Assembly: GCF_004342485.1 (NCBI RefSeq)
Contig: NZ_SMBU01000008.1
Span: 62,001 to 126,000 of the forward strand
Direction of reading: 5' to 3'
DNA from: Roseateles saccharophilus
GTDB lineage: Bacteria > Pseudomonadota > Gammaproteobacteria > Burkholderiales > Burkholderiaceae_C
DNA length: 64,000 nt
In this document: positions 1-64,000 of the stretch, piece after piece
Layout: every line of letters starts with the position of its first letter
How positions within the stretch are numbered: the stretch's first letter is position 1
Position numbers and translations under genes: made by a program
Notes under the pieces: model-generated
What the model was told of the DNA's origin: nothing
What the model saw: the letters and a program-made list of their open reading frames with translations, nothing else
Databases searched by the model: none

Positions 1-103
1 AGGCGGCCCACTCCGGCGAATGCCCGGGCGCGCTGACCTGTTGAACGGTCAGCGCCTGGCCCGTGGGGGCGACGGCGAGGCTGGAGGGCAGCGGCTCGAG
101 CAT
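1..103 (-). CDS. FeoA-like ferrous iron transport protein (partial, 3' end outside window)
   Basis: Reading the minus strand from an ATG at 103 gives about 34 open codons to the window edge, starting MLEPLPSSLAVAPTGQ and running on through VSAPGHSPEWA. From memory this resembles the N-terminus of FeoA proteins of Burkholderiales, small SH3-like partners of the ferrous iron permease FeoB. I could not check it against a database. Its start lies 30 bases from a strong Fur-box-like palindrome (133-151), which fits Fur control of an iron gene. No good Shine-Dalgarno is visible, so the exact start is uncertain. If correct, feoA(B) diverges from the redox operon beginning at 258. Confidence 0.5.
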   Translation of the reverse strand, partial: MLEPLPSSLAVAPTGQALTVQQVSAPGHSPEWAA

Positions 104-132
104 GTCGGTGACTCGCGGCGGCGAGCAATTCG

Positions 133-151
133 AATGAGAATGATTCGCATT
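133..151. promoter_or_regulatory. Fur-box-like operator 1
   Basis: The core TGAGAATGATTCGCA (135-149) matches the 7-1-7 Fur consensus TGATAATnATTATCA at 11 of 14 defined positions and sits in an AT-rich patch of otherwise GC-rich DNA. It lies between the feoA-like gene and the cytochrome c peroxidase gene and could control both. Confidence 0.7.
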
Positions 152-255
152 GTATGCCAATCAGCCTTGCCTGTGGCTGTCATCCGGATGCCTGCGCCTC
201 GTGCGCCACAGCAAGCTTGCAGACAGCTTCGCCACAACGCCACCTCGGGTAACAT

Positions 256-275
256 AAATGCGAATTACTCGCATT
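256..275. promoter_or_regulatory. Fur-box-like operator 2, overlapping the predicted start of the peroxidase gene
   Basis: AATGCGA-ATTAC-TCGCATT is a 7-bp inverted repeat with a 5-base centre. The core TGCGAATTACTCGCA (259-273) agrees with the 7-1-7 Fur consensus at 9 of 14 positions and shares the GCGAAT/TCGCA style of operator 1. It covers the ATG at 258, so either the operator extends into the coding region or translation starts further downstream. Confidence 0.5.
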
Positions 276-1508
276 CTCAAATTGAACCCAAAATCAACGC
301 GGAACCAAGGCCTCCGGGCCGCGCACGGCTGGCGCCAGGCCTTGCCGTTGCTGGCAGCCTACGGCAGTGCAGCGCTGCTGGCGGCCTGCGGCGGCGGTGG
401 CACGCCCGCGCCGGCCGCGCCCGCCCTCTCCCCGGCCGCAGCCCTGGGTGAAAAGATCTTCAAGGACGCCTCGCTGTCGGCCTCCGGCAGGATGAGCTGC
501 GCCACTTGCCACGCCCCTGCAGCGGCCCATGCGCAGACCAACGACCTCGCCGTCCAGCTCGGCGGCCCGGGCCTGGACGTGGCGGGTTTTCGCGCCGTGC
601 CCTCGCTGCGCTACCTGGGCTCGACGCCGGCCTTCTTCTTCGCCAAGGACGGCACGGCCACCGGCGGCTTCAACCGCGACGGCAGCGCCGACAGCCTGCT
701 CGCCCAGGCCGCGCGGCCCTTCCTGGCCGCGCACGAGATGGCCAATGGCGATGCGAAGACCGTCGTCGACAAGCTCGCGCGCGCCAGCTATGCCGCGGAC
801 TTCCGCAAGGCCTTCGGCGACAACGTGCTGGTCGACCCCGACGCCGCCTTCCTCGCGATGCGCCACGCGCTGCAGCGTTATCAGCTCGAAAACACGGCCG
901 AGTTCGCGCCCTTCACGAGCAAGTACGACGCCTTCCTGGCCGGCCAGCTCAAGCTGAGCGACCCCGAGCTGCGCGGACTGGCGCTGTTCAACAACTCGGC
1001 CAAGGGCAATTGCGCGGCCTGCCACCCGAGCGCGCGCGGCAGCGATGGCTCGGCGCCGCTGTTCACCGACTTCAGCTTCGACAACCTCGGCGTGCCGCGC
1101 AACACCGACATCCCGGCCACGGCCGACGCGGGCTATTTCGACCTCGGCCTGTGCCAGGCCAGCCGCCCCGAGCTCGCCGCGCGCAGCGACCTCTGCGGCG
1201 CCTTCAAGGTGCCCACGCTGCGCAACGTGGCGACACGCCGGGCCTTTTTCCACAACGGCCGCTTCAAGACGCTGCGCGAGGCGCTGCGCTTCTACGTCAC
1301 GCGCGACACCAACCCCGAGCTCTGGTACCCCGTCGTCAACGGCCTGGCCGACAAGTTCAACGACCTGCCCCCGGCCTACCGCGCCAACGTGAACACGAGC
1401 GAGGTTCCCTACAACCGCAAGCCCGGCGACGCACCCGCCCTCAGCGACGCCGAGATCGAAGACCTGCTCGCCTTCCTCGCCACGCTCAGCGACGGCTACG
1501 CGCCCTGA
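258..1508 (+). CDS. Diheme cytochrome c peroxidase (MauG/CcpA family) lipoprotein
   Basis: This is a periplasmic c-type diheme protein of the bacterial cytochrome c peroxidase/MauG family. Two CXXCH haem sites are visible: CATCH at residues 81-85 and CAACH at 252-256. A hydrophobic segment ends in the lipobox LLAAC with Cys44, so the mature protein is probably lipid-anchored. The family reduces peroxide or oxidises partner proteins; the substrate here is unknown. The ATG at 258 lies inside a Fur-like palindrome and has a poor ribosome site. An in-frame TTG at 282 would still leave a normal basic n-region before the lipobox. It is the first gene of a tight operon with the porin, FMN-binding protein and ApbE that follow, which points to electron transfer connected with iron supply. 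Confidence 0.85.
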   Translation: MRITRILKLNPKSTRNQGLRAAHGWRQALPLLAAYGSAALLAACGGGGTPAPAAPALSPAAALGEKIFKDASLSASGRMSCATCHAPAAAHAQTNDLAVQLGGPGLDVAGFRAVPSLRYLGSTPAFFFAKDGTATGGFNRDGSADSLLAQAARPFLAAHEMANGDAKTVVDKLARASYAADFRKAFGDNVLVDPDAAFLAMRHALQRYQLENTAEFAPFTSKYDAFLAGQLKLSDPELRGLALFNNSAKGNCAACHPSARGSDGSAPLFTDFSFDNLGVPRNTDIPATADAGYFDLGLCQASRPELAARSDLCGAFKVPTLRNVATRRAFFHNGRFKTLREALRFYVTRDTNPELWYPVVNGLADKFNDLPPAYRANVNTSEVPYNRKPGDAPALSDAEIEDLLAFLATLSDGYAP

Positions 1509-1540
1509 GCCAACACAACCCGAAACATCCAGGAGTCCCC

Positions 1541-2863
1541 ATGTCCCGCCCCCTCCCCGCCGCGCCGCTGTCGCGCCTCGCTCTGGCTGCCGCACTGGCA
1601 CTCGGCGCGCCGGCCGCCTTCGCCCAGAGCCAGTCGCCCACGCAGGAGCAGTTGCTGCAGCGCGTGGAACTGCTGGCGCGCGAACTCGAACGCGTGAAGG
1701 CCGAGCTGCAGCAGCTCAGGCAGGCCCAGCAGGCCGCCCAGCCGGTGGCGCCCGCCGCCGCGCCGCAGGCCGCGGCTGTTCCCGTCGCACAGCCCCCCGC
1801 CGCCCCGGCCGAGCCCGCCACCGTCATCAGCTCCTACGGCGAGATCAACTACAACCGCCCCAAGGATCACAGCCAGGCCCAGGCCGACATCCGCCGCTTC
1901 GTCATCGGCCTGCAGCACCGCTTCGACGAGCAGACCAAAATGGTCTCGGAGCTGGAGGTCGAGCACAGCATCGCGTCGGCATCCGACAAGGGCGAGGTCG
2001 AGGTCGAGCAGCTCTATCTCGAACACCGCCTGAACGACACCTACGGCCTGCGCGCCGGCCTCTTCCTGATGCCGGTCGGCCTGCTCAACACCAACCACGA
2101 GCCCACCGCCTACTACGGCGTGGAGCGCAACTTCGTCGAGACGGCCATCATCCCGTCGACCTGGCGCGAAGGCGGCCTGCAGGTCTTCGGCGAGCACGAC
2201 AACGGCATCAGCTGGAGCGCCGGCATCACCACGGGCTTCGACCTGACCAAGTGGGATGCCAGCTCGAGCGAAGGCCGCGAATCGCCGCTGGCCTCCATCC
2301 ACCAGGAGATGCAACTGGCCAAGGCCAACAACCTCGCATATTTCGGCAGCGTCGACTGGCGCGGCATCCCGGGCCTGCGCCTGGGTGCCTCGGTCTTCGA
2401 CGGCAAGGCCGCGCACGGCACGGCCGGCTTCGCCTCGCCCGGCGCCAAGGTCGGCCTGTGGGACCTGCACGCCAAGTGGACGCCCGGCGCCTGGGACCTG
2501 TCCGCCCTCTACGCCCGCGGCAGCATCAAGGGCGCCGGCGACTTCAACCTGACGCTGGCCGGTGCGGCCACGCCCGTGCCCAATGCCTTCGACGGCTGGT
2601 ATGCCCAGGCGGCCTACCGCTGGCAGCTCGCGGGCGACCGCGTGCTCGCGCCCTTCGTCCGCTACGAGCGCTACAACACCGGCCGCGGCTTCGACGGCCT
2701 GCCCGTCGGCCTCAACCCGGGCAGCTACGGCACCGAAGGCGTCAGCACCGTCGGCCTGAACTTCCAGCTCAACCCCAACGTCGTGTTCAAGGCCGACCTG
2801 CAGCGCTTCAGGCTCGACACCGGCCGCAACCGCCTCGACCTCGGCGTCGGCTACGCCTTCTGA
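1541..2863 (+). CDS. Outer-membrane porin with N-terminal coiled coil (phosphate-selective porin O/P-like)
   Basis: A 440-residue protein with a signal peptide (cleavage near AFAQS, about residue 27), a heptad-like coiled coil at about 35-65, an Ala/Pro/Gln linker and a long beta-rich C-terminal part ending in GYAF, the terminal aromatic typical of outer-membrane barrels. The barrel is rich in alternating aromatic/polar segments as in OprO/OprP-type porins, but the transported solute cannot be read from sequence. The start has a good AGGAG ribosome site seven bases upstream. Its stop overlaps the start of the next gene (TGATG). Coiled-coil porins of this kind tether to the cell wall. In this operon it may admit ferric complexes or electron shuttles, which is inference. 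Confidence 0.8.
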   Translation: MSRPLPAAPLSRLALAAALALGAPAAFAQSQSPTQEQLLQRVELLARELERVKAELQQLRQAQQAAQPVAPAAAPQAAAVPVAQPPAAPAEPATVISSYGEINYNRPKDHSQAQADIRRFVIGLQHRFDEQTKMVSELEVEHSIASASDKGEVEVEQLYLEHRLNDTYGLRAGLFLMPVGLLNTNHEPTAYYGVERNFVETAIIPSTWREGGLQVFGEHDNGISWSAGITTGFDLTKWDASSSEGRESPLASIHQEMQLAKANNLAYFGSVDWRGIPGLRLGASVFDGKAAHGTAGFASPGAKVGLWDLHAKWTPGAWDLSALYARGSIKGAGDFNLTLAGAATPVPNAFDGWYAQAAYRWQLAGDRVLAPFVRYERYNTGRGFDGLPVGLNPGSYGTEGVSTVGLNFQLNPNVVFKADLQRFRLDTGRNRLDLGVGYAF

Positions 2864-3402
2864 TGGGCACGCTGCACTGGCTCCCGCTGGCCCTCGCGGC
2901 GCCTGCCCTCGTGCAGGCGGCGCAGATCGCCACGCTCGACGAGGCTGCGAAGCGCGCCTTCCCCGAGGCCACCGCCTGGCGCGACCAGCTCGTGCAGGCC
3001 AGCGCGGACGACATGCGCGCCCTCGCCGCGCTGGGCGGCGCCGCGCCGCGGGCGTCGACCTGGCGCAGCCTTGTCGCGCTCAAGGGCGAGCAGGTGCTGG
3101 GCGTCGTCGTGGCCGACGGCGTCATCGGCAAGTTCGAGCTCATCGACTACGCGGTCGCCGTCGGCAGCGACGGCCGCATCCGCAGCGTCGAGGTGCTGAA
3201 CTACCGCGAAAGCCACGGCTACGAGATCAAGCTGCCGGCCTGGCGCAAGCAGTTCGCGGGCAAGAACGCGCAAGCGCCGCTGCGCGTCGGCGACGACATC
3301 GCCAACATCAGTGGCGCGACGCTGAGCTGCAGCCACGTCGCCGATGGCGTGCGCCACATCGTCGCGCTGCTGGAACGCCTGCGCGCCAGCGGGCGGCTCT
3401 GA
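2863..3402 (+). CDS. Exported FMN-binding domain protein with SGAT flavinylation site
   Basis: A 179-residue protein with a short signal peptide (to about VQAA, residue 20) and a C-terminal FMN-binding domain like that of NqrC/RnfG. The motif ISGATLS is present. The Thr of SGAT (about residue 153) is the expected site for covalent FMN attachment by ApbE, whose gene is next. The family carries electrons outside the cytoplasmic membrane. The start ATG overlaps the porin stop, and ApbE begins nine bases after the stop. With no NQR or RNF genes nearby, this is a stand-alone flavin carrier, most likely acting with the membrane protein at 4263 and the diheme protein at 258. Confidence 0.85.
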   Translation: MGTLHWLPLALAAPALVQAAQIATLDEAAKRAFPEATAWRDQLVQASADDMRALAALGGAAPRASTWRSLVALKGEQVLGVVVADGVIGKFELIDYAVAVGSDGRIRSVEVLNYRESHGYEIKLPAWRKQFAGKNAQAPLRVGDDIANISGATLSCSHVADGVRHIVALLERLRASGRL

Positions 3403-3410
3403 GGCCCGCC

Positions 3411-4262
3411 GTGAACGCATCGCGGCGCCGCGCCCAGGTCCTGCTCGGCACTCTCGTCGACATCACCGTGCAGGCGCCTGCCGAGCTGGCCGAGGCCGCG
3501 CTGGAGCAGGCGTTCCGGCGCGTGGCCGAGGTGCAGGCGGCGATGAGCTTCCACGACACCGCCAGCGACCTGCGCCGCATCGCGCGCGCCTCAGCCGGCG
3601 AGGTGCTGGGCGTCGCGCCCGACACCCATGCCGTGTTGGCGCTCGCGCTGCAGCTGGAGGCCGGCAGCGGCGGCGCCTTCAACCCCTGCTGCGCCGCGGC
3701 CCTGGTCGAGCGCGGCCTGCTGCCCCGGCCCGAGGGCGCGAGCCCCGGCCCTGCCGCCTCCCTGGCCGAGGGCATAGCGCTGCTCGCCGGCTCAAGGCTG
3801 CGCCTGCGCCGGCCGGCCTGGATCGACCTCGGCGGCATCGCCAAGGGGCATGCGGTCGACGTGGCCGTCGAAGCCCTGCGCGCGGCCGGCGTCGAGGCCG
3901 GCACGGTCAACGCCGGCGGCGACCTGCGCACCTTCGGCCCGCAAGCGCTGACCGTGCAGGTGCGCGACCCGCGCCGGCCCGGCCTCATCCAGCCGCTGGC
4001 CAAGATCAGCGACCTGGCCTGCGCCACCAGCGCCTGGCTGCTGGACCGGCCCGAGCGCCGGGCCACCCATCTGGTCGGCGCCGCCGAGGACGTCGAGGAC
4101 AATCCGCCGATGTCCGTGACCGTGTTCGCCCCCCGCTGCGCCCTGGCCGATGCGCTGACCAAGGTGGTCTGGCTGCGCGGCACCCATGCCGCGCCGCTGC
4201 TGCGCGAGCACCAGGCTCAGGCTTTCCTGTGGCGCGAACGCGGCGAGCCCCAGGTCATCTGA
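3411..4262 (+). CDS. apbE: FAD:protein FMN transferase (ApbE family)
   Basis: ApbE uses FAD and magnesium to attach FMN to a Thr/Ser of target proteins. Family motifs are visible: LGTLVDI near the N-terminus, IDLGGIAKGHAVD at about 137-150, NAGGDLR at about 167, and ALADALTKV near the C-terminus in place of the usual DALST. The GTG start is used because there is no earlier start codon in frame. The protein therefore lacks a signal peptide or lipobox, unlike many exported ApbE proteins. Its natural substrate is almost certainly the SGAT protein encoded immediately upstream. At 283 residues it is slightly short for the family, consistent with the missing export signal. Confidence 0.88.
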   Translation: MNASRRRAQVLLGTLVDITVQAPAELAEAALEQAFRRVAEVQAAMSFHDTASDLRRIARASAGEVLGVAPDTHAVLALALQLEAGSGGAFNPCCAAALVERGLLPRPEGASPGPAASLAEGIALLAGSRLRLRRPAWIDLGGIAKGHAVDVAVEALRAAGVEAGTVNAGGDLRTFGPQALTVQVRDPRRPGLIQPLAKISDLACATSAWLLDRPERRATHLVGAAEDVEDNPPMSVTVFAPRCALADALTKVVWLRGTHAAPLLREHQAQAFLWRERGEPQVI

Positions 4263-4802
4263 GTGGACCGCCCCCACACCCCTCGGGCCGCGCAAGGCCA
4301 TGCTCGCCACCACCTTCACCGGCCGCCGGCGCCGCGCGTTCCGGCCATCGGCCTGCGCCCGCAGCGCTGGCAGCGCTGGGCCGTGCATGCCTGCACGCTG
4401 GCCCTGGCGCTGAGCGGTGTGGCCTGGCTGCTGGCCCACCATCTGCTGCGCGCCACGGGCGGCTTCGGCGAAGAGGTGCCCAGCCCCATCGAACCCTGGG
4501 CGCTGCGGCTGCACGGCATGCTGGCCTATGTCTTCCTGCTCGTGCTGGGCTCGATGACCGCCGTGCACATCGTCTTCGGCTGGCGCCTGAAGCGCAGCCT
4601 GTGGAGCGGTGGCAGCCTCGTCGCCGCCAGCCTGGTGCTGCTGGCCAGCGGGCTGGCGCTGTACTACGCACCCGAGGACTGGCATGGCGGCGCCAGCGTG
4701 CTGCACTGGGCCGTCGGCCTGGGCCTGCTGCCGCTGGTCTGGGTGCATGTGCTGGCAGCGCGCCGCTCGCGCCCGCAGCCGCCGCGCGTCAACGCGGATT
4801 GA
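4263..4802 (+). CDS. Four-helix membrane protein, possible b-type cytochrome (DUF4405/cytochrome b561-like)
   Basis: A 179-residue protein with four predicted membrane helices at about 40-60, 82-105, 115-135 and 145-165. Histidines lie in or next to the helices (HACT, RLHGML, AVHIVFGW, LHWAVG, WVHVLA), the pattern expected for bis-His haem b coordination. It starts with a GTG directly after the ApbE stop (TGAGTG), so translation is coupled. Position and topology suggest it passes electrons from the quinone pool to the flavinylated carrier. The haem assignment is inference from His placement. Confidence 0.6.
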   Translation: MDRPHTPRAAQGHARHHLHRPPAPRVPAIGLRPQRWQRWAVHACTLALALSGVAWLLAHHLLRATGGFGEEVPSPIEPWALRLHGMLAYVFLLVLGSMTAVHIVFGWRLKRSLWSGGSLVAASLVLLASGLALYYAPEDWHGGASVLHWAVGLGLLPLVWVHVLAARRSRPQPPRVNAD

Positions 4803-7800
4803 GCCGGTCCAGCAGCAGGTCGCAGGCCTTCAGCGCCTTCGCGAAATCCAGCCGCGCGACGGCGGCATTCAGCGCGGCGAACTCCAGCCCCAGCGCGCTG
4901 CCCTGGCCGGCGGCCAGCTGCTCGCAGGCCGCCACCGAGCGCATATTCCTCTCCACCAGCAGTAGGCGCAGCTGCCGCAGCGCGTCCAGCGGGTCATCCG
5001 GCGCCTCGGCGGGTGATGCCGGCGGCAACGGCGCCGCGGGCGCAAGCTGCTTCAGCGAGTCGTCGAGCAGGGCCTGCAGCTCCGCCAGCCCGGCCTCGGC
5101 CGCGGCAACATCGCCGCTGGACCGCAGCGCCTGCTCCTGCCGGCCGGCCAGGGCGGCGAGTGCATGCGCGCCGACGGCGCCGGCCAGGCCGCGCAGCGTG
5201 TGCAGCACGCGCACCGCGTCCGCCGCCCCCTGCTGGCGCAGATGGTGGCGCAGCGCCTCCATCTCGACCGGGGCGTCCGCGGCGAAGGATTTGGCGAGGC
5301 GGTCATAGAGCGCCTGCCGCCCGCCCAGGCGCTGCAGCGCGGCGCCACGGTCCAGCAGCCCGGGCGCGGCGGCCGCCTCGCGCGCCACGGCCGGCGCCGG
5401 CTCGATGTGAGCGACATGGCGGCGCAGGCAGGCGACGAGCTGCTCCAGGTCCACCGGCTTGGCGACATGGTCGCGCATGCCGGCGGCCAGGCAGGCCTCG
5501 CGGTCGGCGGCCATCGCGTTGGCCGTCATCGCGATGACGAGGGCGTCGGGGCGGCGCGCCAGGATGCGCTGCGTCGCCTCGAAGCCGTCGATGTCGGGCA
5601 TCTGCAGGTCCATCAGGACGGCATCGAAACCGGGCCCGACGACCGTGGCCAGATGCACGCCCTCGACGCCGCCGCGCGCCAGCGTGACGACGGCGCCCTC
5701 GCCCTCCAGCAGCTCCTGCGCGACCTGGCGGTTGAAACCGTTGTCCTCGACGACGAGTAGCCGCATGCCGCTCAGCCGCGGCTCGCCGCCCTCGGCCGGG
5801 CGCAGATGCACCGGCTCGCCACGCGTGGCCTCGGCGACCACGTCGTGCAGCATGGAGGCGGTGACCGGCTTGACGAGGTAGCCGCCCAGGCTGGCGATCT
5901 CCTGCTCGCTGCGCTCGGCCAGCAGTTCGCGGCCGTGGGCGGTGACCATGATGATGACGGGTGCGTCGGACTCGTGGCTGTCGCGGATGCGGCGCGAGGC
6001 CTCCCAGCCGTCCATGCCGGGCATGCGCCAGTCCATCAGGATGAGTTCGTAGCGTGGCTCGCCGCGCTTGGCGGCCTGATGCACCAGGGTCAGGGCCTGC
6101 TCGCCGCTGGCGGCCAGGTCGCAGTCCCAGCCCAGGCTCTCGCCCATGCCCTGCAGCACCTCGCGGGCCATCGGGTTGTCGTCGACGATGAGGACCCTGA
6201 GCCCGGGCCGCACCGGCTCCAGCGGCGTGACCTCGGCCGGCGCGACCGGCAGCGCCAGCTCGAAGTGGAAACGACTGCCCTCGCCGACACGGCTGGCAAC
6301 GCGCAGCTCGCCGCCCATCAGCGCGACGAGGCGGCGGCTGATCGCCAGGCCCAGGCCGGTGCCGCCATAGCGCCGCGAGGTCGACTGCTCGGCCTGGCTG
6401 AAGCCGGTGAAGATGTGCTCGAGCTTGTCGTCGGGGATGCCGATGCCGGTGTCGCTGACCTCGAAGCGGATGCGGGCCTGGCCGCCCTCGTCCTTCAGCA
6501 GCGTCAGCGCGATGACGACCTCGCCATGCTCGGTGAACTTCAGCGCATTGCCGGCCAGGTTCAGCAGCACCTGGCGCAGCCGGGTCACGTCACCGACGAG
6601 GGCCGCCGGCAGGCGCGGGTCGAGGCGGAACAGCACCTCGACGTCCTTGGCGCCGACATTGGCCGACAGGATGACGGCCAGCTCGCGCATGAAGTCGCTG
6701 AGCTCGAAACGGTGCGGGTCCAGCTCCATCTTGCCGGCCTCGACCTTGGAGAAGTCCAGCACGTCGTTGATGACGGCCAGCAGCGCCTGCGCCGCCGTGC
6801 GGGCCTTGCTGGCGTAGTCGTGCTGGCGCGGCGTCAGCTCGGTGCGCAGCAGCAGGTTGAGCATGCCCAGCGCCCCGCTCATCGGCGTGCGGATCTCGTG
6901 GCTCATATTGGCCAGGAAGTCGCTCTTGGCCTGGCTGGCGGCCTCGGCCACGACGCGGGCGCGCACCAGCTCGACCTCGGCGCGATGGCGCTCCGTCACG
7001 TCGATCAGCATCTGCACGACATTGACCAGGCGCCCACGCCGGTCGCGGATGGCGCTGGCATTGCCGTCGACGAAGAGCTCGCCGCCGCCCGGCAGCGCGA
7101 AGCCGCGCTCGAAGCGGACGTGGTCCAGCCGCGCACTGGCCAGGCGGTTCAGCTCGCCGCCGTGCAGCCGGCCGGGGCGGAAGTCCGGCAGGTCGGCCAG
7201 CTTGGCGCCGCGCAGCGACTCAGCGGTGCGGCAGAGCATGGCCGTCAGCGCCGTGTTCACGTCGAGGATGAGGCCGTGGGCGTCGCACAGCGCGATGCCG
7301 ACCTGGGCGCGCTCGAACACGCCGCGAAAGCGCCGCTCGCTGTCGTTGAGCGCACGCGTGCGCTCCTCCACGCGCGCCTCCAGCAGCTGCCTCTCGGCCG
7401 CCAGCTGTTCGGTCATGCGGTTGAAGCTGTGCGCCAGCGTGCGGAACTCGCGGAAGCCCCGAACCGGGGCCCGCTCGTCCAGGCGCCCGTCGGAGATGCG
7501 CACGACCGAGCGGGTCAGCCTCAGCACCGGTGCCAGCAGCCGCCGCCCGACCAGCAGGGCCAGCGCGAAGGCGCCCAGCGAGGCCAGCGCCACGGAGAGC
7601 AGCAGCCGCTGGCGCAGCACACGGGCCGGCGCGAGGGCCTCGCCCGCGTCGATCTTGCTGGCGATGCCCCAGCCCAGCGCCGGCAGGTGCGCCCAGGCCG
7701 AGATCACCTCGACACCGGCATAGTCGCGCGCCGGGCCGCTGCCGTTCTCGCCGCGCAGTCCGCGCAGGGCGGGCACGGGGTCGCCCATTCCCAGGTCCAC

Positions 7801-8568
7801 CGAGCGGGGCAGCGGAGCACCGGCCGCATGCCGGCGTTCGCTGACGAAGAGCGCCTGCTGGCCGTCGCGTTGCAGCAGCACCGTCTCGCCGCTCAGGCCC
7901 AGGCCCGAGCGATCGGCGGCAACGGCCGTCAGGCGCCGCAGGTCCAGCTGCAGCACGACGCTGCCGAGCACGCGGTCCGCGGCGACCACGGGCTGGATCA
8001 GGAAGGGCGAAGCCTGGCCCGCGCCGCGCAGCGGCTGCACGCCGGTCAGCTGGGGGTTGAGTTGCTCGATGGCCAGGCGATGGGCCGCGAGCAATCCGCT
8101 GCCCTCGAAGGGACCGCCGCCCAGGCTGGCGGGCGGCGCGCCGGCCTGCGGCTCCAGCGCGTAGGCGATGCGCCCGTCGGGCTGCACCAGCAGCATGTTG
8201 AGGTATTTGCCGTTGTCGCGAAGGCGCTGGAAGAAGGCGCGGCTGCTCGCCGGGATACGCGTGGCCGCCGCGTCCTTCTGCTGCGCCAGCAGGTCCAGCG
8301 TGTCGCTGGCCTGGGCCACGAAGCGCGCATCGACATCGACCTCGTTCAGGTATTCGTTGATCTCGTGGACCTTCTTGCGCGTGATCGCGACCAGGCCCTC
8401 GGTCACCGTCGCGCGCAGCTGGGCCTCGGAGGCCTGCACCTGCCACCACCCGGCCAGTCCGAGAGGCAGCACCGACAACAGCATGAAGCCGATCAGCAGG
8501 GCGGCGCCCAGGCCCAGCGTCCGGCGCCGCGGTGTCCCGGCGGGGAGGGCGGTGTCAACGCTCTGCAT
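4789..8568 (-). CDS. Large hybrid sensor histidine kinase (sensor-HAMP-PAS-HisKA-HATPase-REC-REC-Hpt)
   Basis: A 1259-residue membrane kinase. A first helix at about 18-41, an extracytoplasmic sensor region to about 310 and a second helix at about 318-340 are followed by HAMP, a coiled coil and a PAS domain (about 420-540). The catalytic core has [10 protein letters not shown] with phospho-His557 and clear N and G boxes. Two intact receivers follow (Asp846 and Asp987, both with acidic pairs and Lys), then an Hpt domain with LHTLRGLAG (His1123). All phosphorelay parts are thus in one chain. The ATG at 8568 was chosen because it overlaps the stop of the binding-protein gene by 14 bases; the frame stays open to 8844 but that extension has no homology. 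No DNA-binding partner is adjacent. Confidence 0.85.
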
Positions 8569-9781
8569 GGCTTTCCGGCAGGGCTTCCCAATAGGCCTTG
8601 GGCCGGTAGGTGGGCCAGGGCGAGGGCCTGATGTAGCGTGGCGACGCGAACACTTCGACGAGCCCGCCGTCGGGTCGGACCTGGGCAATCCGCAGCTGCC
8701 GCCACAGGTGGCGGGTCTGCGCATCGATGACGGCGATGCCATGGGGCGCGAGGACCGCCTGCTGGCTGATGTTGGCGTTGACGGCCTCGGTCTGCGGGTC
8801 GCCGACCTCGCGCACCGCCGCCGCCCAGAGCCGCACGCCGACATAGGCCGACACCGCGGGGTCGCTGGCTTCGGCCGCGGCGCCGGCGAAGCGGTGCAGC
8901 CGGGCGCGGAAATCGTCGTTCTCGGGACCCGGCAGCGACACCAGATAGCTCCAGGCCGCGAAATGCCGGCTCAGCCGGCCGCCGCCACCGGCACGCAGCA
9001 AGGGCTCGGCGGCGCTGAAGGACAGCAGCGGCAGATCGCCCAGCCCAGCATCCGCCAGCGCGGCGAAGAGCGCCGCATTGCTGTCGCCGTTGATCGTGCT
9101 GAGCACCAGGTCCGGCTTCAGCCGGCGCAGGTCGTCGACGACGGCCGTCATCCCGGTTTCGCCCAGCGGCAGCAGGCGCTCACCCAGCACCTGGCCGCCG
9201 CCGAGCTGGATGAAGTCGCGCAGCAGCGCATGGGCGACACGCGGGAAGACATAGTCCGAACCCACCAGATAGACGCGCCGCCCGAAGCCCTGCATGGCCC
9301 AGCCGGTGGCGGGCAGCAGTTGCTGGTTCGGGGTCGCGCCCAGGTAGACGATGTTGGGCGACTGCTCCAGGCCTTCGTAGGGCACCGGGTAGAACAGCAG
9401 ATGCCGGTGCCTCTCGACGACAGGCTTGACCGCCTTGCGGCAGGCCGAGGTCCAGCAGCCGAACAACGCCACCGCCTGCTTGCCGGTGATGAGGCGCTCG
9501 GCCGCGGCGGCGGCCGTCGCGGGATCGGAGCGGGTGTCTTCGACAAGCACCTGCACCGGCCGCCCGAGCAGACCACCCGCCGCGTTGATCTCGGCCGCCG
9601 CCATCTGGACGGCGGCCACCAGCGGCGCCTCGCTGACGGCCAGCGTGCCGCTGGCCGAATGCAGCACGCCGATGACGATGGGCGCGCGCGCGCCGGGCGG
9701 ATGCCACAGCGCCCATGCCAGCACCGCCACCGCGGCGACCAGCGCCGCCTGCAGCAGACCCCAAGCCGCGCGCCGGCGCAT
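8555..9781 (-). CDS. Periplasmic substrate-binding protein of the urea/amide (UrtA/FmdD/AmiC-like) type
   Basis: A 408-residue protein with an N-terminal membrane/signal segment (about 8-25) and a two-lobed periplasmic binding fold starting IVIGVLHSASGTLAVSE. GCWTSACRKAVKPV and YEGLEQSPN resemble segments of the short-chain amide/urea binding proteins used by ABC importers. No permease or ATPase gene is near. It lies between two histidine kinase genes, overlapping the downstream kinase start by 14 bases and following the upstream kinase stop after five bases. That arrangement suggests it presents a ligand to the large kinase's periplasmic sensor rather than feeding a transporter. The ligand is unknown. 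Confidence 0.8.
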   Translation of the reverse strand: MRRRAAWGLLQAALVAAVAVLAWALWHPPGARAPIVIGVLHSASGTLAVSEAPLVAAVQMAAAEINAAGGLLGRPVQVLVEDTRSDPATAAAAAERLITGKQAVALFGCWTSACRKAVKPVVERHRHLLFYPVPYEGLEQSPNIVYLGATPNQQLLPATGWAMQGFGRRVYLVGSDYVFPRVAHALLRDFIQLGGGQVLGERLLPLGETGMTAVVDDLRRLKPDLVLSTINGDSNAALFAALADAGLGDLPLLSFSAAEPLLRAGGGGRLSRHFAAWSYLVSLPGPENDDFRARLHRFAGAAAEASDPAVSAYVGVRLWAAAVREVGDPQTEAVNANISQQAVLAPHGIAVIDAQTRHLWRQLRIAQVRPDGGLVEVFASPRYIRPSPWPTYRPKAYWEALPESHAER

Positions 9782-9786
9782 CCTGT

Positions 9787-10956
9787 TCAGCCTGCAGCGC
9801 TGCGCCGCGCCTCGGGCGAAATCATCGGCAGCGCCAGCCTGACCGTCGTGCCCAGGCCGGGCGTGGACTCGACCTGGATCTGGCCGCCCAGCGCGAAGGT
9901 GACGAGGTTGCGCACGATGTAGAGCCCGGGCTCGCTGCGGTTGGGACCGAAACGGGTCGAGAAGAAGGGGTCGAACACGCGGCCGAGCAGCCCCGGCGGG
10001 ATGCCCACGCCATGGTCCTGCACGGTGACGACGAGCTGGTCCGTGCCCAGCGGCCGCACGCGGATGTGCACCTCGCCGCCGGCCTCGCGGTAGGCATGCT
10101 TGATGGCGTTCTGGATCAGTGTGGACAGCACCTTGGCCAGTGCGCCACGGAAGCTCAGCAGATGCAGGTCGTCGCCCGCATCCAGCTCGCAGTGCACCTG
10201 GTGCGTCTCCAGCGCCTCGGCCAGCCCGGCGACGACCTCGTGGATCAGCTCCAGCAGCGAGAAGCTGCGGCGCTGGTCGCCGAAGTTGTCGGCCGTGGAC
10301 TGCAGGAAGGAGTCGACGATGGACAGCGTGCGCTGCAGGTTGGACAGCACCAGGCCGACGCTCTCCTCGCTGACGCGCAGATGCTTCTCGAGGTCGCTGC
10401 GCTTGATGTGGCCGCCCTGGGACAGCGTGTTCAGGTGGGCCAGGTCGTCCTGCAGCGTGCAGGCCGAGATCAGCGCATTGCCGAGCGGCGAACTCAGCTC
10501 CTGGGCGATGCCGGCGATGGTGCGGCCGACCGAGGCCAGCTTGTCGCGCTGGAAGAGCTCGATCTGCGAGCGCGCAAAGCTCTCGGAGGCCAGCTTGAGC
10601 GCCAGCTGCGTGCGCACCCGCGCCTTCACGACGACGTCGACGAAGGGCTTGGGGATGTAGTCCACCGCGCCGTGCGCGAAGCCCTCGGCCTCATCGGCCG
10701 AGCTGCCCTGCACGGTGACGAAGATGACCGGGACGGCGCGTGTGCGCGGATCGGCCTTGAGGCGGTCGCAGACCTCGTAGCCGCTCATCTCGGGCATGAG
10801 GACGTCGAGCAGGATCAGGTCGGGCAGCTGCTGGGCGCAGAAGGCCAGCGCCTCGGCGCCGCTGGTGGCCATCGACACCTCGCATTCATCCACCAGCAGC
10901 TGGTAGAGCGCGTGGATGTTGCTGGGCTGATCGTCTACGACGAGTATGAGCGGCAT
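9787..10956 (-). CDS. Receiver-histidine kinase protein lacking the phospho-accepting His
   Basis: 389 residues, soluble. A complete N-terminal receiver (VVDD acidic pair, Asp51, Lys103) is joined to a kinase-like module. The dimerisation helix reads GIAQELSSPLGNAL, with Gln152 where GIAHEL-type kinases carry the phospho-His. The ATP-binding domain keeps an N box (IQNAIKHAY) and G1 (DHGVGIP), but G2 reads SEPGLYIV instead of GTGLGLYIV. The family is normally a receiver-fused kinase that signals through its own His. Here the output may be ATP-dependent conformational signalling or inhibition of the large kinase. It is the first gene of the minus-strand operon and diverges from the kinase gene at 11095. 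Confidence 0.85.
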   Translation of the reverse strand: MPLILVVDDQPSNIHALYQLLVDECEVSMATSGAEALAFCAQQLPDLILLDVLMPEMSGYEVCDRLKADPRTRAVPVIFVTVQGSSADEAEGFAHGAVDYIPKPFVDVVVKARVRTQLALKLASESFARSQIELFQRDKLASVGRTIAGIAQELSSPLGNALISACTLQDDLAHLNTLSQGGHIKRSDLEKHLRVSEESVGLVLSNLQRTLSIVDSFLQSTADNFGDQRRSFSLLELIHEVVAGLAEALETHQVHCELDAGDDLHLLSFRGALAKVLSTLIQNAIKHAYREAGGEVHIRVRPLGTDQLVVTVQDHGVGIPPGLLGRVFDPFFSTRFGPNRSEPGLYIVRNLVTFALGGQIQVESTPGLGTTVRLALPMISPEARRSAAG

Positions 10957-11094
10957 GGTCGATCAGGATAACCGCAGCGCCGGCCCGCACGAGGGGGCAC
11001 TGCCGGTGGTTTTCCCCAGGGCGCAGGCGTGCAATCCGCCGCAGATCCGCGCCGCCATGCCAACCCATAATCGGCGGGTACCACGCTACCGCCC

Positions 11095-13370
11095 ATGCCC
11101 CAGCGCACGCTCACGCTCGGTCTCCTCTGGTTTGCCATGGCGGCGCTGCTGGCGCTGCTGGCCCTGTTGCTGAGCCTGCGCGGCAGCGGCGGCGCGGCGG
11201 TCGACGCCGCACTGGCCGTCACCCTGCTGCTGCTGCCCCTGCCGGCGCTGTGTGCCGCCGCGCTGCGCCGCCGCGACGCAGCGCAGGCCCGTCATGCCGA
11301 CGGCGAGGCCAGGGCCCGCTTCCTGGTCCAGATCAGCCATCAGGTCCGCACACCGATGAACGCCATCATGGGCATGACCCAGCTGGCGCTGCAGACCCAG
11401 CTCACGCCCGAGCAGCGCGAGCTGCTGGACAAGGCCGACGCCGCCTCGCGCAGCCTGCTCGGCCTCATCAACGACGCGCTGGACGTGGCCAGGATCGAGG
11501 CCGGCCAGCTGGAGATCGCCGCCCTGCCGCTGCGGCTGGAGGACGCGGTGACCCAGGCCGTCGAGCTGGTACGGCGCCTGCACCGCAACCCGGCCGTCAC
11601 CCTCATCTGCGACTGGGCCGACGCCAGCCTGCTGGGCCAGCGCGGCCAGCTGCGCGGCGACGCCCAGCGCCTGCAGCAGGTACTCGTGCACCTGCTGTCC
11701 AACGCCCTCAAGTTCACGCCGGCGGGCCAGGTCCTGCTGCGCCTGGGCGCCGAGCCCACCGACGCCGCGGGGCGCGTGCCCCTGGTCCTCACCGTGAACG
11801 ACAGCGGCGTGGGCATGAGCGCCGGGCAGCTGGCCGGCCTGTGGCAGGTGCCCCAGGGCGGCACGAGCCTGGGCCTGGTCGTCACGCGCCAGCTCGTCGA
11901 GCTGATGGGCGGCAGCCTGAGCGCACAGAGCATCCTCGGCCGCGGCAGCAGCTTCGAGGTCCGCCTGGCCCTGCCGCTGCAGGCCGGCGCTGCCGTGCCG
12001 GCGGCGCTGAAGCCCCGGCGCGTGCTGCTCGCCAAGGCCTGCGCCGACAGCCGCGAGGCCACGCTGGCCCTGCTGAGCCATCTCGGCCTGGCCGGCTCCG
12101 TGGGCGCCAGCACCGATGTCGCCGCCACGCTGGCCGCGCTGGAGGGGGCGCGCCAGGAAGGCCGGGCCTTCGACTGGCTGCTGCTGGACTGGCAGCTGCC
12201 CGGCCCCGGCCCGACCGGCGCCGAGTTGCTCGCGCAGCTGCGCCGCGACCACCCGGCCCTGCGTATCGCCGTGCTGAGCCCGCCCGGCCAGGACGACGGC
12301 CCGGCCCAGGCGCGCGCCTTCGGCGCCCGCGCGCTCTGCCCCAAGCCGCTGCTGCCAGGCGAGCTGCGCCGCCTGTTCGACGACGCACCCGACGAGCGCG
12401 GCGCAGCGGCCGACGGCCAGGCCCTGGCCGGGCTGCGCGTGCTGCTCGTCGAGGACCATCCCATCAACCAGGAGATCGCGCTGCGCCTGCTCGGCAGCCG
12501 CGGCGCCCGGGTCGACGTCGCGGGCAACGGCCAGGAGGGGCTGGAGCGGCTGGTGGCCCTCGGCCCCGCGGCCTACGACCTCGTGCTGATGGACCTGCAG
12601 ATGCCCGTGCTCGACGGCCTCGGCGCGACGCGCCGGCTGCGCGAGCTGGCCGGCTTCGAGGCCCTGCCGGTGCTGGCGATGACGGCCCATGCGCTGCCCG
12701 AGGAGCGCGCCGAATGCCTGGCCGCCGGCATGCAGGGCCACATCGCCAAGCCGCTGGACGTGGCCCGGCTGGTGCGCGAACTGCAGCGGTATCTGCCCGC
12801 CGCGCCGCCCGAGCCTGCGGCCCCCGTGCTGGACATGGGCATGGGCCTGCGCCAGTTCAGCGGCCAGACGCAGCTCTACCGCCGCACGCTGCGGGGCTTC
12901 GCGGACCAATACGCCGGCGGCCTCGCGGCCTGGGCCGGCTGGCTGGCCGGCGGCGAGTGGAGCGAGCTGCGCCGCGCCGCCCACACGCTGCAGGGGCTGG
13001 CCGCCACGCTCGGCGCCCGGCCCCTGCATCATCTGGCGCTGGCGCTGGAGCGCAGCGCGCTGCAGGCAGACGCCGCTGCGGCCGGCGGCCAGTTGGGCCG
13101 CGTGGAGGTCGCGCTGACGGCCCTGCTCGACGAAATCCGCGCGCTGCTGGCCCGCGACGGCGACGCCGGCGCCACGCCGCCCGCAAGCGGCCCGGGCGAC
13201 CTGGCCGAGCTGCGCGCCCTGCTCGGCCAGAGCGACAGCCGCGCACTCGACTGGTGGCAGGCTCACGGCGCGCACAGCGGCCTGGACGCCGCCACCGCCC
13301 GGCGTGTCGAGCAGGCCCTGGCCGCGCTGGACTTCGACGCCGCCGCCGCCGCGCTGCGGGAGGCCGCCTG

Positions 13371-13371
<1 letters not shown>
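11095..13371 (+). CDS. Membrane hybrid histidine kinase (2 TM-HisKA-HATPase-degenerate REC-REC-Hpt)
   Basis: 758 residues. Two short N-terminal helices (about 7-28 and 36-55) with almost no periplasmic loop are followed by HisKA with ISHQVRTPMN (His82), an ATPase domain (HLLSNALKFT, NDSGVGM, GTSLGLVV), and two receivers. The first receiver begins VLLAKACADS, lacks the acidic pair, yet keeps LLLDW and a PKP Lys; the second is canonical (VLLVEDHPIN, Asp500). A C-terminal Hpt domain carries AAHTLQGLAA (His630). The stop overlaps the start of the next kinase (TGATG). The short sensor suggests it detects a membrane or partner-protein cue. Its target may be the HD-GYP regulator two genes downstream, which is inference. 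Confidence 0.83.
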
Positions 13372-15382
<2,011 letters not shown>

Positions 15383-15386
<4 letters not shown>

Positions 15387-16486
15387 CGCCGCCCGAGCCC
15401 CACGCCGTCCCGCAGGCCACCATCCTCGTCGTGGACGACACGCCCGCCAACCTGACGCTGCTGGCCCAGGTCCTCAAGCCCGACTACCGCGTGCAGCTGG
15501 CCGTCAGCGGCGCCAAGGCACTGGAGATCTGCGCCCGCCAGCCGCCCGACCTCATCGTGCTCGACGTGATGATGCCGGAGCTGGACGGCTACGAGGTCTG
15601 CCGCCGCCTGAAGGCCGACCCCGCCACACGCCGCGTGCCGATCATCTTCCTGACGGCCCTGCCCCGGCCCGAGGACGAGAGCGCGGGCTTCGAGGCCGGC
15701 GGCGCCGACTTCATCCACAAGCCCTTCAACCCGACCACGGTGCTGGCGCGCGTGCGCACCCATCTGCAGCTCAAGCTGGCCGAGGACCGCCTGCTGCACC
15801 ACAACGCCCTGCTCAGCGGCGAGCTGGAGGCGCGTCAGCGCGAGGTCGAGCGGCTGCGCGACACCACCCTCTTCGTCATGGTGAGCCTGGCCGAGTTTCG
15901 CGACGCCGACACCGGCAACCACATCCAGCGCACCCAGGAATACGTGCGCACGCTGGCACGCTGGATCGCGGCCCAGCCCGACGGCCCGGCCGAGCTGACC
16001 GAGGCCGCCATCGACGAACTGGCCAAGGCGGCACCGCTGCACGACATCGGCAAGGTCGCGATACCCGACGGCATCCTGCTCAAGCCCGGCAAGCTCTCGG
16101 CCGACGAATGGCAGGTCATGAAAACCCATGCCGAGCACGGTGCCGACCTGCTGCAGCGGGCCATCGACCGGCTCGGCGACGACGCCGGCCCGATGCTGAC
16201 CTTCGGCAAGCAGATCGCCCGCCATCACCACGAGAAATGGGACGGCAGCGGCTACCCCGACGGCCTGGCCGGGCCGGCCATCCCGCTTTCGGCCCGGCTG
16301 ATGGCCGTTGCCGACGTCTACGACGCGCTGATCAGCGTGCGCCCCTACAAGCAGGCCATGAGCCACGACGAGGCCCTGGCCTTCATCCGCGCCGGCAGCG
16401 GCAGCCACTTCGACCCGCGCGTCGTCGAGGCGCTGGACGCCTGCCTGGACGAGATCCAGTCCATCGCGTCGAGATGGGCCGATTGA
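15383..16486 (+). CDS. Response regulator with HD-GYP domain (predicted c-di-GMP phosphodiesterase, RpfG-like)
   Basis: 367 residues: an N-terminal receiver (VVDD, Asp61, Lys in IHKPF), a linking coiled coil at about 135-165, and a C-terminal HD-GYP domain with HDIGK at 220-224, a downstream HHHEKWDGSGYP segment at about 281-292 and a DVYDAL segment. These are the metal-binding and GYP motifs of active c-di-GMP phosphodiesterases. It overlaps the kinase stop by four bases, so it is the probable phosphate acceptor of one or both kinases upstream. The operon then links membrane sensing to c-di-GMP level. Kinase pairing is inferred from adjacency. Confidence 0.88.
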
Positions 16487-16510
16487 TGGCCCACGGATAA
16501 TCCGGCCCCC

Positions 16511-17251
16511 ATGCAGTCCGGCACCATCCTCAACATCTCCTGCTACCTCTTCGTCTCGCTGCCCGACGCCGCGGCACTGCGCGAGCGCCTGCATGCCCAT
16601 GCCGAGAGTCTGGGCCTCAAGGGCACCGTGCTGATCGCCGAGGAGGGCATCAACCTCTTCCTGGCCGGCCCTGCGGATGCCGTGAACGCCTGGGTGGACG
16701 CCCTGCGCGCCGACCCGCGCTTCGCCGCGCTGACGCCCAAGCGGAGCTGGAGCGAGACCCAGCCCTTCCGGCGCCTGAAGGTCAAGGTCAAGGCCGAGAT
16801 CATCCGCATGAACCAGCCGGCCATCCGCCCCGACCGGGCCCCCCGCGCGCCCGCGCTGGCACCGGCGACGCTGACGCGCTGGCTGGACCAGGGCCACGAC
16901 GACGACGGCCGCGAGGTCGTCATGCTGGACACCCGCAACGGCTTCGAGGTCGACCACGGCGGCTTCGACGACGCGATCGACTGGCGGCTGCACAAGTTCA
17001 GCGACTTCCCCGCCGCGCTGGCGGCCCACCGCGACGAGCTGGTCGGCAAGACCGTCGTCAGCTACTGCACCGGCGGCATCCGCTGCGAAAAGGCGGCCAT
17101 GGTGCTGGAGGACCAGGGCCTGAGGGCCTGGCAGCTGGACGGCGGCATCCTGAAGTATTTCGAGGACACCGGCGGCCCGCATTACCACGGCGGCTGCTTC
17201 GTCTTCGACGAGCGTGAGTCGTTGGCGCCTGACCTGAGTCCTGTCGAGTGA
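16511..17251 (+). CDS. trhO: tRNA uridine(34) hydroxylase, rhodanese-type (TrhO/YceA)
   Basis: 246 residues, usual size for the short TrhO form. An N-terminal domain (ISCYLFVSL, GTVLIAEEGINLFLAG) precedes a rhodanese domain with the active loop SYCTGGIRCEKA, catalytic Cys at about residue 186. TrhO makes 5-hydroxyuridine at the tRNA wobble position using oxygen and prephenate-derived chemistry. It overlaps the next gene by four bases and lies 24 bases after the HD-GYP gene, although no functional link to that operon is evident. Confidence 0.9.
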   Translation: MQSGTILNISCYLFVSLPDAAALRERLHAHAESLGLKGTVLIAEEGINLFLAGPADAVNAWVDALRADPRFAALTPKRSWSETQPFRRLKVKVKAEIIRMNQPAIRPDRAPRAPALAPATLTRWLDQGHDDDGREVVMLDTRNGFEVDHGGFDDAIDWRLHKFSDFPAALAAHRDELVGKTVVSYCTGGIRCEKAAMVLEDQGLRAWQLDGGILKYFEDTGGPHYHGGCFVFDERESLAPDLSPVE

Positions 17252-18201
17252 AAAGCTGGAGCGACTGGGCGCTGAAGATCGTCGGCATCCTGCTGATGCT
17301 GGCGGCGCTGGGCTTTGCCGTCAGCAAGGCACCGGACCGCTCGCTGGACAGCCTGGTGCCGCGCTGGGCGCCGCCGCCTTCGGACTTTCTCGACCTCGAC
17401 GGCCAGCTGGTGCACTACCGCGACCAGGGCCCGGCCAGCGATCCCGTGCCTCTGGTGCTGATCCACGGCACCGGCGCCAGCCTGCACACCTGGGAGGGCT
17501 GGGCGACGGCGCTGTCGCAGACGCACCGCGTCATCAGCTTCGACCTGCCGGGCTTCGGCCTCTCCGGGCCGAACGCCGATGGCGACTATCGCGACGCCCG
17601 CTACGTCACCTTCGTGCGCCGCCTGCTGGCGCGCCTGGGGGTCGGGCGGGCCAGCGTCGCTGGCAACTCGCTGGGCGGCGAGATCGCCTGGCAGCTGGCC
17701 CTGGCCGACCCGGCCCGCGTCGCCGGCCTTGTCCTCATCGACGCGGCCGGCCACAACTTCGTGTCCGAGTCCATGCCGCTGGGCTTTCGCATCGCCCGCA
17801 TTCCGGTGCTGCGCGAAGGCATGCGCTGGGCGCTGCCGCGGCGCGCCATCGAAGCCAGCGTGCTCGACGTCTACGGCGACCCCAGCCACGTCAGTGCCGC
17901 GCTGGTGGACCGCTACTACGAGCTGACGTTGCGCGAAGGCAACCGCATCGCGCTGATGCAGCGCATGGACCAGCTCGCGCCCGGCCCGGTGGAGCGCCTG
18001 CCCGAGATCAAGGTGCCGACGCTGATCCTCTGGGGCGGCCGGGACCGCCTGATCCTGCCGCGCTGGGGCGAAGCCTTCCACCAGGCCATTGCCGGCAGTC
18101 GATTGGTGGTTTTCCCGGGGCTCGGCCATGTGCCGCAGGAGGAAGACCCGGCTGCTACCCTTGCGGCCTTGCGCGACTGGCTACCCAACGTCGCCCGCTG
18201 A
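17248..18201 (+). CDS. Membrane-anchored alpha/beta hydrolase
   Basis: 317 residues with one N-terminal membrane helix (about 8-25) and a full alpha/beta-hydrolase fold: oxyanion HGTGAS, nucleophile elbow GNSLGG (Ser141), acid in WGGRD and catalytic His in GLGHVPQEED. The substrate is unknown; family members hydrolyse esters, haloalkanes or epoxides. The GTG start overlaps the trhO stop by four bases, so the genes are translationally coupled. Confidence 0.8.
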   Translation: MKSWSDWALKIVGILLMLAALGFAVSKAPDRSLDSLVPRWAPPPSDFLDLDGQLVHYRDQGPASDPVPLVLIHGTGASLHTWEGWATALSQTHRVISFDLPGFGLSGPNADGDYRDARYVTFVRRLLARLGVGRASVAGNSLGGEIAWQLALADPARVAGLVLIDAAGHNFVSESMPLGFRIARIPVLREGMRWALPRRAIEASVLDVYGDPSHVSAALVDRYYELTLREGNRIALMQRMDQLAPGPVERLPEIKVPTLILWGGRDRLILPRWGEAFHQAIAGSRLVVFPGLGHVPQEEDPAATLAALRDWLPNVAR

Positions 18202-18227
18202 ACACCGTCCAACCCAAGAGGTCCGAC

Positions 18228-19010
18228 ATGAAGAAAACCCTGCTGTTCGCCCTGACCCTGGCCGCGTCGCTCGCCCAGGCCCAGGCCCCCGAGTGGAAGA
18301 AGCTGCGCATCGGCGTCGAGGGCGCCTACCCGCCCTTCTCCGAGATCGGCCCCGACGGCAAGCTCAAGGGCTTCGAGATCGAGCTGGTGCAGGCCTACTG
18401 CGCCTCAATGGGCGCCCAGTGCACGCTGGTGCAGCAGGACTTCGACGGCCTGATCCCCGCGCTGCAGTCGCGCAAGGTGGACGCCATCTTCGCCAGCGTC
18501 TCCATCACGGACGAGCGCGAGAAGGTCATCGGCTTCTCCAAGCCCTACTACAACACCCCGGCCCGCCTGATCGCCAAGGCCGGCGTGAAGCTGGAGGCCA
18601 CGGCCGCCGGCCTGAAGGGCAAGAAGATCGGCGTGCAGCGCGGCACGACGCACGAGACCTATGCCGCCGGCCATTTCACGCAGAGCGAGATCGTGCGCTA
18701 CGGCAGCCAGGACCAGGTTTTCCTGGACCTGAAGTCCGGCCGCATCGATGCCACGCTGATGGATGCGCCCGCGGGCGACTTCGGCTTCCTGAAGAAGCCC
18801 GAGGGCAAGGGCTATGCGTTCTCCGGCGGCCCCATCCTCGACGAGAAGATCTTCGGCGTCGGCACCGGCGTGGGCATGCGCAAGGCCGACGAAGCGACGC
18901 TGGGCAAGAAATTCAACGCCGCAATCGACGCGCTGCAGGCCAACGGCACGTTCAAGAAGCTGGCCGACAAATACTTCGACTACGACATCGCACCGCGCAC
19001 CAAGCAGTGA
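18228..19010 (+). CDS. Polar amino acid ABC transporter substrate-binding protein (HisJ/ArgT-like), copy 1
   Basis: 260 residues with a Sec signal peptide (ending near AQAQA, about residue 19) and a type II periplasmic binding fold (LRIGVEGAYPPFSE, DGLIPALQSRKVDAI, KIGVQRGTTHE, SGRIDA). These are hallmarks of lysine/arginine/ornithine/histidine-binding proteins. A ribosome site precedes the ATG (AAGAGGTCCGAC). It captures a basic or opine-like amino acid for the permease pair at 19807 and 20493. Its stop overlaps the start of a second, very similar binding protein gene. Confidence 0.88.
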   Translation: MKKTLLFALTLAASLAQAQAPEWKKLRIGVEGAYPPFSEIGPDGKLKGFEIELVQAYCASMGAQCTLVQQDFDGLIPALQSRKVDAIFASVSITDEREKVIGFSKPYYNTPARLIAKAGVKLEATAAGLKGKKIGVQRGTTHETYAAGHFTQSEIVRYGSQDQVFLDLKSGRIDATLMDAPAGDFGFLKKPEGKGYAFSGGPILDEKIFGVGTGVGMRKADEATLGKKFNAAIDALQANGTFKKLADKYFDYDIAPRTKQ

Positions 19011-19789
19011 TGCGACGCCGCTCCGCGTTCGCCGCCGCGACGCTGGCCCTGGCCGGCACCGCGCTGGCCCAGCCGCCACAGCGGCTGCGCATCGGCTTTG
19101 CCGTCGGCTACGCGCCCTTCAGCGAGGTCGGCAGCGACGGCCAGCTGCAGGGCTTCGAGATCGACCTGGCCCGGGCGCTGTGCGAGCGCCTGCAGCTGCA
19201 GTGCCTACCGGTCATCCTGGACTTCGACGGCCTGATTCCGGCGCTGCAGTCGCGCAAGATCGACGCCATCATGGCCTCGATGGCGATCACGATCGAGCGC
19301 GAGCAGGTCATCGCGTTCACGTCGCCCTACTACTACTCGCCCGCCCGCATGATCGCGGCGCGTGATTCGCGGCTCAACGTCAGCCCCTCGGGGCTGCGCG
19401 GCAAGCGCATCGGCGTCGAGCGCGGCACGGTGCATGAGCGCTTCCTCGGCAGCGTGTTCAAGGACAGCCAGATCGTGCGCTACGGCACCCAGGACCAGGT
19501 CTTCCTCGACCTGAAGTCGGGCCGCCTCGATGCCGCCCTGGCCGACGCCGCCATCGCGGAGTTCGGCTTCCTGAACAAGCCCGATGGCCGCGGCTTCGGC
19601 TTCATCGGCCCCGACTTCCGCGAGCCGCAATACTTCGGCAAGGGCATAGGCATTGGCCTGCGCCAGGCCGACGCCGCCGGCCTGGGCCGGCACCTGGACG
19701 AAGCGCTGGCCGCGCTGCGCGGCAGCGGCGCGCTAAAGGCCCTGAACGACCGCTATTTCGGCATCGACCTCGTCAGCCCTCCGCACTGA
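19010..19789 (+). CDS. Polar amino acid ABC transporter substrate-binding protein, tandem copy 2
   Basis: 259 residues with a signal peptide (to about ALAQP) and the same fold and motifs as copy 1 (LRIGFAVGYAPFSE, DGLIPALQSRKIDAIM, SQIVRYGTQDQVFLDLKSGR). By eye the two align along their full length, so this is a tandem duplication followed by divergence. Copy 2 has RLNVSPSGLRGKRIGVERG where copy 1 has KLEATAAGLKGKKIGVQRG, and its C-terminus differs. Two binding proteins sharing one permease usually widen substrate range. The ATG overlaps the stop of copy 1. Confidence 0.86.
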   Translation: MRRRSAFAAATLALAGTALAQPPQRLRIGFAVGYAPFSEVGSDGQLQGFEIDLARALCERLQLQCLPVILDFDGLIPALQSRKIDAIMASMAITIEREQVIAFTSPYYYSPARMIAARDSRLNVSPSGLRGKRIGVERGTVHERFLGSVFKDSQIVRYGTQDQVFLDLKSGRLDAALADAAIAEFGFLNKPDGRGFGFIGPDFREPQYFGKGIGIGLRQADAAGLGRHLDEALAALRGSGALKALNDRYFGIDLVSPPH

Positions 19790-19806
19790 TTCCTCTTTCC
19801 AACACG

Positions 19807-20496
19807 ATGCTTCACGGCTTTCTACCCAGCCTCATCGAAGGCGCCACCGTCACGCTGTCCGTGGCCCTTTCCTCACTGGCCGTGGCCGCGGCGCTGGGTC
19901 TGGCCGGCGCGCTGGCCAAGCTGTCGCGCTCGCGCCTGCTGCGAGCCACTGCCGGCACCTACACCACCCTCATCCGCGGCGTGCCCGACCTGGTGCTGAT
20001 GCTGCTGGTGTTCTACGGCGGCCAGATCGCCGTGAACGCCGTCGCGCCCATGCTCGGGCATGAGGACTATGTCGACATCGACCCCTTCTTCGCCGGCGTG
20101 CTGACCATCGGCTTCATCTTCGGTGCCTACCTGACCGAGGCCTTCCGCGGCGCCTTCCTGGCCGTGCCGCCGGGCCAGCGCGAGGCCGGGCTGGCCTATG
20201 GCATGTCGCCGCTGCAGGTACTGCGCCGCATCACCCTGCCGCAGATGCTGAGGCACGCGCTGCCGGGCATCTCCAACAACTGGCTGGTGCTGATCAAGAG
20301 CACGGCCATCGTGTCCCTGATCGGCCTGTCGGACCTGATGACCCGCGGCAAGCAGGCCGCCGGCACCACGCGCGAGCCCTTCACCTTCTTCCTGGCCGTG
20401 GGCCTGATCTACCTGGTGTTCACCAGCATCTCCGAGCTGTTCTTCGCCTGGGCGCAGCGGCGCCTGGCCATCGGTGCGCGGGAGGGCCGACTGTGA
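19807..20496 (+). CDS. Amino acid ABC transporter permease (HisQ/ArtQ-like)
   Basis: 229 residues, about five helices, HisQM family. The cytoplasmic EAA-type loop EAFRGAFLAVPPGQREAGLA is seen at about 103-122 and is the docking site for the ATPase. It forms the inner-membrane channel with the next gene product; the last four bases overlap that gene's GTG start. It lies 17 bases after binding-protein copy 2. Confidence 0.88.
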   Translation: MLHGFLPSLIEGATVTLSVALSSLAVAAALGLAGALAKLSRSRLLRATAGTYTTLIRGVPDLVLMLLVFYGGQIAVNAVAPMLGHEDYVDIDPFFAGVLTIGFIFGAYLTEAFRGAFLAVPPGQREAGLAYGMSPLQVLRRITLPQMLRHALPGISNNWLVLIKSTAIVSLIGLSDLMTRGKQAAGTTREPFTFFLAVGLIYLVFTSISELFFAWAQRRLAIGAREGRL

Positions 20497-21179
20497 ACTT
20501 CGACGCCATCGCGGAGAACCTGCCGCTGTATCTCGGCGGGCTGGTCGTCACGCTGCAACTGCTGGCCCTGTCACTCGTCGGCGGCATGCTGCTGGCAGTG
20601 CCCCTGGCCATCGTGCGCACGGTGTTCAGGGGCTGGCCGTCGCGGCTGGTCTGGGTCTACACCTATGCCTTCCGCGGCACGCCGATGCTGGTGCAGCTCT
20701 TCCTCATCTACTACGGGCTGGCGCAGTTCGACGCGGTGCGCGACAGCTGGGCCTGGCCCTGGCTGTCGTCGGCCACCTTTTGCGCCTGGCTGACCTTCAC
20801 GCTGAACACGGCCGCCTACACGACCGAGATCATCGCGGGCAGCATCCGCGCGCTGCCGGCCGGCGAGATCGAGGCCGCCAAGGCCTTGGGCATGAGCCGC
20901 GGGCTGATGCTGCGCCGCATCGTGCTGCCCGCCGCGCTGCGCCGCGCGCTGCCTGCCTACGGCAACGAGGCCATCTTCATGCTGCACGGCACGTCGCTGG
21001 CCAGCACGGTCACACTGGTGGACACGACCGGCGCGGCCCAGATGGTCTATGCCAAGTACTACCTGCCGTTCGAGGCCTTCATCACCGCCGGCGCCTTCTA
21101 CCTCGTGCTGACGCTCAGCCTGGTCGGCCTGTTCCGCTGGGCCGAAGGCCGCTGGCTGAAGCCCATGATGTCCCGCTGA
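20493..21179 (+). CDS. Amino acid ABC transporter permease (HisM/ArtM-like)
   Basis: 228 residues, HisQM-family permease and heterodimer partner of the preceding product. The EAA loop is TTEIIAGSIRALPAGEIEAA at about 109-128, and RGTPMLVQLFLIYYG is typical of the family. It starts with GTG inside the end of the previous gene. The stop is followed after two bases by the aspartoacylase-family gene. Confidence 0.88.
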   Translation: MNFDAIAENLPLYLGGLVVTLQLLALSLVGGMLLAVPLAIVRTVFRGWPSRLVWVYTYAFRGTPMLVQLFLIYYGLAQFDAVRDSWAWPWLSSATFCAWLTFTLNTAAYTTEIIAGSIRALPAGEIEAAKALGMSRGLMLRRIVLPAALRRALPAYGNEAIFMLHGTSLASTVTLVDTTGAAQMVYAKYYLPFEAFITAGAFYLVLTLSLVGLFRWAEGRWLKPMMSR

Positions 21180-21181
21180 AC

Positions 21182-22297
21182 ATGCAAGCCATCCACCATC
21201 CCCTGCTCTCCCCCGCTCCCGGCACGCAACGTGAACTCGTGTCGCTGCACTACGGCCAGCCCGGCGGCCCGAAGGCCTACATCCAGGCCTCGCTGCACGG
21301 CGACGAACTTCCCGGCATGCTGGTGGCCCACCATCTGCGCCTGCAGCTCGACGCGCTGGAGGCCGCCGGCCAGGTCACGGGCGAGATCGTCCTCGTGCCC
21401 GTGGCCAACCCCATCGGCCTGAGCCAGTTCCTGCTGCACGCCCATCTCGGCCGCTTCGAGTTCATGTCGGGCGAGAACTTCAACCGCCACTACCCGGATC
21501 AGATCGATGCCGTCGCCGCCGCCGTCGGGCCGCAGCTCGGTGCGGATGCGGCGGCCAATGTCGCCCTGCTGCGCCGCGCGCTGAAGGCCGCCGTGCTGGC
21601 CGCGCCGGCAGACACCGAGTTGCAGTCGCTGCGCCGCACGCTGATGAGCCTGTCCTGCGATGCCGACATCGTGCTGGACCTGCACTGCGACGCCCAGGCC
21701 GTGATGCACCTCTATGCCGAGACGCCCTGCTGGCCCGACTGCGAGCCGCTGGCGCGCTTCCTCGGCGCGCGCCTGACGCTGCTGGCCCAGGACTCCGGCG
21801 ACAACCCCTTCGACGAGGCCAGCTCCCAGGTCTGGTGGAAATGGAACCAACATTTCGCCGGCCGCTTCCCGATCCCGCAGGCCTGCCTGTCGGCCACGGT
21901 CGAGCTGCGCGGCGCCGCCGACGTGACCCACGAGCTGGCCGCCGCCGATGCGAAGAACATCATCGACTTCCTGCGCTGGCGCGGCCTGATCGCGGGCGAC
22001 AAGCCAGCCCTGCCCGCGGCGAAAGGCGACGCCCGGCCACTGGCCGGCAGCATGCCGATCAAGGCGCCGGTGGCAGGCGTGCTGACCTTCCTGAAGGAAG
22101 TCGGCGCCGACGTGAAGGCCGGCGAGGTGCTCGCCCATGTCATCGACCCCATCACGGCCCAGGTCACCGAACTGAAGAGCCCCGTCGACGGCCTGCTGTT
22201 CGCGCGCGACTTCCTGCGCTTCGCGAATGCCGGCATGCGTGTCGCGAAAGTTGCCGGCCGCGAGGCGCTGCGCACCGGCAAGCTGCTCGGAGCCTGA
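21182..22297 (+). CDS. Succinylglutamate desuccinylase/aspartoacylase family zinc hydrolase
   Basis: 371 residues of the M14-like AstE/ASPA family. Zinc ligands are readable in LHGDELPG (His and Glu) and VLDLHCD (His). The C-terminal part (about 285-371) forms a beta-barrel domain with APVAGVLTFLKEVGADVKAG, reminiscent of a biotinyl/lipoyl fold and common in this subfamily. The enzyme likely removes an acyl group from an N-acylated amino acid. Its place between the permease and ATPase genes implies that the imported solute is an acyl-amino acid or related compound deacylated on entry. The exact substrate cannot be given. Confidence 0.82.
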   Translation: MQAIHHPLLSPAPGTQRELVSLHYGQPGGPKAYIQASLHGDELPGMLVAHHLRLQLDALEAAGQVTGEIVLVPVANPIGLSQFLLHAHLGRFEFMSGENFNRHYPDQIDAVAAAVGPQLGADAAANVALLRRALKAAVLAAPADTELQSLRRTLMSLSCDADIVLDLHCDAQAVMHLYAETPCWPDCEPLARFLGARLTLLAQDSGDNPFDEASSQVWWKWNQHFAGRFPIPQACLSATVELRGAADVTHELAAADAKNIIDFLRWRGLIAGDKPALPAAKGDARPLAGSMPIKAPVAGVLTFLKEVGADVKAGEVLAHVIDPITAQVTELKSPVDGLLFARDFLRFANAGMRVAKVAGREALRTGKLLGA

Positions 22298-22302
22298 AAG
22301 AA

Positions 22303-23070
22303 ATGTCCATCCAACTCCAAGCCACCAACATCCACAAGCGCTTCGGCGAGCGCGAGGTGCTCAAGGGCATCTCGTTCAGCGCGCAACGCGGCGACGTCGT
22401 CACGCTGATCGGCTCCTCGGGCTCGGGCAAGAGCACGCTGCTGCGCTGCCTGAACCTGCTGGAGCAGCCGCACGAAGGCGAGCTCAGCCTGGGCGGCGAG
22501 GCGCTGAAGCTCGTGCGCGACCGCGACGGCAGTCTGAAGGCGGCCGACGCCCGCCAGCTGCAGCGCTGGCGCGCACGCCTGGCGATGGTGTTCCAGAACT
22601 TCAACCTCTGGGCCCACATGACGGTGCTGGAGAACGTCATCGAGGCGCCCATCCATGTGCTGGGCCGGCCCAAGACCGAGGCCGTCGAGCGCGCACAGGC
22701 CCTGCTCGCGCGCGTGGGCGTCTCGCACCGCGCCAACGTCTACCCGGCCCAGCTCTCCGGTGGCGAGCAGCAGCGCGTGGCCATCGCCCGCGCGCTGGCC
22801 GTGGACCCCGAGGTCATGCTGTTCGACGAGCCCACGTCGGCGCTGGACCCCGAGTTGGTCGGCGAAGTCCTCAAGGTCATGCGCGACCTGGCCGCCGAAG
22901 GCCGCACGATGATCGTCGTGACCCACGAGATGGGCTTTGCGCGCGAGGTCTCCAACCATTGCCTCTTCCTGCACCAGGGCCGGGTTGAGGAGGAAGGAAA
23001 CCCGAAGGAAATGCTGCTGAAGCCGCAATGCGAGCGGCTGCAGCAGTTCCTGTCGGGCGGCCTCAAGTAG
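22303..23070 (+). CDS. Amino acid ABC transporter ATP-binding protein (HisP/GlnQ-like)
   Basis: 255 residues with Walker A GSSGSGKST (about 40), the Q-loop segment MVFQNFNLWAHMTV, signature LSGGEQQRVAIARAL, Walker B MLFDEPTSALDPE and switch His in VVTHEMG. A 20-residue insertion after LSLGGEAL is also found in HisP-type proteins. It energises import through the two permeases. It is the last gene of the plus-strand transporter operon and faces the oligopeptidase gene; an inverted repeat lies between them. Confidence 0.9.
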   Translation: MSIQLQATNIHKRFGEREVLKGISFSAQRGDVVTLIGSSGSGKSTLLRCLNLLEQPHEGELSLGGEALKLVRDRDGSLKAADARQLQRWRARLAMVFQNFNLWAHMTVLENVIEAPIHVLGRPKTEAVERAQALLARVGVSHRANVYPAQLSGGEQQRVAIARALAVDPEVMLFDEPTSALDPELVGEVLKVMRDLAAEGRTMIVVTHEMGFAREVSNHCLFLHQGRVEEEGNPKEMLLKPQCERLQQFLSGGLK

Positions 23071-23119
23071 GGCCTGTTAGCACCGCGGCAGCAGGTCGCC
23101 GTGATGTGAACAGGCCCTA
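23068..23119. terminator. Inverted repeat between convergent genes, containing both stop codons
   Basis: The 11-base arms TAGGGCCTGTT (23068-23078) and AACAGGCCCTA (23109-23119) are perfectly complementary around a 30-base loop. The outer TAG of each arm is the stop codon of the gene on that strand. It may act as a two-way terminator, although no T-run follows on either side. Confidence 0.45.
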
Positions 23120-25165
23120 GGCGAGCAGGCCGCGGTCCTTCAGCATCGGCTCGACGACCGGGTCGCGCCCACGGAAGGCACGGAAGGCCTCGCCGGGCTC
23201 GCGGCTGTTGCCGCTCGAATAGATGCATTCGCGCAGCCGCGCAGCCACGGCCGGGTCGAACGCATTGCCGGCCTCGATGAAGGCGTCGAAGGCATCGCAG
23301 TCCAGCACCTCGGCCCACAGGTAGACGTAGTAGCCGGCCGCATAGCCGGCACTGCTGAACAGGTGCTGGAAATGGGTCAGCCGGTGGTTCAGGCCGACCT
23401 CGGCCGGCAGACCCCAGGCCGCCAGCGTGTCGCGCTCGAAGGCAACGACGTCGCCGGGTGCGGCCGGCAGCGCGTGCACCGCCATGTCGACGAGGGCGCT
23501 GGCCGTGTAGCGCAGCGTCTCGTAGCCCTGACCGAACTGGCGTGCCGCCTGCAGCCTGGCCAGCAGCGCGTCGGGCAGGGGCGCGTCGGTCTGCCAGTGG
23601 CGGGCGAACTTCTTCAGCACCTCGGACTCGGCCATCCAGTGCTCGAAGAGCTGGGACGGCAGCTCGACGAAGTCGCGCAGCACCTGGGTGCCGGCCAGGC
23701 GCTCGTGCTCGACGCTGGACAGCAGGCCGTGCAGGCCATGGCCGAACTCGTGGAAGAGCGTGCGCACGTCGTCGAAGCTCAGCAGCGTCGGCTCACCGGC
23801 GGCACCGCGCGCGAAGTTGTTGTTGTTCAGGATGACGGGCGTGGTGCCCAGGGCGCGGCTCTGGTTGCGCAGCGCGCTCATCCAGGCGCCGCTGCGCTTG
23901 GATGAACGCGCGAAGTTGTCCTGCAGGAACAGGCCGCGCAGGCCGTCGTCGGAGTCGAAGACCTCCCAGGCGCGCACGTCGGCGTGATAGCCGGCGATGT
24001 CGGGCCGAGCCTTGAACCGCAGGCCGAACAGGCGGCCCGCGCAATCGAACATGGCCGCCACCATGCGATCCAGCGGAAAGTAGGGCTTGACCTCGGACTC
24101 GTCCAGCTCGAAGCGGGTGCGCCTGGCCTGCTCGGCGTAGAAGCGCCAGTCCCAGGGTTCCAGCGCATGCGTGGCGCCAGCCGCGGCCATCGCGCCGAGC
24201 ACGGCCTCGCGTTCGCGCGCCTGGGCGGCCAGGGCCGGGTGCCAGACGCGCTCCAGCAGCTCCATGACGGCCTGCCGGCTGCGCGCCATCGTGTCCTCCA
24301 GCGCGTAGTCGGCATAACAGGCATGGCCGTGCAGCCGCGCGGCTTCAGCGCGCAGTTCGAGGATCTCGCGGCAGATGGCGCGGTTGTCGCTGTCGCCGGT
24401 GTCGTCGCCGCGCCCCACCCAGGCGCGCCAGGCCTGCTCGCGCAGGTCACGCCGGGCGCTGAAGCCGAGGAAGGGCAAGATCAGCGAGCGCGACAGCGTG
24501 ATGACGTGCAGGCCCTCCTGCATCAACCCGCGGTCGATGGCGGCCTGGCGGGCCGCCGTGCGCACGAAGCCGGGCAGGCCGGCAAGCTCGGCCTCGGTCG
24601 CGAGCCGCAGCTGGTAGCCGTTCTCGGCGCCCAGCACGTTCTGCGCAAAGCGGGTGTTCAGCTCGGCCAGGCTTGTCATCACGGCGGCATAGCGTTCCCG
24701 CGCCGCCGGTTCGAGGCGGGCGCCGGCGCGCACGAAGTCCAGGTGCACGCGCTCCAGCAGGCGGCGCTGCTCCGGCGTCAGGCCCAGGGCTTCGCGCCGT
24801 TCGAAGAGCGCATCGATGCGGGCGAACAGGCCCTGGTGCATGTAGACGGCGCTGCCATGGGCGGCCAGCGGCGCGGCCAGCGCGCGCTGCACGGATTGCA
24901 GGGCGGGTGACGTGGCCGACGCAGCCAGTGTGTAGAAGAGATGCTCCAGCCGGGTCAGCTGCCGGCCGCTGGCATCGAAGGCGGCCAGCGTGTTCGCAAA
25001 GCCTGGCGCCTCGGCCTGGGCGGCGATGGCGTCGATCTCCGCGCGATGTTCGGCCAGCGCGACCTCGAAGGCGGGCGGGAAGTGCTCGGGCGCGATGGCG
25101 TCGAAATCGGGCAGGCCATGGGCCTGGGGCCAGGCCAGCAGCAGCGGATTGCCAAGTGCGGTCAT
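23117..25165 (-). CDS. prlC: M3 family oligopeptidase (oligopeptidase A/PrlC-like)
   Basis: 682 residues, the usual length of oligopeptidase A. The zinc site is TLFHEFGHGLHGLLSS, with the HEXXH at about residue 473 and the downstream Glu in the EHERLAG region. FDDVRTLFHEF, PSQLFEHW and SAGYAAGYYVYLWAEVLD are also typical. It is a cytoplasmic metallopeptidase that clears short peptides and cleaved signal peptides. The start follows a clear GGAG ribosome site. A strong hairpin lies between this gene and the upstream coiled-coil gene. Confidence 0.9.
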   Translation of the reverse strand: MTALGNPLLLAWPQAHGLPDFDAIAPEHFPPAFEVALAEHRAEIDAIAAQAEAPGFANTLAAFDASGRQLTRLEHLFYTLAASATSPALQSVQRALAAPLAAHGSAVYMHQGLFARIDALFERREALGLTPEQRRLLERVHLDFVRAGARLEPAARERYAAVMTSLAELNTRFAQNVLGAENGYQLRLATEAELAGLPGFVRTAARQAAIDRGLMQEGLHVITLSRSLILPFLGFSARRDLREQAWRAWVGRGDDTGDSDNRAICREILELRAEAARLHGHACYADYALEDTMARSRQAVMELLERVWHPALAAQAREREAVLGAMAAAGATHALEPWDWRFYAEQARRTRFELDESEVKPYFPLDRMVAAMFDCAGRLFGLRFKARPDIAGYHADVRAWEVFDSDDGLRGLFLQDNFARSSKRSGAWMSALRNQSRALGTTPVILNNNNFARGAAGEPTLLSFDDVRTLFHEFGHGLHGLLSSVEHERLAGTQVLRDFVELPSQLFEHWMAESEVLKKFARHWQTDAPLPDALLARLQAARQFGQGYETLRYTASALVDMAVHALPAAPGDVVAFERDTLAAWGLPAEVGLNHRLTHFQHLFSSAGYAAGYYVYLWAEVLDCDAFDAFIEAGNAFDPAVAARLRECIYSSGNSREPGEAFRAFRGRDPVVEPMLKDRGLLA

Positions 25166-25184
25166 GGAGTCTCCTGGAAGCGAA

Positions 25185-25215
25185 ACGGGCCGCTCCCGGA
25201 GGGGAGGCGGCCCGT
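25185..25215 (-). terminator. GC-rich hairpin downstream of the coiled-coil protein gene
   Basis: On the minus strand ACGGGCCGCCTCCCC pairs with GGGAGCGGCCCGT (one bulge), followed by TTTCGCTT. It sits between the stop at 25241 and the prlC start, as expected for an intrinsic terminator with a weak T-run. Confidence 0.55.
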
Positions 25216-25240
25216 CGAGGGGGTCAGCAGGTCGCGGCGA

Positions 25241-25906
25241 TCACTTGCCGGCGGCAGCGGCCTTCTCCTTGCGGATGGCCTTCTCGTCGTTCTCGTCGTA
25301 GGCCTTGTTCTGGCACTCGGCCTTCCACTTGTCGTTGGCGTCGTAGTGCTTCTCGGTGCGGTCCTCGATGGCCTTGAACTGCGCGTCCAGCGCATCGACC
25401 TTCTCGCTGAAGGCCTTGCGCTTGACGCCCTGCTCGGCATCGGCGGCCTTCACGGCATCGACCATCGGGCCGAAGGCGTTCGCGCGGGCCATATAGGCCT
25501 CGTTGCGCGCCTTCAGCTCGGCCTTTTCGAGCTTGGGGGCGTCGGCCGTCAGCGCCTCGTGGGCCTTCAGTATGGCTTCCTTCTCGGCCTTCACGGCTTC
25601 GACCTGCTTGCCCAGCGCGGCTTCGCCGGCCTCGATCGTGCCCTTCTCGGCCTTGAGCTTGTCGGCGTTGGCCTTGTAGGAGGCCTGTTCGGCCTTGATG
25701 GCCTCGGCCTCCTTGCCATTGGCTTCCTGCGTATCGATGCAGGCACGCAGTTCGTCGCGCGTCATCAGCTTGGGCTTGGGTTTTTCCACGACCGGGTTGC
25801 TGACCTTGTTGTTCTTCGGGTCGACCTTGGCCTTGGTGTTGGTGGTGACCTGCGCCTGGGCAGAGACAGCGATGACCAGGACCAGCGGGAGGAGGATGCG
25901 TTTCAT
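25241..25906 (-). CDS. Secreted Lys/Ala/Glu-rich coiled-coil protein of unknown function
   Basis: 221 residues with a signal peptide (MKRILLPLVLVIAVSAQAQ) and then an almost wholly helical, charged sequence: KAEQASYKANADKLKAEK, GEAALGKQVEAVKAEKEA, KAKVDPKNN. Long heptad stretches lie at about 70-215. Two Cys are spaced far apart (CIDTQ near 58, CQNK near 200), so a disulphide closing a helical hairpin is possible. No family is recognised. Codon usage matches the surroundings. It is monocistronic on the minus strand, divergent from yaeQ and followed by a hairpin terminator. Confidence 0.75.
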   Translation of the reverse strand: MKRILLPLVLVIAVSAQAQVTTNTKAKVDPKNNKVSNPVVEKPKPKLMTRDELRACIDTQEANGKEAEAIKAEQASYKANADKLKAEKGTIEAGEAALGKQVEAVKAEKEAILKAHEALTADAPKLEKAELKARNEAYMARANAFGPMVDAVKAADAEQGVKRKAFSEKVDALDAQFKAIEDRTEKHYDANDKWKAECQNKAYDENDEKAIRKEKAAAAGK

Positions 25907-26012
25907 GTCGAGCGCGCAACGCGGGGTTGCGAAGGTTCAGAAGCGGGAGCCGGAATCATGCCACGAGGCTTCGCGTCGATAATGGCGGGCTGCCCTTAGT
26001 AACCACCGTTTC

Positions 26013-26569
26013 ATGGCGCTCAAAGCCACCATCTACAAAGCCCAGCTCCAGATCGCCGACATGGACCGCCATGTCTACGGCGACCACAACCTCACGCTCG
26101 CCTGCCACCCCAGCGAGACCGAGGAGAGGCTGATGATCCGCGTGCTGGCCTTCGCGCTGAATGTGCCGGCCGACGACCTGCGCGGGCGCCTGGAGTTCAC
26201 CAAGGGCCTGTCCGACGTCGACGAGCCCGACCTCTGGCAGCTCGACCTGACCGGCGACGTCGTGCACTGGATCGACCTTGGCCAGCCCGACGACCGCCGC
26301 CTGATGAAGGCCCACGGCCGCAGCGAGCGGGTCAGCGTCTACAGCTTCGCGTCCAGCACCGAGGTCTGGTGGCGCAACCTCGAGAACAAGCTGACCCGCG
26401 CACCCAAGCTGGCCGTCTGGCAGATCCCGGCCGAGCAATCGCAGGCGCTGGCGGCCCTGGCCGCGCGCAGCATGCAGCTGCAGATCAGCATCCAGGATGG
26501 CAGCGTCTATGTGTCGACCGCGGACGCGTCGGTCGAGATCCACCCCGTCGCGCTGAAGACGCCTGCCCA

Positions 26570-26573
<4 letters not shown>
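26013..26573 (+). CDS. yaeQ: YaeQ family protein
   Basis: 186 residues, full length for YaeQ. Family features are the start MALKATIYKAQLQIADMDRH, EDRLMIRVLAFAL-like EERLMIRVLAFAL at about 47-59, and the nuclease-like stretch WQLDLTGDVVHWIDLGQPD. YaeQ has a PD-(D/E)XK-like fold, but its cellular role is not settled. The last four bases overlap the start of the small acetyltransferase gene. Confidence 0.9.
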
Positions 26574-28157
<1,584 letters not shown>

Positions 28158-28179
28158 TCGCACACCCTCTGGCAGGGTT

Positions 28180-28207
28180 TTGACGAATACTGTATAAAAC
28201 TACAGCA
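28180..28207 (+). promoter_or_regulatory. LexA-type SOS operator with overlapping promoter
   Basis: CTGTATAAAACTACAG (28190-28205) has the invariant CTGT-N8-ACAG of LexA boxes with an AT-rich centre. A -35-like TTGACG lies at 28180-28185, and a weak -10 (CAGCAT, 28203-28208) falls 17 bases later, so the operator fills the spacer as at recA. LexA binding should block this promoter. Confidence 0.8.
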
Positions 28208-28225
28208 TTCACTGAGGAGCCTGCC

Positions 28226-28306
28226 ATGTACGGTCAATACCGCCAGAACTACGTCCCCGGTCGCCCCCTGCCGATGTGGGTCCAGAAGCTGCTGAGCTGG
28301 CTCTGA
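28226..28306 (+). CDS. 26-residue peptide under predicted LexA control
   Basis: The frame begins MYGQYRQNYVPGRPLP and ends with a hydrophobic-amphipathic tail MWVQKLLSWL. It has a strong ribosome site, GAGGAG at 28214-28219, six bases before the ATG, and lies 20 bases after the LexA box. The N-terminal half is polar and Tyr-rich; a Pro-Gly-Arg-Pro break precedes the tail, which could lie along a membrane. I do not recognise the peptide. SOS-induced small membrane peptides such as TisB are known elsewhere, but no sequence similarity is claimed. It stands alone between argG and the convergent ligase gene. Confidence 0.6.
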   Translation: MYGQYRQNYVPGRPLPMWVQKLLSWL

Positions 28307-28328
28307 GAACGAGCCCTGGGAGCCGCCG

Positions 28329-29155
28329 TCAGAACTCATCAGCCACACGGACGAAGCTGGCAAAACGCGGTTTTCCGCCCGGCGTCAGCTCACGGTAGCG
28401 GTAGGTCACCGTCGAGCCCATCGGCGGCGGGTTGCGGCGTTGGGCGTCGGTGAAACCCGTGCCCAGCTTGAAGCGCAGGCCCTCGGGCGTCTGCAGCACC
28501 AGGGCACCAAGCTGGCCGGCCAGCCGCCCCTTGCCGGGCATATGGCCGACGACGACGGCCTCGGCGTCCGCCAAGGGCTTGAGCTTGAGCAGCAGGTCGC
28601 TGCGCCCCGCCGCCAGCGGTGCGTCGGCGCGACGCAGCATCAGGCCCTCGCCGCCCGCGTCGACCACCTGCTTCAGCAGCGCGAGCAGTTCGGCATTCGA
28701 GCCGCAGCGCTGCTGCACCACGGGCAGCAGGACACCGCCAGCCAGGGTCTCGAGCTTGGCGGCCCGCTGGGAGAAATCGCCGCCGCTCGCCGGCAGTTCG
28801 AACACACGGTAGCTGACGCGATGCCATTCCGCGTCCACCGGCTCGGCGCGCCGCACGGTGGCCGACAGCGTGTCGAAGCTGCGCCGCGCGATCCACAGCT
28901 CGCCGTCCAGCGCCAGCCTGGGCAGCGAGGTCAGGAACCAGGCAGGCGCGGCGACCACGCGGCCGCTGCGAAAGCGCAGCGTCGCCCCGTCCCACAGCGC
29001 CCGCACGCCGTCGAGCTTCTCGCTGACGAGATAGGGCCTCGGGTCGATGCCGCAGGCCCGTTGCGAGCCAGCAGCGGCTCCAGCGCCAGCACCGGCCCGC
29101 TCAGGCTGCCCAGCCAGGCCAGCAGCACCCGCCGGCGCAGTGTCTTCACGCTCAT
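28329..29155 (-). pseudogene. Exported ATP-dependent DNA ligase (LigE-like), frameshifted near its N-terminus
   Basis: The catalytic region is complete: adenylation motif SEKLDGVRALWDG (Lys nucleophile), LDGELWIARR, EGLMLRR, LLKLKPLADAEAVVVG and a C-terminal OB-fold tail to FVRVADEF. In this frame the N-terminus is low-complexity. In a second frame, from an ATG at 29155, a good signal peptide is read (MSVKTLRRRVLLAWLGSL, then GPVLALEPLLARNG). The two frames meet near 29050-29062, and 827 bases between start and stop means one base is missing. Family members have a signal peptide joined directly to G-I-D-P-R, so this is a single-base deletion or a sequencing error. Intact enzymes of this type are periplasmic nick-sealing ligases, proposed to act during DNA uptake. 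Confidence 0.8.
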
Positions 29156-29229
29156 CGCCACCCTCGCTCATGGACCGAAGGCGGCCATCATCGGGCCGGC
29201 CTATCTACCGTGCGTGGCAGGATTCACCA

Positions 29230-30309
29230 TCAGACCACCACCGGCTCCGGCTCCAGCCGGATGCCGAAACGGCCATAGACGCTTTCCTGGATGGCCCGCG
29301 CCAACGTGACGACCTCGGCACCACGCGCCTCGCCCTTGTTGACCAGCACCAGGGCCTGTTTCTCGTAGACCGCCGCTCCACCCACCGTCTTCCCCTTCCA
29401 GCCGCAGGCGTCGATCATCCAGCCGGCCGCGAGCTTCACGCTCCCATCCGGCATAGGGTAGTGAACGATGCCGGGGTCGCGGCCGATGATGTCGCGGCAC
29501 TGCTCCTCGGTCACGACCGGGTTCTTGAAGAAGCTGCCGGCATTGCCGATGACGGCCGGGTCGGGCAGCTTGGCGCGGCGCACCGCGACGATCCAGTCGA
29601 AGATCTGGCGCGCATCGGGCGCCGTGATGCCGGTCTCGGCCATCCTGCGCTCGATCTCGAGGTAGCCGAGCACCGGCCGCCAGGGCCGCGGCAGCCTCAG
29701 CCGCACCTTGGTGATGACGCTCTTGCCGGCCAGGCCGCCGAAGTCGCTGTGCTTGAAGACGCTGTCGCGATAAGCGAAGCGGCAGACCTCGGCCGGCAGC
29801 AGCGCCGGCCGGCCGGTGACGAGGTCCATCACCTCAACCGCCTCCAGCCTGTCCTTGACCTCGATGCCGTAGGCGCCGATGTTCTGCACCGGCGCCGCGC
29901 CTACCGTGCCGGGAATCAACGCCATGTTCTCCAGGCCCGGCAGGCCCTGCTCCAGCGTCCAGCCGACCAGCTCATGCCAGACGACGCCGGCACCGGCCTC
30001 GACGATCCAGGCGTCGTCGCGGGTCTCGAGCAGCCGGATGCCGGGGATCTCCACCTTCAGCACGACGGAGTCGACGTCCTTGGTCAGCACCAGGTTGCTG
30101 CCGCCGCCAAGCACGAACTTCGGCGCCCGGCCCAGCTCCGGATGGTCCACGACGCGGCGCACGTCGGCCGCCTCGCGGATGCGCACGAGGCGGCGCGCGA
30201 CGGCGGGCAGCCCGAAAGTGTTGTACGGCCTGAGGTTGACATCGGTCTCGATCAGGACGCCGGGGGCTTCATTCGCGGGGGGCGCGGCGCTGGCAGGGGT
30301 TAGGCTCAT
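29230..30309 (-). CDS. murB: UDP-N-acetylenolpyruvoylglucosamine reductase
   Basis: 359 residues, type I (E. coli-like) MurB. The FAD-binding region contains [23 protein letters not shown] and [18 protein letters not shown]; the YRDSVFK loop and the catalytic [10 protein letters not shown] Ser are present. It reduces the enolpyruvyl group to lactyl in peptidoglycan precursor synthesis in the cytoplasm. The ATG at 30309 gives [10 protein letters not shown] and lies 40 bases from the divergent yajQ ATG, so the two genes share a short promoter region containing an AT-rich AAAATTTT patch. Confidence 0.95.
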
Positions 30310-30349
30310 GGGAAAATTTTCGCAGACGCCAACCCAACGAGCTTTCAAT

Positions 30350-30838
30350 ATGCCCAGCTTCGACACCGTTCTCGAACCCGACCACGTCAAGATCCGCAAT
30401 GGGGTGGACAACAGCATCAAGGAAATCGGCACCCGTTTCGACTTCAAGGGCACCGGCGCCAAGGTCGAACTCAAGGACAAGGAAATCCACAGCACCGGCG
30501 ACAGCGAGTTCCAGCTCGAGCAGATCGAGGCCGTGCTCTACGCCAAGCTGACCAAGCAGGATGTCGTCATCAGTTTCCTGGACAAGCAGGACAAGATCGA
30601 AAAACTCGGCGGCGACAAGGTCCGCCAGGTCTACAAGATCAAGGAAGGCATCGAGGCCACACTGGCGAAGAAGATCGTCGCCTCGCTGAAGGAGAGCAAG
30701 CTCAAGGTGCAGGCCAGCATCCAGGGCGACGCGGTGCGCGTGACGGGCAAGAACCGCGACGATCTGCAGACGGCCATCGCCCACCTGAAGAAGAGCTTCA
30801 GCGACACACCGCTGACCTACAACAACTTCCGCGACTGA
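30350..30838 (+). CDS. yajQ: YajQ family nucleotide-binding protein
   Basis: 162 residues, canonical length. The start [54 protein letters not shown] and ending YNNFRD are typical. YajQ proteins have tandem RNA-binding-like folds; some bind c-di-GMP and modulate transcription in other Proteobacteria. That role is relevant here because an HD-GYP enzyme is encoded at 15.4 kb, but no direct link is shown. The ATG at 30350 follows a short divergent promoter region. Confidence 0.95.
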
Positions 30839-30840
30839 AC

Positions 30841-31500
30841 ATGCACCGCCTCGCGCCCCTCGCCCTGCTGTTGGCTCTCGCCCTGCTGGGCCGGGCCGAG
30901 GCCCAGCCCCTGCCGCCCTCGCAGGTGCAGCTCAACGGCACGCTCGGCACGCGCGCGGCCCTGCTGCTGATCGACGGCGAGCCGCGCACCGTCGAGGTCG
31001 GCGCCACCGTCAACGGCGTCAAGCTCATCGCGCTGGAGGACGGCCGCGCCGTCGTCGAATACGGCGGCCGGCGCCAGAGCCTGACCCTCGGCGCGGCGCC
31101 GGGGCGCGTCGTCTCTCAGAACGCGGTGACGCCACGCCAGATCGTCCTGTCGGCCGGGCCGGGCGGGCACTTCACGACGATGGGCGCGATCAACGGCCAC
31201 GCCACGAACTTCCTCGTCGACACCGGCGCGACCGCGGTCGCCATCGGCCAGCCCGAGGCCGACAGGCTCGGGCTGCGCTACCTCAACGGCCGGCATGTCA
31301 TCACGCAGACGGCCAACGGCCTTGCGCCGGCCTACCAGATCCAGCTCGCCAGCCTGCGCATCGGCGACGTCGAGGTGCGCAATGTCGAAGCCATCGTCAT
31401 CCCGGGGCTGCTGGGCTATGTGCTGCTCGGCAACAGCTTCCTGAACCGCTTCCAGATGCGTCGCGAGAACGACGTCATGACGCTGGATCTGCGGTACTGA
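30841..31500 (+). CDS. Retropepsin-like aspartic protease, exported (clan AA, TIGR02281-like)
   Basis: 219 residues with a signal peptide (to about RAEAQ, residue 22). The N-terminal half is a beta-rich region of unknown role. The C-terminal half carries the single-Asp retropepsin site FLVDTGATAVAIG at about 122-134 and the flap/hydrophobic VLLGNSFLNRF. Such proteins work as homodimers. It starts two bases after the yajQ stop. The substrate is unknown. Confidence 0.82.
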   Translation: MHRLAPLALLLALALLGRAEAQPLPPSQVQLNGTLGTRAALLLIDGEPRTVEVGATVNGVKLIALEDGRAVVEYGGRRQSLTLGAAPGRVVSQNAVTPRQIVLSAGPGGHFTTMGAINGHATNFLVDTGATAVAIGQPEADRLGLRYLNGRHVITQTANGLAPAYQIQLASLRIGDVEVRNVEAIVIPGLLGYVLLGNSFLNRFQMRRENDVMTLDLRY

Positions 31501-31556
31501 ACCCCTTCGGCAGGCCTCTGCAAGAATCCGGCGCCCATTTCAGCCGGCCAGCCTCG

Positions 31557-32339
31557 ATGCCCCGTCATCCTGCCTCGCTCGCCGGCCTGCTGGCTGCCCT
31601 GCTGATCGCTGCAGCGCCGCGAGAGGCGCGGCATCGCCGGCGCCATCATCCAGCTGAAGAACGCGCTGCAGGCCGACAAGACCCAACTGCCGGTGCATGT
31701 GCTGCCCGGCAAGGCCCCACTGGCGGAAAGCCGGCCCTCGGCGGCCGAATTCGAGCTTGGCGAGGCCATTCGCCCGGGCGTCAACCGCGCCGAGGTCGCC
31801 GTCGCGCTGGCGATGGACGCGCAGGGCAAGCAGACCGAGATGCTCGACGACCCGCGCCTGCAGCGGCGGGCCTGCCGCCAGGCATCCAGACGCAATTGCT
31901 GCTGGAGCGCTCGCTGGCCCCGTCCGATCTGGGCGGAGGCAAGGCCGCCCTCGCCTCCGTGATGGCGGCCCGCGCCGCGCCTTCAGCCCGAGTGACTTCA
32001 ACACCTGGGTCGCCGAGCAGCCGCCAATTCACCGAGGCCATGGCCGCGGCCGACCAGGCCATCAAGCTGGCGCCCACCAATGGCGAGGCCCTGTGCCAGA
32101 AGGCGTCCCTCTAACACGCCAACAGCCAGATTGCGAAGGCCCAGCCCGACGACGGCCAGGCCCTGATCACCGTCTACCTGCGTGACAAGCAGAGCACCAA
32201 GGCGCTGGGCGTGGCCGACTCCCTGGCCCGGGCCGGCCGCAAGGCCGAGGGGCGCGAAGAGCTCAATGCCGCACTGCGCAACCGCGCGACATTTGGCACG
32301 GCGGCCGATGCCAGGCAATTGCTCTCCACCGTTGACTGA
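31557..32339 (+). pseudogene. Decayed PEP-CTERM system TPR lipoprotein (prsT remnant)
   Basis: Pieces of one PrsT-type TPR protein appear in order but in different frames. A hydrophobic start (MPRHPASLAGLLAALLIAAA) is followed by AIIQLKNALQADKTQLPV through LDDPRLQ (about 31632-31863). After a frame change comes GLPPGIQTQLLLERSLAPSD, then QFTEAMAAADQAIKLAPTNG with a stop at 32114. Then a C-terminal piece, AKAQPDDGQALITVYLRDKQ through TAADARQLLSTVD, stops at 32339. Intact PrsT is roughly 900 residues; here about 780 bases remain, so most TPR repeats are deleted. The lipobox Cys is lost at the first junction. No exosortase or other PEP-CTERM gene lies in the window. Family recognition is from memory. 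Confidence 0.72.
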
Positions 32340-32366
32340 GGGGAGTTTTGCCGTTGTTGGCTCGTC

Positions 32367-32380
32367 GGGGGGGGGGGGGG
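32367..32380 (+). repeat. Homopolymer of 14 G
   Basis: A run of 14 G follows the prsT remnant and precedes a terminator hairpin. Runs this long are unstable by slipped-strand mispairing and are also error-prone in sequencing. No coding frame crosses it. Confidence 0.9.
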
Positions 32381-32415
32381 AGCAATTTGACAAACAGGGA
32401 CTCCTGCGCGACCCG

Positions 32416-32442
32416 AAAGGCGCTCCTCGGAATGCCTTTTTT
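32416..32442 (+). terminator. Rho-independent terminator after the prsT remnant
   Basis: AAAGGC (32416-32421) pairs with GCCTTT (32434-32439) around a 12-base loop and runs into six T. It ends any transcript from the protease/prsT region before the acyl-CoA dehydrogenase genes. Confidence 0.65.
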
Positions 32443-32548
32443 GCTTTCTGCCCCCTGGTTCGCACTGTCCCTGGCCGGACAGCCAGGATACGAACGACCG
32501 TGCTAAAAAGCTCGGCATTCCCATCACGACACAGGGACGCGGAGACAC

Positions 32549-33748
32549 ATGGACCTCAACTTCACCGATGCGGAGCTGGCCTTCCGCGCCGAGGTGCGCG
32601 AATGGGTGCGCGCCAATCTGCCGGCCGACATCGCCCACAAGGTGCGCAACGCACTGCGCCTGAACAAGGACGACCTGCAGCGCTGGGCCAGGATCCTCGG
32701 CGCCAAGGGCTGGCATGGCTGGGCCTGGCCCAAGCAGTTCGGCGGCCCCGGCTGGAACGCCGTGCAGCGCCATCTGTTCGAGGAGGAATGCGCCCTCGCC
32801 TGCGCGCCGCGCGTCGTCCCTTTCGGACCGGTGATGGTGGCGCCCGTCATCATGGCATTCGGCTCGCCGGAGCAGCAGCAGCGCTTCCTGCCCGGCATCA
32901 TGAGCGGCGAGGTCTGGTGGAGCCAGGGCTATAGCGAACCGGGCTCGGGCTCGGACCTGGCCTCGGTGAAGTGCCGTGCGGAGCGCAAGGGCGACAAATA
33001 CATCGTCAACGGCCAAAAGACCTGGACGACGCTGGGCCAGTATGGCGACTGGATCTTCTGCCTGGTGCGCACCTCCACCGAGGGCAAGCCGCAGACCGGC
33101 ATTTCCTTCCTGCTGATCGACATGAAGACGGCCGGCGTGACAGTCAAGCCCATCATCATGCTCGACGGCGAGCACGAGGTGAACGAGGTCTGGTTCGACA
33201 ACGTCGAGGTTCCGGCCGAGAACCTGATCGGCGAGGAGAACAAGGGCTGGACCTATGCCAAGCACCTGCTCTCGCACGAGCGCACCAATATCGCCGACGT
33301 GAACCGCGCCAAGCGCGAACTGGAGCGGCTCAAGCGCATCGCCAAGGCCGAGGGCCTGATCGACGATGCGCGCTTTCGCGACCAGATCGCGCTGTGCGAG
33401 GTCGACGTGGTCGCGCTGGAGATGATGGTGCTGCGCGTGCTGTCCGGCGAGCGCAGCGGCAAGCAGCCGCTGGATGTGGCCGGCCTCTTGAAGATCCGCG
33501 GCAGCGAACTGCAACAGCGCTACACCGAGCTGATGATGCTGGCCGGCGGCCCGCTGGCCCTGCCCCATGTCCACGAGGCGATGGAAGCCGGCTGGCAGGG
33601 TGACCAGTGGCTGGGCGGCGCCTGGATCGGCGGCGCCACGCACGCCATCCCGCTGACCGGCAACTACCTCAACGTCCGCAAGACGACGATCTACGGCGGC
33701 TCGAACGAAGTGCAACGCAATATCGTCGCTCAGACGGTGCTCGGCTGA
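32549..33748 (+). CDS. Acyl-CoA dehydrogenase family protein (FadE-like), subunit 1
   Basis: 399 residues covering the whole acyl-CoA dehydrogenase fold. Flavin/substrate motifs include WWSQGYSEPGSGSDLASVKC, NGQKTWTTLGQYGDWIF and the C-terminal YGGSNEVQRNIVAQTVLG. A GGAG ribosome site lies just upstream. It oxidises an acyl-CoA at C2-C3 with FAD, but the chain type is not evident. The next gene encodes a second, more diverged member only 17 bases downstream. Paired ACADs of this kind often form alpha-beta heteromers acting on steroid or branched acyl-CoAs, so a heteromeric enzyme is likely. Confidence 0.88.
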   Translation: MDLNFTDAELAFRAEVREWVRANLPADIAHKVRNALRLNKDDLQRWARILGAKGWHGWAWPKQFGGPGWNAVQRHLFEEECALACAPRVVPFGPVMVAPVIMAFGSPEQQQRFLPGIMSGEVWWSQGYSEPGSGSDLASVKCRAERKGDKYIVNGQKTWTTLGQYGDWIFCLVRTSTEGKPQTGISFLLIDMKTAGVTVKPIIMLDGEHEVNEVWFDNVEVPAENLIGEENKGWTYAKHLLSHERTNIADVNRAKRELERLKRIAKAEGLIDDARFRDQIALCEVDVVALEMMVLRVLSGERSGKQPLDVAGLLKIRGSELQQRYTELMMLAGGPLALPHVHEAMEAGWQGDQWLGGAWIGGATHAIPLTGNYLNVRKTTIYGGSNEVQRNIVAQTVLG

Positions 33749-33765
33749 TCGCGGAGGCAGACAAG

Positions 33766-34893
33766 ATGGATTTCGATTTCACTGAAGACCAGCAGGCCCT
33801 GCGCGATGCGGTGCAGCGCTTCGTCGACAAGGACTACGCCTTCGAGCGCCGCGTGCAGATCGCACGCGCCGGTGGCTTTGACCGCGCCGTCTGGGACGGC
33901 CTGGCCGGCCTGGGCCTGACCGCACTGGCCGTTCCCGAGGCCCATGGCGGCTTGGGGCAAGGCGCCGTCGAGGCGATGGTGGTCATGGAGGAGCTCGGCC
34001 GCGGTCTCGTCATGGAGCCGCTGGCCCAGGGCGCATTGATAGCGCCGGCCCTGCTGAGCAAGGCGCCCGATGACCTACAGGCCGCCTGGCTGCCACGCAT
34101 CGCCGGCGGCGAGGCCCTGGTCGTGCTGGCCCATCAGGAAGCCAAATCACGCTACCGGCTGCATCAGGTTGCCACGCGCGCCGTCGACGGCAGGCTGAGC
34201 GGCGTGAAGAGCCTGGTGCCGGCCGGCGACGTGGCCGATGCCTTCATCGTGCCGGCGCGCGTGTCCGGTGCCGACGATGCGGCTGAGGGCATTGCGCTCT
34301 ACCTCGTCGAGCGCTCCGCAGCCGGCGTGCACACGCGGCCCTACTCGCTCTACGACGGCTCGCGTGCCGCCGAAGTCCACTTCGACAACACGCCGGCCCG
34401 GCTCATCGCCGGCCCCGACCGGGGCCTCGCGCTGCTCGAACTGGCCGCCGACATCGGCATCGCGGCCCAGGCCGCCGAGGCCGTGGGCGTCATGGAGCGC
34501 CACCTCGCGCTGACCGTCGACTACCTGAACACGCGCAAGCAGTTCGGCGTCGCCATCGGCAGCTTCCAGGCCCTGCGCCACCGCACTGCCGACGTGAAGA
34601 TGCAGCTGGAGCTGGCCCGCTCGATGAGCTACTACGCGACGCTGCGCCTGGGCGATGCGCCCGCAGTGCGCCGCCGCGCGCTGTCGCAGGCCAAGGTGCA
34701 ACTCGGCCAGGCGATGCGTTTCGTCGGCCAGCAGTGCACGCAGATGCACGGCGGCATCGGCGTCACCGACGAATACGCCGGCAGCCACTACTTCAAGCGC
34801 CTGACCGTCATGGAGATGCAATGGGGGGACAGCATGCATCACCTGGGTGAAGTCAGCGCCCGGATGCTGGACACTGCGGGGGTATTTGCCTGA
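33766..34893 (+). CDS. Acyl-CoA dehydrogenase family protein, subunit 2
   Basis: 375 residues. The ACAD fold is intact in outline (FTEDQQALRDAVQRFVDKDY, VPEAHGGLGQGAVEAMVVME, RKQFGVAIGSFQALRHRTAD, QMHGGIGVTDEYAGSHYFKR), but the middle region lacks the SEPxxGSD flavin motif. This is common for the non-catalytic or substrate-shaping partner in two-gene ACAD pairs. The ATG follows GCGGAGG. It is probably co-transcribed with the gene before it. Confidence 0.87.
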   Translation: MDFDFTEDQQALRDAVQRFVDKDYAFERRVQIARAGGFDRAVWDGLAGLGLTALAVPEAHGGLGQGAVEAMVVMEELGRGLVMEPLAQGALIAPALLSKAPDDLQAAWLPRIAGGEALVVLAHQEAKSRYRLHQVATRAVDGRLSGVKSLVPAGDVADAFIVPARVSGADDAAEGIALYLVERSAAGVHTRPYSLYDGSRAAEVHFDNTPARLIAGPDRGLALLELAADIGIAAQAAEAVGVMERHLALTVDYLNTRKQFGVAIGSFQALRHRTADVKMQLELARSMSYYATLRLGDAPAVRRRALSQAKVQLGQAMRFVGQQCTQMHGGIGVTDEYAGSHYFKRLTVMEMQWGDSMHHLGEVSARMLDTAGVFA

Positions 34894-34942
34894 GCAGCGC
34901 CTGTCGGCGCTGCCCTCTCTCTGCCCTCGTGGAGGTCACCCG

Positions 34943-35497
34943 ATGAAGTTCCCTGCCGCCCTGTTGCTCGCCGGCCTTGCCGCCGTTCAGTTTTCGACAC
35001 TGGCCCATGCCCAGACGATGAAGCCCGGGCTGTGGGAGTTCAAGCAGACCCCGCAGCTCGACCCCGCCCGCCAGGCCCAGATGGCCCAGGCGCAGAAGGC
35101 CATGGAGAACATGCCGCCCGAGCGCCGCCAGATGATGGAACAGATGATGGCCCAGCGTGGCGTCAGCATGAACATGGCCGGCGGCACGATGACGATTAAG
35201 ACCTGCGTGACCAAGGAGCAGGCCGAGCGCAACATGGCGCCGGTCACGCATCACGGCAACTGCAGCCAGGATGTGAAGCGCAGCGGCAGCGTCATCCAGA
35301 CCCACTTCGTCTGCACCGACCCGGCCTCGGAGGGCGATGCCACCGTCACGCTGCGCGGCAACGAGGGCTTCACGAACGAGGTCAGCGTGCGGCACCAGCG
35401 CCAGGGCAAGACCGAGGTCACCAAGGTCAGCGGCGAAGGCCGCTGGCTGGGCGCCGACTGCGGCGACGTGCAGCCGATGAAGTCCCAGGCCAAGTGA
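34943..35497 (+). CDS. DUF3617-type exported protein
   Basis: 184 residues with a signal peptide (cleavage near LAHAQ, residue 24). The mature start TMKPGLWEFKQTPQLD is the hallmark of DUF3617 proteins. The Met/Gln-rich QMMEQMMAQRGVSMNMAGG insert and three Cys (ITKC-like TIKTC, NCSQDV, HFVC) are typical. Function is unknown. The start follows GGAGG. The last four bases overlap the GTG start of the pseudouridine synthase gene. Confidence 0.78.
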   Translation: MKFPAALLLAGLAAVQFSTLAHAQTMKPGLWEFKQTPQLDPARQAQMAQAQKAMENMPPERRQMMEQMMAQRGVSMNMAGGTMTIKTCVTKEQAERNMAPVTHHGNCSQDVKRSGSVIQTHFVCTDPASEGDATVTLRGNEGFTNEVSVRHQRQGKTEVTKVSGEGRWLGADCGDVQPMKSQAK

Positions 35498-36231
35498 AGC
35501 AGAGGCTGTCGCAGATCCTGTTCAGTCAGGGCTTCGGAACGCGGCGCCTGTGCGCCGGGCTGGTGTGGAACGGTGAAGTCACGGTCAACGGCGAACTCGT
35601 CGATGACCCGGATGCGGAGTTCGAGACGAACGGCCTGCGCTTCACGATCGGCGGCCAGGAATGGCCTTGCTACGACAAGGCACTGATCCTGCTGAACAAG
35701 CCCGCCGGCTACGAGTGCTCGCAGAAACCCAAGCACCATCCCAGCGTGATGAGCCTGCTGCCGGCACCATTGCGCGAACGCGGCGTGCAGCCCATCGGCA
35801 GGCTGGACGAAGACACGACCGGCCTGCTGCTGCTGACCGACGACGGCTCGCTGATCCACAAGCTGACCTCGCCCAAGCACCATGTGCCCAAGGTCTACGA
35901 GGCGCGCTGCAAGCATCCGCTGACGGCCGTGATGGCCGAGCAGTTGTTGGCCGGCGTCGAGCTGAAGGAGCCTGAAAGCAAGGCGCCGGGCAAGTTCCAG
36001 CGCCCGCCCGAGATCAGCAAGGCCGAAGGCGCCGAGATCGTCGACGAGACGCTGCTGCGCCTCACGTTGCTAGAAGGCAAGTACCACCAGGTCAAGCGCA
36101 TGGTGGCGGCCGTCGGCAACCGCGTCGAGGCCCTGCACCGGCCGCAGTTCGGCGCTCTGACCTTGCCCGCAGACCTCAAGCCGGGCGAATGGCGCTGGGT
36201 GCCGAGCCCGGACCTTGTCTGGAGCCAGTGA
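35494..36231 (+). CDS. rsuA: rRNA small-subunit pseudouridine synthase (RsuA-like)
   Basis: 245 residues: an N-terminal S4-type RNA-binding domain (SQILFSQGFGTRRLC, WNGEVTVNG) and a TruA/RsuA catalytic domain with GRLDEDTTGLLLLTDDG (catalytic Asp) and EGKYHQVKRMVAAVGN. E. coli RsuA modifies U516 of 16S rRNA; RluE/RluF-type activity is the alternative. The GTG start overlaps the preceding stop. Confidence 0.85.
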   Translation: MKQRLSQILFSQGFGTRRLCAGLVWNGEVTVNGELVDDPDAEFETNGLRFTIGGQEWPCYDKALILLNKPAGYECSQKPKHHPSVMSLLPAPLRERGVQPIGRLDEDTTGLLLLTDDGSLIHKLTSPKHHVPKVYEARCKHPLTAVMAEQLLAGVELKEPESKAPGKFQRPPEISKAEGAEIVDETLLRLTLLEGKYHQVKRMVAAVGNRVEALHRPQFGALTLPADLKPGEWRWVPSPDLVWSQ

Positions 36232-36253
36232 CCCAGCAGGGACAATGCGCCCG

Positions 36254-37279
36254 ATGCGAGTTTTCAGAGGCTTCCACCACCCCGGCATCGCGCCCGCCTG
36301 CGCGCTGACCATCGGCAACTTCGACGGCGTGCACCGCGGCCACCAGGCCATGCTGGCACTGTTGCAGTCCGAGGCCCGCCACCGCGGGTTGCCGACCTGC
36401 GTGATGACCTTCGAGCCCCACCCGCGCGACTTCTTCGCCGCCAGGGCCGGCAAGCCCGAGCTGGCCCCGGCCCGCATCGCACCGCTGCGCGACAAGCTCG
36501 GCGAGCTGGAGCGCTGCGGCATCGACCAGGTCGTCATCCTGCGCTTCGACGAGGCCCTGGCCTCGCTGCCGGCCCAGGACTTCATCCGCCAGGTGCTGGT
36601 CGACGGCCTGGGTGCGCGCTATGTGCTCGTCGGCGACGACTTCCGCTTCGGCGCCAAGCGCCAGGGCGACTACGCGACGCTGGACGCCGCCGGCCAGTCG
36701 CGCGGCTTCGACGTGGCCCGCATGATGAGCTACGAGGTGCATGGCTTGCGCGTCAGCAGCTCGGCCGTGCGCGAGGCCCTGGCCGCGGGCGACATGGCCG
36801 CCGCCGCGTCGCTGCTGGGCCGGCCCTATGCCATCTCGGGCCACGTCACGCACGGGCGCAAGCTCGGCCGCCAACTGGGCGAGAGCGCGCCGGGCGCCGC
36901 CGATGGCTTTCGCACGCTGAACCTGCGCTTCCCGCACGACAAGCCGGCCGCCCACGGCATCTTTGCCGTGCTGGTGCATGGCCTGACGCCCGAGCCCCTG
37001 CCCGGCGTCGCCAGCCTGGGCAACCGACCCACGGTGGAAGACGCGGGCCGGGTGCTGCTCGAAGTCCACTGCCTGGAGTGGCCCGAATCCAAACTCGGTG
37101 CCGAGGGGGGCTACGGTAAACTCGCCCGCGTGGAACTGTTGCACAAACTCCGCGACGAAGCCCGCTACGACGGGCTGGAGGCGCTCACGGCCGCTATTCG
37201 CGCCGACACCGAAGCAGCGCGCGCCTTTCTGGCCACCCACGCCGCTCAACGTCGCCAGACCACGCGCGACCGAATTTGA
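36254..37279 (+). CDS. ribF: Bifunctional riboflavin kinase/FAD synthetase
   Basis: 341 residues. The N-terminal adenylyltransferase domain carries TIGNFDGVHRGHQAML and the ISSSxxR-like VSSSAVREAL; the C-terminal flavokinase domain carries GHVTHGRKLGRQLG, ASLGNRPTV and the LRDEARYDGLEAL end. It converts riboflavin to FMN and FAD. The ATG at 36254 is preferred over 36245 because MRVFRGF is the usual start in Burkholderiales. It is followed by ileS, the classic ribF-ileS-lspA order. FAD from this enzyme is also the donor for ApbE at 3.4 kb. Confidence 0.93.
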   Translation: MRVFRGFHHPGIAPACALTIGNFDGVHRGHQAMLALLQSEARHRGLPTCVMTFEPHPRDFFAARAGKPELAPARIAPLRDKLGELERCGIDQVVILRFDEALASLPAQDFIRQVLVDGLGARYVLVGDDFRFGAKRQGDYATLDAAGQSRGFDVARMMSYEVHGLRVSSSAVREALAAGDMAAAASLLGRPYAISGHVTHGRKLGRQLGESAPGAADGFRTLNLRFPHDKPAAHGIFAVLVHGLTPEPLPGVASLGNRPTVEDAGRVLLEVHCLEWPESKLGAEGGYGKLARVELLHKLRDEARYDGLEALTAAIRADTEAARAFLATHAAQRRQTTRDRI

Positions 37280-37353
37280 AGCGGCGCCCCGCCGCTCTTC
37301 GTTCCGCCCTCCCCGTCTTCTGAATCGCCAGACTTTTCGTCTGGCCGCATGCC

Positions 37354-40185
37354 ATGACCACCCCGGACTACCGCTCCACGCTCAACCTGCCCGACACGCC
37401 CTTCCCGATGCGCGGCGACCTGCCCAAGCGCGAGCCGGGCTGGGTCAAGGCCTGGGATGAGCAGGGCCTGTACAAGCGCCTGCGCGACGCGCGCTGCGGC
37501 AAGCCCAAATTCGTGCTGCACGACGGCCCGCCCTATGCCAATGGCCAGATCCATATCGGCCACGCCGCCAACAAGATCCTGAAGGACATGATCGTCAAGG
37601 CGCGCCAGCTGGCGGGCTTCGACGCGGCCTACATCCCCGGCTGGGACTGCCACGGCCTGCCCATCGAGAACCAGATCGAGAAGACCTTCGGCCGCGGACT
37701 GCCGCGCGACGAGGTGCAGGCCAAGAGCCGCGCCTACGCCACCGAGCAGATCGACGGCCAGCGCACGGACTTCAAGCGCCTGGGCGTGCTGGGCGAGTGG
37801 GACAACCCGTACAAGACGATGAACTTCGCCAACGAGGCCGGCGAGATCCGCGTGCTGAAGCGCATGTTCGAGCGCGGCTTCGTCTACCGCGGCTTGAAGC
37901 CGGTGTACTGGTGCTTCGACTGCGGCTCCTCGCTGGCCGAGTTCGAGATCGAGTACGCGGACAAGCAGTCGCCTGCGGTCGACGTGGCCTTCCTGTCGGC
38001 CGAACCCGAAAAGCTGGCCGCTGCGTTCGGCGTCGCGTCTCTGGCCAAGGATGCCTTCACCGTCATCTGGACCACGACGCCCTGGACCATCCCGGCCAAC
38101 CAGGCGCTGAACCTGAATCCCGAGCTGCCGTATGCGCTGGTGGACACGCCCAAGGGCTATTTCGTCGTCGCCGAGGCCCTCGTCGAGAAGTGCCTGGCCC
38201 GCTGGCAGCTGGAAGGCAGCGTCGTCGCAACGACGCCGGGCCGCTCGCTGGAACTGCTGAAGTTCAAGCACCCGCTGGCCCACGTACATCCCGGCTACGA
38301 CCGCGAGAGCCCGGTCTACCTGGCCGACTACGCCACTGCCGAGGACGGCACCGGCGTCGTCCATTCCGCGCCCGCCTATGGCCTGGACGACTTCCAGAGC
38401 TGCGTCGCCCACGGCATGGCCTTCGACGACATCCTGAACCCGGTGCAGGGCAATGGCGCCTACGCCGCCGAGTTGCCGCTGTTCGGCGGCCAGCACATCT
38501 GGAAGGCCAATGCCGTCGTCGCGCAGACACTACTGGACAACGGCCGGCTGATGGCCCAGTCGAAGCTGACCCACAGCTACCCGCACTGCTGGCGCCACAA
38601 GTCGCCCGTCATCTACCGCGCCGCGGCGCAGTGGTTCGTGCGCATGGACGAAGGCGATGGCCTGTTCACGACGAGCAAGGCGCCCGACTGTCTGCGCAAG
38701 ACCGCGCTGGCCGCCATCGAAGCGACCAGCTTTTACCCCGAGAACGGCCGCGCCCGGCTGCACGACATGATCGCCGGCCGGCCCGACTGGTGCATCTCGC
38801 GCCAGCGCAGCTGGGGCGTGCCCCTGCCCATCTTCCTGCACAAGGACACGGGCGAGGCGCATCCGAACACGCTCGAGTTCATCGAGCGTGCGGCCCAGCT
38901 CGTCGAGGCCAACGGCATCGAGGCCTGGTCCAAGCTCGACGCCGCCGAGTGGCTGGGCGCCGAAGCCGCCCACTACACCAAGGGCAACGATATCCTCGAC
39001 GTCTGGTTCGACTCCGGCTCCACCTTCGAGCATGTGCTCAAGGGTAGCCACAAAGGCGCCGCGCACGAGAGCGGCCCCGAGGCCGACCTCTACCTGGAAG
39101 GCCATGACCAGCACCGCGGCTGGTTCCACTCCTCGCTGCTGATCGCCTGCGCGCTCTACGGCCGCGCGCCCTACAAGGGCCTGCTGACCCACGGCTTCGT
39201 CGTTGACGGCCAGGGCCGCAAGATGAGCAAGTCCATGGGCAACGTGGTCGCACCGCAGGCGGTGTCGGACAAATACGGCGCCGAGATCCTGCGCCTGTGG
39301 ACGGCCGCGACCGACTATTCCGGCGACCTGGGCCTGGACGACAAGATCCTGGCCCGCGTCGTGGACAGCTACCGCCGCATCCGCAACACGCTGCGCTTCC
39401 TGCTCGCCAACGTCAGCGACTTCGACCCGGCCACCGACACGGTCGGCTCCGAACAGCTGCTGGAAGTGGACCGCTACGCGCTGGCACGCGCGGCCGAGCT
39501 GCAGAAGGACATCCTGGCCCATTTCGAGCGCTACGAGTTCCACCCGGTCGTCGCCAAGCTGCAGGTCTACTGCTCCGAGGACCTCGGTGCCTTCTACCTC
39601 GACGTGCTGAAGGACCGCCTCTACACGACGGCGCCCAAGTCGCTCGCCCGCCGCTCCGCGCAGACCGCGCTGTGGCAGATCACGCACGCGATGCTGCGCT
39701 GGATGGCGCCCTTCCTCAGCTTCACGGCCGAGGAAGCATGGCAGGTGTTCGTGGACAGGCGGTTGGGCGAGAGCATCTTCACCGAAACCTATTGGGACTT
39801 CGGCGCCACCGACAACGCGCTGCTGTCCAAGTGGGACCGCATTCACCAGATCCGCGACGAGGTCAACAAGGCCATCGAGGCGGTCCGCGTGACGGGTGCC
39901 GTCGGCGCCTCGCTGCAGGCCGAACTGGTGCTGCAGGTCAACGAGCAGGACCAGGCCCTGCTCGCCAGCCTGGGCGAAGACCTGCGCTTCGTCTTCATCA
40001 CGTCGGCGGTCAGGCTGGTGTCGGCAGCGCAGTTTGGCGTCAGCGTCACGCCCAGCAGCCATGCCAAGTGCGAGCGCTGCTGGCACTACCGCGCCGACGT
40101 CGGCAGCAACCCCGAGCGTCCGACGCTGTGCGGCCGTTGCGACAGCAACCTCTACGGCGCTGGAGAAACCCGCACCGTGGCCTGA
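37354..40185 (+). CDS. ileS: Isoleucyl-tRNA synthetase
   Basis: 943 residues, full length. The class I signature HIGHAANK is at about residue 68 and [12 protein letters not shown] at about 626. The editing domain ([14 protein letters not shown]) and the C-terminal zinc cluster (CERCWHYR with CGRCDSN) are intact. The ATG lies 74 bases after the ribF stop. Mupirocin-type target features were not examined. Confidence 0.97.
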
Positions 40186-40203
40186 CCCCGCCGCCGCGGA
40201 CCG

Positions 40204-40286
40204 GCGCCGGGCCGCTCCCAAGCCGGCCCGCAGGCGATGTGCTTGCGGCTCAATGCCGCAAGCATCGCCGTCCCCTCGGGGGCTGA
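40204..40286. repeat. Intergenic hairpin repeat, copy A
   Basis: About 83 bases closely matching 49475-49556. The central stem TGCTTGCGGC / GCCGCAAGCA (40240-40249 with 40255-40264, loop TCAAT) is perfect. A second GC-rich hairpin (CGGGCC with GGCCCG) precedes it and CCCC-TC-GGGG follows. Relative to copy B the stem bases change in pairs that keep base-pairing. It lies between ileS and the convergent 40412 gene. Confidence 0.8.
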
Positions 40287-40411
40287 GCCCGGACACGTTG
40301 AGCCCAGTGGGCTCGACGTGCCTGGCGAAGAGCTGCGGCACTGCCGCAGCGCGGTCTGCAAGACCGGCTGGACTCACCGGCGTTCAGCCGGCGTGAGGCC
40401 GGACGAGGGGC

Positions 40412-40918
40412 CTACGGAAACGCCGGCACGTTCGGCTCCATCCCCTCGAAGTGCGCTTCGGGATGGGTTCGCTCCAGCAACTGCTCGATCTCGGTGATGC
40501 GCGTGCGCGGCACGTCGACGATGAGCAGGTACTGCCCTGCGGCGATAGGGCTCTCGAAGCGCTTCAAGCGCCGGTTCGGTGCGGCGCTACCGATCATGCT
40601 GGACGACCAGGTGCCCAGCATCGCGCCCAACGCGGCCAGGCCGATGACGACCGCCGCCGGCGAGCCGGCATTGATGGCGAACGCCGCCGCGACGCCGCCC
40701 GCCGCGCCCAGGCCCGAGCCGATCAGCGCGCCGGATTGGGCCGCCTCGACCAGGTCTGAGGTCTGCAGCACATTGGCCGCATGCAGGCCGTCCATGCTCG
40801 CGCCCTCGGCCGCAACGAAGTGGATGTGATGCTCGGTGATGCGGGCGAGCAGCAGCTCGTCCATCGTCCGCCGCGCGCTGCCCAGGTCGGGCAGCAGCCA
40901 GTAGATGCGTTTGCGCAT
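40412..40918 (-). CDS. Glycine-zipper membrane protein (DUF1269-like)
   Basis: 168 residues. A soluble N-terminal part ([18 protein letters not shown]) is followed by a hydrophobic Gly/Ala-rich hairpin at about 65-115 ([35 protein letters not shown]) and a soluble tail ([19 protein letters not shown]) resembling a ferredoxin-like fold. Domain assignment is tentative and the function is unknown. It is inserted on the opposite strand between ileS and lspA, which are adjacent in most relatives. Confidence 0.75.
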
Positions 40919-41030
40919 GGCGCTCTCCAGCAGGTTGGGAGAATTCCGCTTCTACGCCGCTTCTCCTGCGCCTACAAGCCCCGCACCGGCGGCAAGTTAC
41001 ATTGACGCCCCCCGCCTCGCGCCCCACCCC

Positions 41031-41525
41031 ATGCCTCCTCGTTCCTCTTCCTCCTCTTCCGGCCTGACCGCCTGGCTGCTGATCGCCGCCGTCATCGTGC
41101 TGGCCGACCAGTTCACCAAGATCCTCATCGTCGGCAGCTTCCAGCTGGGTGAGTCCCACCCCGTCACCAGCTTCTTCAACCTGGTGCGCGCCCACAACTT
41201 CGGCGCCGCCTTCAGCTTCCTGCACGGCGCGTCGGGCTGGCAGCGCTGGTTCTTCCTCGGCCTGGGCCTGGCCGCCGCCGCCTTCATCGTCTGGATGCTG
41301 CGCCGCCACGGCCACCAGAAGCTGTTCGCCTGGGCGCTGACGCTGATCCTCGGCGGCGCCCTGGGCAATGTCATCGACCGCGCCATCCACGGCTATGTCG
41401 TCGACTTCATCCAGGTTCATGCGGGTGGCTGGTATTTCCCCGCCTTCAACGTCGCAGACAGTGCGATCACCATCGGCGCCATCCTGTTGATCCTGGATGA
41501 ACTGCGCCGTGTCCGACGCACCTGA
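41031..41525 (+). CDS. lspA: Lipoprotein signal peptidase (signal peptidase II)
   Basis: 164 residues with four helices. The catalytic Asp pair is in [15 protein letters not shown] and [32 protein letters not shown] is also conserved. It removes signal peptides from prolipoproteins, such as the lipobox peroxidase at 258. A Ser-rich N-terminus follows the ATG at 41031. It overlaps the next gene by 29 bases. Confidence 0.94.
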
Positions 41526-42321
41526 ACCTCCCCCACCCGGCTACATCCCCTACGTTCCCGAGCCCGCCGTCGAGCTCGGCCCGCCGCTGCAGCGCCTGCC
41601 GCTGTCGGCGCCGCTGCACTGGCTGCAGCTGGGCTGGGCCGACCTGAGGCGCGCGCCCGCCATCGGCGGCTTCTTCGGCGCCTGCTTCGCGCTGATGGGC
41701 CTGGCGGTGCTGATGGTGTTCCGCCACGCACCCATCTACACGCTGGCCCTGTGCGCCGGCTTCCTGCTGCTGGGCCCGCTGCTGTGCCTGGGCCTCTACC
41801 AGGTCAGCCGGTGCCTGGAGCGCGGCGAGGCGCCGCGCATCGAGGATGCCCTCGGCGCCTGGCTGCCCAATGTCCGGCAGATCGCGATCTTCGGCTTCGT
41901 GCTGCTGATCCTGGAGATGCTCTGGGGCCGCGCGGCCCTGGTCGTCTTCGCGGTCAGCTTCAACGGCATGCCGGATTTCGCCGGCTCGGTGTCCAGGCTG
42001 CTGAGCGCCGACCACCTCGGCTTCATCGTGGCCTATCTGGCCGTCGGCGCGGTCTTCGCCGGCATGATCTTCGCGGTCAGCGTCGTCGCCATGCCCCTGC
42101 TGCTGGACCGCGACACCGATGCCGTCACCGCCGGCCTGGCCAGCCTCAAGCTCTGCCTGACCCAGCCCGCCGTCATGCTGTTCTGGGGCCTCGTCGTGAC
42201 GACGCTGGCCGTGCTGGCCATGCTGCCCTATTTCGCCGGCCTGCTCGTCGTCGGCCCCTGGCTGGGCCATGCCAGCTGGCATGCCTACCGGGCGGCCCTG
42301 GGCCCGCCGAGCACCGTATAG
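41497..42321 (+). CDS. DUF2189-family integral membrane protein
   Basis: 274 residues with about six helices between 50 and 265. [20 protein letters not shown] and [16 protein letters not shown] are characteristic of DUF2189 proteins. No function is known. The ATG at 41497 lies within lspA. A GTG at 41509 ([12 protein letters not shown]) is an alternative, and the Pro-rich N-terminus is seen in relatives. Confidence 0.8.
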
Positions 42322-42354
42322 CGAAGTAGTTCACGCGAGAGTCTGTGTCCAAAG

Positions 42355-43851
<1,497 letters not shown>

Positions 43852-43866
43852 GCCCCGGAATCCGCT

Positions 43867-44856
43867 TCAGGGCAGCAGCACGGCGCTGCCGGTGATCGCC
43901 CGCGCCTCCAGGTCGCGGTGGGCCTCGGCCACGTCGGCCAGCGGATAGCGCCTGTCGATGCGGATCCTGATCTTCCCGCTGCCGACCATGCTGAACAGGT
44001 CGTCGCCCATCTCCTGCGTCGCTTCGCGCGTGGCGATGTGCGAGAACAGCGTAGGCCGCGTCACATAGACCGAGCCCTTGGCGGACAGCGTGCCGATGTT
44101 GATGGGCGGCACCGGCCCCGAGGCGCCGCCGAAGCTGGCCAGCAGGCCGAAGGGCGCCAGGCTGTTCAGCGAGCCCTCCCAGGTGTCGGCGCCGACCGAG
44201 TCGTAGACCACCTTCACGCCGCGGCCACCGGTGATCTCGCGCACCTTGGCGGCGAAGTCCACATCGCGGCGGTAGTTGATGACATGGGCCGCGCCGTTCT
44301 CCAGCGCGAGCCGGCATTTCTCGTCGCTGCCCGCCGTGCCGATGAGCTGCAGGCCCAGCGCCCGCGCCCACTGGCAGGCGATCAGGCCCACGCCACCGGC
44401 CGCCGCGTGGAAGAGCACGAAGTCGCCCGCCTGCAGACCGCCCTGCGGCAAGGTTCGGCGCAGCAGGTATTGCACCGTCAGGCCCTTGAGCATCATGGCC
44501 GCGCCGGTCTCGAAGTCGATGGCCTCGGGCAGCTTCAGCACGCACTTGGCCGGCATCACGCGCGCCGTCGCATAGGCGCCCGGCGGCTGGCTGGCGTAGG
44601 CCGCGCGGTCGCCCACCCGCAGGTGCGTGACGCCCTCGCCCACCGCCTCCACGACACCGGCGCCCTCCATGCCCAGCCGGGCAGGCAGCGGCAGCGGATA
44701 GGCGCCGTTGCGGTGGTAGACGTCGATGTAGTTCAGCCCGCAGGCGTGGTGCCGGATGCGGATCTCGTCCGGCCCGGGCGCGCCCACCTCCAGATCCACC
44801 AGCTTCAGTTGCTCCGGGCCACCCGGAGCCTCGATGACGACGGCCTTTTCCTTCAT
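43867..44856 (-). CDS. qor: Quinone oxidoreductase (zeta-crystallin-like, NADPH)
   Basis: 329 residues, zinc-independent MDR family. HHACGLNYIDVYHRNGAYP, HAAAGGVGLIACQWARALG (nucleotide-binding loop) and VYDSVGADTWEGSL match Qor-type enzymes. It reduces quinones or enones with NADPH in the cytoplasm. The start ATG at 44856 has a clear AAGGAGAG ribosome site. It is convergent with the kinase gene and divergent from the exporter gene. Confidence 0.88.
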   Translation of the reverse strand: MKEKAVVIEAPGGPEQLKLVDLEVGAPGPDEIRIRHHACGLNYIDVYHRNGAYPLPLPARLGMEGAGVVEAVGEGVTHLRVGDRAAYASQPPGAYATARVMPAKCVLKLPEAIDFETGAAMMLKGLTVQYLLRRTLPQGGLQAGDFVLFHAAAGGVGLIACQWARALGLQLIGTAGSDEKCRLALENGAAHVINYRRDVDFAAKVREITGGRGVKVVYDSVGADTWEGSLNSLAPFGLLASFGGASGPVPPINIGTLSAKGSVYVTRPTLFSHIATREATQEMGDDLFSMVGSGKIRIRIDRRYPLADVAEAHRDLEARAITGSAVLLP

Positions 44857-44897
44857 CTGTCTCTCCTTGTCGAGTTGTCGGCTATCGTGCCAGCCCT

Positions 44898-45821
44898 TTG
44901 TCCACTGCGTCGCCCCTTTTGAAGCTGACCCCACGCCTCGCTCTGCTGTTGACGCTGCCGCCGCTGTTCTGGGCCGGCAATGCCGTCGTCGGCCGCGTGG
45001 TGCGCGACGCCATCCCGCCGCTGACGCTGAACGCGCTGCGCTGGCTGCTGGCACTGCTGCTGCTCGCGCCGCTGGCCTGGCCGCTGCTGGCCAGGCCGGG
45101 CCCGGCCCTCGCGCGCTGGCGCGGCCTGGCCTGGCTGGGCTTTCTCGGCATGGGTTGCTACAACGCGCTGCAATACCTGGCCCTGCATACCTCCTCGCCG
45201 CTGAACGTGACGCTGATCACCGCCAGCATGCCGGTGTGGATGCTCGGCGTGGGCGCCCTCGCCTATGGCGTGAAGCCGACGCGGCGCCAGCTCGCCGGCG
45301 CTGGCCTGTCGCTGCTGGGCGTGGCCCTGGTCATCGCGCGCGGCGAGCCCGCGGCCCTGCTGGAGGTGCGCTTCGTGCCGGGCGATCTGCTGATGCTGCT
45401 GGCCATCTTCACCTGGGCCGTCTACTCGTGGATGCTTGCGCGGCCCGCCCGGGGCCTGAGGCCCGGCGAGAAGCCCGACTGGAACTGGGCCGAGGCGCTG
45501 ATGGCCCAGCTGATGTTCGGCGTCGTCTTCTCGGGCCTGTCGGCCGGCGTCGAGCAGGTCGTCGCGCCGGCGGCCATCCATTGGAGCCCGGCCCTTGTCG
45601 CGGCGCTGTTCTACGTCGCCATCGGGCCGTCGCTGATCGCCTACCGCTGCTGGGGCCTGGGCGTGGCCGAGGCGGGGCCGGCGCTGGCCGGCTTCTTCGT
45701 CAACCTGACGCCGGTGTTCGCGGCCGTCATCTCGGCGGCCCTGCTCGGCACGGCGCCGGCCTGGTACCACGGCGCGGCCTTCGTGCTGATCGCGGCCGGT
45801 ATTCTCGTGTCCTCGCGCTGA
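44898..45821 (+). CDS. EamA/DMT family transporter
   Basis: 307 residues with ten helices in two EamA halves (LFWAGNAVVGRVVRDAIPP in the first, FTWAVYSWMLARPARG in the second). The substrate is unknown; family members export amino acids or metabolites. No ATG opens the frame: a TTG at 44898 or 44919 is the likely start, so the N-terminus is uncertain. The stop overlaps the next ATG (TGATG). Confidence 0.82.
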   Translation: MSTASPLLKLTPRLALLLTLPPLFWAGNAVVGRVVRDAIPPLTLNALRWLLALLLLAPLAWPLLARPGPALARWRGLAWLGFLGMGCYNALQYLALHTSSPLNVTLITASMPVWMLGVGALAYGVKPTRRQLAGAGLSLLGVALVIARGEPAALLEVRFVPGDLLMLLAIFTWAVYSWMLARPARGLRPGEKPDWNWAEALMAQLMFGVVFSGLSAGVEQVVAPAAIHWSPALVAALFYVAIGPSLIAYRCWGLGVAEAGPALAGFFVNLTPVFAAVISAALLGTAPAWYHGAAFVLIAAGILVSSR

Positions 45822-46411
45822 TGCAGATCGTCCACGCCGACGAGCGCATCGTCGTCATCGCCAAGCCCGCCGGCCTGCTCAGCGTGCCCGGCCGCACCGA
45901 GCCCGACTGCGCCGCCGCCCGCGTGCAAGCCCGCTACCCCGACGCGCTGATCGTGCACCGGCTCGACCAGGCGACGTCCGGCCTGCTGTTGTTCGCACGC
46001 GGCGCCCAGGCCCAGCGCGAGCTCAGCGCCGACTTCGCCGAACGCCGCGTCGGCAAGCTCTACGTCGCCATCGTCGAAGGCCTTCTCGAAGGCGCAGGCC
46101 TGATCGACCTGCCGCTGGCCGCCGACTGGCCCAACCGCCCGCGCCAGCAGGTCGACCTGCTGCGCGGCAAGCCCTCGCAGACGCGCTGGCGCGCGCTGTC
46201 GCACGAGGGCGGCCACACCCGTGTCGCGCTGGAGCCGCTGACCGGCCGCAGCCACCAGCTGCGCGTGCACCTCGCCCATCTCGGCCATGCCATCCTCGGC
46301 GATACCCTCTACGCACCGCCCGATGCCGCCGCCGCCAGCCCGCGCCTGCTGCTGCACGCGAGCGAGCTGCAAGTGGCCGGCCACCACTTCCTCTGCCCCC
46401 CGGAGTTCTGA
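45821..46411 (+). CDS. RluA-family pseudouridine synthase (short form)
   Basis: 196 residues, catalytic domain only without an S4 domain. VIAKPAGLLSVPGR, the active-site IVHRLDQATSGLLLFAR (catalytic Asp) and LEPLTGRSHQLRVHL are intact. Members of this size modify 23S rRNA or tRNA (RluA- or TruC-like). It is coupled to the transporter gene upstream, and the next gene starts directly after the stop. Confidence 0.85.
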   Translation: MQIVHADERIVVIAKPAGLLSVPGRTEPDCAAARVQARYPDALIVHRLDQATSGLLLFARGAQAQRELSADFAERRVGKLYVAIVEGLLEGAGLIDLPLAADWPNRPRQQVDLLRGKPSQTRWRALSHEGGHTRVALEPLTGRSHQLRVHLAHLGHAILGDTLYAPPDAAAASPRLLLHASELQVAGHHFLCPPEF

Positions 46412-47116
46412 ATGCATCTCTACATCGTCACCGGCAGCTCCCGCGGCCTGGGTGCCGCCCTCGCGCGGCAGCTGAGCCAGCCCGGCAACGTCGTCATCGG
46501 CATCGCGCGCGGGGCCGACCCGACCCTGCAGGCCGAGCAATGGGCATTGGACCTGGCCGATCCCTTGCCCGCCGCCGAGCGCCTGCAGGCCTGGCTGCGT
46601 GCCAGCAAGGGCTGGGACAGCGCCACCCTGGTCAACAACGCCGCCCTGCTCAGCGAGCCCGGCCCGCTGGCCGCCAGCGACCTTGCCGGCCTGTCTGCCG
46701 CGCTGCGCGTAGGGCTGGAGGCGCCGGTGCTGCTGAGCCGCGTCTTTCTCGCCGAGACCGCCGGCGTGCCGCGCCGGCGCCTCCTCAACATCTCCTCCGG
46801 CCTGGGCCGCCGTGCGATGGCCGGCAGCGCGGCCTATTGCGCCGTCAAGGCCGGGTTGGACCATCTCAGCCGCGCGCTGGCGCTGGAAGCGCCCGATGTC
46901 GGCGTCGTGTCGCTGGCGCCCGGCGTCATCGACACCGACATGCAGGTCCAGCTGCGCGGCGCCGACCCGGCCCGCTTCCCCGAACAGGCGCGCTTCCAGG
47001 GCCTGAGGGACGGCGGCCAGCTGCAGACGGCCGAAGCCACGGCGGCAACCGTGCTGCGCTACTTGGCTCGCCCCGACTTCGGCCGCGACGTCATCGCCGA
47101 CGTCCGCGACATCTGA
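46412..47116 (+). CDS. Short-chain dehydrogenase/reductase
   Basis: 234 residues. The NAD(P)-binding TGSSRGLGAAL is at about 7-17; VNNAAL, the catalytic Ser in NISSGLG and YCAVKAG (Tyr/Lys) complete the SDR active site. The substrate is unknown; the short length and sequence recall sepiapterin-reductase-like SDRs. It begins immediately after the preceding stop. Confidence 0.85.
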   Translation: MHLYIVTGSSRGLGAALARQLSQPGNVVIGIARGADPTLQAEQWALDLADPLPAAERLQAWLRASKGWDSATLVNNAALLSEPGPLAASDLAGLSAALRVGLEAPVLLSRVFLAETAGVPRRRLLNISSGLGRRAMAGSAAYCAVKAGLDHLSRALALEAPDVGVVSLAPGVIDTDMQVQLRGADPARFPEQARFQGLRDGGQLQTAEATAATVLRYLARPDFGRDVIADVRDI

Positions 47117-47125
47117 CGCAGGCCG

Positions 47126-47647
47126 TCAGGCCGCGGGGCGCGCATAGCCGAGCGGCGCCGGCCAGGTCGCGGCGGTCGGCAGCTGGCCCGGCCTTTGCGC
47201 AGCCCACTGCCACGCCGTGATCCAGCCGGCATGCCCCACGGCCAGCGCGCATGGCGGCTGCCAGGACGATGCCCGCCGCAGCAGCGCAGCCAGCGACTCG
47301 CCGCCGTCGAAATCGAAGCCGCAGAAATCCTGCATCCAGCGCTCGAACTCGGCGGTGGGGATGTCCGCCCAGGGCCTGCCGTCCCAGGCCCCGAAATCGG
47401 TCTCGGCCAGCGCCGCATCCACCCGCCAGCGAAAGCCCCAGTGCCGCAGCCAGCGGCCCACGTCCGCGGCGCGGGCCAGCGGTGACGTGACGACCTCGCG
47501 CGGCAGGCCGTGGCGGCGCGCATGGGCGCGGATGCGGTGGGCCAGGCGCTTGGCCTTGCGCGGGTCGACGGCCAGGTCCGTGCGGCCACCGATGCAGCGC
47601 GCCGCCGCGCCGCACGGCCTGGGGTGGCGCCAGATCGTGAAGGCCAC
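47126..47647 (-). CDS. cobC: Histidine phosphatase, probable alpha-ribazole phosphatase (CobC)
   Basis: 173 residues. The active-site His is in TIWRHPRP (a P replaces the usual G of RHG). DFGAWDGRPWADIP supplies the Glu/Asp region, and VGHAGWI supplies the second His. It would dephosphorylate alpha-ribazole phosphate or adenosylcobalamin phosphate. The GTG at 47647 is preferred because it starts two bases after the cobS stop; the frame is open further upstream but only as shadow of cobS. Confidence 0.75.
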   Translation of the reverse strand: MAFTIWRHPRPCGAAARCIGGRTDLAVDPRKAKRLAHRIRAHARRHGLPREVVTSPLARAADVGRWLRHWGFRWRVDAALAETDFGAWDGRPWADIPTAEFERWMQDFCGFDFDGGESLAALLRRASSWQPPCALAVGHAGWITAWQWAAQRPGQLPTAATWPAPLGYARPAA

Positions 47648-47649
47648 CG

Positions 47650-48411
47650 TCAGAACGAGGCCGTGAAGGCCAGCAGCACGGCAATCTCGGCGAGCTGCTC
47701 GGTCGCGCCCAGGCCGTCGCCGGTATAGCCGCCCAGGCGCCGCTTCAGCCACCGCTGCATCGCCCAGGCGACGGCCGCCGTCGCGGCAAATGCCAGCAGC
47801 AGGTGCGCCGGCTGGATGCCCAGCAAGCCCAGCGCCAACGCGAGCAGACCGCACCAAGCCAGCGCGATGCCGAAGTTGCGCGGTGCCACGGCCAGGGCCA
47901 GTGGCTTGGCCTTGGCATGGTCCGCGTCGCCGCCGTAGGGCAGGCTGACCATTACGCCGACTGCCGCCGCGCGCGCGAAGGCATGGCTGGCCAGCAGCGC
48001 GGCCACGGCGCCCGGCAGCGGCCGCGCTGCCAGCACGGCCAGCAGGGCCGCGCGCAGCAGCAGGCTCAGACCCAGGGCCAGCGCGCCATAGCTGCCGATG
48101 CGCGAGTCCTTCATGATGGCCAAGGCCTTGTCGCGCGGCACGACACCGCCCAGCGCATCGAAGGTATCGGCCAGGCCGTCCTCATGGAAGCCACCGGTCA
48201 GGGCCACGGTCGCGGCCAGCGCGAGCACGGCGGCGATCCAGGCCGGCCAGAGCAGCGCGGCGCCCGCCAGCACGACCGCGCCGATCGCACCGACGACCAT
48301 GCCGACCCCCGGGAAGTGCCGCACGCAGTCGTTCAGCCAGGCCGGCTCGAAGCGGCTCAGCCGCACCGGCAGCCGGGTCAGGAATTGCAGTGCGACGAGA
48401 AAAAGTCGCAC
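47650..48411 (-). CDS. cobS: Adenosylcobinamide-GDP ribazoletransferase (cobalamin synthase)
   Basis: 253 residues, a polytopic membrane enzyme joining adenosylcobinamide-GDP to alpha-ribazole in the last step of cobalamin assembly. GGFHEDGLADTFDALGG and MKDSRIGSYGALAL are the conserved cytoplasmic loops. It lies directly between cobT and cobC on the minus strand, with gaps of four and two bases, so the three are one operon. Confidence 0.92.
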   Translation of the reverse strand: MRLFLVALQFLTRLPVRLSRFEPAWLNDCVRHFPGVGMVVGAIGAVVLAGAALLWPAWIAAVLALAATVALTGGFHEDGLADTFDALGGVVPRDKALAIMKDSRIGSYGALALGLSLLLRAALLAVLAARPLPGAVAALLASHAFARAAAVGVMVSLPYGGDADHAKAKPLALAVAPRNFGIALAWCGLLALALGLLGIQPAHLLLAFAATAAVAWAMQRWLKRRLGGYTGDGLGATEQLAEIAVLLAFTASF

Positions 48412-48415
48412 GGGC

Positions 48416-49441
48416 CTACTCGCGGTTGCTGACCCCGGCGCTCTCGAAGCTGGCCATGTCGGCGAGCAGCGCGCAGGCGGCCGTCAGCAACGGCCAAGCC
48501 AGGGCCGCACCGCTGCCCTCGCCCAGGCGCAGGTCCAGTTCCAGCAGCGGGCGCGCAGCGAGCTGCTGCAGCCAGCGCGCATGCGGCCCCTCGGCCGAGC
48601 GGTGGGCGAACACGCAGGCCGCCAGCAGGCCCGGGCGCAGGGCCTCGGCCAACGCGACGGCGGCCGTCGTGATGAAGCCGTCGACGAGCACGACGCGCCG
48701 GCTCGCGGCGGCGGCGATGACACTGCCGGCCATCGTCAGGATCTCGAAGCCGCCCAGGGCCGCGGCGATCTGCAGCGGCGTCTGCGCGGCGGCATTAGCG
48801 GCCAGGGCCTCAACGAGCACGGCGAGCTTGCGCGCCACGCCCGCGTCGTCCAGACCGGTGCCGCGACCGACGCAATCGGCCAGCGGCAAGCCGGTCAGGC
48901 GCGCCATCAGCAGGCTGGCAGACGAGGTGTTGCCGATGCCCATCTCGCCCAGCAGCAGCGCGTTGCCGGGCAGGCGCTCGACCAGGGCCATGCCGTTGCG
49001 CAGCGCGCGCTCGGCCTGCTCGATGGACATGGCCGGGCCGGCTGCCGCGTCGGCCGTGCCGGCCGCGATGCGCAGATCGACGGCGCCCTCGGCCAGCGGC
49101 GCATCGACGCCGCAGTCCGCGATCGTCAGCGCCAGGCCCTGCTGGCGCGCCAGCACCGACACCGCCGCGCCGCCAGCCAGCATATTGGCCACCATCTGCG
49201 GCGTGACCTCGCGCGGATAGGCCGACACGCCGCGCCGTGACAGGCCGTGGTCGGCCGCGTAGACGACGAGCTGCGGCTGCTGCAGCTCCGGTCTCTCGAC
49301 GCCCTGGATCAGCGCCAGCTGCAGGGCCAGCGCCTCGATGCGGCCCAGCGCACCGAGCGGCTTGGTCTTGTGGTCGATGGCGTGCTGGACACGCGCGCTC
49401 AGGCTGGGCTCGGCCAGGGCCGGCAATTCAGGGAAGTTCAT
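48416..49441 (-). CDS. cobT: Nicotinate-nucleotide-dimethylbenzimidazole phosphoribosyltransferase
   Basis: 341 residues. DHKTKPLGALGRIE, YAADHGLSRRGVSAYP, LLGEMGIGNTSSAS and the catalytic-Glu segment LGEGSGAALAW are all present. It activates the lower ligand of cobalamin as alpha-ribazole phosphate. The ATG at 49441 (MNFPELP) is chosen; the open frame upstream runs into repeat DNA. No cobalamin riboswitch is evident upstream, where hairpin repeat copy B lies. Confidence 0.93.
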   Translation of the reverse strand: MNFPELPALAEPSLSARVQHAIDHKTKPLGALGRIEALALQLALIQGVERPELQQPQLVVYAADHGLSRRGVSAYPREVTPQMVANMLAGGAAVSVLARQQGLALTIADCGVDAPLAEGAVDLRIAAGTADAAAGPAMSIEQAERALRNGMALVERLPGNALLLGEMGIGNTSSASLLMARLTGLPLADCVGRGTGLDDAGVARKLAVLVEALAANAAAQTPLQIAAALGGFEILTMAGSVIAAAASRRVVLVDGFITTAAVALAEALRPGLLAACVFAHRSAEGPHARWLQQLAARPLLELDLRLGEGSGAALAWPLLTAACALLADMASFESAGVSNRE

Positions 49442-49474
49442 TCGGAGTACCAATGCAAGAAATCTGCAGGCCGA

Positions 49475-49556
49475 GCGCCGGGCCGCGCCCAAGCCGGCCC
49501 GCTCTGGCGACGTGCTTGCCGGCCAATCCGGCAAGCATCGCCGTCCCCTCGGGGGA
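49475..49556. repeat. Intergenic hairpin repeat, copy B
   Basis: About 82 bases matching 40204-40286. The central stem TGCTTGCCGG / CCGGCAAGCA (49513-49522 with 49528-49537, loop CCAAT) is perfect although its inner base pairs differ from copy A. It is followed by GTCCCC-TC-GGGGGAC. It occupies the gap between cobT and the CobD/CbiB-like gene. Confidence 0.8.
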
Positions 49557-49610
49557 CCGACCGGGCCCGCCTGCGTTCAGCACGGCGAGACTGGGCAAGG
49601 GGCTCCATGA

Positions 49611-50600
49611 CTAGCCGACGAGATTGGCCAGGGTCAGCAGCGCCAGCAGCAGCATCCACAGCACGACCGAGCGCCAGACCAGGCCGACGACGCTCTGCAG
49701 GTGGCCGAGCTGGGGGGGGGCACCGGACGTGGAGCCGGCGGCGCCGGTGGCCTCGGGCTCGGAGCCGGCGTCGAAGGTCTTGCTGCGGTCCGGCGTGATG
49801 CCGGGCGCCGCCGCACCGCCGAGCTGCAGGCCGACAGCCCCGGCGGCGGACGCGAGGATGATGCCCTCGTTGGGATGCAGCCACAGGCTGGCGTCGCGGC
49901 GCCAGCCGTTCACCGCCTCCTCGAAGTTGCCGACAATGGCGAAGCCCGTCGCCGTCAGCCTTGCGGGCAGGTGGTCGATCAGCGTGAAGGCCTGGCGCGA
50001 CAGCGCGAGCAGGCGCGGGTTGGTCGGCGCGTCCAGCGTGCGGCTCTTGAAGGCCCAGTAGCGGCTGGCGAACTCGGCCATGCGGTAGAGCACCGCGCCG
50101 GCCGGCCCCAGGCCGATGGTGGAGCAGACGATGAACCAGAAGAACACGCCGAAGACATGACGGTGCGCGGCGAGCAGGGAATGCTCGATGACGTGGCGGA
50201 TCAGCTCGGTGCGCGGCAGCTCGCTGGCGTCCAGGTGGCGCCACTCGGCCAGCAACTGGCGGGCCGTGTTGTCGTCGCCGCTCTCCAGCGCGTCGCGGAT
50301 GTCGGTGAAGTAGTGGCTGAATTGCCGGAAGCCCAGGGTCAGGTAGAGGATGAGGACATCCAGGCCAAGCGCCAGCAGCAGGCTGAAGTGGCGCAGGCCC
50401 CAGTAGAGCAGCGTGACGACGAGGCCGGGCACCAGCACGGTGATGGCCCAGACGATGGCGGCGTGGTGCTCGTCGCCGGCATCGAAATTGCGGCCCGTCC
50501 AGCGCACCCAGCCGATGACCGACTGGTGCACGCGGTTGCCATGCCTCAAGGGCTTGAGTTGCTCACACAACAGGGCCAACAGCACCGCGAAGAAATTCAT
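49611..50600 (-). CDS. CobD/CbiB family membrane protein
   Basis: 329 residues with helices near the N-terminus, at about 50-90, 145-175 and 305-329. WRHLDASELPRTELIRHVIE, FWFIVCSTIGLGPAGAVLYR and FKSRTLDAPTNPRLLA match the CbiB/CobD synthase family, which attaches aminopropanol to cobyric acid, though divergent forms of uncertain activity are common in Burkholderiales. A C9 tract (minus strand, 49712-49720) encodes GAPPQ just before the last helix and could make the C-terminus slippage-prone. Its position next to cobT supports a cobalamin role. Confidence 0.75.
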   Translation of the reverse strand: MNFFAVLLALLCEQLKPLRHGNRVHQSVIGWVRWTGRNFDAGDEHHAAIVWAITVLVPGLVVTLLYWGLRHFSLLLALGLDVLILYLTLGFRQFSHYFTDIRDALESGDDNTARQLLAEWRHLDASELPRTELIRHVIEHSLLAAHRHVFGVFFWFIVCSTIGLGPAGAVLYRMAEFASRYWAFKSRTLDAPTNPRLLALSRQAFTLIDHLPARLTATGFAIVGNFEEAVNGWRRDASLWLHPNEGIILASAAGAVGLQLGGAAAPGITPDRSKTFDAGSEPEATGAAGSTSGAPPQLGHLQSVVGLVWRSVVLWMLLLALLTLANLVG

Positions 50601-50623
50601 GGGCCGGGATGATAGTGGCGTGA

Positions 50624-51307
50624 TCAGCTGCTGCTGAGGAGTCGGTAGAGGTTGCGCAACATCGCGGCCGTCGCGCCCCAGATGAAGTACTCGCGCTCAG
50701 GCCCCTGCCAGGGCATAGACAGGAAGCGCCTCTCGTGGCCGCCGAACTCGAAACGGTGGTGCTGGTGGTGGGCGGGGTTCATCAGGAAGGCCAGCGGCAC
50801 CTCGAAGGCCTCGGCGACCTCGAAGTCGTCGAGCTGCAGCCTGAAGCCGGGCGCGACGAGGGCGACGACCGGCGTCACCTGGAAGGCCGTCACCGTCGCG
50901 TAGACGGGCAACTGGCCGATGACGTCGATGTAGTTGCGCGACAGGCCGATCTCCTCCTCTGTCTCGCGCAATGCGGTCGCGACAGGGCCGTCGTCCTCGG
51001 GCTCGACGCGGCCGCCGGGGAAGCTGATCTGGCCGGCGTGGTCGCGCAGATGGTCGGCGCGGCGGGTCAGCAGCAGGTTCAGACCGGCCTCGCGCTGCAC
51101 GAGCGGCACCAGCACGGCGGCCCCCGCGGGCTCGCGGTCGACGAACAGGCCGCCATCGCCGGCGAATTCGGGCGTCCAGAACGGCTGCGCCCGCAGCCGG
51201 GCACGGATGGCCTGCGGCGTCAGTGCCGAGGCCGGGACGGCGGGCAGATGGCTGTCGATGCTCGTGACCGGCGCGAGCTGGGGCTGGGTGATGACGGGAC
51301 GTTTCAT
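50624..51307 (-). CDS. Nudix hydrolase, CoA pyrophosphatase-like
   Basis: 227 residues. The Nudix box is GGRVEPEDDGPVATALRETE followed by EEIGL, preceded by LLLTRRADHLRDHAGQISFP, typical of the NUDT7/YeaB CoA pyrophosphatases. It would cleave CoA or acyl-CoA to phosphopantetheine and 3',5'-ADP. The ATG at 51307 (MKRPVITQ) is chosen because upstream sequence is the rplS terminator region. Confidence 0.86.
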   Translation of the reverse strand: MKRPVITQPQLAPVTSIDSHLPAVPASALTPQAIRARLRAQPFWTPEFAGDGGLFVDREPAGAAVLVPLVQREAGLNLLLTRRADHLRDHAGQISFPGGRVEPEDDGPVATALRETEEEIGLSRNYIDVIGQLPVYATVTAFQVTPVVALVAPGFRLQLDDFEVAEAFEVPLAFLMNPAHHQHHRFEFGGHERRFLSMPWQGPEREYFIWGATAAMLRNLYRLLSSS

Positions 51308-51311
51308 GCGC

Positions 51312-51352
51312 AAAAAGCAAAAGCCGCCGAGAGCGTAGCTCCAGGCGGCCTT
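51312..51352 (-). terminator. Terminator downstream of the rpsP-rplS operon
   Basis: On the minus strand GCCGCC (complement of 51344-51349) pairs with GGCGGC (complement of 51323-51328) and is followed by TTTTGCTTTTTG, a clear intrinsic terminator. It lies immediately before the Nudix start. Confidence 0.75.
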
Positions 51353-51470
51353 GGTTTGGACGGGGCAGCTTTTGGCTGCGTTCATGCCGCTGCGCGACAT
51401 GAACTCGCCCAAAACTCGCGGTGGACTGCTACGCAGCCCACAGTGGCCGAAGGCCACTTCTTCGCTTCGC

Positions 51471-51824
51471 TCAGGCGAGTTTTTCCTTGATGCGGGCCGA
51501 CTTGCCCGAACGCTGGCGGAGGTAGTACAGCTTGGCGCGGCGGACATCGCCACGGCGCTTGACTTCGATCGACGAGATCAGCGGGCTGTACAGCTGGAAG
51601 GTGCGCTCGACGCCTTCGCCGCTGGAGATCTTGCGGACGATGAAGCTGCTGTTCAGGCCGCGGTTGCGCTTGGCGATGACGACGCCTTCGTAGGCCTGCA
51701 CGCGCTTGCGGCTGCCTTCAACGACGTTGACGCTGACGATCACGGTGTCGCCGGGGGCGAAGGCCGGGATGGTCTTGTTCAGGCGAGCAATTTCTTCCTG
51801 CTCGAGGGTTTGGATCAGGTCCAT
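51471..51824 (-). CDS. rplS: 50S ribosomal protein L19
   Basis: 117 residues, canonical. [39 protein letters not shown] and [20 protein letters not shown] are the family segments. It is the last gene of rpsP-rimM-trmD-rplS and is separated from trmD by about 135 bases. A good ribosome site (TAGGAGTT) precedes the ATG. Confidence 0.97.
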
Positions 51825-51958
51825 CTATAACTCCTACGGATCTTGGCGGGCCGCTATTTATCGGGGTGTTTGCAGCCGGCCTTCATACGAAAGCCAGCCA
51901 CTCGGCCTGCCAGAGGATCGGACAGCCCGCTAGTGTAGCCGGAAATCGAGGGTTTCGC

Positions 51959-52699
51959 CTAGAGCTTGGCCAGGAAGGCCTCGTCGGCCTTGCTGAGCCG
52001 GCCGGCGGCACGGGCGGCCTCGATCAGCTCAGGGCGACGCGCGGCGGTCAGTGCGAGCGAACGCTCGCGGCGCCAGCGCCGGATGTCGGCATGGTGGCCG
52101 GACAGCAGGACGGCTGGCACCTCGCGACCATCGGGCAGCACCTCGGGCCGGCTGTAGTGCGGGCAGTCGAGCAGCCCGTCCGAGAAGCTGTCCTGCTGAT
52201 GGGATTGGGCATCGCCCAGCACACCGTCCTGCAACCGCGCGACAGCGTCGAGCAGGGCCAGGGCCGGCAGTTCGCCGCCGGACAGCACGAAGTCGCCGAG
52301 GCTGATCTCCTGCGTCACATGGCGATCGAGCACGCGCTGGTCTATGCCCTCGTAGCGGCCGCAGAGCAGGATGGCGCCCGGGCCGGCGGCAAGCGTCTGC
52401 ACCAGGGCCTGATCCATGCGCCGGCCCGTGGGCGTGAAGTGGATGACGGCCGGCGCGGCATCACCGCGGTCGGCCGCCGCCGCCGCCAAAGCACGCTCCA
52501 GCGGCTCCACCAGCATGACCATGCCGGGACCGCCGCCATAGGGCCGGTCGTCGATGCGACGGTAGTTGTCCTCGGCAAAGTCGCGCAGCGGCCACAGCCG
52601 CACATCGACCTGCCGGCTCTCGAAGGCGCGCCGCGTGACGCCCTGCGTCAGGTGCGGCGCAAACAGCTCCGGGAAGATCGTCAGGACGTCGAAGCGCAT
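51959..52699 (-). CDS. trmD: tRNA (guanine(37)-N1)-methyltransferase
   Basis: 246 residues. The SPOUT knot motifs are [31 protein letters not shown] and [19 protein letters not shown]. It methylates G37 next to the anticodon, preventing frameshifts. It starts three bases after the rimM stop, in the usual operon order. Confidence 0.97.
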
Positions 52700-52702
52700 G
52701 AC

Positions 52703-53293
52703 TCAGAAGTCCAGACCCCAGTCGACCGTGATCCGCTTCGCCTCGAGGTTCACATCGTCGACAAAGGCACCGACGAACGGTATCAACCGCTCCTGGTCGG
52801 GCTTCGCCGGCTCTTCCACGCCCGGCGGCAGAATGCGCAGCACCGCATGCGGACCTGTATCGATGAGGCCGACCACACGCCCCAGCGGTTGCGATTCGCG
52901 ATTCACGACGTCCAGGCCGATCAGGTCGACCCAGTAGTACTCACCGTCGGGCGTGCGCGGGAAGTCGCTGCGCGGGATATGGATCTCGTGGCCGCGCAGC
53001 GCCTCGGCGGCATTGCGGTCGTCCACGCCCTCGGCCATCGCGACGATGCCCTCGCCCTGTTCGCGCACCGAGCGTACGGCCAGCACCAGCTGGCCCGGCT
53101 TGGGGCCGGTGGACTTCAGGTACCAGCGCTTGGCGCCGAACAGCGCATCAGCATCGGCCGAATAGGCCTGCACCTTGAGCCCCCCCTTGATGCCCCAGGC
53201 ATCGAGGATGCGGCCCACCGGCACGAGATCTTCGGGCCATGAAGCAAAAGACGGCGCCGAAGCGCCGTCTTGCTGAGGCTTGTTGCCTGCCAC
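52703..53293 (-). CDS. rimM: 16S rRNA processing protein RimM
   Basis: 196 residues. PVGRILDAWGIKGGLKVQAY opens the first barrel domain; GEYYWVDLIGLDVVN and ERLIPFVGAFVDDVNLEAKR belong to the PRC-type second domain. It assists 30S head maturation with S19. The only upstream start in frame is a GTG at 53293. A perfect 10-bp hairpin with a UUCG loop lies inside its first codons, so start and possible attenuation are linked. Confidence 0.92.
   Translation of the reverse strand: MAGNKPQQDGASAPSFASWPEDLVPVGRILDAWGIKGGLKVQAYSADADALFGAKRWYLKSTGPKPGQLVLAVRSVREQGEGIVAMAEGVDDRNAAEALRGHEIHIPRSDFPRTPDGEYYWVDLIGLDVVNRESQPLGRVVGLIDTGPHAVLRILPPGVEEPAKPDQERLIPFVGAFVDDVNLEAKRITVDWGLDF
53246..53271 (-). terminator. 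UUCG-tetraloop hairpin overlapping the 5' end of rimM
   Basis: On the minus strand AAGACGGCGC-TTCG-GCGCCGTCTT forms a perfect 10-bp stem closed by a cUUCGg loop and followed by TT. It falls 29 bases after the rpsP stop and within the first 16 codons of rimM. It may be a partial terminator, a processing barrier or a translation control element. Confidence 0.6.
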
Positions 53294-53299
53294 GCTGCT

Positions 53300-53557
53300 T
53301 TAGGCGGCGACTGCAGCCGTCTTGGCTTCGCCGACCAGGCGGGCCACGGTGGGCGACAGCTGGGCGCCGACGCCGATCCAGTAGCTCACGCGATCCTGCT
53401 CGACGCGCAGCTTCTCGGCGGCGCCGGAAGCGACGGGGTTGTAGAAGCCGACGCGCTCGATGAAGCGGCCGTCACGGCGCTGGCGGCTGTTGGCGACGAC
53501 GATGTTGTAGAAGGGGCGCTTCTTGGAGCCGCCGCGAGCCAGACGAATCACAACCAT
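53300..53557 (-). CDS. rpsP: 30S ribosomal protein S16
   Basis: 85 residues, canonical. [33 protein letters not shown] and [19 protein letters not shown] are present. The ATG at 53557 follows AGGAAACATC. It is the first gene of the rpsP-rimM-trmD-rplS operon, and a TATAAT box lies about 145 bases upstream. Confidence 0.96.
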
Positions 53558-53699
53558 GATGTTTCCTAAAAATTGGGCGACCACCGCACGAGGAGACACT
53601 CAGGGCGAGCAAGTCGAAAAAGGCAGAAAACCCCTGCCGGGGGAGGCACCGTAGATACGCCGCAGCCCAGATTGACTGCGACCGGCGCCAAAACCGCGC

Positions 53700-53705
53700 A
53701 TTATA
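53700..53705 (-). promoter_or_regulatory. Probable -10 box of the rpsP operon
   Basis: The minus strand reads TATAAT here, a perfect -10 element in GC-rich DNA, about 143 bases before rpsP. No convincing -35 was found at the usual spacing (nearest TTGCCC is 21 bases away), so the promoter assignment rests on the -10 alone. Confidence 0.4.
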
Positions 53706-53747
53706 AACTCGGCCAGGCCCCTTTTGGGCAACTCCCGAAACCGACAG

Positions 53748-54299
53748 ATGTCACAGCCCTCCCCAGCCACCGCGCCCCTGATGATCCGCCCCAGCACCGA
53801 CGCCGACCTGCCCGCCATCCAGGCCATCTACGGCCAGGCCGTGCTGGAAGGCACCGGCACCTTCGAAACCGAGGTGCCCGCCGTCGAGGAAATGGGCCGG
53901 CGCCGCGCCGAGGTGCTGGGCCGCCAGCTGCCGTGGCTGGTGGCCGAACGCGGCGGCGATATTCTCGGCTATGCCTATGCGAACTACTTCCGCCCTCGCC
54001 TCGCCTACCGCTTCTGCGTCGAGGACTCCATCTATCTCTCGCCCGCGGCCCAGGGCCAGGGCGTGGGCCGGCTGCTGCTGGCCGAATTGATCGCCCGCTG
54101 CGAAGCGGCCGGCGCGCGCCAGATGCTGGCCGTTATCGGCGATGCGAACAACGCCGGCTCAATCGGCGTGCATTCGGCCCTGGGTTTCCAGCACACCGGC
54201 GTGCTGAAGAGCGCCGGCTGGAAATTCGGCCGCTGGCTGGATGTGGTGCTGATGCAGCGCACGCTGGGCCAGGGCGACAGCGTCGGGGCCGGCCAATGA
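53748..54299 (+). CDS. GNAT N-acetyltransferase (phosphinothricin acetyltransferase-like)
   Basis: 183 residues. IRPSTDADLPAIQAIYGQAV, a long middle loop and the acetyl-CoA site QGQGVGRLLLAELIARCEA followed by AVIGDANNAGSIGVHSALGF match the Pat/Bar-type GNAT group, which acetylates amino acid analogues such as methionine sulfoximine. The natural substrate is unknown. The ATG at 53748 is preferred over a TTG at 53724. The stop overlaps the next ATG. Confidence 0.87.
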   Translation: MSQPSPATAPLMIRPSTDADLPAIQAIYGQAVLEGTGTFETEVPAVEEMGRRRAEVLGRQLPWLVAERGGDILGYAYANYFRPRLAYRFCVEDSIYLSPAAQGQGVGRLLLAELIARCEAAGARQMLAVIGDANNAGSIGVHSALGFQHTGVLKSAGWKFGRWLDVVLMQRTLGQGDSVGAGQ

Positions 54300-54730
54300 G
54301 CGCCCCAATCAAGCACAAGGCGGTCGCGACCTGGCTGGCCCTGCTGGTCGGCAGCTTCGGACTGCACCGCTTCTATCTGCACGGCCTGAAGGACCGCTGG
54401 GCCTGGCTGTTCCCGCTGCCGACGCTGCTGGGCATCGTCGGCGTGCAGCGCATGAACCACCTGGGCCAGGACGACCAGCTCGCCTGGGTGCTGATCCCGC
54501 TGCTGGGCATCAGCCTGGTCGCGGCGCTGATCGGCGGCATCGTCTACGGCCTCACACCCGACGAACGCTGGAACGCACGCTTCAACCCGCAGCAGCCGGC
54601 CGCGCCGGCCGGCTGGGGCGCCATCATCGGTGTCGTGCTCTGCCTGCTGATCGGCGGCACGGCCATGATGGCGACCATCGCCTTCAGCGCCCAGCGGTAT
54701 TTCGAATCGCAGCATTCCGATACGCCCTGA
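54296..54730 (+). CDS. TM2-domain membrane protein
   Basis: 144 residues. KHKAVATWLALLVGSFGLHR begins a TM2 domain (two helices around the conserved GxHRFYLG-like GLHRFYLHG); two more helices follow. Function is unknown. It is coupled to the acetyltransferase gene (ATGA). Confidence 0.8.
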   Translation: MSAPIKHKAVATWLALLVGSFGLHRFYLHGLKDRWAWLFPLPTLLGIVGVQRMNHLGQDDQLAWVLIPLLGISLVAALIGGIVYGLTPDERWNARFNPQQPAAPAGWGAIIGVVLCLLIGGTAMMATIAFSAQRYFESQHSDTP

Positions 54731-54744
54731 GTTCGCCGCGCACG

Positions 54745-54838
54745 TAGTGCCGCGGCCCCTCCGGTGGCTGCCGTGGAACCGGTTTTGCCGGGCCACTGGC
54801 AGCGCCCCCTTGAGGGGCGGCCGTCAGGCCGCAGGGGG
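54745..54838. repeat. GC-rich multi-hairpin intergenic segment
   Basis: Between two convergent genes. Small hairpins include GCCCC-CTTGA-GGGGC and GGCC-GTCA-GGCC. The CCCCCTTGAGGGG core recurs in intergenic regions of many Burkholderiales, from memory. It may serve as a two-way terminator. Confidence 0.45.
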
Positions 54839-54842
54839 TGGG

Positions 54843-55853
54843 TCAATACAGCGTGAAGCTCACCCAGTAGCAGACGCCGGCCACGAGCGCTGCGGCCGGG
54901 ATCGTGAAAATCCAGGCCCAGACGATGCTGCCGGCCACGCCCCAGCGCACAGCCGAGGGGCGCTGCACCGAGCCCACGCCGACGATGGCGCCGGTGATGG
55001 TGTGGGTGGTGGACACCGGCACACCCAGGGCCGTGGCCAGGAAGAGCGTGATCGCACCACCGGTCTCGGCGCAGAAACCACCCACCGGCTTGAGCTTGGT
55101 GATGCGCTGCCCCATGGTCTGCACGATGCGCCAGCCGCCGAACATGGTGCCCATGCCGATGGCGATGTAGCAGGCGACGATGACCCAGGCCGGCGGCGCC
55201 TTGTCGCCGACGCCGACCATGCCGGCAGCGATCAGCAGCATCCAGATCAGGCCGATGGTCTTCTGCGCATCGTTGCCGCCGTGGCCCAGGCTGTACAGGC
55301 CGGCGGACACCAGCTGCAGCCGCCGGAACCAGCGGTCGATGCGGATCGGCGACTTGTGCCGGCAGATCCAGGCCACGATGACCATCATCAGCGAGCCCAG
55401 CACATAGCCCAGCAGCGGCGAGACGATGATGAAGGCCACGGTCTTCCAGATGCCGCCGGCGATCAGCGCCGAGGGCCCGGCCTTGGCGACGACCGCGCCG
55501 GCGATGCCGCCGATCAAGGCATGCGAAGAACTCGACGGGATGCCCCACCACCAGGTGATGCCGTTCCAGGCGATGGCGCCCATCAGCGCGCCGAAGACGA
55601 CATGGTGGTCCACGACGCCCGGCTCGACGATGCCCTTGCCGACCGTGGCGGCCACCTTGAGCTGGAAGATGGCAATGGCGACGACGTTGAAGAAGGCCGC
55701 GAACAGCACGGCCTGCTGGGGCTTGAGCACGCCGGTGGAGACGACGGTGGCGATGGAGTTGGCGGCGTCGTGGAAGCCGTTCATGAAGTCGAACAGCAGG
55801 GCCAGCACGACGAGCAAGGCCACCACCCAGAAGGCGATTTCTGCCTGAGGCAT
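54843..55853 (-). CDS. pitA: Low-affinity inorganic phosphate transporter (Pit family)
   Basis: 336 residues, about ten helices. Both family signatures are present: DFMNGFHDAANSIATVVSTG near the N-terminus and SLGHGGNDAQKTIGLIWM in the second half. The form lacks the long central loop of E. coli PitA. It imports metal-phosphate by proton symport. The preceding gene on the strand encodes the DUF47 partner 13 bases upstream. Confidence 0.92.
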   Translation of the reverse strand: MPQAEIAFWVVALLVVLALLFDFMNGFHDAANSIATVVSTGVLKPQQAVLFAAFFNVVAIAIFQLKVAATVGKGIVEPGVVDHHVVFGALMGAIAWNGITWWWGIPSSSSHALIGGIAGAVVAKAGPSALIAGGIWKTVAFIIVSPLLGYVLGSLMMVIVAWICRHKSPIRIDRWFRRLQLVSAGLYSLGHGGNDAQKTIGLIWMLLIAAGMVGVGDKAPPAWVIVACYIAIGMGTMFGGWRIVQTMGQRITKLKPVGGFCAETGGAITLFLATALGVPVSTTHTITGAIVGVGSVQRPSAVRWGVAGSIVWAWIFTIPAAALVAGVCYWVSFTLY

Positions 55854-55866
55854 GGTCGCTCCCGGA

Positions 55867-56520
55867 TCAGGAGTTCTCGAGGACGATGCCCTCGATGAGA
55901 TTGGCCACGTCCTCGCAGCGGTCGGAGATGGACTCCAGTTGCTCGTAGATCGCCTTCAGCTTGATCAGTTCGCGAACGTCGGCCTGCTCGCGGAACAGGC
56001 TGGACATGGCCGAGCGCATCACGCGGTCGGCGTCGGACTCCAGGCGGTCGATCTCCTCGCAGGTCTTCAGCGCGGCCTCGGTCGTGGCCGGTTTGCTCAG
56101 GTGGGGCAGCAGCGTGACGGCATGCTGGACGCGCTCGCAGCAGCGCACGGACAGCGTCGCCAGCTGCAGCACCTGCTCGGGCACGCTGCGAACGTCGTAG
56201 AGCGACATGGTCTCGGAGGAGTCCTGCAGCAGATCCAGGATGTCGTCCATCGCGTTGATCAGGCCATGGATCTGCTCGCGGTCGATGGGCGTGATGAAGG
56301 TGCGGTGCAGCAACCGGTTCACCTCGGCCGTCACGCGGTCGGCCGCGTGCTCGGACTTGTCCACCTCGTCGGCATATTGCTGGCGCAGCGCCGGGTCGGC
56401 GTAGTTCTCGATCATCTTCAGGAAGGCCCGGGCGCCTTCCGCGATGTGGTTGCCGTGCTCGTTGAACAGCTCAAAAAAATTGCCCTCTCGGGGCAGCAGC
56501 TTGCCAAAAAGCATGGGCAT
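55867..56520 (-). CDS. DUF47/PhoU-like phosphate transport regulator
   Basis: 217 residues, all-helical PhoU-like fold. LLPREGNFFELFNEHGNHI, MDDILDLLQDSSETMSLY and KAIYEQLESISDRCEDVANL are typical. Proteins of this family are encoded with Pit transporters and are thought to gate phosphate uptake. It starts the two-gene minus-strand unit. Confidence 0.9.
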   Translation of the reverse strand: MPMLFGKLLPREGNFFELFNEHGNHIAEGARAFLKMIENYADPALRQQYADEVDKSEHAADRVTAEVNRLLHRTFITPIDREQIHGLINAMDDILDLLQDSSETMSLYDVRSVPEQVLQLATLSVRCCERVQHAVTLLPHLSKPATTEAALKTCEEIDRLESDADRVMRSAMSSLFREQADVRELIKLKAIYEQLESISDRCEDVANLIEGIVLENS

Positions 56521-56598
56521 CCTTGGATTTCTAAGAAGGCCGGCATTTTACCGGGCGCCGTCACGGCGCCGTCATCAATCCGACTTGAAGCGGCTGTA

Positions 56599-57726
56599 TC
56601 AGTTGGGGCCGACGCCGAACAACAGCACGTAGCCCAGGGCCGCCGCCACCAGCAGCGCCGGTATCGAATAGGCGAGAAAGCTCAGCCAGGCCCGCCGGTC
56701 GCCCGACAGGCGCAGCGCGATCAGGTTCGCCAGCGAGCCGACCATGAAGCCGAAGCCGCCGACATTCACGCCGTAGGCGATCACGCGCCAGTCCCGTGAG
56801 TACTCGGCCAGCGCAATCGCCGCCGGCACGTTGCTGATGAACTGGCTCAGGCCGATGCCGGCGGCGTAGAGCATGACCGGCCGGTCGAGACCGAGGCCCA
56901 GCATGGCCTCGCGCACCACAGCCAGGCCCGCCAGCAGCCGCAGGTCGATGAACATCAGCACGAAGATCAGCAGCAGCCCCCAGTCGATCTGCGCCAGCAC
57001 GCTCCGGCGCACGAGCAGGAAGACGGCGGCGACCGCTGCGACGGCCCAGGCCGCCTGGTGCAGGTCGGTGGCGACCAGGAAGGGCCCGTAAAGCAGCAGC
57101 GACGCGGCCAGCAGGCCGCGGTCCAGCGCTGCCGGCGGCGTGTCGTCGTGCAGCCGGATCGGGCGGGCCTCGAAAGCGAACGCCGTCAGCGCCAGCAGCG
57201 CCGCCATCAGGCCACCAACCAGCGGCAGCAGTTGCCAGACGAACGCACCGAAGGACACGTTGGCCAGATGCCAGATGAAGAGGTTCTGCGGGTTGCCGAT
57301 CGGCGTCAGCGCCGAGCCGACGTTGACCGCCAGCGCCTCGAACACGATGAGGCGGGTCGACCGCATCTTCGTCAGGCGGCACACGCCCAGGGTCAGAGGC
57401 ACGACGACGAAGAGCGCCACATCGTTGGTCAGCGCCGTGGACAGCAGCGCGGCGGCGGACACGAGGCTCAGCGCCGCGGCACGCTCGGTGGCCATGGCGT
57501 CCACCATCGCATGGCCGAGCCGGTTCAGCGCGCCGCTGAGCTCCAGCCCCTTGGTCAGCGCCAGCAGGCCGGTCAGCGCGGCAATGGTCGGCCAGTCGAC
57601 CAGGACCGCATAGCCGGCGATGCGAGCCGGCGCCATGGCGCTGAGCAGCACCAGTGCGGCCAGCAGGATCAGGAAGAACCTGTCTTCACGCAGGCTGCGC
57701 AACAGCCTTCGGAATGGGGCGGTCAT
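56599..57726 (-). CDS. SLC13/ArsB-like anion transporter
   Basis: 375 residues, 10-11 helices. TNDVALFVVVPLTLGVCRLT and VGSALTPIGNPQNLFIWHLA are hallmarks of the ion-transporter superfamily including ArsB and DASS carriers; a repeat-like IGLSQFISNVPAAIALAEYS occurs in the second half. The substrate is unknown; with no arsR/arsC nearby an arsenite role is not supported. It lies between folK and the phosphate genes, all on the minus strand. Confidence 0.82.
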   Translation of the reverse strand: MTAPFRRLLRSLREDRFFLILLAALVLLSAMAPARIAGYAVLVDWPTIAALTGLLALTKGLELSGALNRLGHAMVDAMATERAAALSLVSAAALLSTALTNDVALFVVVPLTLGVCRLTKMRSTRLIVFEALAVNVGSALTPIGNPQNLFIWHLANVSFGAFVWQLLPLVGGLMAALLALTAFAFEARPIRLHDDTPPAALDRGLLAASLLLYGPFLVATDLHQAAWAVAAVAAVFLLVRRSVLAQIDWGLLLIFVLMFIDLRLLAGLAVVREAMLGLGLDRPVMLYAAGIGLSQFISNVPAAIALAEYSRDWRVIAYGVNVGGFGFMVGSLANLIALRLSGDRRAWLSFLAYSIPALLVAAALGYVLLFGVGPN

Positions 57727-57741
57727 CGACCGGGCTTGAGC

Positions 57742-58218
57742 TCAGAGCGACAGCGGTCCCAGCCGCTCCAGGCGCTGGGACAACCAGCCGTCGCCAGCGG
57801 CCAGCCGGCCGAGGTCGGGGGCGATCTCGAGCAGCGGGCGCAGCACGAAGGCCCGCTCGCCGAGGCGCGGATGGGGCAAGCTCAGTCGCGGCGTGTCGAG
57901 CACGAGGTCGTCATAGAGCAGCAGGTCGAGGTCCAGCGTGCGCGGCGCATTGCGATAGGGTCGCTCGCGGCCATGGGCATGTTCGATGGCCTGCAAGGCT
58001 TCCAGCAACGCCAACGGCGCCAGCGCCGTGTCCAGCGCGGCGACGGCGTTCAGGAAGTCTGGGCCGCTCGCGTCGACCGGGGCGCTGCGCCAGACACTGG
58101 ACAGCGCCACCACCTGCGTGTCGGGCAGGGCCGCGAGGCTGAGCGCAGCCTGGGTCAGCGTGGCTGAGAGATCGGCGCCGAGATTGGCGCCGAGGCCAAT
58201 GTAGGCGCGCGAGCTCAT
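57742..58218 (-). CDS. folK: 2-amino-4-hydroxy-6-hydroxymethyldihydropteridine pyrophosphokinase
   Basis: 158 residues, full length. YIGLGANLGADL, SGPDFLNAVAALDT, RNAPRTLDLDLLLYDD and LPHPRLGERAFVLRPLLEI are present. It pyrophosphorylates the pterin precursor in folate synthesis. The ATG overlaps the pcnB stop by four bases; pcnB-folK is a conserved pair in this group. Confidence 0.94.
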   Translation of the reverse strand: MSSRAYIGLGANLGADLSATLTQAALSLAALPDTQVVALSSVWRSAPVDASGPDFLNAVAALDTALAPLALLEALQAIEHAHGRERPYRNAPRTLDLDLLLYDDLVLDTPRLSLPHPRLGERAFVLRPLLEIAPDLGRLAAGDGWLSQRLERLGPLSL

Positions 58219-59756
58219 TCGGCGGCAGGCGCGGCGGCGCCCTCCCCGCCACCCGCCGGCTTGCGGCGGCGGCGCCGGCGCTTCTTGGCCGGCGCGTCCG
58301 CGGCGACCTCGGCCTCTTCGTCTGCGGGGGCTTCGGGGCGAGGCGCACGGACGACGCGCGGCGCCTTCTGCTGGGCAGTGCGGACATCCGCCAGCAAGGC
58401 CTGGCGGTCGTCGTCGCTGCCGAGCGCGAAGTCCTCCCACCAGTCGGCCAGGGCCGGGTCGATCTCGCCGGCGTCGGCGCGCAGGCGCAGGAAGTCGAAG
58501 CCGGCGCGGTAGCGCGGCTGCTCGATGAGGCTGAACACGCCCGAGCCGCTGCGGCGCTCGAAGCGGGTCTGCATCATCCAGATCTCACGCATGTCGGCGG
58601 CCAGCTTGCCGCGGCCGGAGATGTCGCCGATGCGGGCATCGAACACGGCATCGATGGCCTGGGCCAGGGCCGGCACCACCGGCTCGCCACCGTTGCGGAT
58701 CTTGGTCCAGCGGTCCAGCACCTCGTGCCAGAGCATGCAGGCCAGCATGAAGCTGGGGCTGACGCCACGGCCGTCCTTCACGCGGCGGTCGGTGTCCTCG
58801 AAGGCCTGGCGCACGAAGGCGCCACGCACGCCCTCGGGCAGGTCGCCGGTCTCGGTCAGCATGGCATCCAGCACGGCGAACACGCCCTTACCGCCCTGCC
58901 CCACCAGGCCCAGCTTCTTCAGCTGCACGAGGCTGGCCAGGGAATGGCCGGTCTGCAGCAGCTTGATCATCTCGTCGAACAGGCGTGAGGCCGGCACGTT
59001 GGACAGCAGCGGGATGCAGGCCTTCACCGGGGCCAGCGTCTTCTTCTCGAGCTCGAAGCCGAGCTTGGCCGCGAAACGCACGGCACGGACGATGCGCACC
59101 GGATCCTCGCGGTAGCGGGTCTCGGGGTCACCGATCATGCGCAGCAGCTTGGCCTTGGCGTCGGCCAGGCCGCCGTGGTAGTCCACGACCAGGCGGCGCT
59201 GCGGGTCGTAGTACATCGCGTTGACGGTGAAGTCGCGGCGGGCCGCGTCCTCGATCTGCGGGCCCCAGACGTTGTCGCGCAGCACGCGGCCGCTGGCATC
59301 CACCGCGTGGGACTTGCCTTCCAGTTCGCCCTTGGCCGTCTTCTCGTTGCCCTGCACGGCCTCGGATTCGGTGGGCAGCGCGCGGAAGGTCGAGACCTCG
59401 ATGACCTCGTGCTCGCGGCCACGGCCATAAACGACGTGGACGATGCGAAAACGCCGGCCGATGATGAAGGCGCGGCGAAACAGGCCCTTGACCTGCTCGG
59501 GCGTGGCATTGGTGGCCACGTCGAAATCCTTGGGCCGCACACCCAGCAGCAGGTCGCGCACGGCGCCACCGACGATATAGGCCTCGAAGCCGGCGTCGGT
59601 CAGCGTCTTGACGACCTTGACGGCGCGCTCGTCGAGCAGATCGGGGTCGATGCCATGGACTTCGGCGGCGATCTCGACCCGCTTGCCCAGGGGGCTGGTC
59701 TTCTTGGACGCTGCGGCGGGCTTGCCGAGCAGCTTGTCGATGAACTTCTTGATCAT
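58215..59756 (-). CDS. pcnB: Poly(A) polymerase I
   Basis: 513 residues. The nucleotidyltransferase core has YIVGGAVRDLLLGVRPKDFD and RRDFTVNAMYYDPQ, and a basic C-terminal tail is rich in KKRRRRRRKP. It adds 3' poly(A) tails that trigger RNA decay; the PcnB/Cca split is supported by the long basic tail. The start overlaps the HAD gene stop by four bases. Confidence 0.92.
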   Translation of the reverse strand: MIKKFIDKLLGKPAAASKKTSPLGKRVEIAAEVHGIDPDLLDERAVKVVKTLTDAGFEAYIVGGAVRDLLLGVRPKDFDVATNATPEQVKGLFRRAFIIGRRFRIVHVVYGRGREHEVIEVSTFRALPTESEAVQGNEKTAKGELEGKSHAVDASGRVLRDNVWGPQIEDAARRDFTVNAMYYDPQRRLVVDYHGGLADAKAKLLRMIGDPETRYREDPVRIVRAVRFAAKLGFELEKKTLAPVKACIPLLSNVPASRLFDEMIKLLQTGHSLASLVQLKKLGLVGQGGKGVFAVLDAMLTETGDLPEGVRGAFVRQAFEDTDRRVKDGRGVSPSFMLACMLWHEVLDRWTKIRNGGEPVVPALAQAIDAVFDARIGDISGRGKLAADMREIWMMQTRFERRSGSGVFSLIEQPRYRAGFDFLRLRADAGEIDPALADWWEDFALGSDDDRQALLADVRTAQQKAPRVVRAPRPEAPADEEAEVAADAPAKKRRRRRRKPAGGGEGAAAPAAE

Positions 59757-60421
59757 GCGAAGAGATGGAGCTGGGGCCAGCCGCGTTCGGTGGCGATCTG
59801 CGCCAGCGTGGGGCTGGGGTTGGTCGCCACCGGGTGGCTGACGCGTTCGAGCAGGGGCAGGTCGTTGGTCGAGTCGCTATAGAAATTGATGCGCTCGAAA
59901 TCGCGCCATTGTGCCCCCAGGCCCTGCAACCAGTCGTCAACGCGCCGGATCTTGCCTTCGCGGAAGCTCGGCACACCGTCGACGCCACCGGTGTAGCGCC
60001 CCTCGGCGTCGCGCACCAGCTTGACGGCGATCAGGTGTTCGATGCCGAAGGCGTCGGCGATCGGCGCGGTGACGAATTCGTTGGTGGCCGTGACCAGCGC
60101 GATCAGGTCGCCGGCTGCGCGGTGCTTCTCGACCAGAGCCACGGCCGCGGGTCGCAGGGCGGGCTTCATGACCTCGGCCATGAAGCGCTCGCGCATCGCC
60201 AGCGCCTCGGCCAGCGGGCGGCCGCGCCAGGCCGACGTTGCGAAGTCGACATAGGCCGGCAGGTCCAGCGTGCCGGCGTTGTACTGGGCGAAGAATTCGT
60301 CGTTCTTCGCACCCCAGACCGACGCATCCACCCAGCCCACATCGACCATGAAGCCGCCGAAGGCATGGTCGGAATCCACCGGGATCAGCGTCCCGTCGAG
60401 GTCAAACAGTGTCAGATTCAT
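59753..60421 (-). CDS. HAD-superfamily (HAD-IB) phosphatase
   Basis: 222 residues. The nucleophile motif LFDLDGTLIPVDSDHAF, SDSTNDLPLLERVSHPVATN (motif III) and the intervening cap identify a SerB/PGP-like HAD-IB enzyme. The substrate is unknown. Neighbouring hda, pcnB and folK are transcribed in the same direction. ATG at 60421 is chosen over an upstream in-frame start because it begins directly with the core strand. Confidence 0.88.
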   Translation of the reverse strand: MNLTLFDLDGTLIPVDSDHAFGGFMVDVGWVDASVWGAKNDEFFAQYNAGTLDLPAYVDFATSAWRGRPLAEALAMRERFMAEVMKPALRPAAVALVEKHRAAGDLIALVTATNEFVTAPIADAFGIEHLIAVKLVRDAEGRYTGGVDGVPSFREGKIRRVDDWLQGLGAQWRDFERINFYSDSTNDLPLLERVSHPVATNPSPTLAQIATERGWPQLHLFA

Positions 60422-61106
60422 CAGAGTCGGTTTTCTTTTCGCCACCTTCGTCGGCCAGCATGGCTTTCAGCAGTGGCAGGGTCAGCGCGCGCTTGGCAGA
60501 CAGCGCGAATTCGTCGAGGCGCTCCAGCAAGGCCATCAGGCCCTTGAGGTTGCGCTCGAAGCGGGTCAGCAGATAGGACAACACATCGTCGCCGAGCAGC
60601 AGGCCGCGGCGGTCGGCCTCGCGGCGCAGCACGGCGCGCATCTCGGCCTCGCGCAACGGTTCGAGGGCGAAGCTCGGGCCCCAGCCCAGCCGGGTGCGCA
60701 AGTCCTCGCGCACGGCCAGGTCGACGGCGGGGGCGTCGGCGGTCGCGACGACGTTGTAGCCCTGCCCCGCCGACGCGACGAAGAGCGCAAAGGCCGCATG
60801 CTGCTGGCCCGCGTCGAAGCGGTGGCAGTCGTCCAGCAGCAGCAGGCTCTCATGGGCCGGCAGCTCCCAGGGCAGCGGGGTGTCGGCGTCATACCAGGCC
60901 ACGCGCTGGCCGGCTGCCTGCCAGCGCTCGGCCAGGGCCTGCAGCAGATGGGTCTTGCCGGAGCCGGTCGGCCCCCAGAGCAGCACCGGCGGGTCGCCCG
61001 GCATCAGGCCGAGCAGATAGGCCAGCGCCTCGGCGTTGGCGCCGGTCACGAAGTTGTCGAAGCTGTGGGCCGGAGGCGCCAGCAGCGCAAGCGGGATCTG
61101 CCTCAT
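60402..61106 (-). CDS. hda: DnaA regulatory inactivator Hda
   Basis: 234 residues, DnaA-related AAA+ protein. The N-terminus MRQIPLALLAPP contains a QxPLAL beta-clamp-binding motif; Walker A is GPTGSGKTHLLQA and Walker B LLLDDCHRF. With the clamp it stimulates hydrolysis of DnaA-ATP after initiation. It overlaps the HAD gene by 20 bases and starts within the perM stop (TGATG). Confidence 0.93.
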   Translation of the reverse strand: MRQIPLALLAPPAHSFDNFVTGANAEALAYLLGLMPGDPPVLLWGPTGSGKTHLLQALAERWQAAGQRVAWYDADTPLPWELPAHESLLLLDDCHRFDAGQQHAAFALFVASAGQGYNVVATADAPAVDLAVREDLRTRLGWGPSFALEPLREAEMRAVLRREADRRGLLLGDDVLSYLLTRFERNLKGLMALLERLDEFALSAKRALTLPLLKAMLADEGGEKKTDSDESDTV

Positions 61107-62167
61107 CACCGGAACAGCGCGCTGCCGAGATAGGCCGCATGCAGGCGCCGCACGGCGACCACCGCCAGCGCCGACAGCGGCAGCGCGATCAGCACGCCGA
61201 CGAAGCCCAGCAGATGGCCGAAGGCCAGCAGCGCGAAGATGACCATCAGCGGGCTCAGGCCGATGCGCTCGCCGACGAAGCGCGGCGTGAGCACGAAGCC
61301 CTCCAGCAACTGCCCGATGCCGAACACGACGGCGACGGCCGCGACGCCATACAGGTTGGCGAACTGCAGCAACCCGGCCAGCAGGGCCAGCAGCAGGCCG
61401 AGGCCGAAGCCGACGTAGGGAATGAAGACCGCCAGGCCGGTGAAGACGCCGATGGGCAGGGCCAGGTCGAAGCGGGCGAGCGAGAGCGCGATGCTGTAGT
61501 AAGCAGCCAACGCCAGCATCACCAGCAACTGCCCGCGCAGGTATTGGCCCAGCATGGCGTCGCATTCGGCCAGGAAACCGCCCACCGCCTCGCGCGCCAC
61601 CGGCGGCACCAGGGCCCAGGCGCGCGCCATCAGCGAAGGCCAATCGTGCAGCAGATAGAAGAGCACGACGGGCAGCAGCACCGCGTTGCCGACGAAGGCC
61701 AGCAGGAAGCTGCCGCCGATGCGGGCCGAGCTCAGCACCGTGGCCAGCCAGTCCTCCAGGTTCGCGTCCAGATACTTCAGCACGAAGGCCTTGATGCTGG
61801 CCGTGTCGAGCTGGAGCTGGATGCCATGCTGGGCCAGCCAGGGTGCGAGCCGCTCGTTGGCCACCTTGGCCAGGGCCGGGATCTGCTCGCGCAGCGCCGG
61901 GATCTCCTGGTTCAGGATGGGCAGCACGAGCAGCAGCAGGGCCAGCAGCGCCACGCCGAGCAGCAGCTCGACGACCAGCACGGCGACGACGCGCGGCAGG
62001 CGCCGACCGACCAGGGCCTGCACGGCCGGCGCCAGCGCATAGGCCAGCACGGCGGCGGTGATGAAGGGCGCAAGCACGGGCGCCAGCAGCCACAGCAGCA
62101 GGGCTGCGGCGACGGCGACGGCACCCCAGGCCAGGGCGGTGCGTTGGTGCTTGCTGAGCTTCATCAT
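61106..62167 (-). CDS. perM: AI-2E/PerM family transporter
   Basis: 353 residues with about eight helices. PLGVFTGLAVFIPYVGFGLG-like PIGVFTGLAVFIPYVG, EGFVLTPRFVGERIGLSP and FGHLLGFVGVLIALPLSAL are conserved in PerM proteins. Substrates are debated. The ATG at 62167 (MMKLSKHQ) is chosen as the usual start. It is coupled to hda, a common Burkholderiales arrangement. Confidence 0.88.
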   Translation of the reverse strand: MMKLSKHQRTALAWGAVAVAAALLLWLLAPVLAPFITAAVLAYALAPAVQALVGRRLPRVVAVLVVELLLGVALLALLLLVLPILNQEIPALREQIPALAKVANERLAPWLAQHGIQLQLDTASIKAFVLKYLDANLEDWLATVLSSARIGGSFLLAFVGNAVLLPVVLFYLLHDWPSLMARAWALVPPVAREAVGGFLAECDAMLGQYLRGQLLVMLALAAYYSIALSLARFDLALPIGVFTGLAVFIPYVGFGLGLLLALLAGLLQFANLYGVAAVAVVFGIGQLLEGFVLTPRFVGERIGLSPLMVIFALLAFGHLLGFVGVLIALPLSALAVVAVRRLHAAYLGSALFR

Positions 62168-62192
62168 GGCATTGGGCGGCGGGCGCGGATTG

Positions 62193-63050
62193 TCACTGAA
62201 GCGGCGGCCTGCCCCGCTCCAGCAACACGGCCAGGCGGGCGCGCAACTGGGGGGCGTCGGCCGCATCGCCGCGCTCGGCGAGATAGGCGGCCAGATCCTC
62301 GGCCGCGGCGCCGGTGGCGCCCAGGGCGGCCAGGGCCAGGCCGCGGTCGCGCTTCTCCACGGGGTCGTCGGGCAAGAGCACGACGAGGCGCCGCTGCACG
62401 GCCAGCACGCGCGGCCAGTCCTGGGCGGCGCGATGCACCTCTTTTAGATTGCGCAGCATGCGGGCCAGGATCTGGCGTGGCGAGGCCGCGCGCAGGAAGA
62501 ACTCAAGCGGCAGCTGCAGGTCGTCCGGCAGGCCGCTGCCCTGCCGGTACAGGGCCAGGCGCTCGTCCAGACGTGCGGCCGACAGTGATTCGCCGGTGAA
62601 GGGATCGACGATGGCCTCGCCCGGGCCGATCTTGCACTTGACCAGGAAGTGGCCGGGGAAGGCCACGCCCGAGACGCTCAGGCCGATCTGCTCACCCAGT
62701 TCCAGCAGCAGCACGGCCAGCGAGATCGGCAGGCCGCGGCGGCTTTGCAGCACGCGGTGGATGAAGCTGTTGTCCGGCGCGTAGTAGTTGTTCAGGTTGC
62801 CCGCGAAACCAAGCTCGCCGTGGAAGAAGCGTGTCAGCAGATGCAGGCGATGAGCGGGTGCCGCGTCCACGGCGACACGCTCGCGCAGGCGCCTGGCCAG
62901 GCCGTCCACCTCGGCCAGCACGGCCTGCACATCGAGCTGGGGGTATTCGTCCTGGGCCAGGCTGACCGCCGCCTCGAGCAGGTTCAGCCCCGCGTCCTCG
63001 GCGACGAGGCTGGCGAAGTAATCCAGGGGCGTGGGCGGGGCGAAGCGCAT
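62193..63050 (-). CDS. SirB1 family transglutaminase-like/TPR protein
   Basis: 285 residues. NNYYAPDNSFIHRVLQSRRG followed by LPISLAVLLLELGEQIGL and FPGHFLVKCKIGPGEAIVDP define SirB1 (a transglutaminase-like fold), with helical TPR-like repeats after about residue 190. Function is not established. Its start overlaps the murJ stop by one base. Confidence 0.87.
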   Translation of the reverse strand: MRFAPPTPLDYFASLVAEDAGLNLLEAAVSLAQDEYPQLDVQAVLAEVDGLARRLRERVAVDAAPAHRLHLLTRFFHGELGFAGNLNNYYAPDNSFIHRVLQSRRGLPISLAVLLLELGEQIGLSVSGVAFPGHFLVKCKIGPGEAIVDPFTGESLSAARLDERLALYRQGSGLPDDLQLPLEFFLRAASPRQILARMLRNLKEVHRAAQDWPRVLAVQRRLVVLLPDDPVEKRDRGLALAALGATGAAAEDLAAYLAERGDAADAPQLRARLAVLLERGRPPLQ

Positions 63051-64000
63051 CAGGCGGGACGGGACAGGGCCTTGAGCTTGACGCCAGCCAGCATCAAGAC
63101 GCTGAAGTAAACGACGGCGCTGCCGGCCAGGCTGGCCGCCATCACCAGGGCACGGTGGAACTCATGCGCCCCCAGCGCGATCCAGTCCAGGCGCGAGGCC
63201 AGTTGCCATTGCAGCAGGCCCATGGCCACGCAACCCGCGCCGACACGCAGGCCAAAGGCCAGCCAGCCCGGCTCGGGGCGGTAGCTGCCCAGCTTCCTCA
63301 AGCCCAGCAGCAGCCAGCTCGCGTTGACCAGGGCGCCCAGGCCGATGGACAGCGCCAGGCCGGCCACGCCGATCCAGGGCACGAAGACCAGGTTGAAGCA
63401 CTGGGTCAGCACCAGCACGACGACGGCGATCTTGGCCGGCGTACCGGTGTCCTGGCGGGCGTAGAAGCCGGGCGCCAGCACCTTGACGGCGATCAGGCCC
63501 AGCAGGCCGACGCCCCAGCCCATCACCGACTGCGCCGTGTGGGCCACGTCCGCGGCACCGAAGGCCTTGCGGTGATAGAGCACGGCCGTCAGCGGTTCGG
63601 CGAAGACCAGCAGCGCAACGGCGCAGGGCAGCGCCAGCAGCAGCACCATGCGCAGGCCCCAGTCGAGCAGGTGGCTGTAACGCGCATCCTCGCCAGACGC
63701 CTGCGCGGCGGAGAGCTGCGGCGTCAGCACCGCGCTGAGCGCCACGCCCAGCAACCCGATCGGAAACTCCATCAGCCGGTCGGCGTAGTTCAGCCAGGAG
63801 GTCGCGCCCTCGGCAAGATGGCTGGAGATCTGCGTATTGATCATCAGCGACAGCTGCGACACGCCCACGCCCAGCAGCGCCGGCCCCATCGCCAGCAGCA
63901 TCCGCCCGACGCCGGGATGGGCTCGTGAATCCCGCAGGCCACCCAGGGTCCAGCGCATGCGCGGCCGCATGCCGATGCGGCTCAGCGCCGGCCATTGCAC
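63050..64000 (-). CDS. murJ: Lipid II flippase MurJ (partial, 5' end beyond the window)
   Basis: The last 316 residues of a MATE/MOP-type flippase, with about nine helices. SSHLAEGATSWLNYADRLME, LPCAVALLVFAEPLTAVLYH and VKVLAPGFYARQDTGTPAKI are MurJ hallmarks. It flips lipid II across the cytoplasmic membrane. About 200 N-terminal residues lie outside the window. Confidence 0.93.
   Translation of the reverse strand: MQWPALSRIGMRPRMRWTLGGLRDSRAHPGVGRMLLAMGPALLGVGVSQLSLMINTQISSHLAEGATSWLNYADRLMEFPIGLLGVALSAVLTPQLSAAQASGEDARYSHLLDWGLRMVLLLALPCAVALLVFAEPLTAVLYHRKAFGAADVAHTAQSVMGWGVGLLGLIAVKVLAPGFYARQDTGTPAKIAVVVLVLTQCFNLVFVPWIGVAGLALSIGLGALVNASWLLLGLRKLGSYRPEPGWLAFGLRVGAGCVAMGLLQWQLASRLDWIALGAHEFHRALVMAASLAGSAVVYFSVLMLAGVKLKALSRPA

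What the first reader, a model, noticed from the sequence alone, without database searches (positions are those of the whole stretch)
28180..28306. LexA-controlled 26-residue peptide: possible undescribed SOS micro-protein
Seen: a perfect CTGT-N8-ACAG operator inside a TTGACG promoter spacer, then GAGGAG six bases before a 26-codon ORF with a polar Tyr-rich head, a PGRPLP break and a WVQKLLSWL tail. Known: some SOS genes encode tiny membrane peptides that slow growth. Inference: this is an SOS-induced peptide, by itself or as a leader, in a region otherwise without a target gene for the operator.
Basis: partly seen in the sequence, partly recalled or inferred. Interest (0 to 1): 0.78.

Follow-up and report, generated by a model that had tools for sequence, protein, structure and literature searches.

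The report
SOS-controlled 26-residue micro-protein family
A tiny, unlabelled gene that bacteria related to Pelomonas keep behind the switch of their DNA-damage alarm encodes a 26-residue peptide with a conserved sticky tail, so it is probably an undescribed part of how these bacteria respond to damaged DNA.

Summary
The finding holds and is larger than reported. The 26-codon ORF behind a perfect CTGT-N8-ACAG operator looks like a real gene: all 20 genomes held for its genus (Pelomonas/Roseateles) carry it, same length, perfect operator, purifying selection in this frame (pN/pS 0.38; other frames 0.68-1.91). Protein profiles blind to upstream DNA matched 47 of 250 family genomes (29 of 141 genera). 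Of 51 tail-and-stop hits outside the genus, 43 have a LexA box (at most one mismatch) within 110 nt; so do 12 of 13 hits kept out of the profiles, and 0 of 13 false hits. Outside the family nothing convincing appeared. In the home genome the same operator precedes recA, imuA and an SRAP gene. Neighbours vary (argG in 14 of 20 genus loci, 0 of 64 others), so it is neither an argG part nor a leader. In 11 loci it adjoins, in either order, an equally undescribed 66-77-residue protein. The peptide is cationic, with a strictly C-terminal amphipathic Trp tail and no transmembrane span, unlike TisB, DinQ or SidA. Best guess: a damage-induced peptide acting at the membrane surface or on a partner to restrain growth. 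Induction, translation and function are unproven.

The parts
28169..28174 (+). probable -35 element (CTGGCA), 18 nt before the TATAAA in the operator
   Evidence: among 20 genus alleles a -10 starting at operator base 4 with a -35 16-18 nt upstream gives the clear peak (8.5 of 12 matches on average; next best offset 5.85). Inferred, not measured.
28190..28205 (.). LexA operator CTGTATAAAACTACAG, containing the probable -10 TATAAA (28193-28198)
   Evidence: perfect in 20 of 20 genus alleles, bases 1-7, 9 and 13-16 invariant; same operator class before recA, imuA and SRAP in the same genome; one-mismatch version before lexA.
28214..28219 (+). ribosome-binding site GAGGAG
   Evidence: a Shine-Dalgarno-like tetramer lies in the last 16 nt before the ATG in 19 of 20 genus alleles.
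28226..28306 (+). 26-codon gene plus stop, MYGQYRQNYVPGRPLPMWVQKLLSWL: head with YRQNYxP, hinge RPLP, amphipathic C-terminal tail WVQKLLSWL
26841..28157 (+). argG (argininosuccinate synthase), upstream neighbour, not part of the unit
   Evidence: neighbour in 14 of 20 genus loci and 0 of 64 others.
28329..29171 (-). ATP-dependent DNA ligase (PRK09125 type), convergent neighbour, not part of the unit
   Evidence: found in 13 of 20 genus loci and 0 of 64 others.

Best explanation
This is a free-standing SOS gene. LexA sits on an operator that overlaps the promoter (in Pelomonas over the -10) and keeps it off; after DNA damage LexA is cleaved and a very short mRNA with a good ribosome-binding site gives a 26-residue peptide. 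The peptide has a head (Y/L-R-Q-x-Y-x-P), a proline hinge and a strictly C-terminal amphipathic Trp-rich tail (commonly P-x-W-L-R/Q-R/K-I/L/V-W/L-x-W-L/F-stop). Most likely the tail docks on the inner face of the membrane or in a partner's groove and the head engages a target, restraining growth or division during repair. Shown by sequence: operator, frame, selection, family, co-conservation, link to a second small SOS gene (that this is an SOS-controlled micro-gene I hold at about 0.95). Inferred: LexA binding, induction, translation, membrane or partner docking, growth restraint.
For: Frame and operator kept in 20 of 20 genus genomes. pS 0.411, pN 0.158, ratio 0.38 in this frame; the other five frames give 0.68-1.91; 185 of 190 pairs have pS > pN. 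Pairwise identity: CDS 0.79, last 20 nt before the ATG 0.42, 60 nt after the stop 0.31. Of all 64 listed profile hits outside the genus, 51 end in tail and stop: 43 have a box (at most one mismatch) within 110 nt, 37 perfect; the 13 without tail have 0. Of 13 hits kept out of every profile, 12 have a box, 6 perfect. Background in genus loci about 0.0136 per 110 nt for at most one mismatch, 0 perfect in 194,002 positions; by the window shuffles about 0.03. P at -11 in 84 of 84, W at -2 in 83, W at -9 in 77; net charge at least +2 in 99%; maximal 15-residue hydropathy median 0.01. No PF03846 (SulA) match in the genome (the control rings in E. coli).
Against: No expression, binding or phenotype data. 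Membrane docking rests on composition only: on average 11% of shuffles of the last ten residues reach the observed helical moment, and for the window's own peptide it is modest (0.46). The host's FtsA also ends in a Trp-containing tail (LLGRVKDWFMGNF), but that is a likeness of kind, not of sequence. Only about a fifth of family genomes were hit (47 of 250; a lower bound, since only 24-33 candidates per listed genome were scored). Nothing convincing outside the family. Three of six copies that lie behind ORF1 have no box with at most one mismatch shortly before ORF1. One relative (G178) has ACG where the start codon is expected. ImuA of this genome has a weak, below-cut-off SulA-model match.
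Confidence: 0.5

Rival explanations
1. The peptide is a partner-binding accessory of an SOS repair or replication protein: head and tail form a short docking motif, and the linked 66-77-residue protein (ORF1) is its partner or works in the same step.
For: ORF1 adjoins the peptide on the same strand in 11 loci of 9 genomes, in both orders: ORF1 first with overlapping stop and start codons in G124 (3 loci), G162, G290 and G428 or a short gap in G201; peptide first in G254, G158, G225 and G104. Of 12 ORF1 places without the peptide nearby, 9 have their own box with at most one mismatch, 3 of them perfect (one of the other 3, L190, was misread at a contig edge). One such ORF1 stands before a uvrD-like helicase (L180, by eye). 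11 of 15 ORF1 genomes were also peptide hits, against 47 of 250 overall.
Against: Most genomes give no ORF1 hit (15 of 200 do; the window's own genome does not). No fold or family is known for ORF1. The co-occurrence figure ignores kinship and assumes that the two draws nest.
Confidence: 0.3
2. A membrane-depolarising SOS toxin like TisB: induced peptides assemble in the inner membrane and drop the proton gradient.
For: LexA operator, 26-30 residues, amphipathic tail with Trp; TisB (29 residues) is described as amphipathic and depolarises the membrane after DNA damage (PMC11449926, passages).
Against: No stretch long and hydrophobic enough to span the membrane; the amphipathic part is about 10 residues; a leader of about 20 nt and unconserved flanks leave no sign of an antisense antitoxin.
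Confidence: 0.13
3. The ORF is only a leader, or the operator serves another gene or an RNA.
For: argG transcription could run through; the operator could in principle act on a neighbour.
Against: The downstream gene is convergent; neighbours change while operator and ORF stay together; selection is on the protein, the stop position is kept, downstream DNA is unconserved; no Rfam match in the window at gathering scores.
Confidence: 0.05
4. Chance: an operator-like palindrome before a random small ORF.
For: Short ORFs and CTGT-N8-ACAG both occur by chance.
Against: All conservation results above.
Confidence: 0.01

Closest known systems
TisB of E. coli (SOS type I toxin)
   Same: SOS-induced, 29 residues, amphipathic (abstract starts in the listing; passages of PMC11449926)
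   Different: No membrane-spanning helix, no sign of an antisense RNA antitoxin, very short leader; no sequence comparison with TisB was run
SidA of Caulobacter (SOS division inhibitor)
   Same: SOS-induced and 29 residues (passages of PMC4211646); the window's genome too has no SulA match
   Different: SidA is an inner-membrane protein that binds FtsW; this peptide has no transmembrane stretch and its target is unknown
DinQ of E. coli
   Same: SOS-regulated toxic peptide (abstract start of PMC3567139 in search listings)
   Different: DinQ is a single-transmembrane peptide with antisense RNAs
C-terminal membrane-targeting helices (FtsA, MinD)
   Same: Short tail with basic residues and Trp/Phe at the very C-terminus; the host FtsA ends LLGRVKDWFMGNF (that such tails bind the membrane is recalled)
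   Different: No sequence homology shown; here the tail is over a third of the whole protein
hypA/hypB, hypothetical LexA targets predicted in beta-Proteobacteria
   Same: Predicted LexA-regulated hypothetical genes of this class (PMC3323433, passages)
   Different: Their sequences were not seen; hypA could be ORF1 or something else, and is not shown to be this peptide

Membership tests
LexA (SOS) regulon | LexA operator of the clade's type over the promoter | tested here: met
   Perfect CTGT-N8-ACAG in 20 of 20 genus alleles; same type before recA, imuA and SRAP in the same genome. The promoter itself is predicted.
LexA (SOS) regulon | induction by DNA damage that depends on RecA/LexA | not testable with these tools
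   No expression data held.
protein-coding micro-gene | conserved frame with purifying selection | tested here: met
type I toxin (TisB/DinQ kind) | membrane-spanning hydrophobic helix | tested here: not met
   Maximal 15-residue Kyte-Doolittle mean: median 0.01, maximum 0.67 in 84 sequences.
type I toxin (TisB/DinQ kind) | antisense RNA antitoxin | tested here: inconclusive
   No Rfam match in the window; flanks not conserved; no transcript data.
SidA-like division inhibitor | inner-membrane protein that binds FtsW/FtsN | tested here: inconclusive
   No transmembrane stretch; binding not testable.
SulA | SulA domain (PF03846) | tested here: not met
   No Pfam match of the window peptide at E <= 1; no PF03846 match in the genome at E <= 0.001.
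known phage, defence or curated protein family | profile match | tested here: not met
   Window peptide: none at E <= 1 in Pfam, NCBIfam, PHROGs or PADLOC; profile A3: no PDB sequence at E <= 1. One relative has a sub-threshold Pfam match (E 0.061).

The most novel reading that the evidence does not exclude
A new class of SOS effector in a large branch of Burkholderiales, in which the one genome tested lacks SulA: a surface-acting, non-transmembrane micro-protein that provides the missing damage checkpoint, in places coupled to a second undescribed SOS protein (ORF1), the two acting as one movable module.
Probability: 0.28. Interest if true: 0.88.

Novelty: new variant of a known kind. Interest (0 to 1): 0.76.

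Why it matters
Small SOS proteins decide whether a damaged cell stops, waits or dies, but the known ones met here (TisB, DinQ, SidA) are membrane proteins. A family carried in at least 29 genera of one bacterial family, whose tested members pass no cut-off of the curated libraries searched, adds an unstudied output of the SOS response in a group where the one genome tested has no SulA, and names a second unknown SOS protein to study with it. The promoter also seems to have been rebuilt between genera (operator over the -10 in Pelomonas, recA-like spacing elsewhere) while LexA control was kept.

Tried and rejected
Rejected: TTGACG as the -35; leader or argG trailer; phage or plasmid origin of the peptide (no phage record matched; only weak plasmid matches inside annotated genes; ORF1: none in plasmids, and none confirmed in viral contigs); transmembrane toxin by hydropathy; known families. 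Hits such as RPLPIWLARRMRW recur in many genomes without tail, stop or box and were set aside as unrelated. Outside the family, all 17 candidates were checked and none has the tail with stop; 3 of them have a one-mismatch box within 150 nt, one of these within 110.

Rows set apart before counts: 13 of 64 profile hits without tail and stop. The tail rule was written, so that split is partly post hoc; the 13 hold-outs came afterwards, though several share a genus with a profile row, and one of them (G178) lacks a start codon. Three of the 51 tail hits (G269, G399, G446) carry sequences that were in profile A2. Hits above E 0.01 were not examined. Of the 23 perfect operator sites in the genome, besides the window's own, the genes behind 6 were read, 14 were seen only in short context, and those on C57 and C67 were not fetched.

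Full report
What is there. In the window, TTGACG (28180-28185), CTGTATAAAACTACAG (28190-28205), GAGGAG (28214-28219) and a 26-codon ORF with stop (28226-28306) lie between argG (26841-28157, plus) and an ATP-dependent DNA ligase gene running the other way (28329-29171, minus). The operator is the only match with up to one mismatch in 64 kb. In the whole genome the pattern has 23 perfect sites against 6 for its reversed control.

Is the operator a LexA operator here? The genome has one lexA over the curated cut-off, on the same contig (C8:28358-28996), with a one-mismatch box CTGGATGAAAATACAG upstream. Of the six other perfect sites whose downstream genes I read, one precedes recA, one imuA and one an SRAP gene. 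One precedes the first part of a PA0069-type radical SAM gene; splB, a radical-SAM type photolyase gene (kinship recalled), has been predicted as a LexA target in beta-Proteobacteria (PMC3323433, passages). One starts 118 nt before mraZ. For the sixth, at L038, I identified no gene.

Is the ORF a gene? All 19 other genomes held for the genus have it; record titles of 18 named loci are mostly Pelomonas, Roseateles or unnamed Burkholderiales. All 20 alleles are 26 codons plus stop, with a perfect operator that starts 36-40 nt before the ATG; one allele (L017/L034) has a second box at -58. In this frame pS is 0.411 and pN 0.158 (ratio 0.38); the other five frames give 0.68, 0.92, 1.09, 1.78 and 1.91. 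185 of 190 pairs have pS above pN; third codon positions vary most (235 of 20,000 permutations reach the observed excess). The CDS is 0.79 identical on average, the last 20 nt before the ATG 0.42 and the 60 nt after the stop 0.31, so conservation falls off at the stop codon.

How far does it reach? A profile of the genus (A1) found three full-length relatives in other genera; L076 and L085 have perfect boxes and L075 a one-mismatch box. A second profile (A2, two of 13 rows from outside the genus) matched 66 of 399 family genomes at E <= 0.01. I checked all 64 listed places outside the genus. 51 end in the Trp tail and stop; of these 37 have a perfect box, and 43 a box with at most one mismatch, within 110 nt of the start. 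The 13 without the tail have none. Of the remaining eight, two have a perfect box at -164 and -176 and six are second genes behind ORF1; three of these six have a box with at most one mismatch shortly before ORF1, three do not. A third profile (A3, 42 rows) matched 47 of 250 family genomes, 29 of 141 genera, at E <= 0.001. Thirteen of these hits were in no profile; 12 have a box with at most one mismatch within 110 nt, 6 of them perfect, and the thirteenth lies behind ORF1, whose own box has one mismatch. Background in 194,002 positions of the 18 named genus loci, peptide regions masked: 0 perfect and 24 with at most one mismatch, about 0.0136 per 110 nt; the window shuffles correspond to about 0.03. 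In the order outside the family none of the 17 candidates has the tail with stop. In some searches only a limited number of first-look candidates per genome was scored, so prevalences are lower bounds.

Promoter. In Pelomonas, scanning positions relative to the operator gives a clear peak for a -10 starting at operator base 4 (TATAAA) with a -35 16-18 nt upstream (8.5 of 12 matches; next best 5.85). In 43 loci of other genera the peak is weaker (6.56; next best 5.35) and lies at operator base 12, with a TTG 12 nt before the box in 17 of 43; that arrangement resembles the E. coli recA promoter (recalled). So the operator seems to have been kept while the promoter was rebuilt. Part of this signal is forced by the operator itself. 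A plain consensus scan reported no promoter and no terminator in 28000-28500.

Neighbours. argG lies directly upstream in 14 of 20 genus loci and the ligase gene is found in 13 of 20; in 64 loci of other genera neither is found (flanks 0.5-1.5 kb, shorter at some contig ends). Operator and ORF therefore persist as one unit in different places. The convergent downstream gene excludes a simple leader role in the window.

A companion. In seven loci the peptide follows a 66-77-residue ORF (ORF1; core EGVLRYVWEGRFGSMLIEVVDGVAYVNGxRVE): overlapping stop and start codons in G124 (three loci), G162, G290 and G428, a short gap in G201. In four (G254, G158, G225, G104) the peptide comes first. ORF1 was found at 21 places in 15 of 200 family genomes. 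Nine of the 21 adjoin the peptide; of the other 12, nine have their own box with at most one mismatch within 110 nt (3 perfect), often CTGGATGAA-like as at lexA. Two hits at contig edges were misread by my script (L170 and L190); L170 is the same place as L151, read correctly. ORF1 stands before a uvrD-like helicase (L180), before an mraZ-like gene, with the peptide (L172), and behind relaxase-like (L178, L182, L183) or mobilisation-like (L181) genes (these names were read by eye). 11 of the 15 ORF1 genomes are peptide hits (hypergeometric 2.7e-6, ignoring kinship and assuming that the two draws nest). ORF1 sequences match nothing at E <= 1 in Pfam, NCBIfam, PHROGs or PADLOC, and the profile no PDB sequence (further ORF1 sequences at E <= 0.01).

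What it does. Across 84 sequences, counted from the C-terminus, P-11 is in 84, W-2 in 83 and W-9 in 77; L, F or C ends all 84; net charge is at least +2 in 99%; the most hydrophobic 15-residue stretch has a median of 0.01. That speaks against a membrane-spanning peptide and fits a short amphipathic C-terminal helix behind a proline, with a polar RQ-x-Y-x-P head. The host's FtsA ends LLGRVKDWFMGNF, a tail of similar kind, which suggests, without homology, docking on the membrane face. The genome has no SulA-domain match, so an SOS division or growth inhibitor would fill a vacant role. This step is inference; a partner-binding accessory of repair, perhaps with ORF1, is nearly as likely.

Known or new. 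TisB, DinQ and SidA share SOS control and size but are membrane proteins. No paper listed describes this family in its title or in the start of its abstract; these listings were partly cut, hold open-licence papers only, and I read passages of four papers (PMC3323433, PMC4211646, PMC11449926, PMC9578287). hypA and hypB of PMC3323433 could not be compared. I rate it a new variant of a known kind: the kind is SOS-induced micro-proteins; the variant is a non-transmembrane, Trp-tailed family with an optional companion.

Noticed in passing
G000:C30, locus L049 (reverse strand, about 1516-1809): The reading frame of the LexA-boxed PA0069-type radical SAM gene of the home genome ends right after its NPYRGCEH motif, followed by unrelated-looking DNA with an unidentified open frame, as if interrupted by an insertion (no Rfam match).
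   Followed up: partly
L039 (G000:C5:166039-166054): A perfect CTGT-N8-ACAG site starts 118 nt before mraZ, usually the head of the division gene cluster (recalled); may be chance.
   Followed up: no
L172, L174-L183, L186: ORF1, an undescribed 66-77-residue protein, mostly with its own LexA box, also lies behind relaxase- or mobilisation-like genes that suggest mobile elements.
   Followed up: partly
L111, L112, L124, L144, L145, L147, L148, L150, L218: Many relatives have two operators 18-19 nt apart before the peptide, one or both perfect, suggesting tandem LexA binding over the promoter.
   Followed up: no
L213 (G178): The peptide copy has ACG where relatives have the ATG start; either a rare start or a decaying copy.
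   Followed up: no
L165 (G518, another family of the order): An ORF reads RQHYTPKPAPIPRW followed by a hydrophobic stretch instead of the Trp tail, with no LexA box found; a possible distant cousin or chance.
   Followed up: no
G000:C25:85082, C57:135, C67:46: The same CTGTGATGGCGGACAG sequence recurs at three places (one on the opposite strand), at C25 within a locally repeated stretch; probably part of a repeat rather than an SOS promoter.
   Followed up: no
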